Below the pieces are notes generated by a model. That model saw only the letters and a list, made by a program, of their open reading frames with translations. It searched no databases and was not told where the DNA came from. From a virus: DNA of 39,063 nucleotides. The first letter of the stretch is position 1; each line of letters opens with the position of its first letter. Below are positions 1 through 39,063 of this stretch, piece after piece. The stretch spans positions 1-39,063 of IMG/VR virus record IMGVR_UViG_3300041999_000014. One strand, written 5' to 3'. Both the position numbers and the translations under genes were made by a program.

Positions 1-178
1 CGAACTCAGCGGTCTTGGCCTCCTCCGCTTCCTTGAGAGCCTCCGCAGCCTTGAGCGCTCCCTTGGCCGCAAGATATGCGGTGGTCAGGGTGCCTGTGAC
101 ACCGATCGCGGTGAGAATCGCCGGTGAATTTTCCGCGGCGACCTGTCCCGCGCGCTTGAACAGCACGCTGAGATCCAT
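1..178 (-). CDS. Small membrane protein, C-terminus cut by window edge
   Basis: This open frame starts with ATG at 178, preceded by a good ribosome site (AGGAGTT about 6 bases upstream), and runs off the left edge, so only the first 59 residues are visible. The N-terminus (MDLSVLFKRAG) is followed by a hydrophobic segment around residues 18-38 (SPAILTAIGVTGTLTTAYLA), then an Ala/Lys/Glu-rich helix. Small phage proteins of this shape (amphipathic start, one membrane span, charged helix) are common in actinophages. I assign no function. It is the last member visible of the small-gene array. Confidence 0.75.
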   Translation of the reverse strand, partial: MDLSVLFKRAGQVAAENSPAILTAIGVTGTLTTAYLAAKGALKAAEALKEAEEAKTAEF

Positions 179-236
179 GTTGAACTCCTGTCTTGTCGCC
201 GGACCGGCGATTCGTGAATGAACTAGGCTTGTTCGG

Positions 237-413
237 TTACTGCCAGATGGACCCGCAGTTTCCGCAACTGTACGGGCCGCCGCCTCCGCCGCTGACGTTG
301 CTGGACCCGCAGCCCGGACAGGTCACGGAGCACTTCGCCGCGTCGTTGACGTCCATCACCTGACGGACCGCCATGATGAGCCGCTGCCGGAAGCTGTACT
401 TCTTGCGCATCAT
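237..413 (-). CDS. Small zinc-ribbon protein
   Basis: A 58-residue frame starts at the ATG pair at 413/410 and ends with TAA at 237. It has a basic N-terminus (MMRKKYSFRQR) and two CxxC knuckles, CPGC at residues 32-35 and CGNC at 50-53, separated by a Gly-rich linker. This is the pattern of a zinc ribbon that could bind nucleic acid or protein. The ribosome site is weak, and the gene follows the lipoprotein gene by about 10 bases, so translational coupling is likely. Function unknown. Confidence 0.7.
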   Translation of the reverse strand: MMRKKYSFRQRLIMAVRQVMDVNDAAKCSVTCPGCGSSNVSGGGGGPYSCGNCGSIWQ

Positions 414-423
414 CTCGATGTAC

Positions 424-978
424 CTACTTCTTGGTCTTGGTGGCGTTCTTCGGAGTGTCCGGAACCTTGGCGGGCGGAGTCGTCTTCTTCGATTTCTTGA
501 CTCCGTCGTAGTCCCAGTCGTCGGTCATCGGCGTACCGTCGTCCGGGTTCTCGTACTCCCGCTTAGCGAGTCTGACCGTGGTGGTCGTCCCCAGTATGGT
601 GAACTTGTAGCTGATCTCACCGTCCTTGTACGTGAACGACTTGGTCTTGCTCTGAGAACCGAAGAGCGACTTCTCCATCGCGTCCGGATCCCCCTTGGAC
701 ACGGTCGTGAAACCCTTGACCGTACCCTTGTCCGTGTCGAACGTACCGAGCCAGTAGATCCCGCTCTGGTCCCGCGTATCCATGTTGACCTGGATCGAAC
801 CGGGACTGATCGAGGCCTTCATGACGACGCCGGTCTCTTCGGTGTTGGTCTGATGCCACTCACCGATCAGGCTGACCGGATCCTTACTGACTCCCGCGGA
901 GTTGTCGTGCGAACCCCCGCAGGCTGCCAGTACGGATATGGATGAGACGGCCGCCAGTACTGCCAGTGTCTTACGCAC
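424..978 (-). CDS. Predicted phage lipoprotein
   Basis: The 184-residue product begins with a lipoprotein signal peptide: basic n-region (MRKT), hydrophobic core, and lipobox VLAAC with the modified cysteine at residue 20. The mature part is a globular polar domain followed by a Lys/Pro/Thr-rich tail (residues about 150-184) of low complexity. It should be exported and anchored on the outer face of the host membrane. Phage lipoproteins expressed in the host often act in superinfection exclusion; that role is an inference from location and type only. It sits downstream of a 31-aa membrane peptide gene in the same transcription unit. Confidence 0.8.
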   Translation of the reverse strand: MRKTLAVLAAVSSISVLAACGGSHDNSAGVSKDPVSLIGEWHQTNTEETGVVMKASISPGSIQVNMDTRDQSGIYWLGTFDTDKGTVKGFTTVSKGDPDAMEKSLFGSQSKTKSFTYKDGEISYKFTILGTTTTVRLAKREYENPDDGTPMTDDWDYDGVKKSKKTTPPAKVPDTPKNATKTKK

Positions 979-993
979 GATTCTCCTTGGTTT

Positions 994-1089
994 CTACTTC
1001 TTGCGCTTGGACGAGCTCATGGTGAAGCCGCCGCTTGCCGCCACTGCGAATATGACGATGGCGATCCCCAGTGCCTTGACGAACTTCAT
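994..1089 (-). CDS. 31-aa membrane peptide
   Basis: ATG at 1089 follows an AAGGAG ribosome site at a proper distance, and the frame ends with TAG at 994. The peptide is a short Lys-containing start, one hydrophobic span (residues 6-20, ALGIAIVIFAVAA) and a basic C-terminus (SSSKRKK). It could be a small single-pass membrane peptide. It lies just after the hairpin at 1118-1144, so it would be transcribed by read-through of that hairpin. Function unknown. Confidence 0.6.
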   Translation of the reverse strand: MKFVKALGIAIVIFAVAASGGFTMSSSKRKK

Positions 1090-1117
1090 GGTTGTACTCC
1101 TTCCTCGGACAAACCAA

Positions 1118-1144
1118 AAACCCAAACCCCTTGTGGGGTTCAGG
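1118..1144 (-). terminator. Repeated hairpin T1
   Basis: On the minus strand this reads GAACCCC, a short loop, AAGGGGTTT and then GGGTTT. It is the first of eight near-identical copies in the array and lies just after the stop of the 72-aa gene. The tail is only moderately T-rich, so termination may be partial. Confidence 0.65.
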
Positions 1145-1167
1145 TCATGATGTCCAGTGGGTGGGTA

Positions 1168-1386
1168 TCAGTCTTCGGAAGTGGTCTCGTCCTTGTCCAT
1201 CCTGCCGGTGAGAATGATCGCGGCCATGGTCGCGGTGAAGGTTCCGGCGACGACCAATCCCCACTTCGCGAGAGCGCGCTTGCCAGCGGCTTCTTCGTTG
1301 TGGATCAGTTCGTCAACGGTCTTGTTGGCGGTCTTGGCCTCAACCTTCTGCATGGCAGTGGTGAGGATGGAGAGCTTGTTCTTCAT
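1168..1386 (-). CDS. 72-aa single-span membrane protein
   Basis: I place the start at ATG 1386 (MKNKLSILTTAMQ). An upstream extension of the frame would only translate the repeated promoter element. The product has a charged helix at residues 1-45, a membrane span at about 47-64 (WGLVVAGTFTATMAAIIL) and an acidic tail (DKDETTSED). The leader lacks a strong Shine-Dalgarno but carries an ATTGGA box shared with other units. The gene is flanked by promoter P1 and hairpin T1. Function unknown. Confidence 0.75.
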   Translation of the reverse strand: MKNKLSILTTAMQKVEAKTANKTVDELIHNEEAAGKRALAKWGLVVAGTFTATMAAIILTGRMDKDETTSED

Positions 1387-1403
1387 GGTGATAGGTCCAA
1401 TTG

Positions 1404-1440
1404 GTAGGGGTCTCATTATAGGGTGTGTAATTCCTGCGAG
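1404..1440 (-). promoter_or_regulatory. Repeated promoter-like element P1
   Basis: Reading the minus strand: CTCGCA, then TTACAC, then CCTATAAT, then GAGACCCCTAC. One of nine strongly conserved copies, 18 bases before the start codon of the next gene. Confidence 0.7.
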
Positions 1441-1466
1441 ACCCTTCCCGAATATGACCACCGTCG

Positions 1467-1598
1467 TTACGCGGCGGGGTTGTCTTCCTCGACGTCGAAC
1501 GGGTCGGACGCGATCCCATCCCGGATCCGGGCGATGACCCAGAGGATGAACACGACGAGAGAGATGGAGAAGATGGTCTTGGTGGTCTTGCTGGCCAT
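1467..1598 (-). CDS. 43-aa single-span membrane peptide
   Basis: ATG at 1598 has a GAAGGGAA ribosome site; the frame ends with TAA at 1467. A short basic start (MASKTTK) precedes a clear membrane span (residues 8-23, TIFSISLVVFILWVIA), then a charged tail ending in acidic residues. The predicted orientation is one span with a small cytoplasmic or external tail. It lies between the 96-aa gene and promoter P1. Function unknown. Confidence 0.65.
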   Translation of the reverse strand: MASKTTKTIFSISLVVFILWVIARIRDGIASDPFDVEEDNPAA

Positions 1599-1644
1599 GT
1601 GGGGATTCCCTTCAGGAATATGGCTGTGGTTGTTGGACCGTGTA

Positions 1645-1935
1645 CTACTGCTGCTTCTGGAACTCGGCTCGCTTGGTCTTCTCGCGTTCCATCATGGTCC
1701 GGTAGGCCAGGTCGATCACCTTGGAGGCGATGAAGAACGTCGTGAGGAGACCGATGGGCGAATTCCAGATCGAGCCCGTGCGGGGGGCCGACGTGTACCG
1801 GATATACGGTCGCGGACACTCCTCGTCTTTGTCCGGCTCGGCGTCAGAACCCTCGTTGAGGGGAGACTCGATGATTGAGTCTTCCGACGGAACATCCTGA
1901 GTTTCGGTGTCTTCTTCGGGCTTTTCGTCAGTCAC
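1645..1935 (-). CDS. 96-aa acidic membrane-associated protein
   Basis: GTG at 1935 follows a strong GAAAGGGAAG ribosome site. The first 45 residues are highly acidic and probably disordered. A hydrophobic stretch at about 58-75 (SPIGLLTTFFIASKVIDLA) could cross or lie on the membrane, and the C-terminus is basic (REKTKRAEFQKQQ). The gene follows hairpin T2 with no promoter of its own, so it depends on read-through. Function unknown. Confidence 0.7.
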   Translation of the reverse strand: MTDEKPEEDTETQDVPSEDSIIESPLNEGSDAEPDKDEECPRPYIRYTSAPRTGSIWNSPIGLLTTFFIASKVIDLAYRTMMEREKTKRAEFQKQQ

Positions 1936-1959
1936 GACTTCCCTTTCGTGAATATGGCG

Positions 1960-1987
1960 AAACCCAAACCCCTTGTAGGGGTTCAGG
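1960..1987 (-). terminator. Repeated hairpin T2
   Basis: Second copy of the hairpin (GAACCCCTAC / AAGGGGTTT on the minus strand), directly after the stop of the 63-aa gene and before the ribosome site of the next gene. Confidence 0.65.
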
Positions 1988-1995
1988 CGTTGAGA

Positions 1996-2187
1996 TCAGT
2001 CTTCTTCGGTAACGGTGTAGTACTCGTCGTACAGGCCCTTCTCCTTGAGGAACTGGTCGTGCTGCTTCAGGCCGTACCTCTGGATGGCCACGGCGGTCGT
2101 TGCGACGACGGCGATGGTTCCGAGGATCTTGGTCTTGTTGGCAGCGACCTTGTTCTTCACGGAGACGAGCTTCTGCTTGGCGTTCAT
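1996..2187 (-). CDS. 63-aa single-span membrane protein
   Basis: The start is ATG at 2187 (MNAKQKLVSV); any longer frame would translate promoter P2. A basic N-terminal helix of about 20 residues is followed by one span (residues 21-36, ILGTIAVVATTAVAIQ) and a polar, acidic C-terminus (YYTVTEED). The layout matches the 72-aa and 98-aa array proteins. Leader contains the ATTGGA box. Function unknown. Confidence 0.75.
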   Translation of the reverse strand: MNAKQKLVSVKNKVAANKTKILGTIAVVATTAVAIQRYGLKQHDQFLKEKGLYDEYYTVTEED

Positions 2188-2201
2188 AACACGTCCAATC
2201 G

Positions 2202-2238
2202 GTAGGGGTCTCATTATAGGACGTGTAATTCCTGCGAG
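2202..2238 (-). promoter_or_regulatory. Repeated promoter-like element P2
   Basis: Minus strand: CTCGCA, TTACAC, CCTATAAT, GAGACCCCTAC. Differs from P1 at two positions. Drives the 63-aa gene. Confidence 0.7.
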
Positions 2239-2240
2239 TT

Positions 2241-2468
2241 CTACTTGCGACGAGCGGTCGACTTTCTCGGAGCCTTCGGCTTGACGTGCTGGTCCTCACG
2301 CAGACCTGGGGCCTTGTAACCACCGTCCTCGTCCTTCTCCCACTTCCCGAGCAGACTGACCCTGCGCTGAGTCAGCATGTAATCGAGATCGAACTCGTTG
2401 TGGGTTATCGGAATATGGACGTAGACGAGAGGATAGTCCTCATCGGGCTGGGTGATCTTGATCTGCAT
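2241..2468 (-). CDS. 75-aa hypothetical protein
   Basis: ATG at 2468 lies ten bases below the stop of the gene before it. The product is soluble: an N-terminal beta-type segment (MQIKITQPDEDYPLVYVHIPI) followed by a basic tail rich in Lys, Arg and Pro. The basic tail could bind nucleic acid. The C-terminus abuts promoter P2. I do not recognise the family. Confidence 0.65.
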   Translation of the reverse strand: MQIKITQPDEDYPLVYVHIPITHNEFDLDYMLTQRRVSLLGKWEKDEDGGYKAPGLREDQHVKPKAPRKSTARRK

Positions 2469-2477
2469 GGCGGTACC

Positions 2478-2690
2478 TTACTTCTTCTGAGCGCGGAGCT
2501 TGGCGTGCTTGGCGTAGGCGCGACGACCCTGGACCGCGCTGATGGAGTCGATGAACTTACCGGCACCGGCGAGAGCACCGCCGATCACTCCGATGACCAG
2601 AACCGGGTTCTCGTTCCAGGCCTCTTTCAGCTTGTTCAGGGCCTTGTTCTTGTGGCTCGGGTGAGGGCAAGTGCAGTAGTGATCACTCAC
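2478..2690 (-). CDS. 70-aa membrane protein with N-terminal Cys/His motif
   Basis: I prefer GTG at 2690, which overlaps the TGA of the upstream gene (GTGA) and has AAGGA at the right distance; an ATG at 2705 is also open. The N-terminus has HYCTCPHPSH, a possible metal-binding cluster. It is followed by one hydrophobic span (NPVLVIGVIGGALAGAG) and a basic C-terminal helix. Function unknown. Confidence 0.65.
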   Translation of the reverse strand: MSDHYCTCPHPSHKNKALNKLKEAWNENPVLVIGVIGGALAGAGKFIDSISAVQGRRAYAKHAKLRAQKK

Positions 2691-2920
2691 GGCATGTCCT
2701 TCCATCTGATGCGGTCGAGGTGTTCGGGATAGAGAATATCGAACTGCCTGATGTTCTTCACCAGACTTCGGACGGCGAACCCCGTAGCGACCTTGAGACC
2801 AGCGATGACGATGAGGTTGACGACGATCTTGGCGCCAAGTTTCGGAGGCGGCGGGGGCTCTTCCGGTTCCTCTTCGGGGATGAGCGTGATCAGCTCGGGC
2901 TCTTCCAGCAAGACACTCAC
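2687..2920 (-). CDS. 77-aa membrane-associated protein with poly-Pro linker
   Basis: The frame opens at GTG 2920, but the GAGG ribosome site sits almost on it, so TTG at 2911 may be the real start. An acidic N-terminus (EEEPEEPPPPP) leads to a hydrophobic segment (GAKIVVNLIVIAGLKVATGFAV) and a charged C-terminus. It follows hairpin T3 and is coupled to the next gene by a GTGA overlap. Function unknown. Confidence 0.65.
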   Translation of the reverse strand: MSVLLEEPELITLIPEEEPEEPPPPPKLGAKIVVNLIVIAGLKVATGFAVRSLVKNIRQFDILYPEHLDRIRWKDMP

Positions 2921-2938
2921 CTCATAGAGAATACGGCG

Positions 2939-2965
2939 AAACCCAAACCCCTTGCGGGGTTCGGG
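2939..2965 (-). terminator. Repeated hairpin T3
   Basis: Third copy of the CCCC/GGGG hairpin, after the stop of the 74-aa gene; loop variant with GC in place of TA. Confidence 0.65.
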
Positions 2966-2975
2966 TAGTTGAGGT

Positions 2976-3200
2976 TCAGTCCTTGGTGGGGTCCTGGAAC
3001 AGTTCGGCTTCCAGCTTGGCGTTACGTCGGGCCTTGAAGTCCTGGAACTTGTTCACGGCCAGGCCGACCACCATGAACCCCGCGATAACACCGGCAGAGA
3101 CTGCGGTGCTGATAGCGAAGGTCTTGGTGATCTCCTTGCCGAAGTTGGTTTCAGGGGTCTCGGAGGTCTCGACGTTGGCGGTCTCGAAGTTCTCGTCCAT
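2976..3200 (-). CDS. 74-aa single-span membrane protein
   Basis: ATG at 3200 follows the ATTGGAAACC leader box downstream of P3. The N-terminal 25 residues are acidic (MDENFETANVETSETPETN). One membrane span covers about residues 29-50 (FAISTAVSAGVIAGFMVVGLAV), followed by a basic stretch (FKARRNAKLEAELF). Function unknown. Confidence 0.75.
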   Translation of the reverse strand: MDENFETANVETSETPETNFGKEITKTFAISTAVSAGVIAGFMVVGLAVNKFQDFKARRNAKLEAELFQDPTKD

Positions 3201-3219
3201 GACAGGGTTTCCAATCTAG

Positions 3220-3256
3220 GTAGGGGTCTCATTATAGGACCTGTAAAACGTGCGAG
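3220..3256 (-). promoter_or_regulatory. Repeated promoter-like element P3
   Basis: Minus strand: CTCGCA, TTTACA, CCTATAAT, GAGACCCCTAC. Precedes the 74-aa gene by 19 bases. Confidence 0.7.
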
Positions 3257-3258
3257 TT

Positions 3259-3414
3259 CTACGTCCTTCTGTCGTACACGGCTTCGTAGATCCTGACCAA
3301 GATGACAGTCGCAAGGATGATGAACACAGTCCACAGTTCGAAGACGAGATAGAGAGCGGCTCCAAAGGTTACAGAAGCGAGCATCAACCACATAATAGAG
3401 ATTCGATCGAGCAT
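3259..3414 (-). CDS. 51-aa two-span membrane peptide
   Basis: ATG at 3414 has a strong GGAGGAAAAGT ribosome site and the frame ends with TAG at 3259. Almost the whole peptide is hydrophobic, with spans near residues 7-23 (IMWLMLASVTFGAALYL) and 25-41 (FELWTVFIILATVILV), then a short charged end. It follows hairpin T4 and ends three bases before promoter P3. A small holin- or antiholin-like role is possible, but nothing specific supports it. Confidence 0.65.
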   Translation of the reverse strand: MLDRISIMWLMLASVTFGAALYLVFELWTVFIILATVILVRIYEAVYDRRT

Positions 3415-3440
3415 ACTTTTCCTCCAGGGGAAATATGGCG

Positions 3441-3466
3441 AAACCCAAACCCCTTGCGGGGTCGGG
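3441..3466 (-). terminator. Repeated hairpin T4
   Basis: Fourth copy of the hairpin, between the TTG/GTG-started gene and the 51-aa peptide gene. Confidence 0.65.
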
Positions 3467-3474
3467 TTGTGGAA

Positions 3475-3735
3475 CTACTCGTTGTTGTCGGCGCTCTTGG
3501 TCTTCTTGACAGCGATCTTGCTAAGGGTATCGATGACTTTGACGGCGGCGTAGGCACTAACCGCGGTGAGGGCAACATACTTCGCTACTTCTTTGCTCTT
3601 CTCAGAAATGAGTTGAACAGTTTCGGGGCGAAGGATCTTGTCCTCTCCGGAATTGGTGTTTTCGTTGTCGTCAGTCTTACCGATACGAATGCGGAGTTCG
3701 CGCTGCTTACGGGATCCAAACACGGCGGTTTCCAA
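3475..3735 (-). CDS. Small membrane-associated protein (about 82-86 aa)
   Basis: The frame can open at TTG 3735, but this TTG is part of the conserved ATTGGAAACC leader box. A GTG at 3723, spaced like the ATG of the sister gene at 3200, is at least as likely and gives 82 residues. The N-terminus is basic and charged. A hydrophobic helix lies near residues 50-70 (VAKYVALTAVSAYAAVKVI), and the C-terminus is Lys-rich. Function unknown. Confidence 0.7.
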   Translation of the reverse strand: METAVFGSRKQRELRIRIGKTDDNENTNSGEDKILRPETVQLISEKSKEVAKYVALTAVSAYAAVKVIDTLSKIAVKKTKSADNNE

Positions 3736-3738
3736 TCA

Positions 3739-3775
3739 GTAGGGGTTTCATTATAGGCCGTGTAGAATATGCGAG
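3739..3775 (-). promoter_or_regulatory. Repeated promoter-like element P4
   Basis: Minus strand: CTCGCA, TCTACAC, CCTATAAT, GAAACCCCTAC (A for G in the downstream block). It directly abuts hairpin T5. Confidence 0.7.
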
Positions 3776-3801
3776 AAACCCAAACCCCTTGCGGGGTCGG
3801 G
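3776..3801 (-). terminator. Repeated hairpin T5
   Basis: Fifth copy, placed back to back with promoter P4, so one unit ends exactly where the next begins. Confidence 0.65.
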
Positions 3802-3810
3802 CGTTGATGG

Positions 3811-4059
3811 CTACAGTCCGTACTGCTCCATGAGCTTGACGTACTGCTCCGAGAGTTCGTTCTGCCTCTCCCGGTCGTTCTCGTCGGTGTTCCGGAACTC
3901 TTCCATGATCTTCTCGCTCTCGGTGAGGAAGGTCTCCGAGCGCTTCATGCGCTTGGTGATCTTCATCCTGAGGACGAGAATGGATCCGATGTTCATTCCA
4001 GTGGTGACGAGCACGCCCAGGACGAAGAAGAGGAACTTGGTCCAGTCGTTCTTGGTCAT
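3811..4059 (-). CDS. 82-aa N-terminally anchored membrane protein
   Basis: ATG at 4059 (MTKNDWTKFLFF) follows the CGAAAGG ribosome site in the leader. The N-terminal span (residues 8-29, KFLFFVLGVLVTTGMNIGSILV) is followed by a long charged, probably coiled-coil helix (residues 32-82, with RMKRSETFLTESEKIMEEF). The likely arrangement is a membrane anchor with a helical domain on one side, shaped like a small spanin or membrane adaptor. Function unknown. Confidence 0.75.
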   Translation of the reverse strand: MTKNDWTKFLFFVLGVLVTTGMNIGSILVLRMKITKRMKRSETFLTESEKIMEEFRNTDENDRERQNELSEQYVKLMEQYGL

Positions 4060-4072
4060 GATGCTGCCTTTC

Positions 4073-4108
4073 GTAGGGGTCTCATAATAGGGTGTGTAAA
4101 ACATGCGA
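4073..4108 (-). promoter_or_regulatory. Repeated promoter-like element P5
   Basis: Minus strand: GTCGCA, TTTACAC, CCTATTAT, GAGACCCCTAC. The core is TATTAT here and in P6 rather than TATAAT. Confidence 0.7.
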
Positions 4109-4118
4109 CCCCTATGCG

Positions 4119-4145
4119 AAACCCAAACCCCTTGAGGGGTCTGGG
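4119..4145 (-). terminator. Repeated hairpin T6
   Basis: Sixth copy of the hairpin, after the 33-aa gene. Confidence 0.65.
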
Positions 4146-4153
4146 TGTTGTTC

Positions 4154-4255
4154 CTACTTCTCGATCTCCTTGGTGAAGACGGCGTCGTGCAGGTCCATCA
4201 GGTCATCGCGGTTGACGATGGCGTTACGGACGGCACGAATGATTCGCTTCAGCAT
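4154..4255 (-). CDS. 33-aa basic peptide
   Basis: ATG at 4255 follows GAAAGGA in the leader of P6; TAG at 4154 ends the frame. The peptide is one amphipathic helix: basic N-terminal half (MLKRIIRAVRNAIVNR) and acidic C-terminal half. Its own promoter-like element and hairpin make a 150-bp transcription unit, which argues it is a real gene despite its size. Function unknown. Confidence 0.6.
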   Translation of the reverse strand: MLKRIIRAVRNAIVNRDDLMDLHDAVFTKEIEK

Positions 4256-4268
4256 GGAAGGTCCTTTC

Positions 4269-4305
4269 GTAGGGGTCTCATAATAGGGTGTGTAAAACAT
4301 GCGAA
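4269..4305 (-). promoter_or_regulatory. Repeated promoter-like element P6
   Basis: Minus strand: TTCGCA, TTTACAC, CCTATTAT, GAGACCCCTAC. Precedes the 33-aa gene. Confidence 0.7.
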
Positions 4306-4319
4306 CCCGTACAAAAGGA

Positions 4320-4346
4320 AAACCCAAACCCCATGTGGGGTTCAGG
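4320..4346 (-). terminator. Repeated hairpin T7
   Basis: Seventh copy of the hairpin (loop ACATG), after the 98-aa gene. Confidence 0.65.
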
Positions 4347-4354
4347 CTTTGAGG

Positions 4355-4651
4355 TCAGCTTTCGGGCTGGGTCTCCTTGGGTACGACGCTGATAGCGTAG
4401 AAGGTACCCTGATCGAGTTCCTGGATCACGATGTCGTCGCGTCCCAGCAGCGTCTCCTTCTCCTCTCCGGTGACCTCACGGAAGGGCTCGGGCTCAACGA
4501 AGTTGTCGGCGGCCTTCTGGGAGGCGTTCTTGACGGCGTTGATGGTGAGCACCACGGAGGCGGCGGCAGCGGTGAAGGCGATAGCGGCGGGGGCAACGGC
4601 CTTGATCTTCTGCTTGATCTGGGCGAGCTTCTGCTTCTTCTGGTCATCCAT
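4355..4651 (-). CDS. 98-aa single-span membrane protein
   Basis: Start at ATG 4651 (MDDQKKQKLAQ). A TTG at 4663 is part of the leader box and I do not use it. The N-terminal 20 residues form a basic helix; a span covers about residues 22-42 (APAAIAFTAAAASVVLTINAV). The soluble C-terminal part (residues 45-98) contains DDIVIQELDQGTFYAISVV. Function unknown. Confidence 0.75.
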   Translation of the reverse strand: MDDQKKQKLAQIKQKIKAVAPAAIAFTAAAASVVLTINAVKNASQKAADNFVEPEPFREVTGEEKETLLGRDDIVIQELDQGTFYAISVVPKETQPES

Positions 4652-4669
4652 GGTGGATTCCAATCGATA

Positions 4670-4706
4670 GTAGGGGTCTCATTATAGGGCGTGTAAAATA
4701 TGCGAA
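4670..4706 (-). promoter_or_regulatory. Repeated promoter-like element P7
   Basis: Minus strand: TTCGCA, TTTACAC, CCTATAAT, GAGACCCCTAC; precedes the 98-aa gene. Confidence 0.7.
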
Positions 4707-4710
4707 CCCG

Positions 4711-4738
4711 AAACCCAAACCCCTTGTAGGGGTTCAGG
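4711..4738 (-). terminator. Repeated hairpin T8
   Basis: Eighth copy of the hairpin, after the 101-aa gene and four bases from promoter P7. Confidence 0.65.
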
Positions 4739-4746
4739 CGTTGAGA

Positions 4747-5052
4747 TCAGTCTTCTTCAGGGTGCTCATGCTTCTGAATCGTGAGGCAGAAGTCCTCGAA
4801 GGGATTGGTCAGGTGTCCCACGTGTCCTTCGTTCAACATCTTGCTGTAGGTCTCGGGGAGATGGATTTCACGGTCTCGTGCCTTGTCGTGCTCCAACCAT
4901 TCGTTGATGTCAGCGGCATGCTGAGTCTTCAAGCGGTGGTTCACAACGGCGAGAACGATTGTCGATCCGATGGAGGCGGTGGTGATGATGACGGCAGGCG
5001 CGTTGTCCTTGACCTTCTTCTTAACTTCGGCGATCTTCTTCTTCAGGTCCAT
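4747..5052 (-). CDS. 101-aa single-span membrane protein
   Basis: ATG at 5052 (MDLKKKIAEVKKKVK) follows GAAAGGA. A basic helix is followed by a span at about residues 17-36 (NAPAVIITTASIGSTIVLAV) and a polar C-terminal domain rich in His, Glu and Asp. The layout is the same as the 63-, 72- and 98-aa array proteins, suggesting a family expanded by duplication and then strongly diverged. Function unknown. Confidence 0.75.
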   Translation of the reverse strand: MDLKKKIAEVKKKVKDNAPAVIITTASIGSTIVLAVVNHRLKTQHAADINEWLEHDKARDREIHLPETYSKMLNEGHVGHLTNPFEDFCLTIQKHEHPEED

Positions 5053-5064
5053 GCTGGTCCTTTC

Positions 5065-5100
5065 GTAGGGGTCTCATTATAGGGCGTGTAAAATATGCGA
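5065..5100 (-). promoter_or_regulatory. Repeated promoter-like element P8
   Basis: Minus strand: GTCGCA, TTTACAC, CCTATAAT, GAGACCCCTAC; precedes the 101-aa gene. Confidence 0.7.
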
Positions 5101-5111
5101 CCTCTACAGGC

Positions 5112-5161
5112 AAAAAAACAGAGGGCGTGTAAACCTTGTTAGGGTCTACACGCCTTCTGTT
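5112..5161 (-). terminator. Strong Rho-independent terminator
   Basis: Arms 5147-5161 and 5117-5131 form a 15-bp stem with one mismatch on the minus strand, followed by a run of seven T at 5112-5118. It follows the 97-aa gene. The second arm contains TTTACACGCCC, the same word found upstream of TATAAT in the promoter-like repeats. Confidence 0.85.
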
Positions 5162-5184
5162 CGTACCTTTTGGTGGAGCGAGCG

Positions 5185-5478
5185 TTACTTGATGTTCTTC
5201 AAGACGAAGCTGGCAGCCCTCGAACCGAACACGTGCGCGTGCTCGTACGAGATGATGATGAGGATCCCGGCGAGGTTCGTCGCGGCGGCGACCATCGTGT
5301 CCTTGCTCACGCGCTTGTCGGAATCGACTTCCTTGAGCTTGTAGAGCTGGACGAGACGGTCGGCGTACGTGACGTACTCCGGGTCGGTGACCTTCATCTC
5401 ACTCATCTCGTCGAGGATGCGGGCGATCTCTTCTTCGAGCTGGGTCGGCTTGGTCTTGGGGAACTTCAGAGTGAACAC
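5185..5478 (-). CDS. 97-aa protein with C-terminal hydrophobic segment
   Basis: GTG at 5478 follows GAAGGAACC at the right distance; the longer frame would translate promoter P9, so I reject it. The N-terminal 60 residues are charged and helical (TQLEEEIARILDEMSEMKV). A hydrophobic segment at about 65-80 (AAATNLAGILIIISYEHA) may insert in the membrane. It is the array gene nearest the lysis genes. Function unknown. Confidence 0.7.
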   Translation of the reverse strand: MFTLKFPKTKPTQLEEEIARILDEMSEMKVTDPEYVTYADRLVQLYKLKEVDSDKRVSKDTMVAAATNLAGILIIISYEHAHVFGSRAASFVLKNIK

Positions 5479-5492
5479 AGCGGTTCCTTCCG

Positions 5493-5529
5493 GTAGGGGT
5501 CTCACTATAGGCCTTGTAAAATGTGCGAC
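5493..5529 (-). promoter_or_regulatory. Repeated promoter-like element P9
   Basis: Minus strand: GTCGCA, TTTACA, CCTATAGT, GAGACCCCTAC. The most divergent of the nine array copies, placed between the late genes and the array. Confidence 0.65.
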
Positions 5530-5543
5530 CCCTGTTGCTGTTG

Positions 5544-5786
5544 TTACTCGTCGATCAGCGGTGCAGTCGCAGCGATGGCCTTGTGCGACCACATCGAAGC
5601 CCGTTCGAGATCATCCTCCATGAGCTCCTTGTACCGCCCGTCAGGAAGGACATCGTCCAGGTACTCCGCGAAGTCCTTGAACGCCGCGCGAATATCGGCG
5701 TGCTTGGGCTTGGTCGCATCGTCGCCCTCGATGGTGGCCTTGTGGAACCCGAAACGGTTCTCGATCTCTTCAGCACCCAGTGCCAT
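5544..5786 (-). CDS. Acb2/Tad1-like small protein (candidate cyclic-nucleotide sponge)
   Basis: The 80-residue product has an ATG at 5786 with GAGAGGG upstream. Its layout (FGFH near residue 12, KHADIRAAFKDFAEYLDDVLP, then LERASMWSHKAIA near the C-terminus) matches my memory of a widespread small phage family with KHxxIR, LPxxREK and LEEAMMWANAAIA blocks. I recall that family being grouped with the Acb2/Tad1 helical-hairpin proteins, which sequester cyclic oligonucleotide signals of CBASS and Thoeris defence. The REK block is altered here (DGRYKEL). The gene follows the holin gene. Family assignment is from recall and needs a profile search. Confidence 0.55.
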   Translation of the reverse strand: MALGAEEIENRFGFHKATIEGDDATKPKHADIRAAFKDFAEYLDDVLPDGRYKELMEDDLERASMWSHKAIAATAPLIDE

Positions 5787-5797
5787 GAATATCCCTC

Positions 5798-6193
5798 TCA
5801 GGGCTTGACGATCGGGTTGTTACCCGTGTCGCTGTTGATCTTGAACGTTGCCTGGTCCATCGTCTCGAGGTCCTCGGGGTCACCGTCGACGACCAACGAG
5901 AACACCTTCCGGGTTCCGTCGACCGAGTTCTCGACCTTGATCTCACCGACGTACGGGGCGTTGCTGGCGTAGTACGACTTCTTGGAGATCTGGACGATGA
6001 TTCCGAAGAAGGTGTTCACCGCGGTGATCGTACCCACGACCTCCTCGACGTGAGGAAACCCCCAGATCTGTGCCAACGCGATGTAGAGCGCTGCGGAAGC
6101 GGGGAAGACGATCGTGGCCGACTTCTTCACGACGTTGTAAGCGCTGTCACTCAGCATGGGATTCTGCGGCTTGGCGTGTGACGACACTGACAT
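5798..6193 (-). CDS. Holin, r1t-like
   Basis: The 131-residue product has two membrane spans: about residues 28-46 (TIVFPASAALYIALAQIWGF) and 53-72 (VVGTITAVNTFFGIIVQIS). The pattern LPA-x-LY-x-A-x-IW-x-P followed by V-x-GTI-x-A-x-FFG is that of r1t-type holins, which form membrane lesions that let the endolysin reach the cell wall. The C-terminal 60 residues are a polar extension, longer than in short holins of this type. The start overlaps the upstream membrane-protein gene by 47 bases. The endolysin is far away at 29.5-30.4 kb. Confidence 0.75.
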   Translation of the reverse strand: MSVSSHAKPQNPMLSDSAYNVVKKSATIVFPASAALYIALAQIWGFPHVEEVVGTITAVNTFFGIIVQISKKSYYASNAPYVGEIKVENSVDGTRKVFSLVVDGDPEDLETMDQATFKINSDTGNNPIVKP

Positions 6194-6539
6194 CGTTGAT
6201 CTCCCTTAGTTCTCTGCTCTGGAATACCGCTTCGTACTGCCCCGGAGGTCCGAACTGAAGTTGACCCACTCTGTTCATGACCTTTTCCGCAGCCCCATTA
6301 CCACCGAGAGCCTTGTACGGCTCGTAGAAGTACTTCTGGAGCTCCTCGTACTCTTCCTTCTCCACCCACCCGCGGCGAATATAGGCAACGCCGTACGTCA
6401 TGATGTGCTCGTAAGCGATGCCCATCAAGAGCCGAGCCGTAGCCGTCCTCGTGCGATCTTTGTGCTGCAAGTAGGCCCAGAAACCAGATGAAGCACCAAA
6501 TGTCACGAGTGACGTGATGGCCACTTGCAGCCATTCCAT
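6147..6539 (-). CDS. Membrane protein next to holin
   Basis: ATG at 6539 follows a GGGGAGGG ribosome site. The N-terminus holds one span (residues 4-23, LQVAITSLVTFGASSGFWAY); the rest is soluble and helical, with YEELQKYFYEPYKALGGNG. Proteins of this kind commonly sit just before the r1t-like holin in phages of Gram-positive bacteria. It may be a second holin or an accessory lysis protein; the sequence does not decide. Confidence 0.65.
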   Translation of the reverse strand: MEWLQVAITSLVTFGASSGFWAYLQHKDRTRTATARLLMGIAYEHIMTYGVAYIRRGWVEKEEYEELQKYFYEPYKALGGNGAAEKVMNRVGQLQFGPPGQYEAVFQSRELREINDVSVVTRQAAESHAE

Positions 6540-6565
6540 ACTCGCCCTCCCCTAAATATGTAGTG

Positions 6566-7552
6566 CTAGGTAGTTCTCTTCCAGATCCCCACGGACTTCG
6601 TCCACGGCTCTGCAATCTTCCATACCCCACCGACCCGAACATAAGGAATCGCGAGTTTCCACACAGCGCCTACTTTCACGTAAGCACCCGCGATCGTTCG
6701 GATACTGGTGGCTGACGACCACGAACTCCACCCGACCGAACTCTTGGCCCGAGTCCGGAAGTAATATACGGTCCCGGGAGTCAGTCCGGTAACCGTCTTT
6801 GGAGACGTCGCGGGTATGGTCGTGGTTGGTGAGCCTGTTGAGCTGGTGGAATATCCGACTTCGAACCCCGTGATCGGAGAACCTCCGTTGTCGTTCGCAC
6901 CGAATGCGACATCAACGCTGGTCATCCGAACAGCAGCCAAAAGAGGGGCGGTGGGCGCGTCTGGAGCTTCGAGCGTCTTAGCAGTCGCTCTGCCAGACCA
7001 CGAACTCCACCCCTCGGAGTTATGGGTTCGTGCCCAGAAGTAGTACGTCGTTCCCGGCGAGAGTCCAGATATGGTCGTAGACCGGTCGGAAGCTACGGTG
7101 TGCTGTGCCGTGGTGGAGCTTGTTCCGTAGCCGATCTGTCTCGCGTCGATGGCATCGCCACCGTTGGACCCGTCTGAGAACGTCGCATGTACCGACGTGG
7201 ACGTGATACTGGATATGACCGGTGTAGTCGGCTTGGACGGGTTCGTGTCACGTTTGATGGCTTGGCTGAATGATGTAGGCCCACCAATACCCGTGGCACT
7301 GGACTTCTCGAGCAGACGGAATGTGACCGTCTGAGAATCCGTTACCCTGACTTCGCCGACCTTGTACCAGTCGGCACCGGTCGGATAGTTGATGGTCTTG
7401 TAGGTGGTGTTTCCGTTCGCGGTCCAGTTGAACGGCATCCCGTTCCACCAGTCGCTGGAATATCCCGCCTTGAACCAGAACTCAACATCCGAACCGGTGT
7501 CCCGGATCATCATGGTGCCGTTGACACCCGTAGTCTTCTTGTAGTCGACCAT
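6566..7552 (-). CDS. Tail protein with two fibronectin type III domains
   Basis: The 328-residue product has an N-terminal beta domain (1-105), two fibronectin type III domains (about 110-197 and 200-288, each ending in a GL-x-PGT-x-YYF strand), and a C-terminus built from three short repeats (VKVGAVWKLAIP, VRVGGVWKIAEP, TKSVGIWKR). It probably forms part of the tail tip or fibre and binds surface sugars or protein. The same VxxGGxW repeats end the protein encoded at 17376-18110. ATG at 7552 has no clear ribosome site and is probably coupled to the upstream gene. Confidence 0.75.
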   Translation of the reverse strand: MVDYKKTTGVNGTMMIRDTGSDVEFWFKAGYSSDWWNGMPFNWTANGNTTYKTINYPTGADWYKVGEVRVTDSQTVTFRLLEKSSATGIGGPTSFSQAIKRDTNPSKPTTPVISSITSTSVHATFSDGSNGGDAIDARQIGYGTSSTTAQHTVASDRSTTISGLSPGTTYYFWARTHNSEGWSSWSGRATAKTLEAPDAPTAPLLAAVRMTSVDVAFGANDNGGSPITGFEVGYSTSSTGSPTTTIPATSPKTVTGLTPGTVYYFRTRAKSSVGWSSWSSATSIRTIAGAYVKVGAVWKLAIPYVRVGGVWKIAEPWTKSVGIWKRTT

Positions 7553-7560
7553 GGGCGCCG

Positions 7561-7800
7561 CTAACTGATGATCTTGAAGTAGATGTCTCCGTCGCTACCG
7601 CCTGTTGGATCAGCGGTTCCCGAAGAGATACCTGACTTGTCTCGGTACCCGGACTTGCCTGTCGGGATGAGAGCCTTAAGCAGAGCGATGTAATCCCGGG
7701 TACGGTTTATCTCCCGTGCTCCCCAGCGAACCCGGCCTTCTTCGCCTGTCTCGGGTACCCTTGTGTATCCTGCCGCGACTGCCTGGTCTCCCTCAGCCAC
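7561..7800 (-). CDS. Small tail protein
   Basis: I choose GTG at 7800 (79 residues), six bases after GGGAGG; a TTG at 7818 is less well placed. The C-terminus (GTADPTGGSDGDIYFKI) resembles the ending found on many phage tail-fibre proteins. It lies between the Gp37-like protein and the fibronectin protein, so it is probably a baseplate or fibre component. Confidence 0.6.
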   Translation of the reverse strand: MAEGDQAVAAGYTRVPETGEEGRVRWGAREINRTRDYIALLKALIPTGKSGYRDKSGISSGTADPTGGSDGDIYFKIIS

Positions 7801-7821
7801 GGTGTACCTCCCTTCCAAATA

Positions 7822-8994
7822 TCACGGTTGCTCCGACCAAGTAGTCGGATCCGGATCGAGATCGAGCCACGTCTTGTTGTTCAACCACGAGAGCCACGAA
7901 CCAGTGTTGATGTAGGTGTTGAGAGTCAGGGTCGGATATGCCCGTTCACCTTCTCTGTCCTGAACGAAAATCTGTTCAGACACCCGCATGTTGTTCGTAA
8001 CACCGCTCAGGTTTCGCTGCTCGACAAGATCGCCCAGATGGTAATGCGTTCCATACTTGTATTGACTGAGCTGGCTGATCTCACCGTCGAATGCTTGGTA
8101 GGTACGGTACTGTGCGAGCTCCTCGTTACCACGCTGAATAAGCGCGGAAGCGACATCCGGGTTTTCACTCGTAATATCGCTGGCATTGACGACTAGGACT
8201 TTGCGAGCGAACCCCTCGATTTCCGGATCCACACCGATGGCGTACACCATCTGGAAACCCGCCGGGGAAAATACGTACGCAACGTTCTTGGCCTTGTCGA
8301 TGCTGGTGAGCTCTTTGGTGTTCTGTAGATTGTCGAGCTCCGGAGTAAAAATCACCGGAGAATGGACTGTCTGACCCGACGTTCGATCACTACCCGAATA
8401 TACGTCGAAGTAGATTTCAGACGCGTCGAAATTCCTGAGCATCCTGAAACCGAGGTTCCAGACTTTGGAAATATCGACGATCGCGTCGTAGACCGTGGTC
8501 GGATCCAATTCCACCGTGATGGGGTCGACAGGTTCCGTGATTGTCCCGGGGGACAACAAGGGTCCCTCGACGATGAAAGGGATCACGTCAGCAGGATCCA
8601 GGATACCCAAGACACAAATATCGTGGAAGATCTTCCTGGCGACTTCTGCCGGAGGAAGTGTGATCGTCCACTTGGGGGATGTCGTCAGGTCAGCCAAAGA
8701 GTTCTTGGCCACTCGATCCAGAAGCTGTGATTCAAGAGACCTACCCTTGACCGTCAGCATACGACGATTTTCGCTGTCGTCGCCATCCTCGATGGATTCG
8801 ACCGTCATGACGTAGTTCGACTTGTTCATTGCCAGACGGGTTCCGGCCCTGAGCAAAGTTCGACTACCACTCGTTGACGGAATATCGAGCTGAAAGTCAC
8901 CGAACTCTTGCCATCGTTCAGTCCAGATGAGCGATTCGAATTTGTCGATGACCGCCTCTCGACGAAGAAGGGGGTCGAGTGTGTATAGCTCCAC
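7822..8994 (-). CDS. Tail tip protein, siphovirus ReqiPepy6 Gp37-like
   Basis: The 390-residue product starts at GTG 8994, overlapping the distal tail gene stop by one base. The N-terminus (LYTLDPLLRREAVIDKFES), the FGDFQLDIP block, the middle with VWNLGFRM, and the late block (YRTYQAFDGEISQLSQYKYG ... YHLGDLVEQRN) are those of the Gp37-like family from Rhodococcus phage ReqiPepy6. The family is structural and occupies the tail-hub or tail-associated position after the distal tail protein, as here. Confidence 0.8.
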   Translation of the reverse strand: MELYTLDPLLRREAVIDKFESLIWTERWQEFGDFQLDIPSTSGSRTLLRAGTRLAMNKSNYVMTVESIEDGDDSENRRMLTVKGRSLESQLLDRVAKNSLADLTTSPKWTITLPPAEVARKIFHDICVLGILDPADVIPFIVEGPLLSPGTITEPVDPITVELDPTTVYDAIVDISKVWNLGFRMLRNFDASEIYFDVYSGSDRTSGQTVHSPVIFTPELDNLQNTKELTSIDKAKNVAYVFSPAGFQMVYAIGVDPEIEGFARKVLVVNASDITSENPDVASALIQRGNEELAQYRTYQAFDGEISQLSQYKYGTHYHLGDLVEQRNLSGVTNNMRVSEQIFVQDREGERAYPTLTLNTYINTGSWLSWLNNKTWLDLDPDPTTWSEQP

Positions 8995-9818
8995 TACAGA
9001 CCCCCATACTTCGTGATGTACTCGATCGAAAGCGGAACAGCAGCTCCTTCCGCGTAAACACGAATGCTGTTATTGCCCGGCCTCAGCTCAATGTATTTGG
9101 ACTGAGGAGATATGCCGTACAGTACGGAGCTGCTGACTCCGGATCTCACCAGGGTTGCCGCCTTGGCGCCGAAGACGGTACTGATAGTCAGCGTGTCTCC
9201 GGCCACCAAGGGATAGTTGTCGAATTGCAGCGTCTCGATCACATCGTTTGGTAGCGTGTGATAGACAGTGAATTCTGGCAGACTGCGGTCGACGTTGAGA
9301 ACGAGCTGGATGCCCGTCTCGATAGTTCCGTCGTACGCTACGGATATGACGGTTTCGTCCGCGGTGGTTGTCCCGGACACGGTCACGGGTACCGGATCAA
9401 TGAAGTCCGGTTCGAAACACATGATCGAGATATCCATCGTCGGCTCTTGCGCGAAGTGAACGGGGTCGCAAGTCTCTACGACCCCGTCGATGTCGATACT
9501 GAGATCACCCACAAGGACGAGCGTCAGCTTCACCTGCGCTTCCGTCATAAATATCTTGTAGAGACGCTTTCGCAGATCCCAAACCGTGTCCAGTTCGGGA
9601 TCCGGATCGAGCTCCAGTTTGATCTTGATGTTGCGTGCTTCACGACGGCTTGACTGGTACTGCTCTCCGTCGCGACCGGCGAACCCCGTAGAAACGAGAT
9701 TTGCCTTGACGGGCCCTAGCCCCTCAATATCGGCCACTCGGAATCCAGAGGAATCATCCTCCAGAGGAAATACAAGAAGGTCGCCCTGAGGGGACCGGGC
9801 TTCAACCGCTATTAGCAT
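8994..9818 (-). CDS. Distal tail protein (Dit-like)
   Basis: The 274-residue product follows the tape measure, the usual place of the distal tail protein. It opens with LIAVEARSPQGDLLVFPLED and has the phage tail-component features GLGPVKANLVSTGFAGRDGEQYQSSRRE and LDPDPELDTVWDLRKRLYKIF, then a galectin-like C-terminal beta domain (residues about 145-270). It should form the ring joining the tail tube to the tip. The ATG overlaps the tape-measure stop by 17 bases. Confidence 0.75.
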   Translation of the reverse strand: MLIAVEARSPQGDLLVFPLEDDSSGFRVADIEGLGPVKANLVSTGFAGRDGEQYQSSRREARNIKIKLELDPDPELDTVWDLRKRLYKIFMTEAQVKLTLVLVGDLSIDIDGVVETCDPVHFAQEPTMDISIMCFEPDFIDPVPVTVSGTTTADETVISVAYDGTIETGIQLVLNVDRSLPEFTVYHTLPNDVIETLQFDNYPLVAGDTLTISTVFGAKAATLVRSGVSSSVLYGISPQSKYIELRPGNNSIRVYAEGAAVPLSIEYITKYGGL

Positions 9819-12800
9819 TGGTCGTCAGGGCTCCCTTCGCCTTGGATAGTTGGTTGTTGGTTTGACGGTAGATTTCCGCCGAAGACAGTGCCTTGGGTGA
9901 GTAGTTGTACTGAACGAACGACACAGGCGCCGGGGTAAATTCCCCCATTTCCTGTTCGTAGGCAGCCTGGTTACTTGCGTGTCCGGCAGCCACGTACTTC
10001 GCCTTGGCGTAAGCGGAATCCACCGAGAGTGACCTCCCGCCGAATATCCCTCCGATCTGACCGGCGTCTCGCTTGATGCTGGACAGATCCAGTACAGGAG
10101 TGATGATGGGCTGACTGTCGACATCCTGGGTGATGAGGTCGGAGAACCCCGACAGAGACTTGCGAAGGGATTCGACGGCGGCCGTACCAGTACGCTCAGC
10201 AGACCGTTCGACAATACCGGACATTTCGTCCAGTCCCTTAACAAGACCCTCCGCGGAAAATGCGCCGATCTCCATAAACACCCGAGAGGGAGACTTAATA
10301 CCCAGCTTCTTCTTGATGGCACGGACCATCGACGCAGCGATGTTGTCCATGACCTTCTCGAGCAGCTTCTGCTGTTGCTTAAGCCCGTCGAGGAATCCCT
10401 TAGCCGAGTTCACACCCGCCTGGTAAAGGGCATCAGAGCCCGTCTTACCCAGGTGAGCGCCTACGGCGTCGAGATCCTTACCAAGCTTGTTGACTTCGGT
10501 GACTCCGGCGATGCCCTTGTCGAGAAGTTCGTTGATGAACGGCAGAGCACTGGGTCCTTGCTCCAGCAGATCCTTGTAGAGTTCGTCGTTGAGACCGAAC
10601 GCACGAAGCCTCTGAAGAGCGTTCGAGAACAGCTTGGTGTCTTCGATTTGCTTCTTGAGGTCCGTGATGTAGCTCGTGAGAGTCGTCTCACCCGTGGGGC
10701 TGGCGACATCCGAGTACTTCTCGGAGATCTGCTTGCGGTAATCGTCTCTCGTTTTGATGGCGTTCTGGTAGGCCTCATCCGCCTTCTTGATCTTCTCAGT
10801 CAGCTTGTCGTACTGATCCGAGAGCTTGCCGATAGCGGTCTTCTCGTCGTTGTACTGCTTCGTCAGAGTGGTGTAGGCAGCCGCAGCCTTCTTCCTCTCT
10901 GAAGCGGACGCCTTGGAATTCTTCGAGAGATCCTTGAGCATCTTCTTCAAATCGTCGAACGCCTTGTAGACCTGAGTCTTGTTGCCGTCCAGACCCTTGA
11001 CGAAACCGTCATTGACGAACTTACCGATCTTCTCGAACTCCTTGGAGGGCGAGTTGATCCCGAGAACACTCTTAGCTGAACTAAGAGCGGCGCTGGCGAC
11101 TCGGCCTGCTGCTGCGGTGACCGATGAAATACCGCTGGAAATACCGCTGATCATACCCTCGATGATCGCCGAGGCCAGGTTTCGCCCAGCAGCATTCATT
11201 GCCGCGGTGTTGCTTCGGATGGCGTTGGCTACACCATTTACGAAGCTGATGATCAACTTCACGCCAGCATCAATCACCCGGGGGAGATTCTTGGCGATGC
11301 CATTGATGAAGTTCACTACGACATCGGTAGCCGCCGTGACCATCTTGTTGATGTTCTTGGCAATACCGTTGAGGATACCGGTGATCAGCCGCATACCGGC
11401 GTCAACCATCTTGGGGACGTACTCAGCCAGCTTCTGGAGAAGCATCGTGAGCATACGCAGAACCGCATCTACGATCTTGGGTGTGACTCTCACGATTGCC
11501 TTGATCAGGCTTTCGAGAACGACCACGACCGCTTCTGCAATTTTCGGCGCTGCCTTGATGATGACTTGCATTACGCCGATCAACAGCTTGCCCACGAGCT
11601 CGACAATCATCGGAAGTGCCCCGAGAAGAGCCGCGATGATCGCTACCATTGCCGCTGCTGCTGCAACGCCTGATGCAGCCAAAGCAGTAATGCCTGCACC
11701 GAGCAAAGCAATACCAGCACCAAACGCCAGTACGCCAACACCAGCGAGAAGCATTCCTGCTCCGAGAAGAACAAGAGCCGCTGCGAGGCCGATCAGAGTT
11801 GGTATGACCGGTGTTAGGAGTAGACCAGCCACACCCAATATCAGGAACACTCCCGCCAATGCGGCGAGACTCTTGAGGATACCTTCCCAGGACATGTTCC
11901 CGAGCGCCACCATGACAGGAGCAAGAAGTGAAAGCGCTCCAGCCACAATGATCAGAGCAGCAGCACCAGGGAGAGCACCGGTCATCAGATATAGAGCACC
12001 GACAATAATGCCGAGTGAACCAGCCAGAACGACCAGGCTCTTAGCTATCTGCTCCCATGTCATACCACTCGTTGTGATCATGGAATTGGCCAAGACCACC
12101 AGAGCCCCTGAAACAATAGCGAGTGCTACTGCGCCAGGTAGAGCCCCCTGCATGAGATATAGGGAACCCGCTATAATACCGAGTGCCCCTGCAAGGGTTA
12201 CCAGACTCTTGGCGATGTCCTCCCATGACATACCAGCCATGCTCTTGAGAGCGTCTCCGATGATCCCCAATGAGCTAGCCACGATGAATATCGCAGCGGC
12301 ACTCAGAAGAGAAGCGGGTGGGAGGAATTTCAACGAACTGGATATGAGTGCAAGACCGCCTGCCATGACAGTCAGGCCTCTCGCCATTTCGCTCCACGAG
12401 AGCTTAGCCAGTTCCTCAACTGCGTCGGCTAGAGTAGAAAGGGCCGCTGCCAGCATCGCAATGACGATACCGGAAATGAATCCCTTGACATTGATCGCCG
12501 TGGTGTTGGCAAACAGAGCCAACGCAGCGATCAGAGCGCCGACGCCGACAAGACCCTTAGCCATTTCTTCCCAGCTAAGAGCTGACAATGTGACCACTGA
12601 CTCAGCCAGCTTCTTGATGGCGAAAGCCATGACCACCATACCGGCCGCTGAAAGAATGAACCCCTTCATTGGCGGCATGAATTTGGCGACCATTATAAGG
12701 CCGCCGAGAAGGACGGTAACGCCGGTCAATCCCTTGGCGACGCCGTTCCAGTCAAGTGCAGCCATCTTAGTCATCGCTGAAGCAAGGATGTTGACGGCTG

Positions 12801-15291
12801 TTGCCAGAAGTATCATCGAAACCGCGACGAAAGGCATCTTCGCGAAACCGGTGAAGCTGGCGAACTTCTCGAATATGAGCATAGACCCCATGAGTTGTGT
12901 GAACATGAGGTACATGGCAGCACTGGCGTCGAGAAGCTTCTCCTTGGGGATCTTGGCCAGTGTATTCATCGCTAGAGCCAGGATTCCGATAGCGATCGCA
13001 ATCTGGAGAAGCGTTGCAGCACGAAGTGTGTTCTGCATTGCACCCAGAGCACCGGTGATGTTATCGAACGCGTCGGCAAGGCTTCCGAGAATGCCCCCGA
13101 GACCTCCACCGCCGATGAGATTACGGAACATCATGAAGATGCCCGCAAGCAAACCTACCCCGGTTCCGGCGAATATGTCTTCCAGCCCGAGGTTGCTCAG
13201 TGCGTCCGAAATCGAGAGACCCATGTCCTCGAAGAAATCGAGGGCTTTCGAACCCATCTCTACGAGATTTTCGAATACCCCGACGACTTTACCCCAGGCC
13301 TTCGCGGCGATTTCGCCGAAACGACCCATGGGTTCCATCTTCTCGGCTGCACCAGCCACAGCATCTGTTACAGCGGATCCATCCACATCCCCGAATATCC
13401 GAGCCAGTGCGTCTCCGAAGATCTGCAATGCCTTGATGGGGAGCTTCAGGATGGCTACGACGGCTTTGAACGTGTTCTTCAGACCGTCTGTTTCCACGAT
13501 GGCGTCGCGGAGGTTGACCAGGAAATCACCGATCTTCGCAGTCAGCTCCAGAAAACCCCCGGAGCCTTCTGTTGCTACACCTACCAGTTCAAAGATAGCA
13601 CTGGTTGCTTCTTTGACGATTTCCCAAACAATGCTGAATACAGCAAATACACCAGCAAAGGTCCGCTTCAGTCTGTCTGCTGTTTGGCTACCAATCTTTA
13701 GTCGTTCGGTGAAGTCCCGGAAGTTCTTGGTCATCTCGGCAAGCTGTTTGCCGGTGGTGGCGGGGAATATCTCCCGGAAGGCGTCTTTGATGGGCTTGAT
13801 GAACGATGCGAGCGCTTTGAACGCATTGGTGAGACCATCGATCAGCGCGTCGCGTCCTCCGAACTTGTCCCACTCCTTAAGCATCTTGTTGCGGGCTTCT
13901 GAGGACTTCTTAAGCATACCGCCGATGCCGTCGCTAATCCCTGTGAACAGACCCTTGGCTTGCATAAAGTCGCCAAATACGATCTTCCACGTTTCTGCCC
14001 AGCCCGAAGTGAGACCTTCTTTGGTGGTATCTATGAGGCCAGACAGAGTTTTTACTTCGGTGGCGGCGTTGACTGCGGTCTTGGCCTGAGCTTGAATCGC
14101 CTTGATTTGGGCTTTGGTGAAACCCTGAGCTGCAAGTTCAGCGTCGGACAGATCTCCAGCGAACTGCTGGAGAGTTGCGGTGAGAACGTCGGAAGTCAGC
14201 CAAGTACTCCCCTTGTCCGAAGATATAGAGTCTCGGAAGGACAACCCGTTGACCTTGAGATTCTTCATCTTGCCGGTCAACTTGACGGCGCCCGAGTCAA
14301 GCTTCCCCATAGCCACGGCTGTCTGGGCTAGTGCTCGCTGGAAGACGGTGCCGCCCATACCGGCAGTGCGAACCGATTCCCAGTCTTCTAGAGTGACCTT
14401 ACCCGAAGATATGGCCTGTGAAAGCTGGGTCATAGCCGCAGCAGCCATCTGGGAGTTGGTTCCTGACATTGCAGCCAGGTTCGCAATACCCTTGATGGCA
14501 GTCGCAGAAGTTTCCAGATCAACACCAGCAGCAGTGAACAGACCAATATTCCGAGTCATCTCGGAGAAATTATAGATGGTCTGGTCAGAGTAGTGGTTCA
14601 AATCATCAAGGACACGTGTTACGTCCTTTAGATTTGTCCCAGCGGCCTTGGTGTTGGACAGAATCGTCTGAATCGAGTTCATGTTTGTCTCGTACTCTCG
14701 GAAACCCTCCATGACGGGTCCGAAAGTGAAAGACTTGACGAACTGACCTCCGGCGGTGACAGCCTGAGCACCGATGTTGTGTAGTGCTCCAGTTGCTACC
14801 TGCTGCAAAGCCGAGAAACGAGTGGCAATGCTGTTTACGCCGTTCTCAAGGTTCTTGAGTGATCCTGCCTGTTTGTCAGCACTGGGCTTGATTTTGTTGA
14901 TGCTAGCAACAATTCGATCACCGAATCCACCCACACTCTGGGTGAAGCCGCTCACCGAGGTTTTTGCCTTTTCGAATCCGGACGAGACAGACGTCGCAAC
15001 CTGCTGGACACCGGTCGAGATCTTACCGAGGGAGGCTGTCGAAGACGTGGAGCTGTCGACGACTGACTTAGTGAACTTTCCCATGGAGTCACGGTTTTGC
15101 AGTACGTTCCGGTCAAACTGCTGACTCGTGGCTGCGATCTTCGTTGCGGCGTTGGTTATGCCCTTACTGGCGTCCTGAAGCTGCAAACTCTTCTGGAGCC
15201 TCTCGAGGGAGGCGATTGTTTGCTGAACACCGCGTTCGAACGCAGCATTCTGGAACTGCATTTGAACAACGCGCTCATCCACCGTGCTCAT
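9802..15291 (-). CDS. Tape measure protein
   Basis: I start this 1829-residue protein at ATG 15291 (MSTVDERVVQMQF), where ATGA overlaps the stop of the upstream gene; an in-frame ATG lies seven codons earlier. It has an N-terminal helical region, the tape-measure block (FREYETNMNSIQTILSNT ... GIANLAAMSGTNSQMAAAAM), and a long hydrophobic section with at least six repeats of 56-59 residues, each around MSWE-x-IAKSL-x-x-LAG. Two INSPS/IKSPS-x-x-F motifs flank a coiled coil near the C-terminus. It sets tail length and is likely ejected with the DNA. No peptidase motif was seen. Confidence 0.92.
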   Translation of the reverse strand: MSTVDERVVQMQFQNAAFERGVQQTIASLERLQKSLQLQDASKGITNAATKIAATSQQFDRNVLQNRDSMGKFTKSVVDSSTSSTASLGKISTGVQQVATSVSSGFEKAKTSVSGFTQSVGGFGDRIVASINKIKPSADKQAGSLKNLENGVNSIATRFSALQQVATGALHNIGAQAVTAGGQFVKSFTFGPVMEGFREYETNMNSIQTILSNTKAAGTNLKDVTRVLDDLNHYSDQTIYNFSEMTRNIGLFTAAGVDLETSATAIKGIANLAAMSGTNSQMAAAAMTQLSQAISSGKVTLEDWESVRTAGMGGTVFQRALAQTAVAMGKLDSGAVKLTGKMKNLKVNGLSFRDSISSDKGSTWLTSDVLTATLQQFAGDLSDAELAAQGFTKAQIKAIQAQAKTAVNAATEVKTLSGLIDTTKEGLTSGWAETWKIVFGDFMQAKGLFTGISDGIGGMLKKSSEARNKMLKEWDKFGGRDALIDGLTNAFKALASFIKPIKDAFREIFPATTGKQLAEMTKNFRDFTERLKIGSQTADRLKRTFAGVFAVFSIVWEIVKEATSAIFELVGVATEGSGGFLELTAKIGDFLVNLRDAIVETDGLKNTFKAVVAILKLPIKALQIFGDALARIFGDVDGSAVTDAVAGAAEKMEPMGRFGEIAAKAWGKVVGVFENLVEMGSKALDFFEDMGLSISDALSNLGLEDIFAGTGVGLLAGIFMMFRNLIGGGGLGGILGSLADAFDNITGALGAMQNTLRAATLLQIAIAIGILALAMNTLAKIPKEKLLDASAAMYLMFTQLMGSMLIFEKFASFTGFAKMPFVAVSMILLATAVNILASAMTKMAALDWNGVAKGLTGVTVLLGGLIMVAKFMPPMKGFILSAAGMVVMAFAIKKLAESVVTLSALSWEEMAKGLVGVGALIAALALFANTTAINVKGFISGIVIAMLAAALSTLADAVEELAKLSWSEMARGLTVMAGGLALISSSLKFLPPASLLSAAAIFIVASSLGIIGDALKSMAGMSWEDIAKSLVTLAGALGIIAGSLYLMQGALPGAVALAIVSGALVVLANSMITTSGMTWEQIAKSLVVLAGSLGIIVGALYLMTGALPGAAALIIVAGALSLLAPVMVALGNMSWEGILKSLAALAGVFLILGVAGLLLTPVIPTLIGLAAALVLLGAGMLLAGVGVLAFGAGIALLGAGITALAASGVAAAAAMVAIIAALLGALPMIVELVGKLLIGVMQVIIKAAPKIAEAVVVVLESLIKAIVRVTPKIVDAVLRMLTMLLQKLAEYVPKMVDAGMRLITGILNGIAKNINKMVTAATDVVVNFINGIAKNLPRVIDAGVKLIISFVNGVANAIRSNTAAMNAAGRNLASAIIEGMISGISSGISSVTAAAGRVASAALSSAKSVLGINSPSKEFEKIGKFVNDGFVKGLDGNKTQVYKAFDDLKKMLKDLSKNSKASASERKKAAAAYTTLTKQYNDEKTAIGKLSDQYDKLTEKIKKADEAYQNAIKTRDDYRKQISEKYSDVASPTGETTLTSYITDLKKQIEDTKLFSNALQRLRAFGLNDELYKDLLEQGPSALPFINELLDKGIAGVTEVNKLGKDLDAVGAHLGKTGSDALYQAGVNSAKGFLDGLKQQQKLLEKVMDNIAASMVRAIKKKLGIKSPSRVFMEIGAFSAEGLVKGLDEMSGIVERSAERTGTAAVESLRKSLSGFSDLITQDVDSQPIITPVLDLSSIKRDAGQIGGIFGGRSLSVDSAYAKAKYVAAGHASNQAAYEQEMGEFTPAPVSFVQYNYSPKALSSAEIYRQTNNQLSKAKGALTTNANSG
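11880..12760 (-). repeat. Tandem 168-177 bp repeats inside tape measure gene
   Basis: Codons for the W of the SWE/TWE/DWN motif recur near 11885, 12054, 12221, 12391, 12570 and 12747, giving a period of about 56-59 residues. The protein repeat is clear; the DNA copies have diverged but still share short words such as the one around CTCCCATG. Confidence 0.75.
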
Positions 15292-15665
15292 GCGGAAGTC
15301 ACCACCCTCCATACCTGATCTGCAATGTTGTCAAAGACGGGTTTCATGGTCGGATTGATGTAATCCCGACCTTGTACATAGCCGCCAGTCCCTGTTCCGT
15401 ACCCGTACTGAAGCATGATTGCTACGGGGAAACCGTTCTCGACGTCATTGTTGGTCCAGATGATCTTTACGGAACTCCCGGAACGTTCGATCTTGTAGTT
15501 CCAGGAGTCCGCCGCCAGTCCAGAGTCCTTCGGTACCGCCGAAGCCAAAGCGTTTACTCCCATTTTGGCTGCCGCGTCTAGCGACTTATAGATGTCGCCA
15601 CTCCGCATCTTCCGAAGGGAGTCTTCCGTTCGCCGACCGGAACGTTTGTTTACGAACGAAATCAC
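15288..15665 (-). CDS. HK97 gp10-like tail completion protein
   Basis: The 125-residue product begins at GTG 15665 with AAAGGAG upstream. It has a basic start (MISFVNKRSGRRTEDSLRKM), the block VPKDSGLAADSWNYKIE, and YGYGTGTGGYVQGRDYINPTMKPVFD, typical of HK97 gp10/minor capsid-type proteins that act at the head-tail joint or tail terminator. It sits just before the tape measure here, not in the neck cluster at 20.4-21.0 kb. Confidence 0.7.
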   Translation of the reverse strand: MISFVNKRSGRRTEDSLRKMRSGDIYKSLDAAAKMGVNALASAVPKDSGLAADSWNYKIERSGSSVKIIWTNNDVENGFPVAIMLQYGYGTGTGGYVQGRDYINPTMKPVFDNIADQVWRVVTSA

Positions 15666-15679
15666 GCTTGCTCCTTTGG

Positions 15680-15955
15680 CTACTCCAGACCGGTCATCTT
15701 CCGACCTACAGAGATGAGGCTCGGGTTGTTGACACGGATGTTTTCCACGCCCTCGAAGTACATGCGAAGAGCGTAGGCTTCATCGACGCTGTAGCCGAAC
15801 TGTTCGATCAAAGGATCGACACCGTCGACGACGGGCTGGTTCGAGAGCCACGAAGCGATAGACTCGTGCTTGTCCAGTGCTCTGCGCAGGTCGAGTACGG
15901 CCTGAGCAGCCGTCATGTCTAGGCTCTGCTTGCTGACTTCGAGCCCGAGGCCCAT
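15680..15955 (-). CDS. 91-aa tail-module protein
   Basis: I start at ATG 15955 (MGLGLEVSKQS), preceded by AAAAGGAG; the longer frame above it overlaps the fibre gene and is rejected. The soluble protein is helical, with ALDKHESIASWLSNQPVV and PLIEQFGYSVDEAYALRMYFE. Similar small proteins sit near tape measure genes of other phages; I do not know the function. It may be an assembly factor for the tail tip. Confidence 0.7.
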   Translation of the reverse strand: MGLGLEVSKQSLDMTAAQAVLDLRRALDKHESIASWLSNQPVVDGVDPLIEQFGYSVDEAYALRMYFEGVENIRVNNPSLISVGRKMTGLE

Positions 15956-15968
15956 ATGTGTTCTCCTT

Positions 15969-17351
15969 TTAAGCAGCGGATTCGTAGGTGAGGACACCAC
16001 GGATGCAGTCGTTGGTAGCCCAGGCCCAGGGTTGGGTTCCACTGGAGTCAACGATGATACCCTTGGCTCCGGAAAATCCAACGGACATACACAGTTCGAA
16101 AGTGGTAGTACTTCCCAGTCTGGCCCGAGCGAACACAGCGTCAGAAGCACTTTCGTCCCAGAGCTCCAGGAAACCGAGCGTACCGGAACTACTGGATGCC
16201 GGAACAGGAAGTCCGAGCCGCCAGTTATCACTACCACCACCGCCGCCGAAGTTCGTGGTGCTTCCGAACGCGATGTCGAACATTACAGTGACAAAGCGTC
16301 CATGCTTTATCCACTTACTGGCTTGGACCGCATTTCCATACGAAGGCGTATTCAAACCCGTGGAGGTGGTCCAGGCAGGCGTGTATGTGAACCAGGAACC
16401 GGTGTCAGGAATCTGCTTGGCCCAAGCAGACCAGCCATTGGCAGCATTCGCGGTTCGCGTCCACACAGCAGGTGCAGTGGTGGAATTGTGTCCGTGAGAA
16501 ACGTACGTTTGCTTGGCGAAGGTGGTGCCGTCCACGTAGGTTACAAGCTCACCTGCGGTCCCTGCGAAGTCCCATCCCGTGCCGTTAGCCGTGGAGAAAT
16601 ACATCCTCGACCAACCAGACGGATATGACGTGAATGCCGAGGTCTGGACGAGCGTACCAGGCGTCAGCGTGTACATCAGTTGGGCCTGAGACCATGCAGT
16701 CCAACCGGTACTGTCAGCGATCCCGTACCTGACCCACATCCGAGATATGGATGACGTTGTGCTGGCGTTGGCATAGAACGTCTGCTGAGTACGGCTGCTT
16801 TCAGATTTCGTAGTGACGACCGAACCGAAACCCGAGTTATGTGACCAGCCCGAACCCGTCCCCACCGTCATCAGAGAGATGCCGACAGGATATGCGGTGG
16901 GAGGAGCTGTTTCGGTGTTGGCGTTGACTGCGAGAGTCTGAAGCTTGGTCAGTTCGAGAGCGTCGAGTCGACTGTCAACCCCAGCCAGACCAGCAGGAGT
17001 CACCGCTCGAGTGGCGTCGGTGAAAGCGTTGGTCTCGGCAAGCGTGGCGAGTTCGACGAGACCTTTCTGTGTATCACTCGAGAACGGACCGGCGACTTCA
17101 TTCGTGTCCAGCCACACAGAACCGTCCGGTACGGCTCCGGGATCGGTGTCTCCGACGTAGGTGAAAGCGTCGACCTTCGCGTACGTTATCCCGGTGTCAA
17201 GCTGCATGCCGGATACAGCACCGACATCGATCGGAGTACCGTCTTGTCGGGTGAGGATGAGGTGGCCCGCCTCGTTGACCTCACCGGACGTGATCGATGC
17301 GGCTTCGATCTCGAGCGTTCGCTCGGCGTCTACTACAACTACCGTAGCCAC
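15969..17351 (-). CDS. Tail fibre with pyocin-knob-like domains
   Basis: The 460-residue product starts at GTG 17351. The N-terminal region includes the block GLVELATLAETNAFTDATRAVTPAGL common at the neck of phage tail fibres. Two pyocin-knob-like modules follow (about 150-232 and 235-318), each with a TGWTAWS or NGWSAWA ending. A C-terminal jelly-roll-like domain carries a poly-Gly loop (FGGGGGSDNW). It is probably a receptor-binding fibre. Its place before the tape measure, not after the tail tip genes, is unusual. Confidence 0.75.
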   Translation of the reverse strand: MATVVVVDAERTLEIEAASITSGEVNEAGHLILTRQDGTPIDVGAVSGMQLDTGITYAKVDAFTYVGDTDPGAVPDGSVWLDTNEVAGPFSSDTQKGLVELATLAETNAFTDATRAVTPAGLAGVDSRLDALELTKLQTLAVNANTETAPPTAYPVGISLMTVGTGSGWSHNSGFGSVVTTKSESSRTQQTFYANASTTSSISRMWVRYGIADSTGWTAWSQAQLMYTLTPGTLVQTSAFTSYPSGWSRMYFSTANGTGWDFAGTAGELVTYVDGTTFAKQTYVSHGHNSTTAPAVWTRTANAANGWSAWAKQIPDTGSWFTYTPAWTTSTGLNTPSYGNAVQASKWIKHGRFVTVMFDIAFGSTTNFGGGGGSDNWRLGLPVPASSSSGTLGFLELWDESASDAVFARARLGSTTTFELCMSVGFSGAKGIIVDSSGTQPWAWATNDCIRGVLTYESAA

Positions 17352-17375
17352 ATGGCCACCTTTCTCTGTCGAATA

Positions 17376-18110
17376 TCAGACCATCGGATCCCAGACACCG
17401 CCGATACGGGGTTTGGGCGCTGCTGGAACCCAGGCTCCTCCGATTCGAACCTTAGGAGTTGCCGCGACCCATTGGTTTTGCCATCGAACCCTACGAGTCA
17501 CGAAGGTCGTCGATTCTTCAGCCCAATACGACGCGTCTTCGAACTTTGCAACCAGGTCTGGGGTGGTGCTGTTCCAGACACCAGCCATGAACAGCATACC
17601 GACAGACGTCTTGTTGAAGGTCCCGCCGATCGTACACCGGGCCATCTCGTTCCAGATTTGGCCGTCGGTGGAGTTGTACATCTTGACGACGTTGTCTGAA
17701 CCCATTTTCCCGATACCCCACCAGGTACCAGGAACCCAGTCCCAGCCGACACCTACTGTTGTATCGGTGATGACTTCGTTGCTAGTCGTAGCGAGACCGT
17801 CAGGGGAAATGGTGATGTAGGCACCGTTCGGGGCCCCGAGAGCCGATACCGCATTCCCTGAAGTATCATGGGCTCCAATATAGAACTCACAGCCTTCGGT
17901 TCTCGTTCCGGATACCGAAAGCTTAGCAGCGAGAATACCCTTCGAAAGATCGAAGAGGATATCGCCTTCGACCCTGGGGTAATCCGGAACACAAGCAAGG
18001 TTCAGAGTCCCACCAGATTCGGTGGTTCCGGGTCCCTGTGTTTCAGTCCACTTGGCCGGATCGAGTACCGCGTCATTGAAGTTATCAATGAGCGTTTGGG
18101 TGTACGCCAC
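17376..18110 (-). CDS. LamG-like receptor-binding candidate
   Basis: The 244-residue product starts at GTG 18110 after AAAGGAG. The opening DNFNDAVLDPAKW and the beta-rich body to about residue 205 fit a concanavalin/LamG-like jelly roll, often carbohydrate-binding. The C-terminus has two VxIGGxW repeats (KVRIGGAWVPAAP, KPRIGGVWDPM) like those of the fibronectin protein at 6566-7552. I infer a virion surface or tail adhesin. Exact place in the virion is unknown. Confidence 0.65.
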   Translation of the reverse strand: MAYTQTLIDNFNDAVLDPAKWTETQGPGTTESGGTLNLACVPDYPRVEGDILFDLSKGILAAKLSVSGTRTEGCEFYIGAHDTSGNAVSALGAPNGAYITISPDGLATTSNEVITDTTVGVGWDWVPGTWWGIGKMGSDNVVKMYNSTDGQIWNEMARCTIGGTFNKTSVGMLFMAGVWNSTTPDLVAKFEDASYWAEESTTFVTRRVRWQNQWVAATPKVRIGGAWVPAAPKPRIGGVWDPMV

Positions 18111-18122
18111 AGGTCTCCTTTC

Positions 18123-18911
18123 TCACCCGTCGCTGATGGTGTAGGTGTGTTCGTCCACCGGAATAACGGTGGGCCAGTCGAATTGCAGATAGTCTTCACC
18201 GAGAGCCTGAATGGCTTCGTCGGGACCGGAAATCGTGTACGTGTGGTCACCATTGTCAGTGACGACGAAGACGAAGAACGCGTCGTACAGCTCTTCGAGT
18301 TCGGCGAAGCTAGGAAGCCTTGCCGTGTTCTCGTTGTTTCCGTACAACACTTCTTCGATACTCTCCAGGACCTGAATATCGGTAGTCCTGGAGTCGATCT
18401 CAATGTGCGACGTCCGCTTGTAGCCCGGAATCACAGGCGGTTTCGTCGTGATTGACCAACTGAGTTCGAGCGGCTCGGGTGAATCTCCGATGGTGCCATA
18501 CGACCTCTGAGAAGGCTCAGCCATGGCGTTGTAGACCAAATGGATCTTGTAGCCGAGATCGTTGTTAAGATCACTGCCCACCATAGTTCGGTAGGAGAAT
18601 CCGAAAGTCTTTCGTCTCTGTTGAGTGATCCTCAGACCGGGACGGATCTGACTTGAGCCATCACACAGAGCAAACAGATCGGGATATGTGAAGGCATTAA
18701 TCGTGGCGCCGAATTCCTCGGCGGCAGATACGAGCAAGTACTTGTTACCGTCGAGGTAATAGGACTTCGACCCGCCACCAGTCGGAGCCATTTCAACGGA
18801 AGTCAAACCCGACCATGCGACACCGGGTTGTCCTTCGACATACAAGACTCCTCGGTCTACTCCGGCTTCGTAGAGCCGTTCCCCGGGCGTGTCCCATTCG
18901 AGTCGTGCCAC
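18123..18911 (-). CDS. Second tail-tube paralogue
   Basis: The 262-residue protein (GTG at 18911 after GGGAGG) aligns by eye along residues 1-190 with the major tail protein at 19498-20382: both share W-x-x-x-GER-x-YE-x-GVD-x-GVLY, GLT, EEFG-x-T-I-x-AFTYP, CDGS, KTFG-x-SYRT and GYK-x-HLVY. It differs at the C-terminus, which ends in DNGDHTYTISG and DEHTYTISDG repeats. It may be a tail terminator-proximal or tip-proximal tube ring, or a minor tube subunit. It sits directly after the chaperone gene. Confidence 0.75.
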   Translation of the reverse strand: MARLEWDTPGERLYEAGVDRGVLYVEGQPGVAWSGLTSVEMAPTGGGSKSYYLDGNKYLLVSAAEEFGATINAFTYPDLFALCDGSSQIRPGLRITQQRRKTFGFSYRTMVGSDLNNDLGYKIHLVYNAMAEPSQRSYGTIGDSPEPLELSWSITTKPPVIPGYKRTSHIEIDSRTTDIQVLESIEEVLYGNNENTARLPSFAELEELYDAFFVFVVTDNGDHTYTISGPDEAIQALGEDYLQFDWPTVIPVDEHTYTISDG

Positions 18912-18925
18912 TCAAGATCCTCCCT

Positions 18926-19468
18926 TCATCCACTCGAACCGAACTGCGATCGTCGTTGGGCGTTGAGTTTCCTCTGCTGTGCGAGCATCTCAGCCTTGGA
19001 CATCTTCTTCGGCTGGGTATTCTTCTCGATACACACCCGGATGAGAGTCAACAACCGATTCAAATGCCAGTTTTCGCATTCGAGCCAGATGTTGTGAGTG
19101 ATCATCCAATGGTAGATCACCTCAGCAGTGATGACATCTCTGCTGTGTTTCTGTTGCTTCTTCTCCGCGAACCAAGTAGCGGACATCTTGGCTGAGATGT
19201 ATTTGTCGATGGCTACGACGTTGTCTTCCGTAAGACGGGCAAAAACCTCCGGAGGAACATCCGGGGTAAGTGTCATCGCCTCTTTGATGTACCAAAACGT
19301 CTCTTCGGGAGTCTTCTCTTCCTTGCCGAGGAAGGGCTTCTCGAAGAATGACTCCCATTTTGACAGGGAGACCAGAGAGTGCTCCAACTCCAGCTTGAAC
19401 GACTTAACAACAAACTCTTGCGTTGATTCGTTGAATCCTTCACTCATCGGGACTTCAATGATGAGCAC
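18926..19468 (-). CDS. Tail assembly chaperone-like protein
   Basis: The 180-residue product starts at GTG 19468, seven bases after AAGGAGG. It lies between major tail protein and tape measure regions, the usual place of tail chaperones. The blocks FKLELEHSLVSLSKWESFFEKPFL and ITAEVIYHWMITHNIWLECENWHLNRLLTLIRVC recur in single-frame chaperone-type proteins of related phages. I see no need for the programmed frameshift found in many other siphophages, because both halves are in one frame. Confidence 0.65.
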   Translation of the reverse strand: MLIIEVPMSEGFNESTQEFVVKSFKLELEHSLVSLSKWESFFEKPFLGKEEKTPEETFWYIKEAMTLTPDVPPEVFARLTEDNVVAIDKYISAKMSATWFAEKKQQKHSRDVITAEVIYHWMITHNIWLECENWHLNRLLTLIRVCIEKNTQPKKMSKAEMLAQQRKLNAQRRSQFGSSG

Positions 19469-19497
19469 TCTCTGACCTCCTTACTGCGTCGTGACGA

Positions 19498-20382
19498 CTA
19501 GAAGTCGCCCTTGGCCCAGTCGGTGTCGACGTTGTTCGGGAACTTGTAGCCCTGGTTCGGACGGGCCTCGACGATCTTGTTCTCGGTGAGAACCTGCGGG
19601 CCGGGAGCCTGCGCCTCGTCGTCGATGTAGTAGGTCACACCGGCGATGGTCGGGATCGTCAGGGTGTTGGTGGCGTCGTCGTAGGCGGGCTCCGTCGGCG
19701 TGGCCGTGAGGACCGTGCCAGAGAACATCGCGACGACGGCTGCCGGGGCGGGCAGAGACGGGTCGGTGCCTGCGGTACCGTAGAGGAACTCCTCCAGGGT
19801 GGCCAGGGCGTCGGCGTCGACCTTCGTCGAGTCGATGGACAGGGTGGCCGTCGGCTTGTAGGTCTGGCCTGCGATCGTGCCGACCTCGACCGGAGTCGTG
19901 GTGAACTCCCACGAGAACGTGATCGCCTCGGGCGAGTCGTTGACGGTGGCGTAGGCCTTCTCGGACGGCGCCGCGAGAGCCCCGTAGACGAGGTGCAGCT
20001 TGTAGCCGTGATCCTGGCCGTCCAGGTCGTTGCCGAGCTTGGTGCGGTAGGACAGACCGAAGGTCTTCCGGCCCTGCTGGCCGAGCGAGACGCCGGGGGT
20101 CGGAGTGGCGGATCCGTCGCACTGCTCCCAGGCGAGCGGGTAGGTGAAGGCCTCGATCGTGCCGCCGAACTCCTCAGCCGACACGAGGTTGAGGTACTTC
20201 ATGTTGTCCGCGTACTGCGGGTTGGACTCGGCACCCGAGGGCGACTCGGTGACGGCGGTGAGGCCGTTCCAAGCGTGCCCCTCGTTGTAGACGCCGGTCG
20301 CGTTGGGAATGTAGAGGACACCGTGGTCGACGCCGGTCTCGTAGTACCGCTCGCCAGCCTTGTCCCACGTGAGGACTGCCAT
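19498..20382 (-). CDS. Major tail protein with C-terminal decoration domain
   Basis: The 294-residue tube protein starts at ATG 20382 after GAGGGGA. The tube domain covers about residues 1-210. The last 80 residues form a separate domain (TATPTEPAYDD, LTIPTIAGVTYYIDDE, EARPNQGYKFPN) that matches the C-terminal domain of the major capsid protein. Codon use is strongly GC3-rich here, as expected for an abundant product. It builds the tail tube around the tape measure. Confidence 0.85.
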   Translation of the reverse strand: MAVLTWDKAGERYYETGVDHGVLYIPNATGVYNEGHAWNGLTAVTESPSGAESNPQYADNMKYLNLVSAEEFGGTIEAFTYPLAWEQCDGSATPTPGVSLGQQGRKTFGLSYRTKLGNDLDGQDHGYKLHLVYGALAAPSEKAYATVNDSPEAITFSWEFTTTPVEVGTIAGQTYKPTATLSIDSTKVDADALATLEEFLYGTAGTDPSLPAPAAVVAMFSGTVLTATPTEPAYDDATNTLTIPTIAGVTYYIDDEAQAPGPQVLTENKIVEARPNQGYKFPNNVDTDWAKGDF

Positions 20383-20395
20383 GAGTTTGTTCCCC

Positions 20396-20716
20396 TCAGA
20401 AATAGAGGCTGTATACGTGGTGGTGGAGGTTGTCCGCGACGAATATGCGATTCAGGTTGGACAACGGTAGCTGAGCGATGTCGTCGGAGAGGAGCATGAT
20501 TGCATCCGGATTCCGGCCGATCAGCGTCAACTGATATCGCTTGGCGCGACTGTATGGGTTGTTGTCAGCGAACTCAGTCTTTGCATTGTCCTGGGCGTAG
20601 ATGATACAGGGATAACTCATCCCCGTATTCGGAGGGGCCTGGAAATATACGTTAGTACTTCCCAGAACCCCCTCCAGGAGTGTCTGCAACTCAAGGCGTT
20701 TCGGGTGTGGGGCCAT
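20396..20716 (-). CDS. Tail terminator/completion protein
   Basis: I use ATG 20716 (106 residues), seven bases after GGGGGTG; a GTG at 20725 is also open. The product has LQTLLEGVLGSTNVYFQAPPNTGMSYPCIIYAQ and KRYQLTLIGRNPD, the layout of gpU/minor tail terminator proteins that cap the tail tube at the neck. It is immediately upstream of the major tail gene, as expected. Confidence 0.65.
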   Translation of the reverse strand: MAPHPKRLELQTLLEGVLGSTNVYFQAPPNTGMSYPCIIYAQDNAKTEFADNNPYSRAKRYQLTLIGRNPDAIMLLSDDIAQLPLSNLNRIFVADNLHHHVYSLYF

Positions 20717-21023
20717 TGTAGACACCCCCTAGCCGCAAGATGAGGCGGGGAACCTTTACTTCGACCTCAGAAACGGCCCACAGGGTCCCCGCCCACTCGA
20801 CATAGCGAATGGCAAAGAAATGTTCGTTGGCGAAAGCATCCGCAACGATACTGATCGAATTACTCACAGAGAGGTCGTTGTTGACACTCTCACCGTTCCT
20901 GAAACTCAACGAATTCCGCACAATATCGCCGTAATACTGGTATTCGACGATCTGGTCTTCGTTCACGCCAGGAGCGGTCACAACAGTTACGCCGTATCCC
21001 ACCTTTCCTGAAAATCGGGTCAT
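20691..21023 (-). CDS. Head closure/neck protein
   Basis: The 110-residue product follows the capsid gene and overlaps the next gene. The small beta-barrel pattern (FSGKVGYGVTVVTAPGVNEDQI, SNSISIVADAFANEHFFAIRYVEWAGTLW, PRLILRLGGVYNGP) is typical of neck proteins between capsid and tail terminator genes in related phages. It probably seals the connector after packaging. Confidence 0.65.
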   Translation of the reverse strand: MTRFSGKVGYGVTVVTAPGVNEDQIVEYQYYGDIVRNSLSFRNGESVNNDLSVSNSISIVADAFANEHFFAIRYVEWAGTLWAVSEVEVKVPRLILRLGGVYNGPTPETP

Positions 21024-21040
21024 GACTGGGTCCGCCTAGA

Positions 21041-22339
21041 TCAGGCGCGACGGGTGAAGGTCCAGGAGTCCTGGGCCGAGTTGGCGAAGTGGTAGCCGGA
21101 GTCGGGAACCGCGGTGACGGTCTCCGAGGACCCGACCGGGATGGCGGTCTGAGCACCGGGCGTGAGGGTGGTGCCGTCGCCGTCCTCGTAGGTCATCCCG
21201 GTGACGGTCGGGATGGTGATGACACCGGTGGAGGCGTTGTAGCCCGGCTCCTGCGGGGTCGCCAGGACGCTGTTCGAGGCGGTCTTCTTGATGACGAGGG
21301 CCGACTTCGGACGGACCAGGGCACCGGAGAGGCGGGTTTCCAGCAGGTACTTCTGCTGGTTGTAGTCGATGTCGAAGTCCTCGAACATCGTGAGCTCGCC
21401 GCCGCGGTCGGTGCCGACATTGTAGTCGTCGAGGTTGACGATGATTCCGACGACGTCGGGGTACTCGTTCAGCGGCTCGACGAGCTGGATGCTGCTGACG
21501 CCCAGGACCTGAGCGACCTCGGACTTGTTGGCGTAGTAGCGACGGCCCATGCCGTCCTTCGCCTTCAGGAACTTGTTGAGCTCGCGGACCGTGGTGTACA
21601 GGGTCGGCGTGCCGGTGCCCTTGTAGAACTCCATGCCGTCCATGACGGCGTCGACGACCTCCTCGTAGGAGGAGTCCGCGTCGTTGACGTTGACGTTGAG
21701 CGTGGTGACGAAGAGCTCGTGGTCGTTGATGATGGAACGGATACCGATGCCGTCCGAAGCACCCAGCGGGTCCTTGACCTTGTCCTCGGCACCCGGGGCA
21801 CGGCCGTCGCCGACGAGGATCGCACGCGCGACCTCCTCCTCGGTCATGAGCCGCATCTCGGCCTTCAGGAAGGCGACGATGTCGAAGTCCGTGATGTCGA
21901 GCATGTCGTCACGGTCGAGCTTCTGCTTCTTGTAGATCGTGGTCGGGCTCGTGGTCCGCTTGCTGACGCCGAACCACTCCTCCTCCTTGTAGTTCCCCTT
22001 GATGTAGCCCTTGGCCCGCGCGTCGTCCTGGGTCAGGTCGGCGGTGAAGGTCTTGATCCGGGAGAACGGGGTCTTGCGGGTGCCGTTGAGGACGGACGAG
22101 ACCCACTCGGTCCGGCGCTTCTCGAGGTCGATGGTCCCGGTGGCCATCTTCGCGTCCGGGAACAGGACGTCGATGTTCTCGATGCCGTGCTGGAGGGCGT
22201 AGTTGTTGACGGCCTCACGGATGGACCCGACCTTCACCGCGTCGGCGAAGATGCCCTTGACGTCTTCCTGCGTGAGGCTGTGCTTGATCGTGTCGCCGCC
22301 GTTCTTGGCAGCGTTCTGGTCGAAGACGTTGCGCGACAT
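21041..22339 (-). CDS. Major capsid protein from internal start
   Basis: Inside the protease-capsid frame, an ATG at 22339 (MSRNVFDQNAAKNGG, residue 245 of the fusion) is preceded by AAGGAGG at 22353-22347 with seven bases between, the best ribosome site in the region. It would give a 432-residue capsid protein in the same frame. This would let the phage make many more capsid subunits than protease fusions. Whether the long form, the short form or both occur in particles cannot be read from the sequence. Confidence 0.75.
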   Translation of the reverse strand: MSRNVFDQNAAKNGGDTIKHSLTQEDVKGIFADAVKVGSIREAVNNYALQHGIENIDVLFPDAKMATGTIDLEKRRTEWVSSVLNGTRKTPFSRIKTFTADLTQDDARAKGYIKGNYKEEEWFGVSKRTTSPTTIYKKQKLDRDDMLDITDFDIVAFLKAEMRLMTEEEVARAILVGDGRAPGAEDKVKDPLGASDGIGIRSIINDHELFVTTLNVNVNDADSSYEEVVDAVMDGMEFYKGTGTPTLYTTVRELNKFLKAKDGMGRRYYANKSEVAQVLGVSSIQLVEPLNEYPDVVGIIVNLDDYNVGTDRGGELTMFEDFDIDYNQQKYLLETRLSGALVRPKSALVIKKTASNSVLATPQEPGYNASTGVITIPTVTGMTYEDGDGTTLTPGAQTAIPVGSSETVTAVPDSGYHFANSAQDSWTFTRRA

Positions 22340-23071
22340 TTCGTCGCCTCCTTCGTGGGTGATGGTGGTCTCGGTGTTCTCGGTGGCGGAGTGTTCGGCG
22401 GCGGACTTCTTCTCGTCCTCCAGGGCGACGCCGATCAGGTAGTGAACGACGTTCTTCTGCTCCTCGTTGAGGGTGTCGTAGATGTCCTTGACGGTGGTGT
22501 CCTTGTCGGCGTGCTCGAGGTTCTCGTCGCCGTCTTCACCGTCCTCGTCCTCTTCGTCATCCTCTTCGTCGTCCTCGTCCGGCTCCTCCGAGTGAGCGAG
22601 AGCGTGGTCGATCGGAACGCCGGTGAGAATGATCGCCTCTTCGTCCGACTCGAAGACGGAACCGTCGGAGTGCTTGATGTTGACGTAGTCGATCACGGCG
22701 CCCGGATTTGCTCCGGCGAGAACGAGACTCACCTCGCGGATCACCCCGTGCATGACGTTCTTGGCCCGCTCCACCAGGTTGTTGGCGTAGATGGACAGGA
22801 ACTTGATGTCGCCGTGTTCGACCAACTCCCGGGCGGTCTCGCCCTGCTTGGTCTTGTTGAAGAAGGCGTAGGCGTAGACGCCCTCGTCCTTGTGTTCGAG
22901 AACGGCGTGGCCGAGAACGTTCTCCGCGCTCGAGTGACCGTGCTGCCACACCAGAGGTACCTGTTGGTGGTGCATGTCCTTGAACGCGCCGTGCATGATG
23001 GTTCGCCCATCCGTGCACTTGAGACCAGCCTTGGTGGCCCAGCCGCCGAAGTCTGCTTCAATGACTCCCAT
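21041..23071 (-). CDS. Prohead protease fused to major capsid protein
   Basis: The 676-residue frame begins at ATG 23071 after GGAGGGGAGA. Residues 1-150 are an HK97-type (S78) prohead protease with likely catalytic H44 (VWQHGH), S93 (KFLSIYA) and the EVSLVLAGANPGA block at 113-125. Residues 155-200 are a very acidic spacer (DEDDEEDDEEDEDGEDGDE), scaffold-like. From 245 an HK97-fold capsid protein follows, with EFYKGTGTPTLYTTV and a late immunoglobulin-like C-terminal domain. In HK97-like assembly the protease removes the scaffold part from the capsid subunit and itself. A nested start allows the capsid to be made alone. Confidence 0.85.
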   Translation of the reverse strand: MGVIEADFGGWATKAGLKCTDGRTIMHGAFKDMHHQQVPLVWQHGHSSAENVLGHAVLEHKDEGVYAYAFFNKTKQGETARELVEHGDIKFLSIYANNLVERAKNVMHGVIREVSLVLAGANPGAVIDYVNIKHSDGSVFESDEEAIILTGVPIDHALAHSEEPDEDDEEDDEEDEDGEDGDENLEHADKDTTVKDIYDTLNEEQKNVVHYLIGVALEDEKKSAAEHSATENTETTITHEGGDEMSRNVFDQNAAKNGGDTIKHSLTQEDVKGIFADAVKVGSIREAVNNYALQHGIENIDVLFPDAKMATGTIDLEKRRTEWVSSVLNGTRKTPFSRIKTFTADLTQDDARAKGYIKGNYKEEEWFGVSKRTTSPTTIYKKQKLDRDDMLDITDFDIVAFLKAEMRLMTEEEVARAILVGDGRAPGAEDKVKDPLGASDGIGIRSIINDHELFVTTLNVNVNDADSSYEEVVDAVMDGMEFYKGTGTPTLYTTVRELNKFLKAKDGMGRRYYANKSEVAQVLGVSSIQLVEPLNEYPDVVGIIVNLDDYNVGTDRGGELTMFEDFDIDYNQQKYLLETRLSGALVRPKSALVIKKTASNSVLATPQEPGYNASTGVITIPTVTGMTYEDGDGTTLTPGAQTAIPVGSSETVTAVPDSGYHFANSAQDSWTFTRRA

Positions 23072-23088
23072 TTTGACCGTCTCCCCTC

Positions 23089-23607
23089 CTACTTCTTTGC
23101 CGTGGGTTTGCGGGCTCCGACAGAGCCTTCTTTACGCATCTTCTCGATCCGCTCTTGGATGGTTTTGATCTTGCCCTTCAAGGACTTGAGCTCATCGGCG
23201 AGAATCTCATCCTTGTGCTTCTCGTAGTACTCCTTCGACTGCTTAGCAGCTTTGGCCTTCTGTGAAGCAGTTTGCTTCTTGGCCGTCGTCTTCTTAGCAG
23301 TGGTCTTCTTGGTAGCACTACTCTTGGGCTTGACACCGCTCCGAGCCTTGGCTTGCTTGGTAAGCTCGGCCAAAGCGGTCCGTAGCTTTTCCAGGCGAGC
23401 CTTGAGGGCGTTTACCTCGGCTTCGAGTTTCCTGCGCCGTTCAGCTTGTCGCTGAGCCCTTGTCTTAGTAGGCGGCTTGGGCTTTGCTGTAGGCCTACTT
23501 TTCGACGTCGCAACTGCTGCTGCCTTACGACCCTTCAGCTTTCGAGTCTTGAGGTAATACTCGCGTCTCTTAGCTGCATCGTAGGCATGTTCCAGTTTGT
23601 CACTCAT
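23089..23607 (-). CDS. Basic coiled-coil head protein
   Basis: I start at ATG 23607 (MSDKLEHAYDAAKRREYY), which overlaps the portal stop; 172 residues. It opens with YDAAKRREYYLKTRKLKGRK, a short motif I recall near the N-terminus of several phage head-module proteins that co-occur with HYGIKGMKWG proteins. The middle is a Lys/Thr/Ala-rich disordered stretch, followed by two predicted coiled coils (RRRKLEAEVNALKARLEKL and LKSLKGKIKTIQERIEKM). It could be a scaffold or internal DNA-binding protein. Function unknown. Confidence 0.65.
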   Translation of the reverse strand: MSDKLEHAYDAAKRREYYLKTRKLKGRKAAAVATSKSRPTAKPKPPTKTRAQRQAERRRKLEAEVNALKARLEKLRTALAELTKQAKARSGVKPKSSATKKTTAKKTTAKKQTASQKAKAAKQSKEYYEKHKDEILADELKSLKGKIKTIQERIEKMRKEGSVGARKPTAKK

Positions 23608-24934
23608 TGTCGATACCGAGATCACTGAAGATTGAGTCGACGAGATCATTGACCTCGGCTAGCCCACTCTGGAGAAGGTCTTCTCCCTCGTCTTCTTCGT
23701 CGGTTTCTTCCGGAGGCGGCATACCGACACCTGTATCGGCCTGAGGCATGTTGCTGTTGACGAGCTGGTCGGCCTTCGGATCCTTGGAGGGCTTGAACCC
23801 GATACCTTGACGGATCTCGTTTGCCGACAGAATTTCGTTCCGGGTGAACTTGTCGGCGACTTCTGCCACCTGCTCCATCGGAACGAGATCGAACGGGTTG
23901 CGGAAGTACACGATCGACTGACCCTGAGTACGAGCAGTCTTCGTCAGGAAGGAGCGCTTCATGGCTTCCGTGATCGCCTGAACAATCGGCTTGATAGTCC
24001 GATTGAAGTAGTTGATCATGGCCTTTTCATCGGCCGTCCCGTTCATCACTTCTTCCGTCAGACCGAGCTGCGAATATAGCATCGCAGTCAAGTACTCGAT
24101 CTGCTTGAGAAGGTTGTTCTCAACTGGCCGGTTCAGTTGCTGAATCTTCTCAGTTCCGTCAGTATAGGCAATGCCGTACTGACTTCCCTTGAGCTGAAAC
24201 TCGATATCCTTACGCCGTTGTTCAGCTTGCTGCCGTCGGGCTTCGGACTTGATCACATATGGAAGCTGAATGATCAGATCGAGCTTGCCGGAGCTGGACT
24301 GTTCATCCACGGAGTCCAGCATGTTCAGCTTACGAATAAGCCGCTGAAGCGTCGAGTTCGGCTCGTTCATCACCGAATACAGCGGATTCTCGACGATGGC
24401 CGTGGACTTCTTCGGAACGGTGACTTGCTTCCGTTGTCCATCCCGTTCGTCGTAGAGATTCACGGTGACATGCTGTGGATGCCACGCCACAATCTCTCCG
24501 ACCCGGAGAGAGTTGATGATGAAGCTGGATGATACGGCTGGATCGATGTCGGTATCGACTGGAACGATAGCGGCGACGCCGTGCTCGAACAGAGTCATCG
24601 CTATGTCTTGACGGAATTGCCGAGCCCCCTGGTCGAGGTTCGGTTCTATCGTCAGGCAATCCTGAAGTTCACTGCGAATGTCCTCGAGATAACGCCCCTC
24701 TTTATCCAATCGAGCATGACGAATATCCACTCCCGACACGTCGATCCCAAGTCGAGTGTAGATCGAGGAGATGATGGAACGTTCACTGGAGTATGAACCC
24801 CTACTTCGCTGAGGAGCATAACTTCCGTAAGAACCGTGTCCGCCATGGGAGTGAATCCCGAGATACTTCTCTTCAAGGAAGAGATTCCAGCCGTGTTTCA
24901 GACCCTCCTTCATACGAGAAAACAAGTTTGCCAT
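23600..24934 (-). CDS. Portal protein
   Basis: The 444-residue product lies between the terminase region and the protease-capsid gene. The stretch from residue 55 (ISSIYTRLGIDVSGVDIRH) through WHPQHVTVNLYDERDG, the wing/stem region with LNRPVENNLLKQIEYLTAMLYSQLGLTEEVMNGTADE and the clip region with NPFDLVPMEQVAEVADKFTRNEILSANEIRQGIGF are typical of HK97-type phage portals. Twelve copies should form the DNA channel at the capsid vertex. The C-terminus is acidic and variable. Confidence 0.88.
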   Translation of the reverse strand: MANLFSRMKEGLKHGWNLFLEEKYLGIHSHGGHGSYGSYAPQRSRGSYSSERSIISSIYTRLGIDVSGVDIRHARLDKEGRYLEDIRSELQDCLTIEPNLDQGARQFRQDIAMTLFEHGVAAIVPVDTDIDPAVSSSFIINSLRVGEIVAWHPQHVTVNLYDERDGQRKQVTVPKKSTAIVENPLYSVMNEPNSTLQRLIRKLNMLDSVDEQSSSGKLDLIIQLPYVIKSEARRQQAEQRRKDIEFQLKGSQYGIAYTDGTEKIQQLNRPVENNLLKQIEYLTAMLYSQLGLTEEVMNGTADEKAMINYFNRTIKPIVQAITEAMKRSFLTKTARTQGQSIVYFRNPFDLVPMEQVAEVADKFTRNEILSANEIRQGIGFKPSKDPKADQLVNSNMPQADTGVGMPPPEETDEEDEGEDLLQSGLAEVNDLVDSIFSDLGIDNE

Positions 24935-24967
24935 TAGTCACCTCCTCCCTGAAAGTGTGGCTATAGG

Positions 24968-25516
24968 TCAGCCGATCCCCATGTCCTTTAGCAAGTTTCG
25001 GGCAGCCTGGTGACCGTTGGGATCCTTGGCTTTGGAATAAGCCTTCTTGCCCGCGTTGAAGATGGTCTTGTCGATACCCGCCTTGTGAGCGTAGAGGGCA
25101 CCACCGACGAGAATGGCGGTGGCGGCGGAGGCGTACTGAGAATTACCGTTGAGGATATGGCGCGTACCACGAATTCCTCTACCGGCACTCTTCTTGACGT
25201 TCTTCCGCTTCCTCTCTCCTCGGGCTTTCTCGGCATGCCTGGACATGTCTTGGTTGCCGAGGTGTTGGTCGAAGGCCTTCTTGTAGTTCGGGTCCTTCTT
25301 GGCCTTACCCTCGACCTTGGCCTTGATCAGTTTTCGTCGAGTACCAGCACCTTCACCATAGAACATCTTGGCTCGGGCGAATTCCTTAGCATCCTTGCGG
25401 GCCTCACGATTCGTACTGCGAGAAATACCCGAGGGATCGGATCGACGGACGCCCCACTTCATGCCCTTGATGCCGTAGTGGACGAGTTCGCTGGAGGAGG
25501 GGCCCAAATCAGACAA
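24968..25516 (-). CDS. HYGIKGMKWGVRR protein with DAKEFARAKMFYGEGAG domain
   Basis: TTG at 25516 is supported by GGGGAGG eight bases upstream; 182 residues. The motif LVHYGIKGMKWGVRR is at residues 11-25. It is followed by a very basic helical domain (DAKEFARAKMFYGEGAGTRRKLIKAK ... HLGNQDMSRHAEKARGERKRK), which I recall attached to this motif in other phages, and a small hydrophobic segment (ASAATAILVGGALYA). It sits between terminase and portal, where an internal or ejected head protein is plausible. Function not established. Confidence 0.7.
   Translation of the reverse strand: MSDLGPSSSELVHYGIKGMKWGVRRSDPSGISRSTNREARKDAKEFARAKMFYGEGAGTRRKLIKAKVEGKAKKDPNYKKAFDQHLGNQDMSRHAEKARGERKRKNVKKSAGRGIRGTRHILNGNSQYASAATAILVGGALYAHKAGIDKTIFNAGKKAYSKAKDPNGHQAARNLLKDMGIG
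25447..25489. repeat. HYGIKG-coding DNA repeat, copy 1
   Basis: About 42 bases coding the LVHYGIKGMKWGVRR motif, nearly identical to 25929-25972 and close to 26305-26347 and 28549-28592. Confidence 0.8.
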
Positions 25517-25531
25517 GTGAAAAACCTCCCC

Positions 25532-25984
25532 TTACATCGACGAGATGTTGTAGGCGCCACTGCGATTCTGCTTGGAGTAGCTCGGACCTGCGGATGCCAC
25601 ACGAGGGAGACCCATAGCAGCAGCCGCGGCTGCTTGACCACGCTTGGTTTCAGCCCTGACTGCGACGTGTTGAGAGGCAACCCCTGCCACCATCGAAACG
25701 ACTCGAATAGCCCGTGGAGCGAACCGAGCAGCGATGACACCTGCGGCGATAGCGTTGTACTTTTTGCGGCGACGAGAATACTCGTTCTTACGTGCCGTCT
25801 TGATGTCCAAGCCTTTGTTCAAGTCGCGATTGACGCGCTTGACTCCGCCCTTACCGAAGTTGTTGCGATCGTAGTTTCGCTGACTTCGAGTGTAGTTGGC
25901 ATTTGGGGTGTCATCGCGGTCTGCTCGACGAACACCCCACTTCATGCCCTTGATGCCGTAGTGGACGAGTTCACCGGAGCTCAT
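25532..25984 (-). CDS. HYGIKGMKWGVRR protein, 150 aa
   Basis: ATG at 25984 (MSSGELVHYGIKGMKWGVRR) overlaps the end of the preceding gene by 14 bases; the longer frame is rejected. After the motif comes a basic, Asn/Arg-rich helix (residues 22-75), then a hydrophobic stretch (AIAAGVIAARFAPRAIRVVSMVAGVAS) and an Ala-rich tail. The general plan is the same as in the neighbouring motif proteins, although the sequences after the motif do not align. Function unknown; probably head-associated. Confidence 0.7.
   Translation of the reverse strand: MSSGELVHYGIKGMKWGVRRADRDDTPNANYTRSQRNYDRNNFGKGGVKRVNRDLNKGLDIKTARKNEYSRRRKKYNAIAAGVIAARFAPRAIRVVSMVAGVASQHVAVRAETKRGQAAAAAAMGLPRVASAGPSYSKQNRSGAYNISSM
25929..25972. 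repeat. HYGIKG-coding DNA repeat, copy 2
   Basis: Second copy; over the core CCCCACTTCATGCCC and GATGCCGTAGTGGACGAG it is identical to copy 1. Confidence 0.8.
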
Positions 25985-26357
25985 GGTCAGTCTTCTTGTC
26001 GGCAGCCCTACCAAGGCTGGCAGCGGACGACACACCAAAGGTGTTCAAACCGACAACCGTAAAGGTCCCGTAGGCCTTGAGGAGATCCATGGTCTTGGCC
26101 TTGCCGGTTGCGAGTCGCTTCTCTTGGCTGCGAAGGTTCTTGGCTCGGCGAGCGGCTTCCTTCTTCAGACTTCCACGAGATTTGACCGCACCGTAAACAG
26201 ACGTCCCAGCAAGAGTCGTGGCCTTGTCTCTGAATGAACCCTCGCCGCTGGCTACTCGTTCTAGCCTCGACGCTCGCACGTTGAGTCGGCCGGTACGTTG
26301 CTTACGAACACCCCACTTCATACCCTTGACACCGTAGTGGACGAGCTCCTGGCTCAT
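25971..26357 (-). CDS. HYGVKGMKWGVRK protein, 128 aa
   Basis: ATG at 26357 follows a GGGGG-type ribosome site. The product starts MSQELVHYGVKGMKWGVRK, continues with a strongly basic helical region (residues 20-88) and ends with a hydrophobic segment (AYGTFTVVGLNTFGVSSAASLG) and a short charged tail. It follows the terminase gene directly. The plan (motif, basic helices, hydrophobic segment) matches its two downstream neighbours. Function unknown. Confidence 0.7.
   Translation of the reverse strand: MSQELVHYGVKGMKWGVRKQRTGRLNVRASRLERVASGEGSFRDKATTLAGTSVYGAVKSRGSLKKEAARRAKNLRSQEKRLATGKAKTMDLLKAYGTFTVVGLNTFGVSSAASLGRAADKKTDHELR
26305..26347. repeat. HYGVKG-coding DNA repeat, copy 3
   Basis: Third copy, with three silent or conservative changes relative to copy 2 in the core. 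Confidence 0.8.
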
Positions 26358-26379
26358 ACTTCATACCCCCTTTCAGGGC

Positions 26380-28113
26380 TCATTCGAACTGCTCTTTGTT
26401 GAGCTTGTAAGCCACGAATGCGTCCATCAGGGCGGCGACGTTGTCGATCTTACCCTCTTGTCGCTTCTTCAGGAGCTTACGGTTTCCGTTCGTGTCCTCA
26501 AGGGTGATCGAATTACCCATGGCGAAGGACATCAATGCCTGATCAAATATGAGCAATCGTTGACCACTCAGAGTCTTGATTTCCCCAAGCGGGACAGACT
26601 CTGTTCGCGCTCCCTGGATAACCTTTTCGATGCCGAACGGCCCGTTTTCCGCTTCCCAGCGGTTTACAAACTCCTTAGCGTTGTAGGGGTCGAAGCCAAA
26701 TGCGCGCACGTCATAAGCACATTCCTGGATATGTGCATCCAGGTCGTCATAGACCTCCATCATGTCGAGGATCGTGCCCTCGAAAATGTGGAGGCTTCCT
26801 TCATTGATGAACTCGTCGTACTTGTGCCTCATGGCCCCCGGGAGATTCATCAGCGTCAGAGACGTGATGTAACTCCGGGTCTTTATCCCGAATTTGCCAC
26901 CTGGCAGTGGAAAGAGGAATGTGAATGCACAGAAGTCGTCACCCTGGGAAAGGTCGGCCCCCATAGCACAAGGCATCGACCAGAATTCCCGGTAAGGATG
27001 AGGCAGCGTCTCCTCGTAAGTGAAGAAGTACGTGTAACCCTCCATCGGAATACCGAAGCGCTTCGCCAGAATGTCATTCCGGGACGCCGGGGCCTTTTCG
27101 GCTCGTTCAACATCCAGTTGGTAGACGTCATACGTTACGGTCTTCCCGAGGTTGGGATTGGCCTTGGGCCACATCGCCGGATTGCCGACTTCTTCCAATT
27201 GATCCAGCTTGTAATGCCAGATCGAGATGTGAGGAGCTTGGTACTCTCCCTTGAGAATGTCGGCGAGCTCCAGTTTGATCGTATCACCGCTGCCGTTACG
27301 AACAGTACCTTCCGAACTGACAGCCACGATGAGGTAGTCGTCGAGTTTGGAGGCGCCCTGTTCGATAGCGCCGATGACATCTTCTCGGAGATCTCCGGAA
27401 AGCCATTCGTCAACCGTTGCGACTTTAGTTCGAAGACCTTGGAGCTTGTTGATGGTCATCGGCCGGACCTCGAGCATCGAACCCGTAAGGAAGTTCTCGA
27501 CACCCTTCTTGGTAGCAGCCAGCTTGACTCGGTTGGCCTTAGAACCAGTGGTGTTCTGCAAAGAGCCCTCTGTGAGAAAAGAGAAGAGAGGACCCCGGCT
27601 CCGAGTGATAGCAGTGCGGATCGGCTGCATGACTTCTTCCGCCTGCTTCATGGTCGGAGCAGTTGTGATTTGATGCGTGGTAGAGGTGTCTACGTTGAGG
27701 AAATAACTCTGTAGACAGGACTCGTAGAGAGACTTTGCCGCACCTCGAGCCACGATGAGGTACTGCTTGGTCGTCAGACGCTTCTTGATCACCTTGTCGA
27801 CGTACTTTCCGCTTTTCGGTTCGTACACACTCCGGTTGACGAAGTAGTACCAGCAGAAAATCTGTTCGGCCCACAGTTTAAAGGTGTCGAGAAGATGGAG
27901 ATCGCTGCCGTCGGTGAGTGTAAGTTCCTTCTCGCAGTAGAGAACGAATCCCTCTACCGGATCGGCATCGTAGTAGATGTTCGGGTTGGCGATGAGTGCG
28001 TCAATCCGATTCATCTCCAGAGAGACTTCCTGGTTGACAGGAATATCGCCTCGAATCACCGCGGCACGGAAGAGTCCGTAGTAATGCGGTGTTGCTGTGT
28101 TGGACAAAGCCAT
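26380..28113 (-). CDS. terL: Terminase large subunit
   Basis: The 577-residue product is an HK97-type large terminase. The ATPase carries a Walker A variant ARGAAKS (122-128) and Walker B VATVDEW (231-237). The nuclease half contains MGADLSQGDD (metal-binding D near 387), FGFDPYN near 475 and a late NVAALMDAF. It drives DNA into the prohead and cuts the concatemer. The candidate small subunit is about 2.8 kb upstream, separated by HNH, endolysin, connector and phosphoesterase genes, which is a wide spacing. Confidence 0.92.
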   Translation of the reverse strand: MALSNTATPHYYGLFRAAVIRGDIPVNQEVSLEMNRIDALIANPNIYYDADPVEGFVLYCEKELTLTDGSDLHLLDTFKLWAEQIFCWYYFVNRSVYEPKSGKYVDKVIKKRLTTKQYLIVARGAAKSLYESCLQSYFLNVDTSTTHQITTAPTMKQAEEVMQPIRTAITRSRGPLFSFLTEGSLQNTTGSKANRVKLAATKKGVENFLTGSMLEVRPMTINKLQGLRTKVATVDEWLSGDLREDVIGAIEQGASKLDDYLIVAVSSEGTVRNGSGDTIKLELADILKGEYQAPHISIWHYKLDQLEEVGNPAMWPKANPNLGKTVTYDVYQLDVERAEKAPASRNDILAKRFGIPMEGYTYFFTYEETLPHPYREFWSMPCAMGADLSQGDDFCAFTFLFPLPGGKFGIKTRSYITSLTLMNLPGAMRHKYDEFINEGSLHIFEGTILDMMEVYDDLDAHIQECAYDVRAFGFDPYNAKEFVNRWEAENGPFGIEKVIQGARTESVPLGEIKTLSGQRLLIFDQALMSFAMGNSITLEDTNGNRKLLKKRQEGKIDNVAALMDAFVAYKLNKEQFE

Positions 28114-28131
28114 CGTCAGCCCTCCCTTCTA

Positions 28132-29151
28132 CTACTGAGTCATTCGCCGGACGAGAACACCTGCACCTGCGGCGGCAGCGGGGCCTGCTCCACCGGTCGC
28201 GTAACCGAATCCGGCAGCAGCAGCCGTCTTGAGACCGGTCTTGACCATCTTGCCCGAGTCGGTTTCGAGGAACTTCCGGACTTGATCGTAGGTCTGGGCC
28301 ATACCCAGGTACTTCTTGACCTGATCGTGCCCTCGGTCCATTCGCGACTTACCCGGAGGACTGGACATCGTCTGGTTGTACCGACGCTCCAGATCGACAC
28401 GCTCGAGGAACTGACGCATCTCCTGGTTACTAAGAGATCCGGTCCCCTTGGTTTCGATCTTGTTGTGCAGTCGGTTGACGTTCTTCGCGTCTTCCGACAA
28501 CTGAGGCTTCGGAGAGCTCTTCGAGCGAGCGAGTTGAGCCTCACTACGTCGGACGCCCCACTTCATGCCCTTGATGCCGTAGTGGATCAAGCTGGCTTCC
28601 ATGGCGGAGCGGCCTCGAGCCTGAGACATAGCTACCTCCATGTCGTACTCTCCGTGTTCGAGCTGAAAGGTGGGTCCTGCGTAGTCGTCGACCCACATGG
28701 CGATTCGATCGAAACCCACAGACCAGAACTGCTCTTGGCCGTCCGACTTCTTTGCAGGATTCTCCGGGTAACCTAGTGTCAGATGCGGGGTCCACTCGGG
28801 GAATTGTTCCGTCGAGAGGTATGCCTGCGAGATGAGGTCGTACGAGAGAAGTCTCGAACGAAAACCCTCGACGACCTTGGTCCACTTCTGATCGAAGAAC
28901 AGCACGTCTGCCTTGTGTTCTCCGAGTTCGCCTCGACGCTTGACGTCGAGAAAGAACGGAGGGAGTGTGGACGATGCGTGTTCGACGTACTCCATGATGA
29001 GCTTCATCTGAGTAGCGTCGAAGTCGTTCTCACCCAGATAGAGAAGAGTCAAGTGAGGTTCTTTCTCACTTGAAACTTTTCGAACAGGATCGTGCTCGTT
29101 AGGGAGAGCAACGATCACTAGCTGATTACGGGAAGCGTTGGATCGGTCCAT
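28132..29151 (-). CDS. 2H phosphoesterase fused to HYGIKGMKWGVRR head domain
   Basis: I start at ATG 29151 (MDRSNASRNQ), which has an excellent GGGAGGAGG site; the longer frame is rejected. Residues 1-170 form a 2H phosphoesterase: PHLTLLYLG (H33-x-T35) and PHLTLGYP (H123-x-T125) are the paired catalytic motifs. The motif HYGIKGMKWGVRR is at 190-202. The remaining 137 residues carry LSNQEMRQFLERVDLERRYNQ, as in other phage head proteins, and an Ala/Gly-rich hydrophobic end. 2H enzymes open 2',3'- or cyclic oligonucleotide bonds; phage Acb1 of this fold destroys CBASS signals. The substrate here is unknown. Confidence 0.8.
   Translation of the reverse strand: MDRSNASRNQLVIVALPNEHDPVRKVSSEKEPHLTLLYLGENDFDATQMKLIMEYVEHASSTLPPFFLDVKRRGELGEHKADVLFFDQKWTKVVEGFRSRLLSYDLISQAYLSTEQFPEWTPHLTLGYPENPAKKSDGQEQFWSVGFDRIAMWVDDYAGPTFQLEHGEYDMEVAMSQARGRSAMEASLIHYGIKGMKWGVRRSEAQLARSKSSPKPQLSEDAKNVNRLHNKIETKGTGSLSNQEMRQFLERVDLERRYNQTMSSPPGKSRMDRGHDQVKKYLGMAQTYDQVRKFLETDSGKMVKTGLKTAAAAGFGYATGGAGPAAAAGAGVLVRRMTQ
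28549..28592. repeat. HYGIKG-coding DNA repeat, copy 4
   Basis: Fourth copy, inside the 2H phosphoesterase fusion; identical to copy 1 over the central 30 bases. Confidence 0.8.
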
Positions 29152-29489
29152 GATTCCTCCTCCCTCTGGACGTTCAGACGCCACTCGAACTCGGCGATCT
29201 GATTCTTCATCGCATCGATGGCATATGACGTGCTCGGAGGATCGAACAGAAGACGGACCCTCAGGTACAGGTACGTCTTGACGAGATTCAGCCGGGGGTC
29301 GGTACCGATGAAGGTGTCCCACGTAGCCGTGTCGTCTTCGATCATGTAGCCGTTGACGGGTCCGATCCCGACTTGGTCGAGTACGGCCAGCACCGAGTTG
29401 ATGTGAGTGACGATGTCGACATCGAACGACGTATCAGCCTCACCGATACCCAGAATCTTCTTGGTGCTTTTGAGTATGCTTGGTTCCAC
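29118..29489 (-). CDS. Head-tail connector protein
   Basis: I prefer GTG at 29489 (123 residues, eight bases after AGGAGG); GTG at 29498 is open but too close to the ribosome site. The all-helical product (ILGIGEADTSFDVDIVTHINSVLAVLDQVGIG, LVKTYLYLRVRLLFDPPS, QIAEFEWRLN) has the pattern of gp6/gp15-type connectors that extend the portal. Its place upstream of the terminase, not after the capsid gene, is unusual. It overlaps the phosphoesterase start by 34 bases. Confidence 0.75.
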   Translation of the reverse strand: MEPSILKSTKKILGIGEADTSFDVDIVTHINSVLAVLDQVGIGPVNGYMIEDDTATWDTFIGTDPRLNLVKTYLYLRVRLLFDPPSTSYAIDAMKNQIAEFEWRLNVQREEESWTDPTLPVIS

Positions 29490-29521
29490 GTGAGACACCT
29501 CCTCTCATTTTGACGGTTTCG

Positions 29522-30391
29522 TCAGGACCGGCGGTTGACCTCGGCCTGAACGGCGTTGTAGTTGTACCCGGCACGGGTGAGCCTGCTCTTGCGGACTTCG
29601 CCGTCACCCCAGTCACCTCGCATGACCTGAGTAGCGACTTGACTGATGGTCAGCTTGGGCTTGTTCTCGCCCTTGGGCGTCAGAAGGCGGTTGACTTCCT
29701 TCTGAACGGTGTTGGAGTTGTAACCCATGCGAGTCAGCTTCTCGACACGAGCGGCACCGTCGCCGTGCTTGCCCGCGATGACCTCGCTGGCGATCTGGCT
29801 GATCGTCTTCCGGACCGGCGGGTCACCGGCGATCTGGCGGTTGACCTCACGCTGGACTTCCGCCGGGTCGTAGCCCTCGGAGCGAAGCTTCTGGGTGCGG
29901 GTGTAGCCGTTGCCGTACTTGCCCGCGCGAACGTCCTGAGCGACCTCAGAGAGCGACTTCTTCTCGGGGGTCGGATCGACGGGATCGTTCTCCGAACCGG
30001 GCTTCTGGTACGTGCCGGTGAAGAAGAGGGCGTGAACGTGGTCCTTGTGGTTCTCGGTGACACTGCCTCGGTCGGCCATCTGGCGAACGACGCCAGGCTG
30101 GGTGACGGTCGAGGTGATCTTCTGGTACCAGATGACGTGCTGGAGCCGGAGTCGCTTGCGGTTGGTCCAGATGTAGTTCCGGATCCAGTCGCCCGCCGCC
30201 TTGTTGCGGACCATGAAGTCGAGGGCCCGGCCGCTGTGGTGCTCGGTGTTGTTGGCGTTGCCGTCGTAGCCCCACATGAACCAGACGTCGTGTCCGGCCT
30301 TCTGCGCTGCGTCGAAGATCTCCTTGGCCCTCGACTTGGTGGGGCCGGTGACCTTGCCGAGCTTGGAGCTGGCGTGTGCGAAGGTGGTCAT
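29522..30391 (-). CDS. Endolysin: LAS-type peptidase with three CW_7 repeats
   Basis: The 289-residue product has an N-terminal peptidase of the M15/LAS type: HHSGRALDF (H52 and D58) and HKDHVH (115-120) supply the likely zinc ligands. Three Cpl-7-type cell-wall repeats follow (about 146-184, 196-234, 248-286), each of the form VAxxVxxGxxGxGxxRxxxLxxxGYxxxxVQxEVN. It cleaves peptide links in the peptidoglycan after holin opening. There is no signal peptide. The gene lies in the packaging region, 23 kb upstream of the holin genes. Third-position GC is high. Confidence 0.85.
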   Translation of the reverse strand: MTTFAHASSKLGKVTGPTKSRAKEIFDAAQKAGHDVWFMWGYDGNANNTEHHSGRALDFMVRNKAAGDWIRNYIWTNRKRLRLQHVIWYQKITSTVTQPGVVRQMADRGSVTENHKDHVHALFFTGTYQKPGSENDPVDPTPEKKSLSEVAQDVRAGKYGNGYTRTQKLRSEGYDPAEVQREVNRQIAGDPPVRKTISQIASEVIAGKHGDGAARVEKLTRMGYNSNTVQKEVNRLLTPKGENKPKLTISQVATQVMRGDWGDGEVRKSRLTRAGYNYNAVQAEVNRRS

Positions 30392-30522
30392 GCCTGGTCC
30401 TCGTCCTTCTCCTCGGCCTCGTAGTCAGCCTCGGCTTCGTTGGGCATGTCGGCGTCGTCACCCCGGTCCTCGACGGGCGGGCACGGAGCACCCTCGGTCT
30501 TCTCGTCCTTCTTCTCGGTCAT
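30388..30522 (-). CDS. 44-aa acidic protein
   Basis: ATG at 30522 follows AGGAGA and the frame ends with TGA overlapping the endolysin ATG (ATGA). The peptide is almost entirely charged (MTEKKDEKTEGAPC ... EAEADYEAEEKDEDQA) and likely disordered. It may serve mainly to couple translation into the endolysin, or be a small regulator. Function unknown. Confidence 0.6.
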   Translation of the reverse strand: MTEKKDEKTEGAPCPPVEDRGDDADMPNEAEADYEAEEKDEDQA

Positions 30523-30533
30523 TGGTTCTCCTG

Positions 30534-30941
30534 TTACCAGAGTTTCGTGTCGCCAGGCCGACGGTCGACGGGTAGCTGTGGGAGTAGCTTCTCATCGCCG
30601 TAGTGAATGGCATTGTGGGTTCGGTGTGCGACAGTGATCAGGTTGTTGGGGTCGAGAAGACAGTCATCACCGGCTTCTAGTTGCTCGAGTGTGATGGGAT
30701 TCAGATGATGGATGTAGAGACCTCTGTGGATCTCGTAGCCCTCGATTCCTAGATCACAGCCGTTGTCTCGAACGATGATCTGATCTCGAGTCTGTCGCCA
30801 TTCCCGAGATGTGTAGAAGCCTTGGTTCACCCAGCGATCGAACCCGAAGGTCGATTGGCCGACGTTCCCCCTCAAAGCGAGGTAACGGAAGCGTTCGATG
30901 AACGTTCCGTACTGTCTCAGCTCTGAGTAACTCCTACTCAT
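30534..30941 (-). CDS. HNH endonuclease
   Basis: I start at ATG 30941 (MSRSYSELRQYG), overlapping the stop of the upstream gene, giving 135 residues. The HNH motif is LYIHHLNPITLEQL followed by DPNNLITVAHRTHNAIHYG, with His-His, Asn and final His in the normal spacing. HNH proteins next to terminases assist DNA cleavage during packaging in HK97-like phages; the location supports this role over a free-standing homing enzyme. Confidence 0.8.
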   Translation of the reverse strand: MSRSYSELRQYGTFIERFRYLALRGNVGQSTFGFDRWVNQGFYTSREWRQTRDQIIVRDNGCDLGIEGYEIHRGLYIHHLNPITLEQLEAGDDCLLDPNNLITVAHRTHNAIHYGDEKLLPQLPVDRRPGDTKLW

Positions 30942-31278
30942 TTTGATCGTCAGCCGTTGAGTGTCCGCCGTAAGCACGCATTGCTTGGATGGCGTTGACG
31001 TACATCTCTTCGATCCGCTTCTGTCCCTCGTACGCCTCGCGCTTGACTTGAAGAAGTTCGTTCTCGTGACGGAGACGCTCTTGTTCGAGGACTTCTCGGC
31101 TGGATCCAAGCTTTAGGTAGTGCGTGATGACCTGAGCCGACGCTGTACCGTCTTCAAGCTGTTGTTCGGCGAGCCTCATGGCCTTGGCGACCATCTGACT
31201 CTCACGACCCTGTGGAGTTGTGGCTGGTCTGCCTCGACTTGGACGGGGTTCCTGACCACTTTGTCGGCGTGCTGGCAC
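30934..31278 (-). CDS. Small terminase-like protein
   Basis: I choose GTG at 31278 (114 residues, nine bases after AAGGAG). The N-terminus is basic (PARRQSGQEPRPSRGRPATT), followed by LAEQQLEDGTASAQVITHYLKLGSSREVLEQERLRHENELLQVK and a C-terminal helix. The conserved block is one I recall in small proteins at the head of the packaging module in related phages. A terminase small subunit that binds the packaging site is my best guess. The gene-free hairpin region lies immediately upstream. Confidence 0.5.
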   Translation of the reverse strand: MPARRQSGQEPRPSRGRPATTPQGRESQMVAKAMRLAEQQLEDGTASAQVITHYLKLGSSREVLEQERLRHENELLQVKREAYEGQKRIEEMYVNAIQAMRAYGGHSTADDQNE

Positions 31279-31351
31279 AGTTCTCAACTCCTTCCAGTCA
31301 GGTTCATGACAAGAAAACTTAGGTTAGGGGTGGATGGGTCAAAGGGAAGGA

Positions 31352-31439
31352 GGGGAGAGTTCATAAGAACCTTCCTTGTTGGGCACATGTTGGCCCATGC
31401 CACACGTATGTACAAGGAAGGTTCGTATCAACTCTCCCC
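31352..31439. repeat. Long imperfect inverted repeat
   Basis: Arms 31352-31379 and 31412-31439 are inverted copies of 28 bases with two mismatches. The 32-base loop contains a second small hairpin, TGGGC/GCCCA. There is no T-run typical of a terminator. Confidence 0.85.
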
Positions 31440-31516
31440 CGGAGAATCCCAGGGGGCAAAAAGTTTCTACAAAAAGTCCCGCCGGGGGAAAAATATGGAG
31501 GCGGGCGATGCAGAGG

Positions 31517-31538
31517 GGGGTCTATTTTGCGAGACCCC
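31517..31538. repeat. Small G/C hairpin
   Basis: GGGGTCT at 31517-31523 and AGACCCC at 31532-31538 form a 7-bp stem with an 8-base loop. The word AGACCCC also occurs in the leader of the promoter-like repeats. Confidence 0.65.
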
Positions 31539-31591
31539 TCCCCCCTACCTTGATCAGATAGGCAAAAAGGGAGAGAACCTGTAGATGGAGT

Positions 31592-31667
31592 GGTCCGAGG
31601 TCAGTTGTGGGAAGCATCCAAGTAGTCGGGGGGACAACCACAGGGATGGGGCAACTGACCTCGGACC
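31592..31667. terminator. 16-bp perfect inverted repeat after polymerase operon
   Basis: Arms 31592-31607 and 31652-31667 are perfect inverted copies of 16 bases, enclosing 44 bases. It begins 14 bases after the stop of the 84-aa gene on the minus strand. It could end or process the polymerase operon transcript, though no T-run follows, or be a protein-binding site. Confidence 0.55.
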
Positions 31668-31680
31668 GGTCATTGTGTTG

Positions 31681-31935
31681 CTAAGTGTCAGACTTCGACG
31701 GCTCGGCAACCTTGATGTGAACGCCCGATACGTTCTGTTCCACGATCTCGTCTATAGCATCGTTGATCGCTTGCTGTTCGAGGTCGTGAGTAAGATCGTC
31801 AGACGTTCTTGTTACTCGACCGAGTAGGCCGAGTGTGTCGTACCTAGGGAAGTCCCACTTCCACCAGTCGTCCCATTGGGTGTGAGGGTTGTAGGGATTG
31901 TCCTTGGTACTGAGTAGGAAGTTGGTGTCACTCAT
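31681..31935 (-). CDS. 84-aa partner of polymerase-like protein
   Basis: ATG at 31935 overlaps the stop of the polymerase-like gene (ATGA), so the two are translationally coupled. The product contains STKDNPYNPHTQWDDWWKWDFPRYDTLGLLGRV, a DNPYNP-x-TQ-x-D-x-W pattern I recall in small proteins next to similar genes in other phages. The rest is helical and acidic. I assign no function; coupling suggests a partner or regulator. Confidence 0.7.
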   Translation of the reverse strand: MSDTNFLLSTKDNPYNPHTQWDDWWKWDFPRYDTLGLLGRVTRTSDDLTHDLEQQAINDAIDEIVEQNVSGVHIKVAEPSKSDT

Positions 31936-34751
31936 GCGCCTACTCCACTCAGTCCAGCCCTGAGGGTGGACACCGAGATGCCGAGCTGGTCGGCTACGTC
32001 AGCCAGTGAGTACCTGTCACCACGAAGGAGGAGCATGGCTCTGTTCTTCATAGTGGCATCCATTACCGGCTTGTCTCGGGGTGTGGCCAGTTCCTTGATC
32101 TTCTCCACGTCGGTGTTGTCGAGGATCTTCTCCAGCATGGTCTTGCTGATAGCACCAGCCTGGATAGCTTGCCACTCTGTCGGCGTGATGTCGATCTTGT
32201 CCTTGCCTGCACCTACCTGATCACGTGCGTTGGCAAGAGCCTTGGACTTGACCTTCTTGATCTCAGCATCGTCCATGTCTGGATTCGCCTTGATCTTACG
32301 GTTGTACACTACGTTGGCCAAGACCTGTGCCTGTCGCTCACGGGGGGCGTTCATAAGCGCTTCCCCAAGCTTGGCGTTTAGCATCTTGACTTCAGCAGCG
32401 AACTCTCTGTTCGCCGAGGGAGAATACTCGAAGTCCTTGATACCAAGGAACTCACGCCTTGCCTGGTTGGCAAGGGCCTTGAGGCTGTTCGAGTGATCGG
32501 CATAGACGCGTTCGATCCGTGTGTTCTTCTCTGAGATCAGAGTGTACGCATCGTCCGTCTCGGCGAGCTGGGTGGTCTTCTCGGTCTTCTTCTTACCGGT
32601 GTAGAACTCAGCACCGGTCTCTACGTAGACCTTCTTCCCAGTGACAGAGTCGATCGGGCCGCCTTCCTTGGACGGCCGTGGCTTCCTATCCAGTACTCTC
32701 GTCTCTGCCGTTGCCCTTGAGATGAGGGTGGATGCACCACCATCCGGCTTCCCAGGCGGACGGGGTTGGTACTTCGTGCGAAGGGCCGAGATGTTGTTCT
32801 CTTTCTCAGAGAGCTTGTAGTTCAGCCTGTGTTTCTCGGCATCGATCACCACCATGGAGTGCCTGACTGCACGAACGATCTCCTCGTCAGGTGCACCTTG
32901 CACAGTCATGTCGGTGATAAGGTTGGAGATCTTCCCCATCTCCATACCCTTAGCCTTGGGGTTCGCCTTCTGCCCTTCGCGGAACTCGGTCTTTCGGGTG
33001 GAAGCGTTGTACGTACCGCCATCCATAGTTCGCATACCGTCGTACGGAGGGTACGCGGACTGAGGATCAAACCCTTTCAGACCCTCAAGCGGCTTGTCAT
33101 TCCTGACCTTACCCTGATTGTTGGGGATGACCAGAACAGTGTCACCATCGAAGTCTGCACCCGAGAGGCGTTCGGCAACGGAGTGGTGAATGCCGATGGC
33201 GTCAGGCGCATTACCCAGAAGATCCTTGGCTTGACGATGGCGGTTGTTCACCCTGAGTTCAGGAATCTCAGAGATGTGCCCGTGAGGGAAGCGAACGAGA
33301 ACTACAGTCTCACCATCTCGGAAGGTGGGGGCATAGACCTCGTTCTTCGCCATCGTGTTGACCGGAAGTATCACCTTGGTTGCCTGGCGAGGAAGGTGAG
33401 CTGCTTTGAGATGGACAGAAGCCGAATCGACCGAATCGGCAAACTTCTCAAGCAGGTGTTTCTTGACGGTCGGGTTGCTGAGCGACATGATCTCACGGAA
33501 CTCTCGTTCCTTGCTCTCACGCGCGAGGGTCAATTGTTCTTGGGCAAGACTGGGCTTCTGCTTGGAAAGCATCTGAGACGACAGGGTCTTGGACCAGGTG
33601 TCCCATGTACCTTCCTTGTTGACGAGATTCATCGCCGATTCGACGATCTTACGACCGTTGGCATCGCGAACGAAAGAACCGTCAGGGTTCTTCTTGTAGA
33701 TCTGATCGTCGATGAGAGAGCCGAACGGATCGTCCTTGTCCACCTCGCCAGTGGACTTGTCTCGCTTCATCTCCTTCATGGCATCGAGCTTGTTACCCGT
33801 GTTCTTCTTGTTCGTGTTGAACACGAGGTCGACTCCGTCAGGCATGTCGTCGTTGTACATGGCCATACCCTTAAGGTAATGACCATCGCCTACGGCGATG
33901 CGCACCTGAGCATAGCTCGACTTACCGAGTGAGACGTCCTTGACACCACGACGAACGTAGATCACGCCGTCAGCGTCGGTTCCGCCTTCTTCCGCATAGC
34001 GGACCTTAATTCGCTTAGGGTCGACAGAGAGAGGCGGCCTTATGGCGTCGTAGCGACGACCACCATCATCAGAACGGACCCGGATCTGCTGGATCTGATC
34101 CATATTCTGATAGACCTCACGGGTCGAGACATCCGACTTAGTGAGGATCTTCATGGTCGTGTGCTTGCCAGTTCCGAGTTGCTCTACCTTGATGTAGTGG
34201 AGTTTGTAACCCTCACTCTCGAGAAGACGCCTCGCATCGCGAAGCTTCTCGTGACTGACGTTCAGATGAAGCTCGACGCCCTTGCCGACATCGATGTACT
34301 TCTTCTTCTCCACCTGGTCTTTGAGCATGGCCGCGGTGGAGGCGAGGATGCTGGCCTTGGTCTCGGCGTCCTCCCTAAGGAGGTTGCGGACCGTGGACTC
34401 GGGGACACCCATACGCTCGCCAATGGCGACGTTGGAAAGCCCCTTATCCTTGAGACGACGAGCCTGCGAGACGTCGGCTGCCTTCTTCTCTTCCTTGGCC
34501 ACTGAGACTGTGGTTCGAAGCTGGGACTGAGTCATGCCGAAAGTCTCGGCAATCGCCTTGTCCTTCAGACCCTGACGACGCATGTCCTTTATGATCGACT
34601 GGAAAGCATTGGCTCGTTCGGCCGGGGTCTCTCCTGCTTCCCAGGGATATTTCTGAGCGTCTTCTTTTCCGGACCCGTACGGGTAGCGTCCGGAACGCTT
34701 GCGGATGCCGTAGTGTGTGAGAACATCACGGTCTTCTTCACTGATTTCCAA
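31932..34751 (-). CDS. Single-chain RNA polymerase-like protein (DFDGD) with HYGI motif
   Basis: I place the start at TTG 34751, three bases after the upstream stop, giving 939 residues; a longer frame overlaps the upstream gene by 90 bases. HYGIRKRSGRYPYGSG is at 13-28. Two helix-turn-helix segments follow (62-82 and 105-126), and a third is at the C-terminus (YSLADVADQLGISVSTLRAGL). Residues 480-545 contain VRFPHG and IHHSVAERLSGADFDGDTVLVIP, matching the RNA polymerase beta-prime active-site barrel (R-x-P ... NADFDGD); DFDGD is 533-537. YonO of phage SPbeta is a known one-chain enzyme of this type. Whether it is active, and what promoters it uses, is unknown. Confidence 0.65.
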   Translation of the reverse strand: MEISEEDRDVLTHYGIRKRSGRYPYGSGKEDAQKYPWEAGETPAERANAFQSIIKDMRRQGLKDKAIAETFGMTQSQLRTTVSVAKEEKKAADVSQARRLKDKGLSNVAIGERMGVPESTVRNLLREDAETKASILASTAAMLKDQVEKKKYIDVGKGVELHLNVSHEKLRDARRLLESEGYKLHYIKVEQLGTGKHTTMKILTKSDVSTREVYQNMDQIQQIRVRSDDGGRRYDAIRPPLSVDPKRIKVRYAEEGGTDADGVIYVRRGVKDVSLGKSSYAQVRIAVGDGHYLKGMAMYNDDMPDGVDLVFNTNKKNTGNKLDAMKEMKRDKSTGEVDKDDPFGSLIDDQIYKKNPDGSFVRDANGRKIVESAMNLVNKEGTWDTWSKTLSSQMLSKQKPSLAQEQLTLARESKEREFREIMSLSNPTVKKHLLEKFADSVDSASVHLKAAHLPRQATKVILPVNTMAKNEVYAPTFRDGETVVLVRFPHGHISEIPELRVNNRHRQAKDLLGNAPDAIGIHHSVAERLSGADFDGDTVLVIPNNQGKVRNDKPLEGLKGFDPQSAYPPYDGMRTMDGGTYNASTRKTEFREGQKANPKAKGMEMGKISNLITDMTVQGAPDEEIVRAVRHSMVVIDAEKHRLNYKLSEKENNISALRTKYQPRPPGKPDGGASTLISRATAETRVLDRKPRPSKEGGPIDSVTGKKVYVETGAEFYTGKKKTEKTTQLAETDDAYTLISEKNTRIERVYADHSNSLKALANQARREFLGIKDFEYSPSANREFAAEVKMLNAKLGEALMNAPRERQAQVLANVVYNRKIKANPDMDDAEIKKVKSKALANARDQVGAGKDKIDITPTEWQAIQAGAISKTMLEKILDNTDVEKIKELATPRDKPVMDATMKNRAMLLLRGDRYSLADVADQLGISVSTLRAGLSGVGA

Positions 34752-34753
34752 CT

Positions 34754-35341
34754 CTAGGCCCCCATCTTGTACCGTTCGGCAACGGAGTGAGCTGTACGAA
34801 TCCGATCGTAAACCCACGCCAAATACATCTGGTCTATGTCGCAATACTCCGGTTCTTCGAACTGGTAAATGCGAAGTTGACCTTCGACCTCGAACGGTTT
34901 GAACTCGTACTCGAGGCAGAACACAGCCGCGTAGATGTATAGTTGGTCGAACGACGCTTTGCTAGTACCCGTCTTCAGATCGTGGACCCGAAGAAACAGT
35001 TCAGCAGGATCGAATGAGATAGCGTCGGCAGTTCCGTAGCAGTACAAAGAGTACCACAGAGACTGCTCGGGCGTCATCTCATACTTGATCGCGTCGTTCA
35101 CGTATCTCGCAAGAACGGGATACTTACCATCTACGTCGAGCGTGACTCCCTCTTCGATGTTCATGGAGGCCAGGTTGTGTAGTCTGGTGCCCCTAGCAGA
35201 GGCTTCAGCGTTCGTCAGACGCTGTACCAACTTCTCATCACTGTCTCGTAGCCAGTGATAATTTGAGGGGCTCAGAATGGCATGTGTGCCCTCAATCCTG
35301 GGATGTGAGTGAAACCCCGTGAAACGCTCGGGCGAGAGCAT
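34754..35341 (-). CDS. Cas4/RecB-like PD-(D/E)XK nuclease
   Basis: I use ATG 35341 (195 residues), overlapping the upstream gene by 50 bases; a longer start at 35383 is open. The pattern is LSPSNYHWL near the start, GTRLHNLA, then GTADAISFDPAELFLRVHDLKTGTSKASFDQLYIYAAVF, i.e. the GxxD...(D/E)xK and Q-x-x-x-Y of Cas4/RecB-type exonucleases. It lacks obvious iron-sulphur cysteines. It likely acts in phage recombination or replication with the neighbouring nuclease and helicase. Confidence 0.75.
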   Translation of the reverse strand: MLSPERFTGFHSHPRIEGTHAILSPSNYHWLRDSDEKLVQRLTNAEASARGTRLHNLASMNIEEGVTLDVDGKYPVLARYVNDAIKYEMTPEQSLWYSLYCYGTADAISFDPAELFLRVHDLKTGTSKASFDQLYIYAAVFCLEYEFKPFEVEGQLRIYQFEEPEYCDIDQMYLAWVYDRIRTAHSVAERYKMGA

Positions 35342-35603
35342 CGAGGACTTCCTGTTCGTTCGAAGGGTAGATGAAGGCCGCAAACGACATGCGACTCAAC
35401 AGATCCACGTAGTACACCTGGTTTGGTTGAGTCGCTGATGTCGCCTTGGCCTTAACTTCTAGCATGGCCCATCGGTCCCCATGAAGAATCAAGAGGTCCG
35501 GTACACCCTGCAAGTAGCCTGAGTCATTCTTGAGAATGAAGCATCCCGGGAACAGGCTTTCCAGTTTGTCGATCAGCTTCTTCTGGTAATCCGATTCCAG
35601 CAT
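35292..35603 (-). CDS. VRR-type/Holliday-resolvase-like nuclease
   Basis: The 103-residue product starts at ATG 35603 after GGGGGAGGAG. The active-site pattern is GVPDLLIL (D36) followed by AMLEVKAK (E49, K51), the PD-(D/E)XK signature of VRR_NUC and related small phage resolvases. An N-terminal helix (ESDYQKKLIDKLESLFPGCF) is also typical. It may resolve branched DNA before packaging. It overlaps the Cas4-like gene. Confidence 0.8.
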   Translation of the reverse strand: MLESDYQKKLIDKLESLFPGCFILKNDSGYLQGVPDLLILHGDRWAMLEVKAKATSATQPNQVYYVDLLSRMSFAAFIYPSNEQEVLDALARAFHGVSLTSQD

Positions 35604-35649
35604 GCTTCACTCCTCCCCCGCTGAAAATCAAAGGCTTATTCTATCCCTT

Positions 35650-35672
35650 CTATCATAGGGCGTGTATTTTGA
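35650..35672 (-). promoter_or_regulatory. Degenerate promoter-like element P10
   Basis: Minus strand ATACACGCCCTATGAT followed by AG: the core and upstream word of the array repeats (TTTACAC then CCTATAAT) with one change in the core, but without the downstream GAGACCCCTAC block. It lies 47 bases before the VRR nuclease gene. Confidence 0.55.
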
Positions 35673-35689
35673 TCGACTCAATATCTATG

Positions 35690-35703
35690 GCCACTAGTGC
35701 AAC
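35690..35703. repeat. Direct repeat, left copy
   Basis: The sequence GGC-C-ACTAGTGCAAC spans the stop codon of the NUMOD4 gene and recurs with one mismatch at 36398-36411. Confidence 0.7.
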
Positions 35704-36257
35704 AGACGGAACCGTTGGAAGATCGGCCATACGTAGTTCTTCGACATGACCGAAAGGGCGATCTCACGGTCCAGGACGCCGAGCGTTGTTGCTGCCTCCC
35801 ATGAACTCGAGAATGCGACGCCGGTGTCGATGTTCTCGACGGGATCGCATATGGATGATATTTCTTGCTGGAACTGACGGAAGTACTTGATCGCGAACCA
35901 ACGCGGTCGCCACATCAGATTTCCGACGTGTGTGTTGAAGCGATTACCGTCGAGATTGACAGGTGTGTCGAATCCCGAGAATCGCTTCGGGTCCGGCTTC
36001 TCGAGAAACGCGTTCGCCACCAGAAGAGGGAGCGACCTTTTACACAGGACTCCATCACGAACCATGCCGACGTGAACCACCCCACCCTGATTCGAGAGCT
36101 TCGAAAGCAACCTCCTCGTGTCGTCGTTACGAACCTGTCCAGTGTCACTCACTGAATACCCCGGGAACTCAGCGATCTCTACCCACTGTCCGAACACGTG
36201 ACCCCACCGTTCACTTTCTCGGTCGTGCTGATGGTGCAAAAACTCTGAACCGGACAT
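35694..36257 (-). CDS. NUMOD4 protein with degenerate HNH domain
   Basis: I start at ATG 36257 (MSGSEFLHHQHD, 187 residues); the frame extends to a TTG at 36401, but the upstream part is AT-rich and has no ribosome site. WVEIAEFPGYSVSDTGQVRN (NUMOD4) is followed by an HNH_3-like region, VNLDGNRFNTHVGNLMW. The usual first catalytic His of H-x-DGN is Asn here, so the nuclease may be inactive. A C-terminal helical segment (SSSWEAATTLGVLDREIA) looks like a DNA-binding NUMOD1-type repeat. Likely a homing endonuclease or a derived DNA-binding protein. Confidence 0.75.
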   Translation of the reverse strand: MSGSEFLHHQHDRESERWGHVFGQWVEIAEFPGYSVSDTGQVRNDDTRRLLSKLSNQGGVVHVGMVRDGVLCKRSLPLLVANAFLEKPDPKRFSGFDTPVNLDGNRFNTHVGNLMWRPRWFAIKYFRQFQQEISSICDPVENIDTGVAFSSSWEAATTLGVLDREIALSVMSKNYVWPIFQRFRLLH

Positions 36258-36397
36258 CTTGCGACACTTTGCAAGAAGTTGACTCCGCTCGTCGTTTTGC
36301 CACTTTTTTTCGCCAACTCTTTTTACATTTGTTTTCTCGATATCTGTTTCTTTTTTTCGCGCAAGAGTTGTAAAAATAAATGGCAAAACGTCAAGTG

Positions 36398-36411
36398 GCA
36401 ACTAGTGCAAC
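36398..36411. repeat. Direct repeat, right copy
   Basis: GGC-A-ACTAGTGCAAC; same orientation as the copy at 35690-35703, so the NUMOD4 gene and its AT-rich leader are bracketed by the pair. Confidence 0.7.
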
Positions 36412-36477
36412 CTTTTGACCTGCGACATCGAAAAATCCGATTCCGGCAAATGGGTGCAAACTAGGTTGCCAAATCGT

Positions 36478-36662
36478 TTTTAGAAATGGCAGATCGGTGG
36501 CAAATCCGTGATAGAAACGTCAAGTGAGCGGGGAACTCGCGTCCAGTTTGTACTATAAGCACAGTCTGGCTACAAGCGCCCCGTTCACCCGAACAGCCCC
36601 ATTCCCAAATTCAACTTGACGTTTCTTGGCATCGATTTGCCACCGATCTGCCATTTCTAAAA
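36478..36662. repeat. Perfect 28-bp inverted repeat with inner 13-bp pair
   Basis: Arms 36478-36505 and 36635-36662 are exact inverted copies. Just inside them AGAAACGTCAAGT (left) pairs with ACTTGACGTTTCT (right). The centre contains TACTATAA, a possible -10-like sequence. Confidence 0.9.
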
Positions 36663-36685
36663 CAGGAAACGTCAAGCAGCTCAAG

Positions 36686-37882
36686 CTACGCTGTTAGCCC
36701 AAATGGGCGATTTTTCTTCACGAACTTGACTTCGTTGAAGCTGTGTTTCGTCACTAGCGATGCCTTCACGGCTCGGTCGATGGCAACGTCCGCCATCAAC
36801 ACATAATAACGAAGAAGCGTGAACGGAGTGTTCAATCGGTCGTTCCGTCCATGTGCCTGATGCCATTGCTTGTACGAGTACGTCAGCGAATAGAACAACA
36901 TCGCGTCGGTCTCCGTACAGTTCCATCCTTCGGACCCTGCGGTGTACTGCACGAGATACACCCACTCATCCGAGTCAGGAATCTCCTCGTGCTTGTGACC
37001 GTTCCACTCCGCTACGGTCACACCATCCTTCGCCAATGTGCGTAGTCGCTGCAACTCGTAATCGAAGTTGTAGAACACGATCAGCTTAGGATGTTTGACG
37101 AGCACCTGGCGGACCGCCTCAAGACGCGACGGGTCGGAATATACGACCTTCCGCATCACATAGAAGAACTCCGCTAGACTCTTGATAGGACGGTCTTCAT
37201 AGGGGTTCCAGCGATCCTTGATGACCTGATCCATCAACTTCTGGTCGTAGGTCACTTCGATCTGCTGCGTGATCCTAGTCGTATGCCTGTCGAACGGCAT
37301 GTGGACCAGAAGCTTGTTGCGGAACTTCTCTAGCTTGACAATCCCTATGTAACGATCGATCTTCGGGAACTTGGTATAGCTGTTATAGACGACGTGTTCC
37401 CGAATGAATTCGGTGCGGTTCTTGTAAAACCCATTGGCGATGAATACCGGGACGTAGTCCATCCAGTTATCGCCAGGAGTGGCGCTGAGCAAGATCCAGC
37501 GGTTGTTGTTCTGAGGCTTTGCTATGAACTGGAAGGCCTTAGCCCAGGCGCCACTGCCTACGAGACGTTGTTCGTCGAAGATGAAGAATGCTCCTCGGAC
37601 GTTCTTGTACTTGGCGATGTTGTTCCACGAGTCGACACGGAGAACCCCAGTAGTAGGGGTTCTCGTATCACCCACCCCGAACTTGAGGAACTCCATCTCC
37701 CAGTCCAGGGAGTCCCTCTTCTTCGCCGTCGTGATCACATAAACGTCACGCGGAGCTTCGTTCTGGACGTAGTAGCCCACAGCAGTGAGCGACTTACCAG
37801 TCCCCACATCCCCCCACAGGATCTTACCGTTCGACAGATTGTCGATCGCCTTCTGCTGGTGGGGATATAGGGTAACGGACAT
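36686..37882 (-). CDS. SNF2/DEAD-like helicase
   Basis: The 398-residue product starts at ATG 37882 after GAGGAG, close to the end of the upstream gene. Motifs in order: Q-like LYPHQQKAI, Walker A GDVGTGKS (24-31), Walker B FDEQR (102-106), SATPG (133-137), and near the C-terminus GSEGWNCTETDAMLFYSLTYSYKQWHQAHGRNDRLN, the motif V/VI region of SNF2-type enzymes. The DEQR in place of DEAH/DEXH is a variant. It is short, lacking extra domains, and probably acts in phage replication or recombination. Confidence 0.85.
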   Translation of the reverse strand: MSVTLYPHQQKAIDNLSNGKILWGDVGTGKSLTAVGYYVQNEAPRDVYVITTAKKRDSLDWEMEFLKFGVGDTRTPTTGVLRVDSWNNIAKYKNVRGAFFIFDEQRLVGSGAWAKAFQFIAKPQNNNRWILLSATPGDNWMDYVPVFIANGFYKNRTEFIREHVVYNSYTKFPKIDRYIGIVKLEKFRNKLLVHMPFDRHTTRITQQIEVTYDQKLMDQVIKDRWNPYEDRPIKSLAEFFYVMRKVVYSDPSRLEAVRQVLVKHPKLIVFYNFDYELQRLRTLAKDGVTVAEWNGHKHEEIPDSDEWVYLVQYTAGSEGWNCTETDAMLFYSLTYSYKQWHQAHGRNDRLNTPFTLLRYYVLMADVAIDRAVKASLVTKHSFNEVKFVKKNRPFGLTA

Positions 37883-37888
37883 GACTGA

Positions 37889-38710
37889 CTACTCCTCATC
37901 GCGAATCTTCCAGAAGTCGGGCGTGAGGATCACCGGCTGGTTCTCCCCATCGGTCTCTTCGTTGGAAGCAGCGTTCACGGTCTCGTCAGTCTGCTCCGTC
38001 TTCCTCCCCTTTACGAGGATGGTCTTACTGCCGAAGTCTTCGGACACCAGGACCTCTTCGACTTCGAAGTCCGGGTACTTCTCGGAGAACTCCTGACCGA
38101 GTTCCTGTATTACGTCGGACTCGGTCTTTCCGTCGACTATCTCCTCCTCTGTGAGGATCCTGTGCATGGACACACGGTCCTTGTCGATCTTCACCTTGGT
38201 AACCCGCTCGCCCTCTTCCCCGGTGTAGGCGATGGCGCCCTGGTCGAGCTCGTACTGGATGACGGGGTCCACGAGCCCCGTCTCCTGGAACCGCGCCACC
38301 TCGTCGACGATCGCGACCCCGGGGGTCATTCCTCTGATGTTCTTCGCCTTCTCGCTCAGAGACCGCAGGATCGGGGGCACCATCTCCTTCTCCTGCTCGC
38401 GCTGATCGACCGTGGGAATGGCCACCACGGCTTCGAGCGTGATCCCGCCGTCCTCGGTACGCACGGGCTGCATGTTCTGGATGAATGACCCCGCGGGTGT
38501 CTTGGCCAGGATCTGCATCGGAGCCGTCGTGATGAACTCCTGGAACTTCCTGGTGAACTCCGGGTCGGGCTCGGGAACCTGGATCAGAGGAGACACCGTT
38601 CGCTGGGGCAGAGGCGACTTCACCTCCGCCAGGAACGGACGCTCCAATATCCCCAGGATGTTCTTGCCGTACTCGGCGATGAGCTTGTCGAAGATCGGCG
38701 TGTCGGACAT
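37889..38710 (-). CDS. 273-aa hypothetical protein
   Basis: ATG at 38710 follows AAGGAGTT. The product is soluble and acidic. The first half (SPLIQVPEPDPEFTRKFQEFITTAPMQILA) is followed by an alpha/beta part (ITLEAVVAIPTVDQ), a helical part (EMVPPILRSLSEKAKNIRGMTPGVAIVDEV), and a C-terminal domain with ILVKGRKTEQ and an acidic tail. I do not recognise a family. Its place directly upstream of the helicase in one operon suggests a DNA-metabolism role, by context only. Confidence 0.75.
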   Translation of the reverse strand: MSDTPIFDKLIAEYGKNILGILERPFLAEVKSPLPQRTVSPLIQVPEPDPEFTRKFQEFITTAPMQILAKTPAGSFIQNMQPVRTEDGGITLEAVVAIPTVDQREQEKEMVPPILRSLSEKAKNIRGMTPGVAIVDEVARFQETGLVDPVIQYELDQGAIAYTGEEGERVTKVKIDKDRVSMHRILTEEEIVDGKTESDVIQELGQEFSEKYPDFEVEEVLVSEDFGSKTILVKGRKTEQTDETVNAASNEETDGENQPVILTPDFWKIRDEE

Positions 38711-38768
38711 ACAGAACTCCTTGCTGTGTTACTGCTGTGACGATCGAAAAATGTACTGCCAGTAAGAC

Positions 38769-38798
38769 AGGAGTAAGGGCCCGAAGACCCCTACCCCT
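38769..38798 (-). terminator. Imperfect hairpin between early genes
   Basis: Bases AGGAGTAAGGG and CCCCTACCCCT pair imperfectly around CCCGAAGAC. No T-run follows on the minus strand, so it may be a weak terminator or processing site. The remaining gap (38711-38821) holds the ribosome site of the next gene and nothing else I recognise. Confidence 0.4.
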
Positions 38799-38821
38799 GC
38801 CTCATACTCCCTACCCCACCC

Positions 38822-39061
38822 CTAGACGACCGCGGCGGCGACCCGTCCGGAGGTGACCATGTAGCTCCAGAATTCAACCTTGAAGTCCACCCACTCCTCG
38901 TAGGTCATGGAGAGCTTGAAGTGCATCAGCTCACGCGGGTGGAGATACTTCCCGGGAACGCTGAAGAACCCGATCATCCTGGCGAAGGTCTCACGGTCCG
39001 GACCTTGCATGAACGACGACAGGAACTTGTCGTTCTCGTTGAGCTCGATGGTGTTAGCCAT
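38822..39061 (-). CDS. 79-aa hypothetical protein
   Basis: ATG at 39061, two bases from the window edge, so the ribosome site is outside and a longer start cannot be excluded. The product is helical (LNENDKFLSSFMQGPDRETFARMIGFFSVPGKYLHPRELMHFKLSMTYEEW) with an aromatic-rich C-terminal half. I do not recognise the family. It is first in the visible early operon. Confidence 0.65.
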   Translation of the reverse strand: MANTIELNENDKFLSSFMQGPDRETFARMIGFFSVPGKYLHPRELMHFKLSMTYEEWVDFKVEFWSYMVTSGRVAAAVV

Positions 39062-39063
39062 TA

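Follow-up and report, generated by a model that had tools for sequence, protein, structure and literature searches.

The window analysed here, i.e. the whole 39,063-nt stretch of IMG/VR virus record IMGVR_UViG_3300041999_000014, carries on its minus strand a gene in which a putative phosphoesterase and a head-cluster protein are joined (Table 1), and this raises the question of what an enzyme may be doing in such a place. The frame is open and begins with an ATG preceded by a strong Shine-Dalgarno sequence (SD; gggaggaggaatcATG, -11.9). A longer version starting at GTG 29322 (396 aa) was rejected, as it would run into the connector gene in a different frame and the ATG at 29151 has a strong SD of its own. 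An earlier note on this DNA had described a 2H phosphoesterase that shares its frame with the HYGIKG motif of a head-type protein. This was borne out by the single 339-aa ORF and the retention of the fusion in relatives, by the position in the head-gene cluster, in the slot between connector and large terminase (TerL), and by membership of the DUF7211 family, to which the motif HYGIKGMKWGVRR belongs (PF23847, a 25-aa motif; 43.7 bits for the 339-aa protein against a cut-off of 27). In the AlphaFold2 (AF2) model the 2H domain is confidently folded, the tag region (172-200) disordered and the tail helical. The same note had called the tail basic and hydrophobic: the first part stands (net charge +15 for residues 175-339 versus -12 for residues 1-174), and hydropathy peaks at a KD19 of 0.99, under the usual transmembrane cut-off, in a tail that is Ala/Gly-rich near its end. 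A transmembrane segment was rejected on the same value.

Table 1. Features of the head-gene region of the window, with the evidence for each.
Feature	Positions	Strand	Evidence
Full-length gene: 2H phosphoesterase - DUF7211 tag - helical tail, 339 aa	28132..29151	-	Open frame, Pfam, AF2, SD
2H phosphoesterase domain (putative activity), residues 1-174, net charge -12; H33/T35 and H123/T125	28630..29151	-	PF13563, AF2, Foldseek, motifs
DUF7211 tag HYGIKGMKWGVRR, residues 184-204, largely disordered by prediction	28540..28602	-	PF23847, low pLDDT at 172-200
Basic helical tail (phrog_11022 family), C-terminal stretch Ala/Gly-rich	28132..28539	-	phrog match, charge, AF2
Predicted internal ribosome-binding site and start, ATG GAG GTA GCT ATG (SD GGAGG, 5-nt spacer, first base of ATG 28629)	28627..28641	-	Sequence, cross-relative tests
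Predicted nested product, 165 aa, tag and tail without enzyme	28132..28629	-	Internal SD; stand-alone homologues in Bing, pSt2402, DrGrey
Connector protein (Phage_connect_2), upstream neighbour, overlaps 2H start	29118..29498	-	Pfam
Large terminase (TerL), downstream neighbour	26380..28113	-	Pfam, phrog
DUF7211-tagged protein (phrog_17496), 128 aa, basic	25971..26357	-	Pfam, phrog, charge
DUF7211-tagged protein (phrog_34327), basic, probably starting within this frame	25532..26038	-	Pfam, phrog, charge
DUF7211-tagged protein (phrog_6291), 182 aa, basic	24968..25516	-	Pfam, phrog, charge
Portal protein	23600..24934	-	Pfam, phrog
Capsid protein with prohead-protease fusion	21041..23071	-	Pfam, phrog

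The 2H assignment is not a chance match, because the PF13563 model (2_5_RNA_ligase2) aligns to residues 28-154 with 29.9 bits, above its curated cut-off of 27, the motifs are invariant, and AF2 models the domain, LigT-like in shape, at a pLDDT of about 95. Both H-x-T/S-hydrophobic motifs of the 2H superfamily are present in full (H33-L-T35-L and H123-L-T125-L), at the residues 33-35 and 123-125 where the paired H-x-T motifs had been noticed before. They form invariant columns in a 49-sequence alignment (A3) and occur in every one of the 77 relatives whose sequence covers the two motif regions, the last of the 78 distinct relatives being truncated at its 5' end. By a strict pattern the 2H domain is fused to the tag in 76/78 relatives, and a 77th (L211) carries a variant tag (GQKWG). 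Since motifs, tag and both regions are kept among relatives, the 2H-DUF7211 fusion is real and conserved across actinophages.

Structural comparison places the modelled domain nearer to LigT and cyclic phosphodiesterases (CPDases) than to Acb1, the phage enzyme to which it had been likened. In a Foldseek search against the PDB, a bacterial phosphoesterase, LigT, plant CPDase, YjcG and Usb1 come first (E 1e-7 for the phosphoesterase and LigT), and Acb1 (7t26) follows at rank 38 (E 5e-4). Sequence searches of the PDB gave no clear relative, the best 2H profile matches being archaeal LigT-like proteins (E 0.08), and PADLOC returned no match. The domain is accordingly described as a 2H phosphoesterase of LigT-like shape with putative activity. 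E. coli LigT (ThpR) and the plant and archaeal 2',3'-CPDases, closest in both fold and profile, differ from it in sequence (about 16-22% identity to LigT, below the equivalog cut-off), in that the domain is here fused to a phage head-cluster protein, and in that repair partners were not found.

A 2',3'-cyclic phosphodiesterase serving a tRNA or RNA repair pathway is what the nearest folds and models would suggest, and many phage annotations indeed call such genes 'RNA ligase'. However, TIGR02258 (LigT/ThpR RNA 2',3'-CPDase) scores 27.3 bits against an equivalog cut-off of 65.7, and RNA_ligase, KptA and RtcB domains were detected in 0/12 of the relatives' genomes or contigs searched, several of them complete phage genomes, while control genomes gave matches; none of the three is annotated in phages Kardashian or ClubPenguin. 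Because these partners are missing from the 12 genomes, classic RNA repair is not favoured, and we regard a role in RNA end repair as distinctly unlikely. Hydrolysis of ADP-ribose 1'',2''-cyclic phosphate (Appr>p), for the turnover of NAD-derived products, is suggested by the presence of Arabidopsis CPDase (1jh6, 1fsi) among the top Foldseek matches, but no KptA to make Appr>p was detected in the 12 genomes and a fold does not by itself fix what is cleaved, which leaves this activity highly improbable.

The earlier note had linked the domain to CBASS, with RNA repair and an NAD-derived substrate as further possibilities; in the CBASS reading, an injected Acb1-like enzyme would degrade the cyclic oligonucleotides made by CD-NTases. 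The superfamily and the H-x-T/H-x-T tetrad are indeed common to this domain and Acb1 of T4 (57B) and FBB1 (PMC9117128), packaged 2H domains directed against nucleotide signals have been proposed by Iyer et al., and the lack of RNA repair partners in the 12 genomes points the same way. Nevertheless, the link to Acb1 itself was not sustained: the Acb1 model PF23474 scores only 13.5 bits against a cut-off of 27, T4 Acb1 aligns to the domain by hhalign (64%) in the region of the second motif only, across 35 columns, LigT, YjcG, CPDase and Usb1 all precede Acb1 in fold similarity, and the two histidines are 90 residues apart, compared with 69 in Acb1 (H44/H113; PMC9117128). Acb1 of T4, moreover, is a free 152-aa protein and not a fusion. 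A counter-CBASS function is thus unlikely, and the CBASS signal is to be seen as one possible substrate among several candidates. In the T4 genome (NC_000866.4, 73591-74410; L226) the Acb1 gene 57B directly adjoins ipI, which encodes an internal head protein.

The slot between connector and terminase is occupied with or without the enzyme. A tagged protein lies directly before TerL in 131/160 loci, 66 with and 65 without 2H, a count that shows co-occurrence and not frequency because tag or 2H had been the criterion for picking the loci. Within Bingvirus, the Streptomyces phages Kardashian and ClubPenguin have the 2H domain, and Bing has only tag and tail (164 aa), so that 2H-plus Kardashian and 2H-minus Bing form a natural pair differing at this slot. 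Stand-alone homologues of tag and tail are likewise kept in DrGrey and pSt2402, and both Rimavirus DrGrey and Arthrobacter phage Gordon have a short slot protein matching tag and tail. Since the carrier is retained where 2H is missing, the 2H domain is, as judged from these sequences, an N-terminal extra that a conserved carrier may have or lack. The window holds three more DUF7211 proteins, between terminase and portal. Further observations at this locus are a protein of the endolysin family carrying three CW_7 repeats for cell-wall binding (29522-30391, minus strand) and, in the capsid protein (21041-23071, minus strand), an InlB-repeat-like domain C-terminal to the fused prohead protease-like domain.

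A feature absent from the earlier note is an in-frame ATG, Met175, located at the junction between 2H domain and tag. Its SD has a predicted strength of -10.2, to be compared with -8.3 at the major capsid protein start and -12.1 at the TerL start. An SD of -8 or stronger is found at the linker ATG in 43/61 relatives, against 0/113 for in-frame ATGs inside the 2H domain; the 18/61 junctions where a strong SD is absent include the Gordonia members sampled. At X-E-V-x-M sites, GGAGG is present in 39/41 cases versus 17.0 expected from the synonymous usage of each gene (85% clustering, P 2e-15), in 31/33 versus 13.4 at 70% clustering, and in 9/11 versus 4.3 at 60% (P 0.002), this clustering removing shared ancestry in part only. 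The codon preceding Glu has G as its last base in nearly every case, be it a codon for Met, Leu, Ala, Glu or Pro, and control X-Glu pairs inside the 2H domain show the opposite trend (62 versus 104.5 expected). Synonymous shuffling of single genes gave no significant result, and the signal is one that emerges across genes. The possibility that E-V-A-M-S is conserved only as a protein or cleavage motif was rejected by the synonymous-site test, which indicates constraint at the nucleotide level; a protein role may coexist with it. In two relatives with an added acetyltransferase (L153 and L064, the architecture of L153 being read from its near relative L152), the strong SD stands before the last tag, downstream of the acetyltransferase. 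Together, the conservation of the SD and its placement after the extra enzyme suggest that a start yielding an enzyme-free carrier has been selected for, and the carrier is probably also made alone from Met175. The arrangement is that of a nested in-frame gene, with an internal in-frame start and a conserved SD. Separate expression of the two halves, which the earlier note had named as evidence against its proposal, would thus apply to tag and tail, probably made alone from the conserved start, and not to the enzyme, which occurs only as part of the fusion. What the present analysis newly brings out is this start, together with the modular nature of the DUF7211 carrier.

Does the carrier belong to the particle? 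Tagged ORFs number 308, in a set to which a pattern scan contributed 80 IMG/VR loci and further loci were added, and all of 90 representatives match DUF7211, with additional matches to 2H (6), Gln_amidase (5), GNAT (4) and portal (1). The last is a portal protein (L090) with the tag at its C-terminal end and without 2H. Gp18 of OhMyWard is a tagged GNAT, longer chains read 2H-tag-GNAT-tag-tail (L152) and tag-GNAT-2H-tag-tail (L209), and in L179 the 2H-tag unit is followed by a domain with the sequence HESAHSLFH. Net basic charge is found in 97% of tagged ORFs versus 25% of neighbouring ORFs, and a transmembrane-like stretch in 17% versus 8%. In Lactococcus phage 1706, orf7 occupies the same slot, is tagged, lacks 2H and is deposited as a structural protein, a label that rests on the deposited record. 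Indirectly, orf7 of 1706, the portal-tag fusion and the basic nature of the tagged proteins favour association of the 2H-tag protein with the virion. The domain of L179 also occurs, tagged, at L019:5024-5704 and is annotated 'peptidase' in ClubPenguin, and tagged ORFs with a papain-fold Gln_amidase-like domain were seen at L065:2034-3206 and in four other cases. A tagged neighbour family (L091:4195-5031, L018:5672-6547 and relatives), considered as a candidate ART and searched with its AF2 model, gave as best Foldseek match a cyanophage A4 pre-ejectosome chain, weakly (E 2e-3), and next, also weakly, Fusarium NADase and Tse6.

From the 2H fold with its motifs, the fusion, the locus, the tag family and the conserved internal SD and start, all of which are read from the sequence, we infer a scheme of translation, packaging, injection and substrate for which we consider the chances evenly balanced. 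Two proteins would be made in one frame, a full-length form with a LigT-like 2H domain on the N-terminus of the DUF7211 carrier and a short form, from Met175, consisting of the carrier alone. With an enzyme fused to a tagged head protein and a start for the carrier alone, the phage may thus load a few enzyme copies into each particle: the carrier would belong to the head, and a minority of enzyme-bearing copies would enter the procapsid, in the manner of lambda C with its nested scaffold Nu3. The enzyme would then leave with the DNA into the cell and hydrolyse, early in infection, a 2',3'- or 3',5'-type phosphodiester in an immune nucleotide, in RNA ends or in RNA. Siphophages are not, to our knowledge, among the classic examples of phages that inject head proteins, which counts against injection, and the junctions lacking a strong SD and the non-significant single-gene shuffles also weigh against the scheme. 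The fusion could instead couple expression or tether the enzyme to heads, with the 2H domain acting on RNA or nucleotides in the producing cell; the late-gene position would suit this, as would a strong internal start making the carrier the main product and 2H an optional passenger. This alternative seems rather doubtful to us, given the near-constant fusion of 2H to the tag and a carrier family whose members include a portal fusion and a protein recorded as structural.

Delivery of the enzyme by way of the particle would have parallels in several known systems. In lambda, the protease C and the scaffold Nu3 are nested in one frame. The present gene resembles this pair in having an N-terminal enzyme on a shared assembly domain and an in-frame internal start for that domain alone; it differs in that the enzyme is a phosphoesterase and not a capsid protease, and in that the two forms are here predicted from sequence, whereas for lambda a C-Nu3-B complex has been described (PMC3224144). 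The carrier may also be compared with proteins that accompany phage DNA into the host. The internal proteins of T4 are packaged in the head and injected. The same applies to T4 Alt (PMC5512222). A short tag with an effector, basic character and head-cluster genes are alike in both cases; the tag differs, and for the present proteins a place in the virion is a prediction. For 2H domains, packaging and injection on MuF or portal proteins has already been proposed, with the task of cutting RNA or of countering nucleotide signals (Iyer et al. 2017, PMC5512222; 2022, PMC9503650), and the DUF7211 case fits this idea with a different carrier. Common to both is a 2H domain joined to a head-cluster protein, which lies here between connector and TerL; by contrast, the present 2H domain sits on a DUF7211 carrier, Pfam matches to MuF or portal are absent from its chain, and there is a conserved nested start. 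Unlike polyvalent head proteins, the chain has a single enzyme (2H), although relatives L152 and L209 combine 2H with GNAT. The 2017 text makes no mention of the tag motif (PMC5512222), and in the papers searched neither the motif strings nor 'DUF7211' occurs.

It is tempting to extend the scheme and, tentatively and with somewhat less than even confidence, to regard DUF7211 (HYGxKGMKWGxR) as a general cargo tag that would bring exchangeable enzymes into the heads of a large group of phages, with dual-start genes between connector and terminase setting the ratio of enzyme-bearing to empty carrier. The cargo would comprise 2H, GNAT, papain-fold deamidase-like and HExxH peptidase-like enzymes and possibly an NADase/ART-like domain. 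If so, candidates for enzymes delivered by the virion could be picked out by a single short motif in many phage genomes that are still uncharacterised, and the nested start would explain how an enzyme can be dosed without spoiling head assembly. A further protein of the window (31932-34844, minus strand) is RNA polymerase-like, of the DFDGD type, with an N-terminal LTHYGIRKRSGRYPYGSG and an LxHYG in common with DUF7211; the same type occurs in L012, L040, L071, L083, L109, L139, L224 and L225. Among the nine ORFs found with SGRYPxGSG, DFDGD is present in 9/9, and this protein may be a virion RNA polymerase with a related tag.
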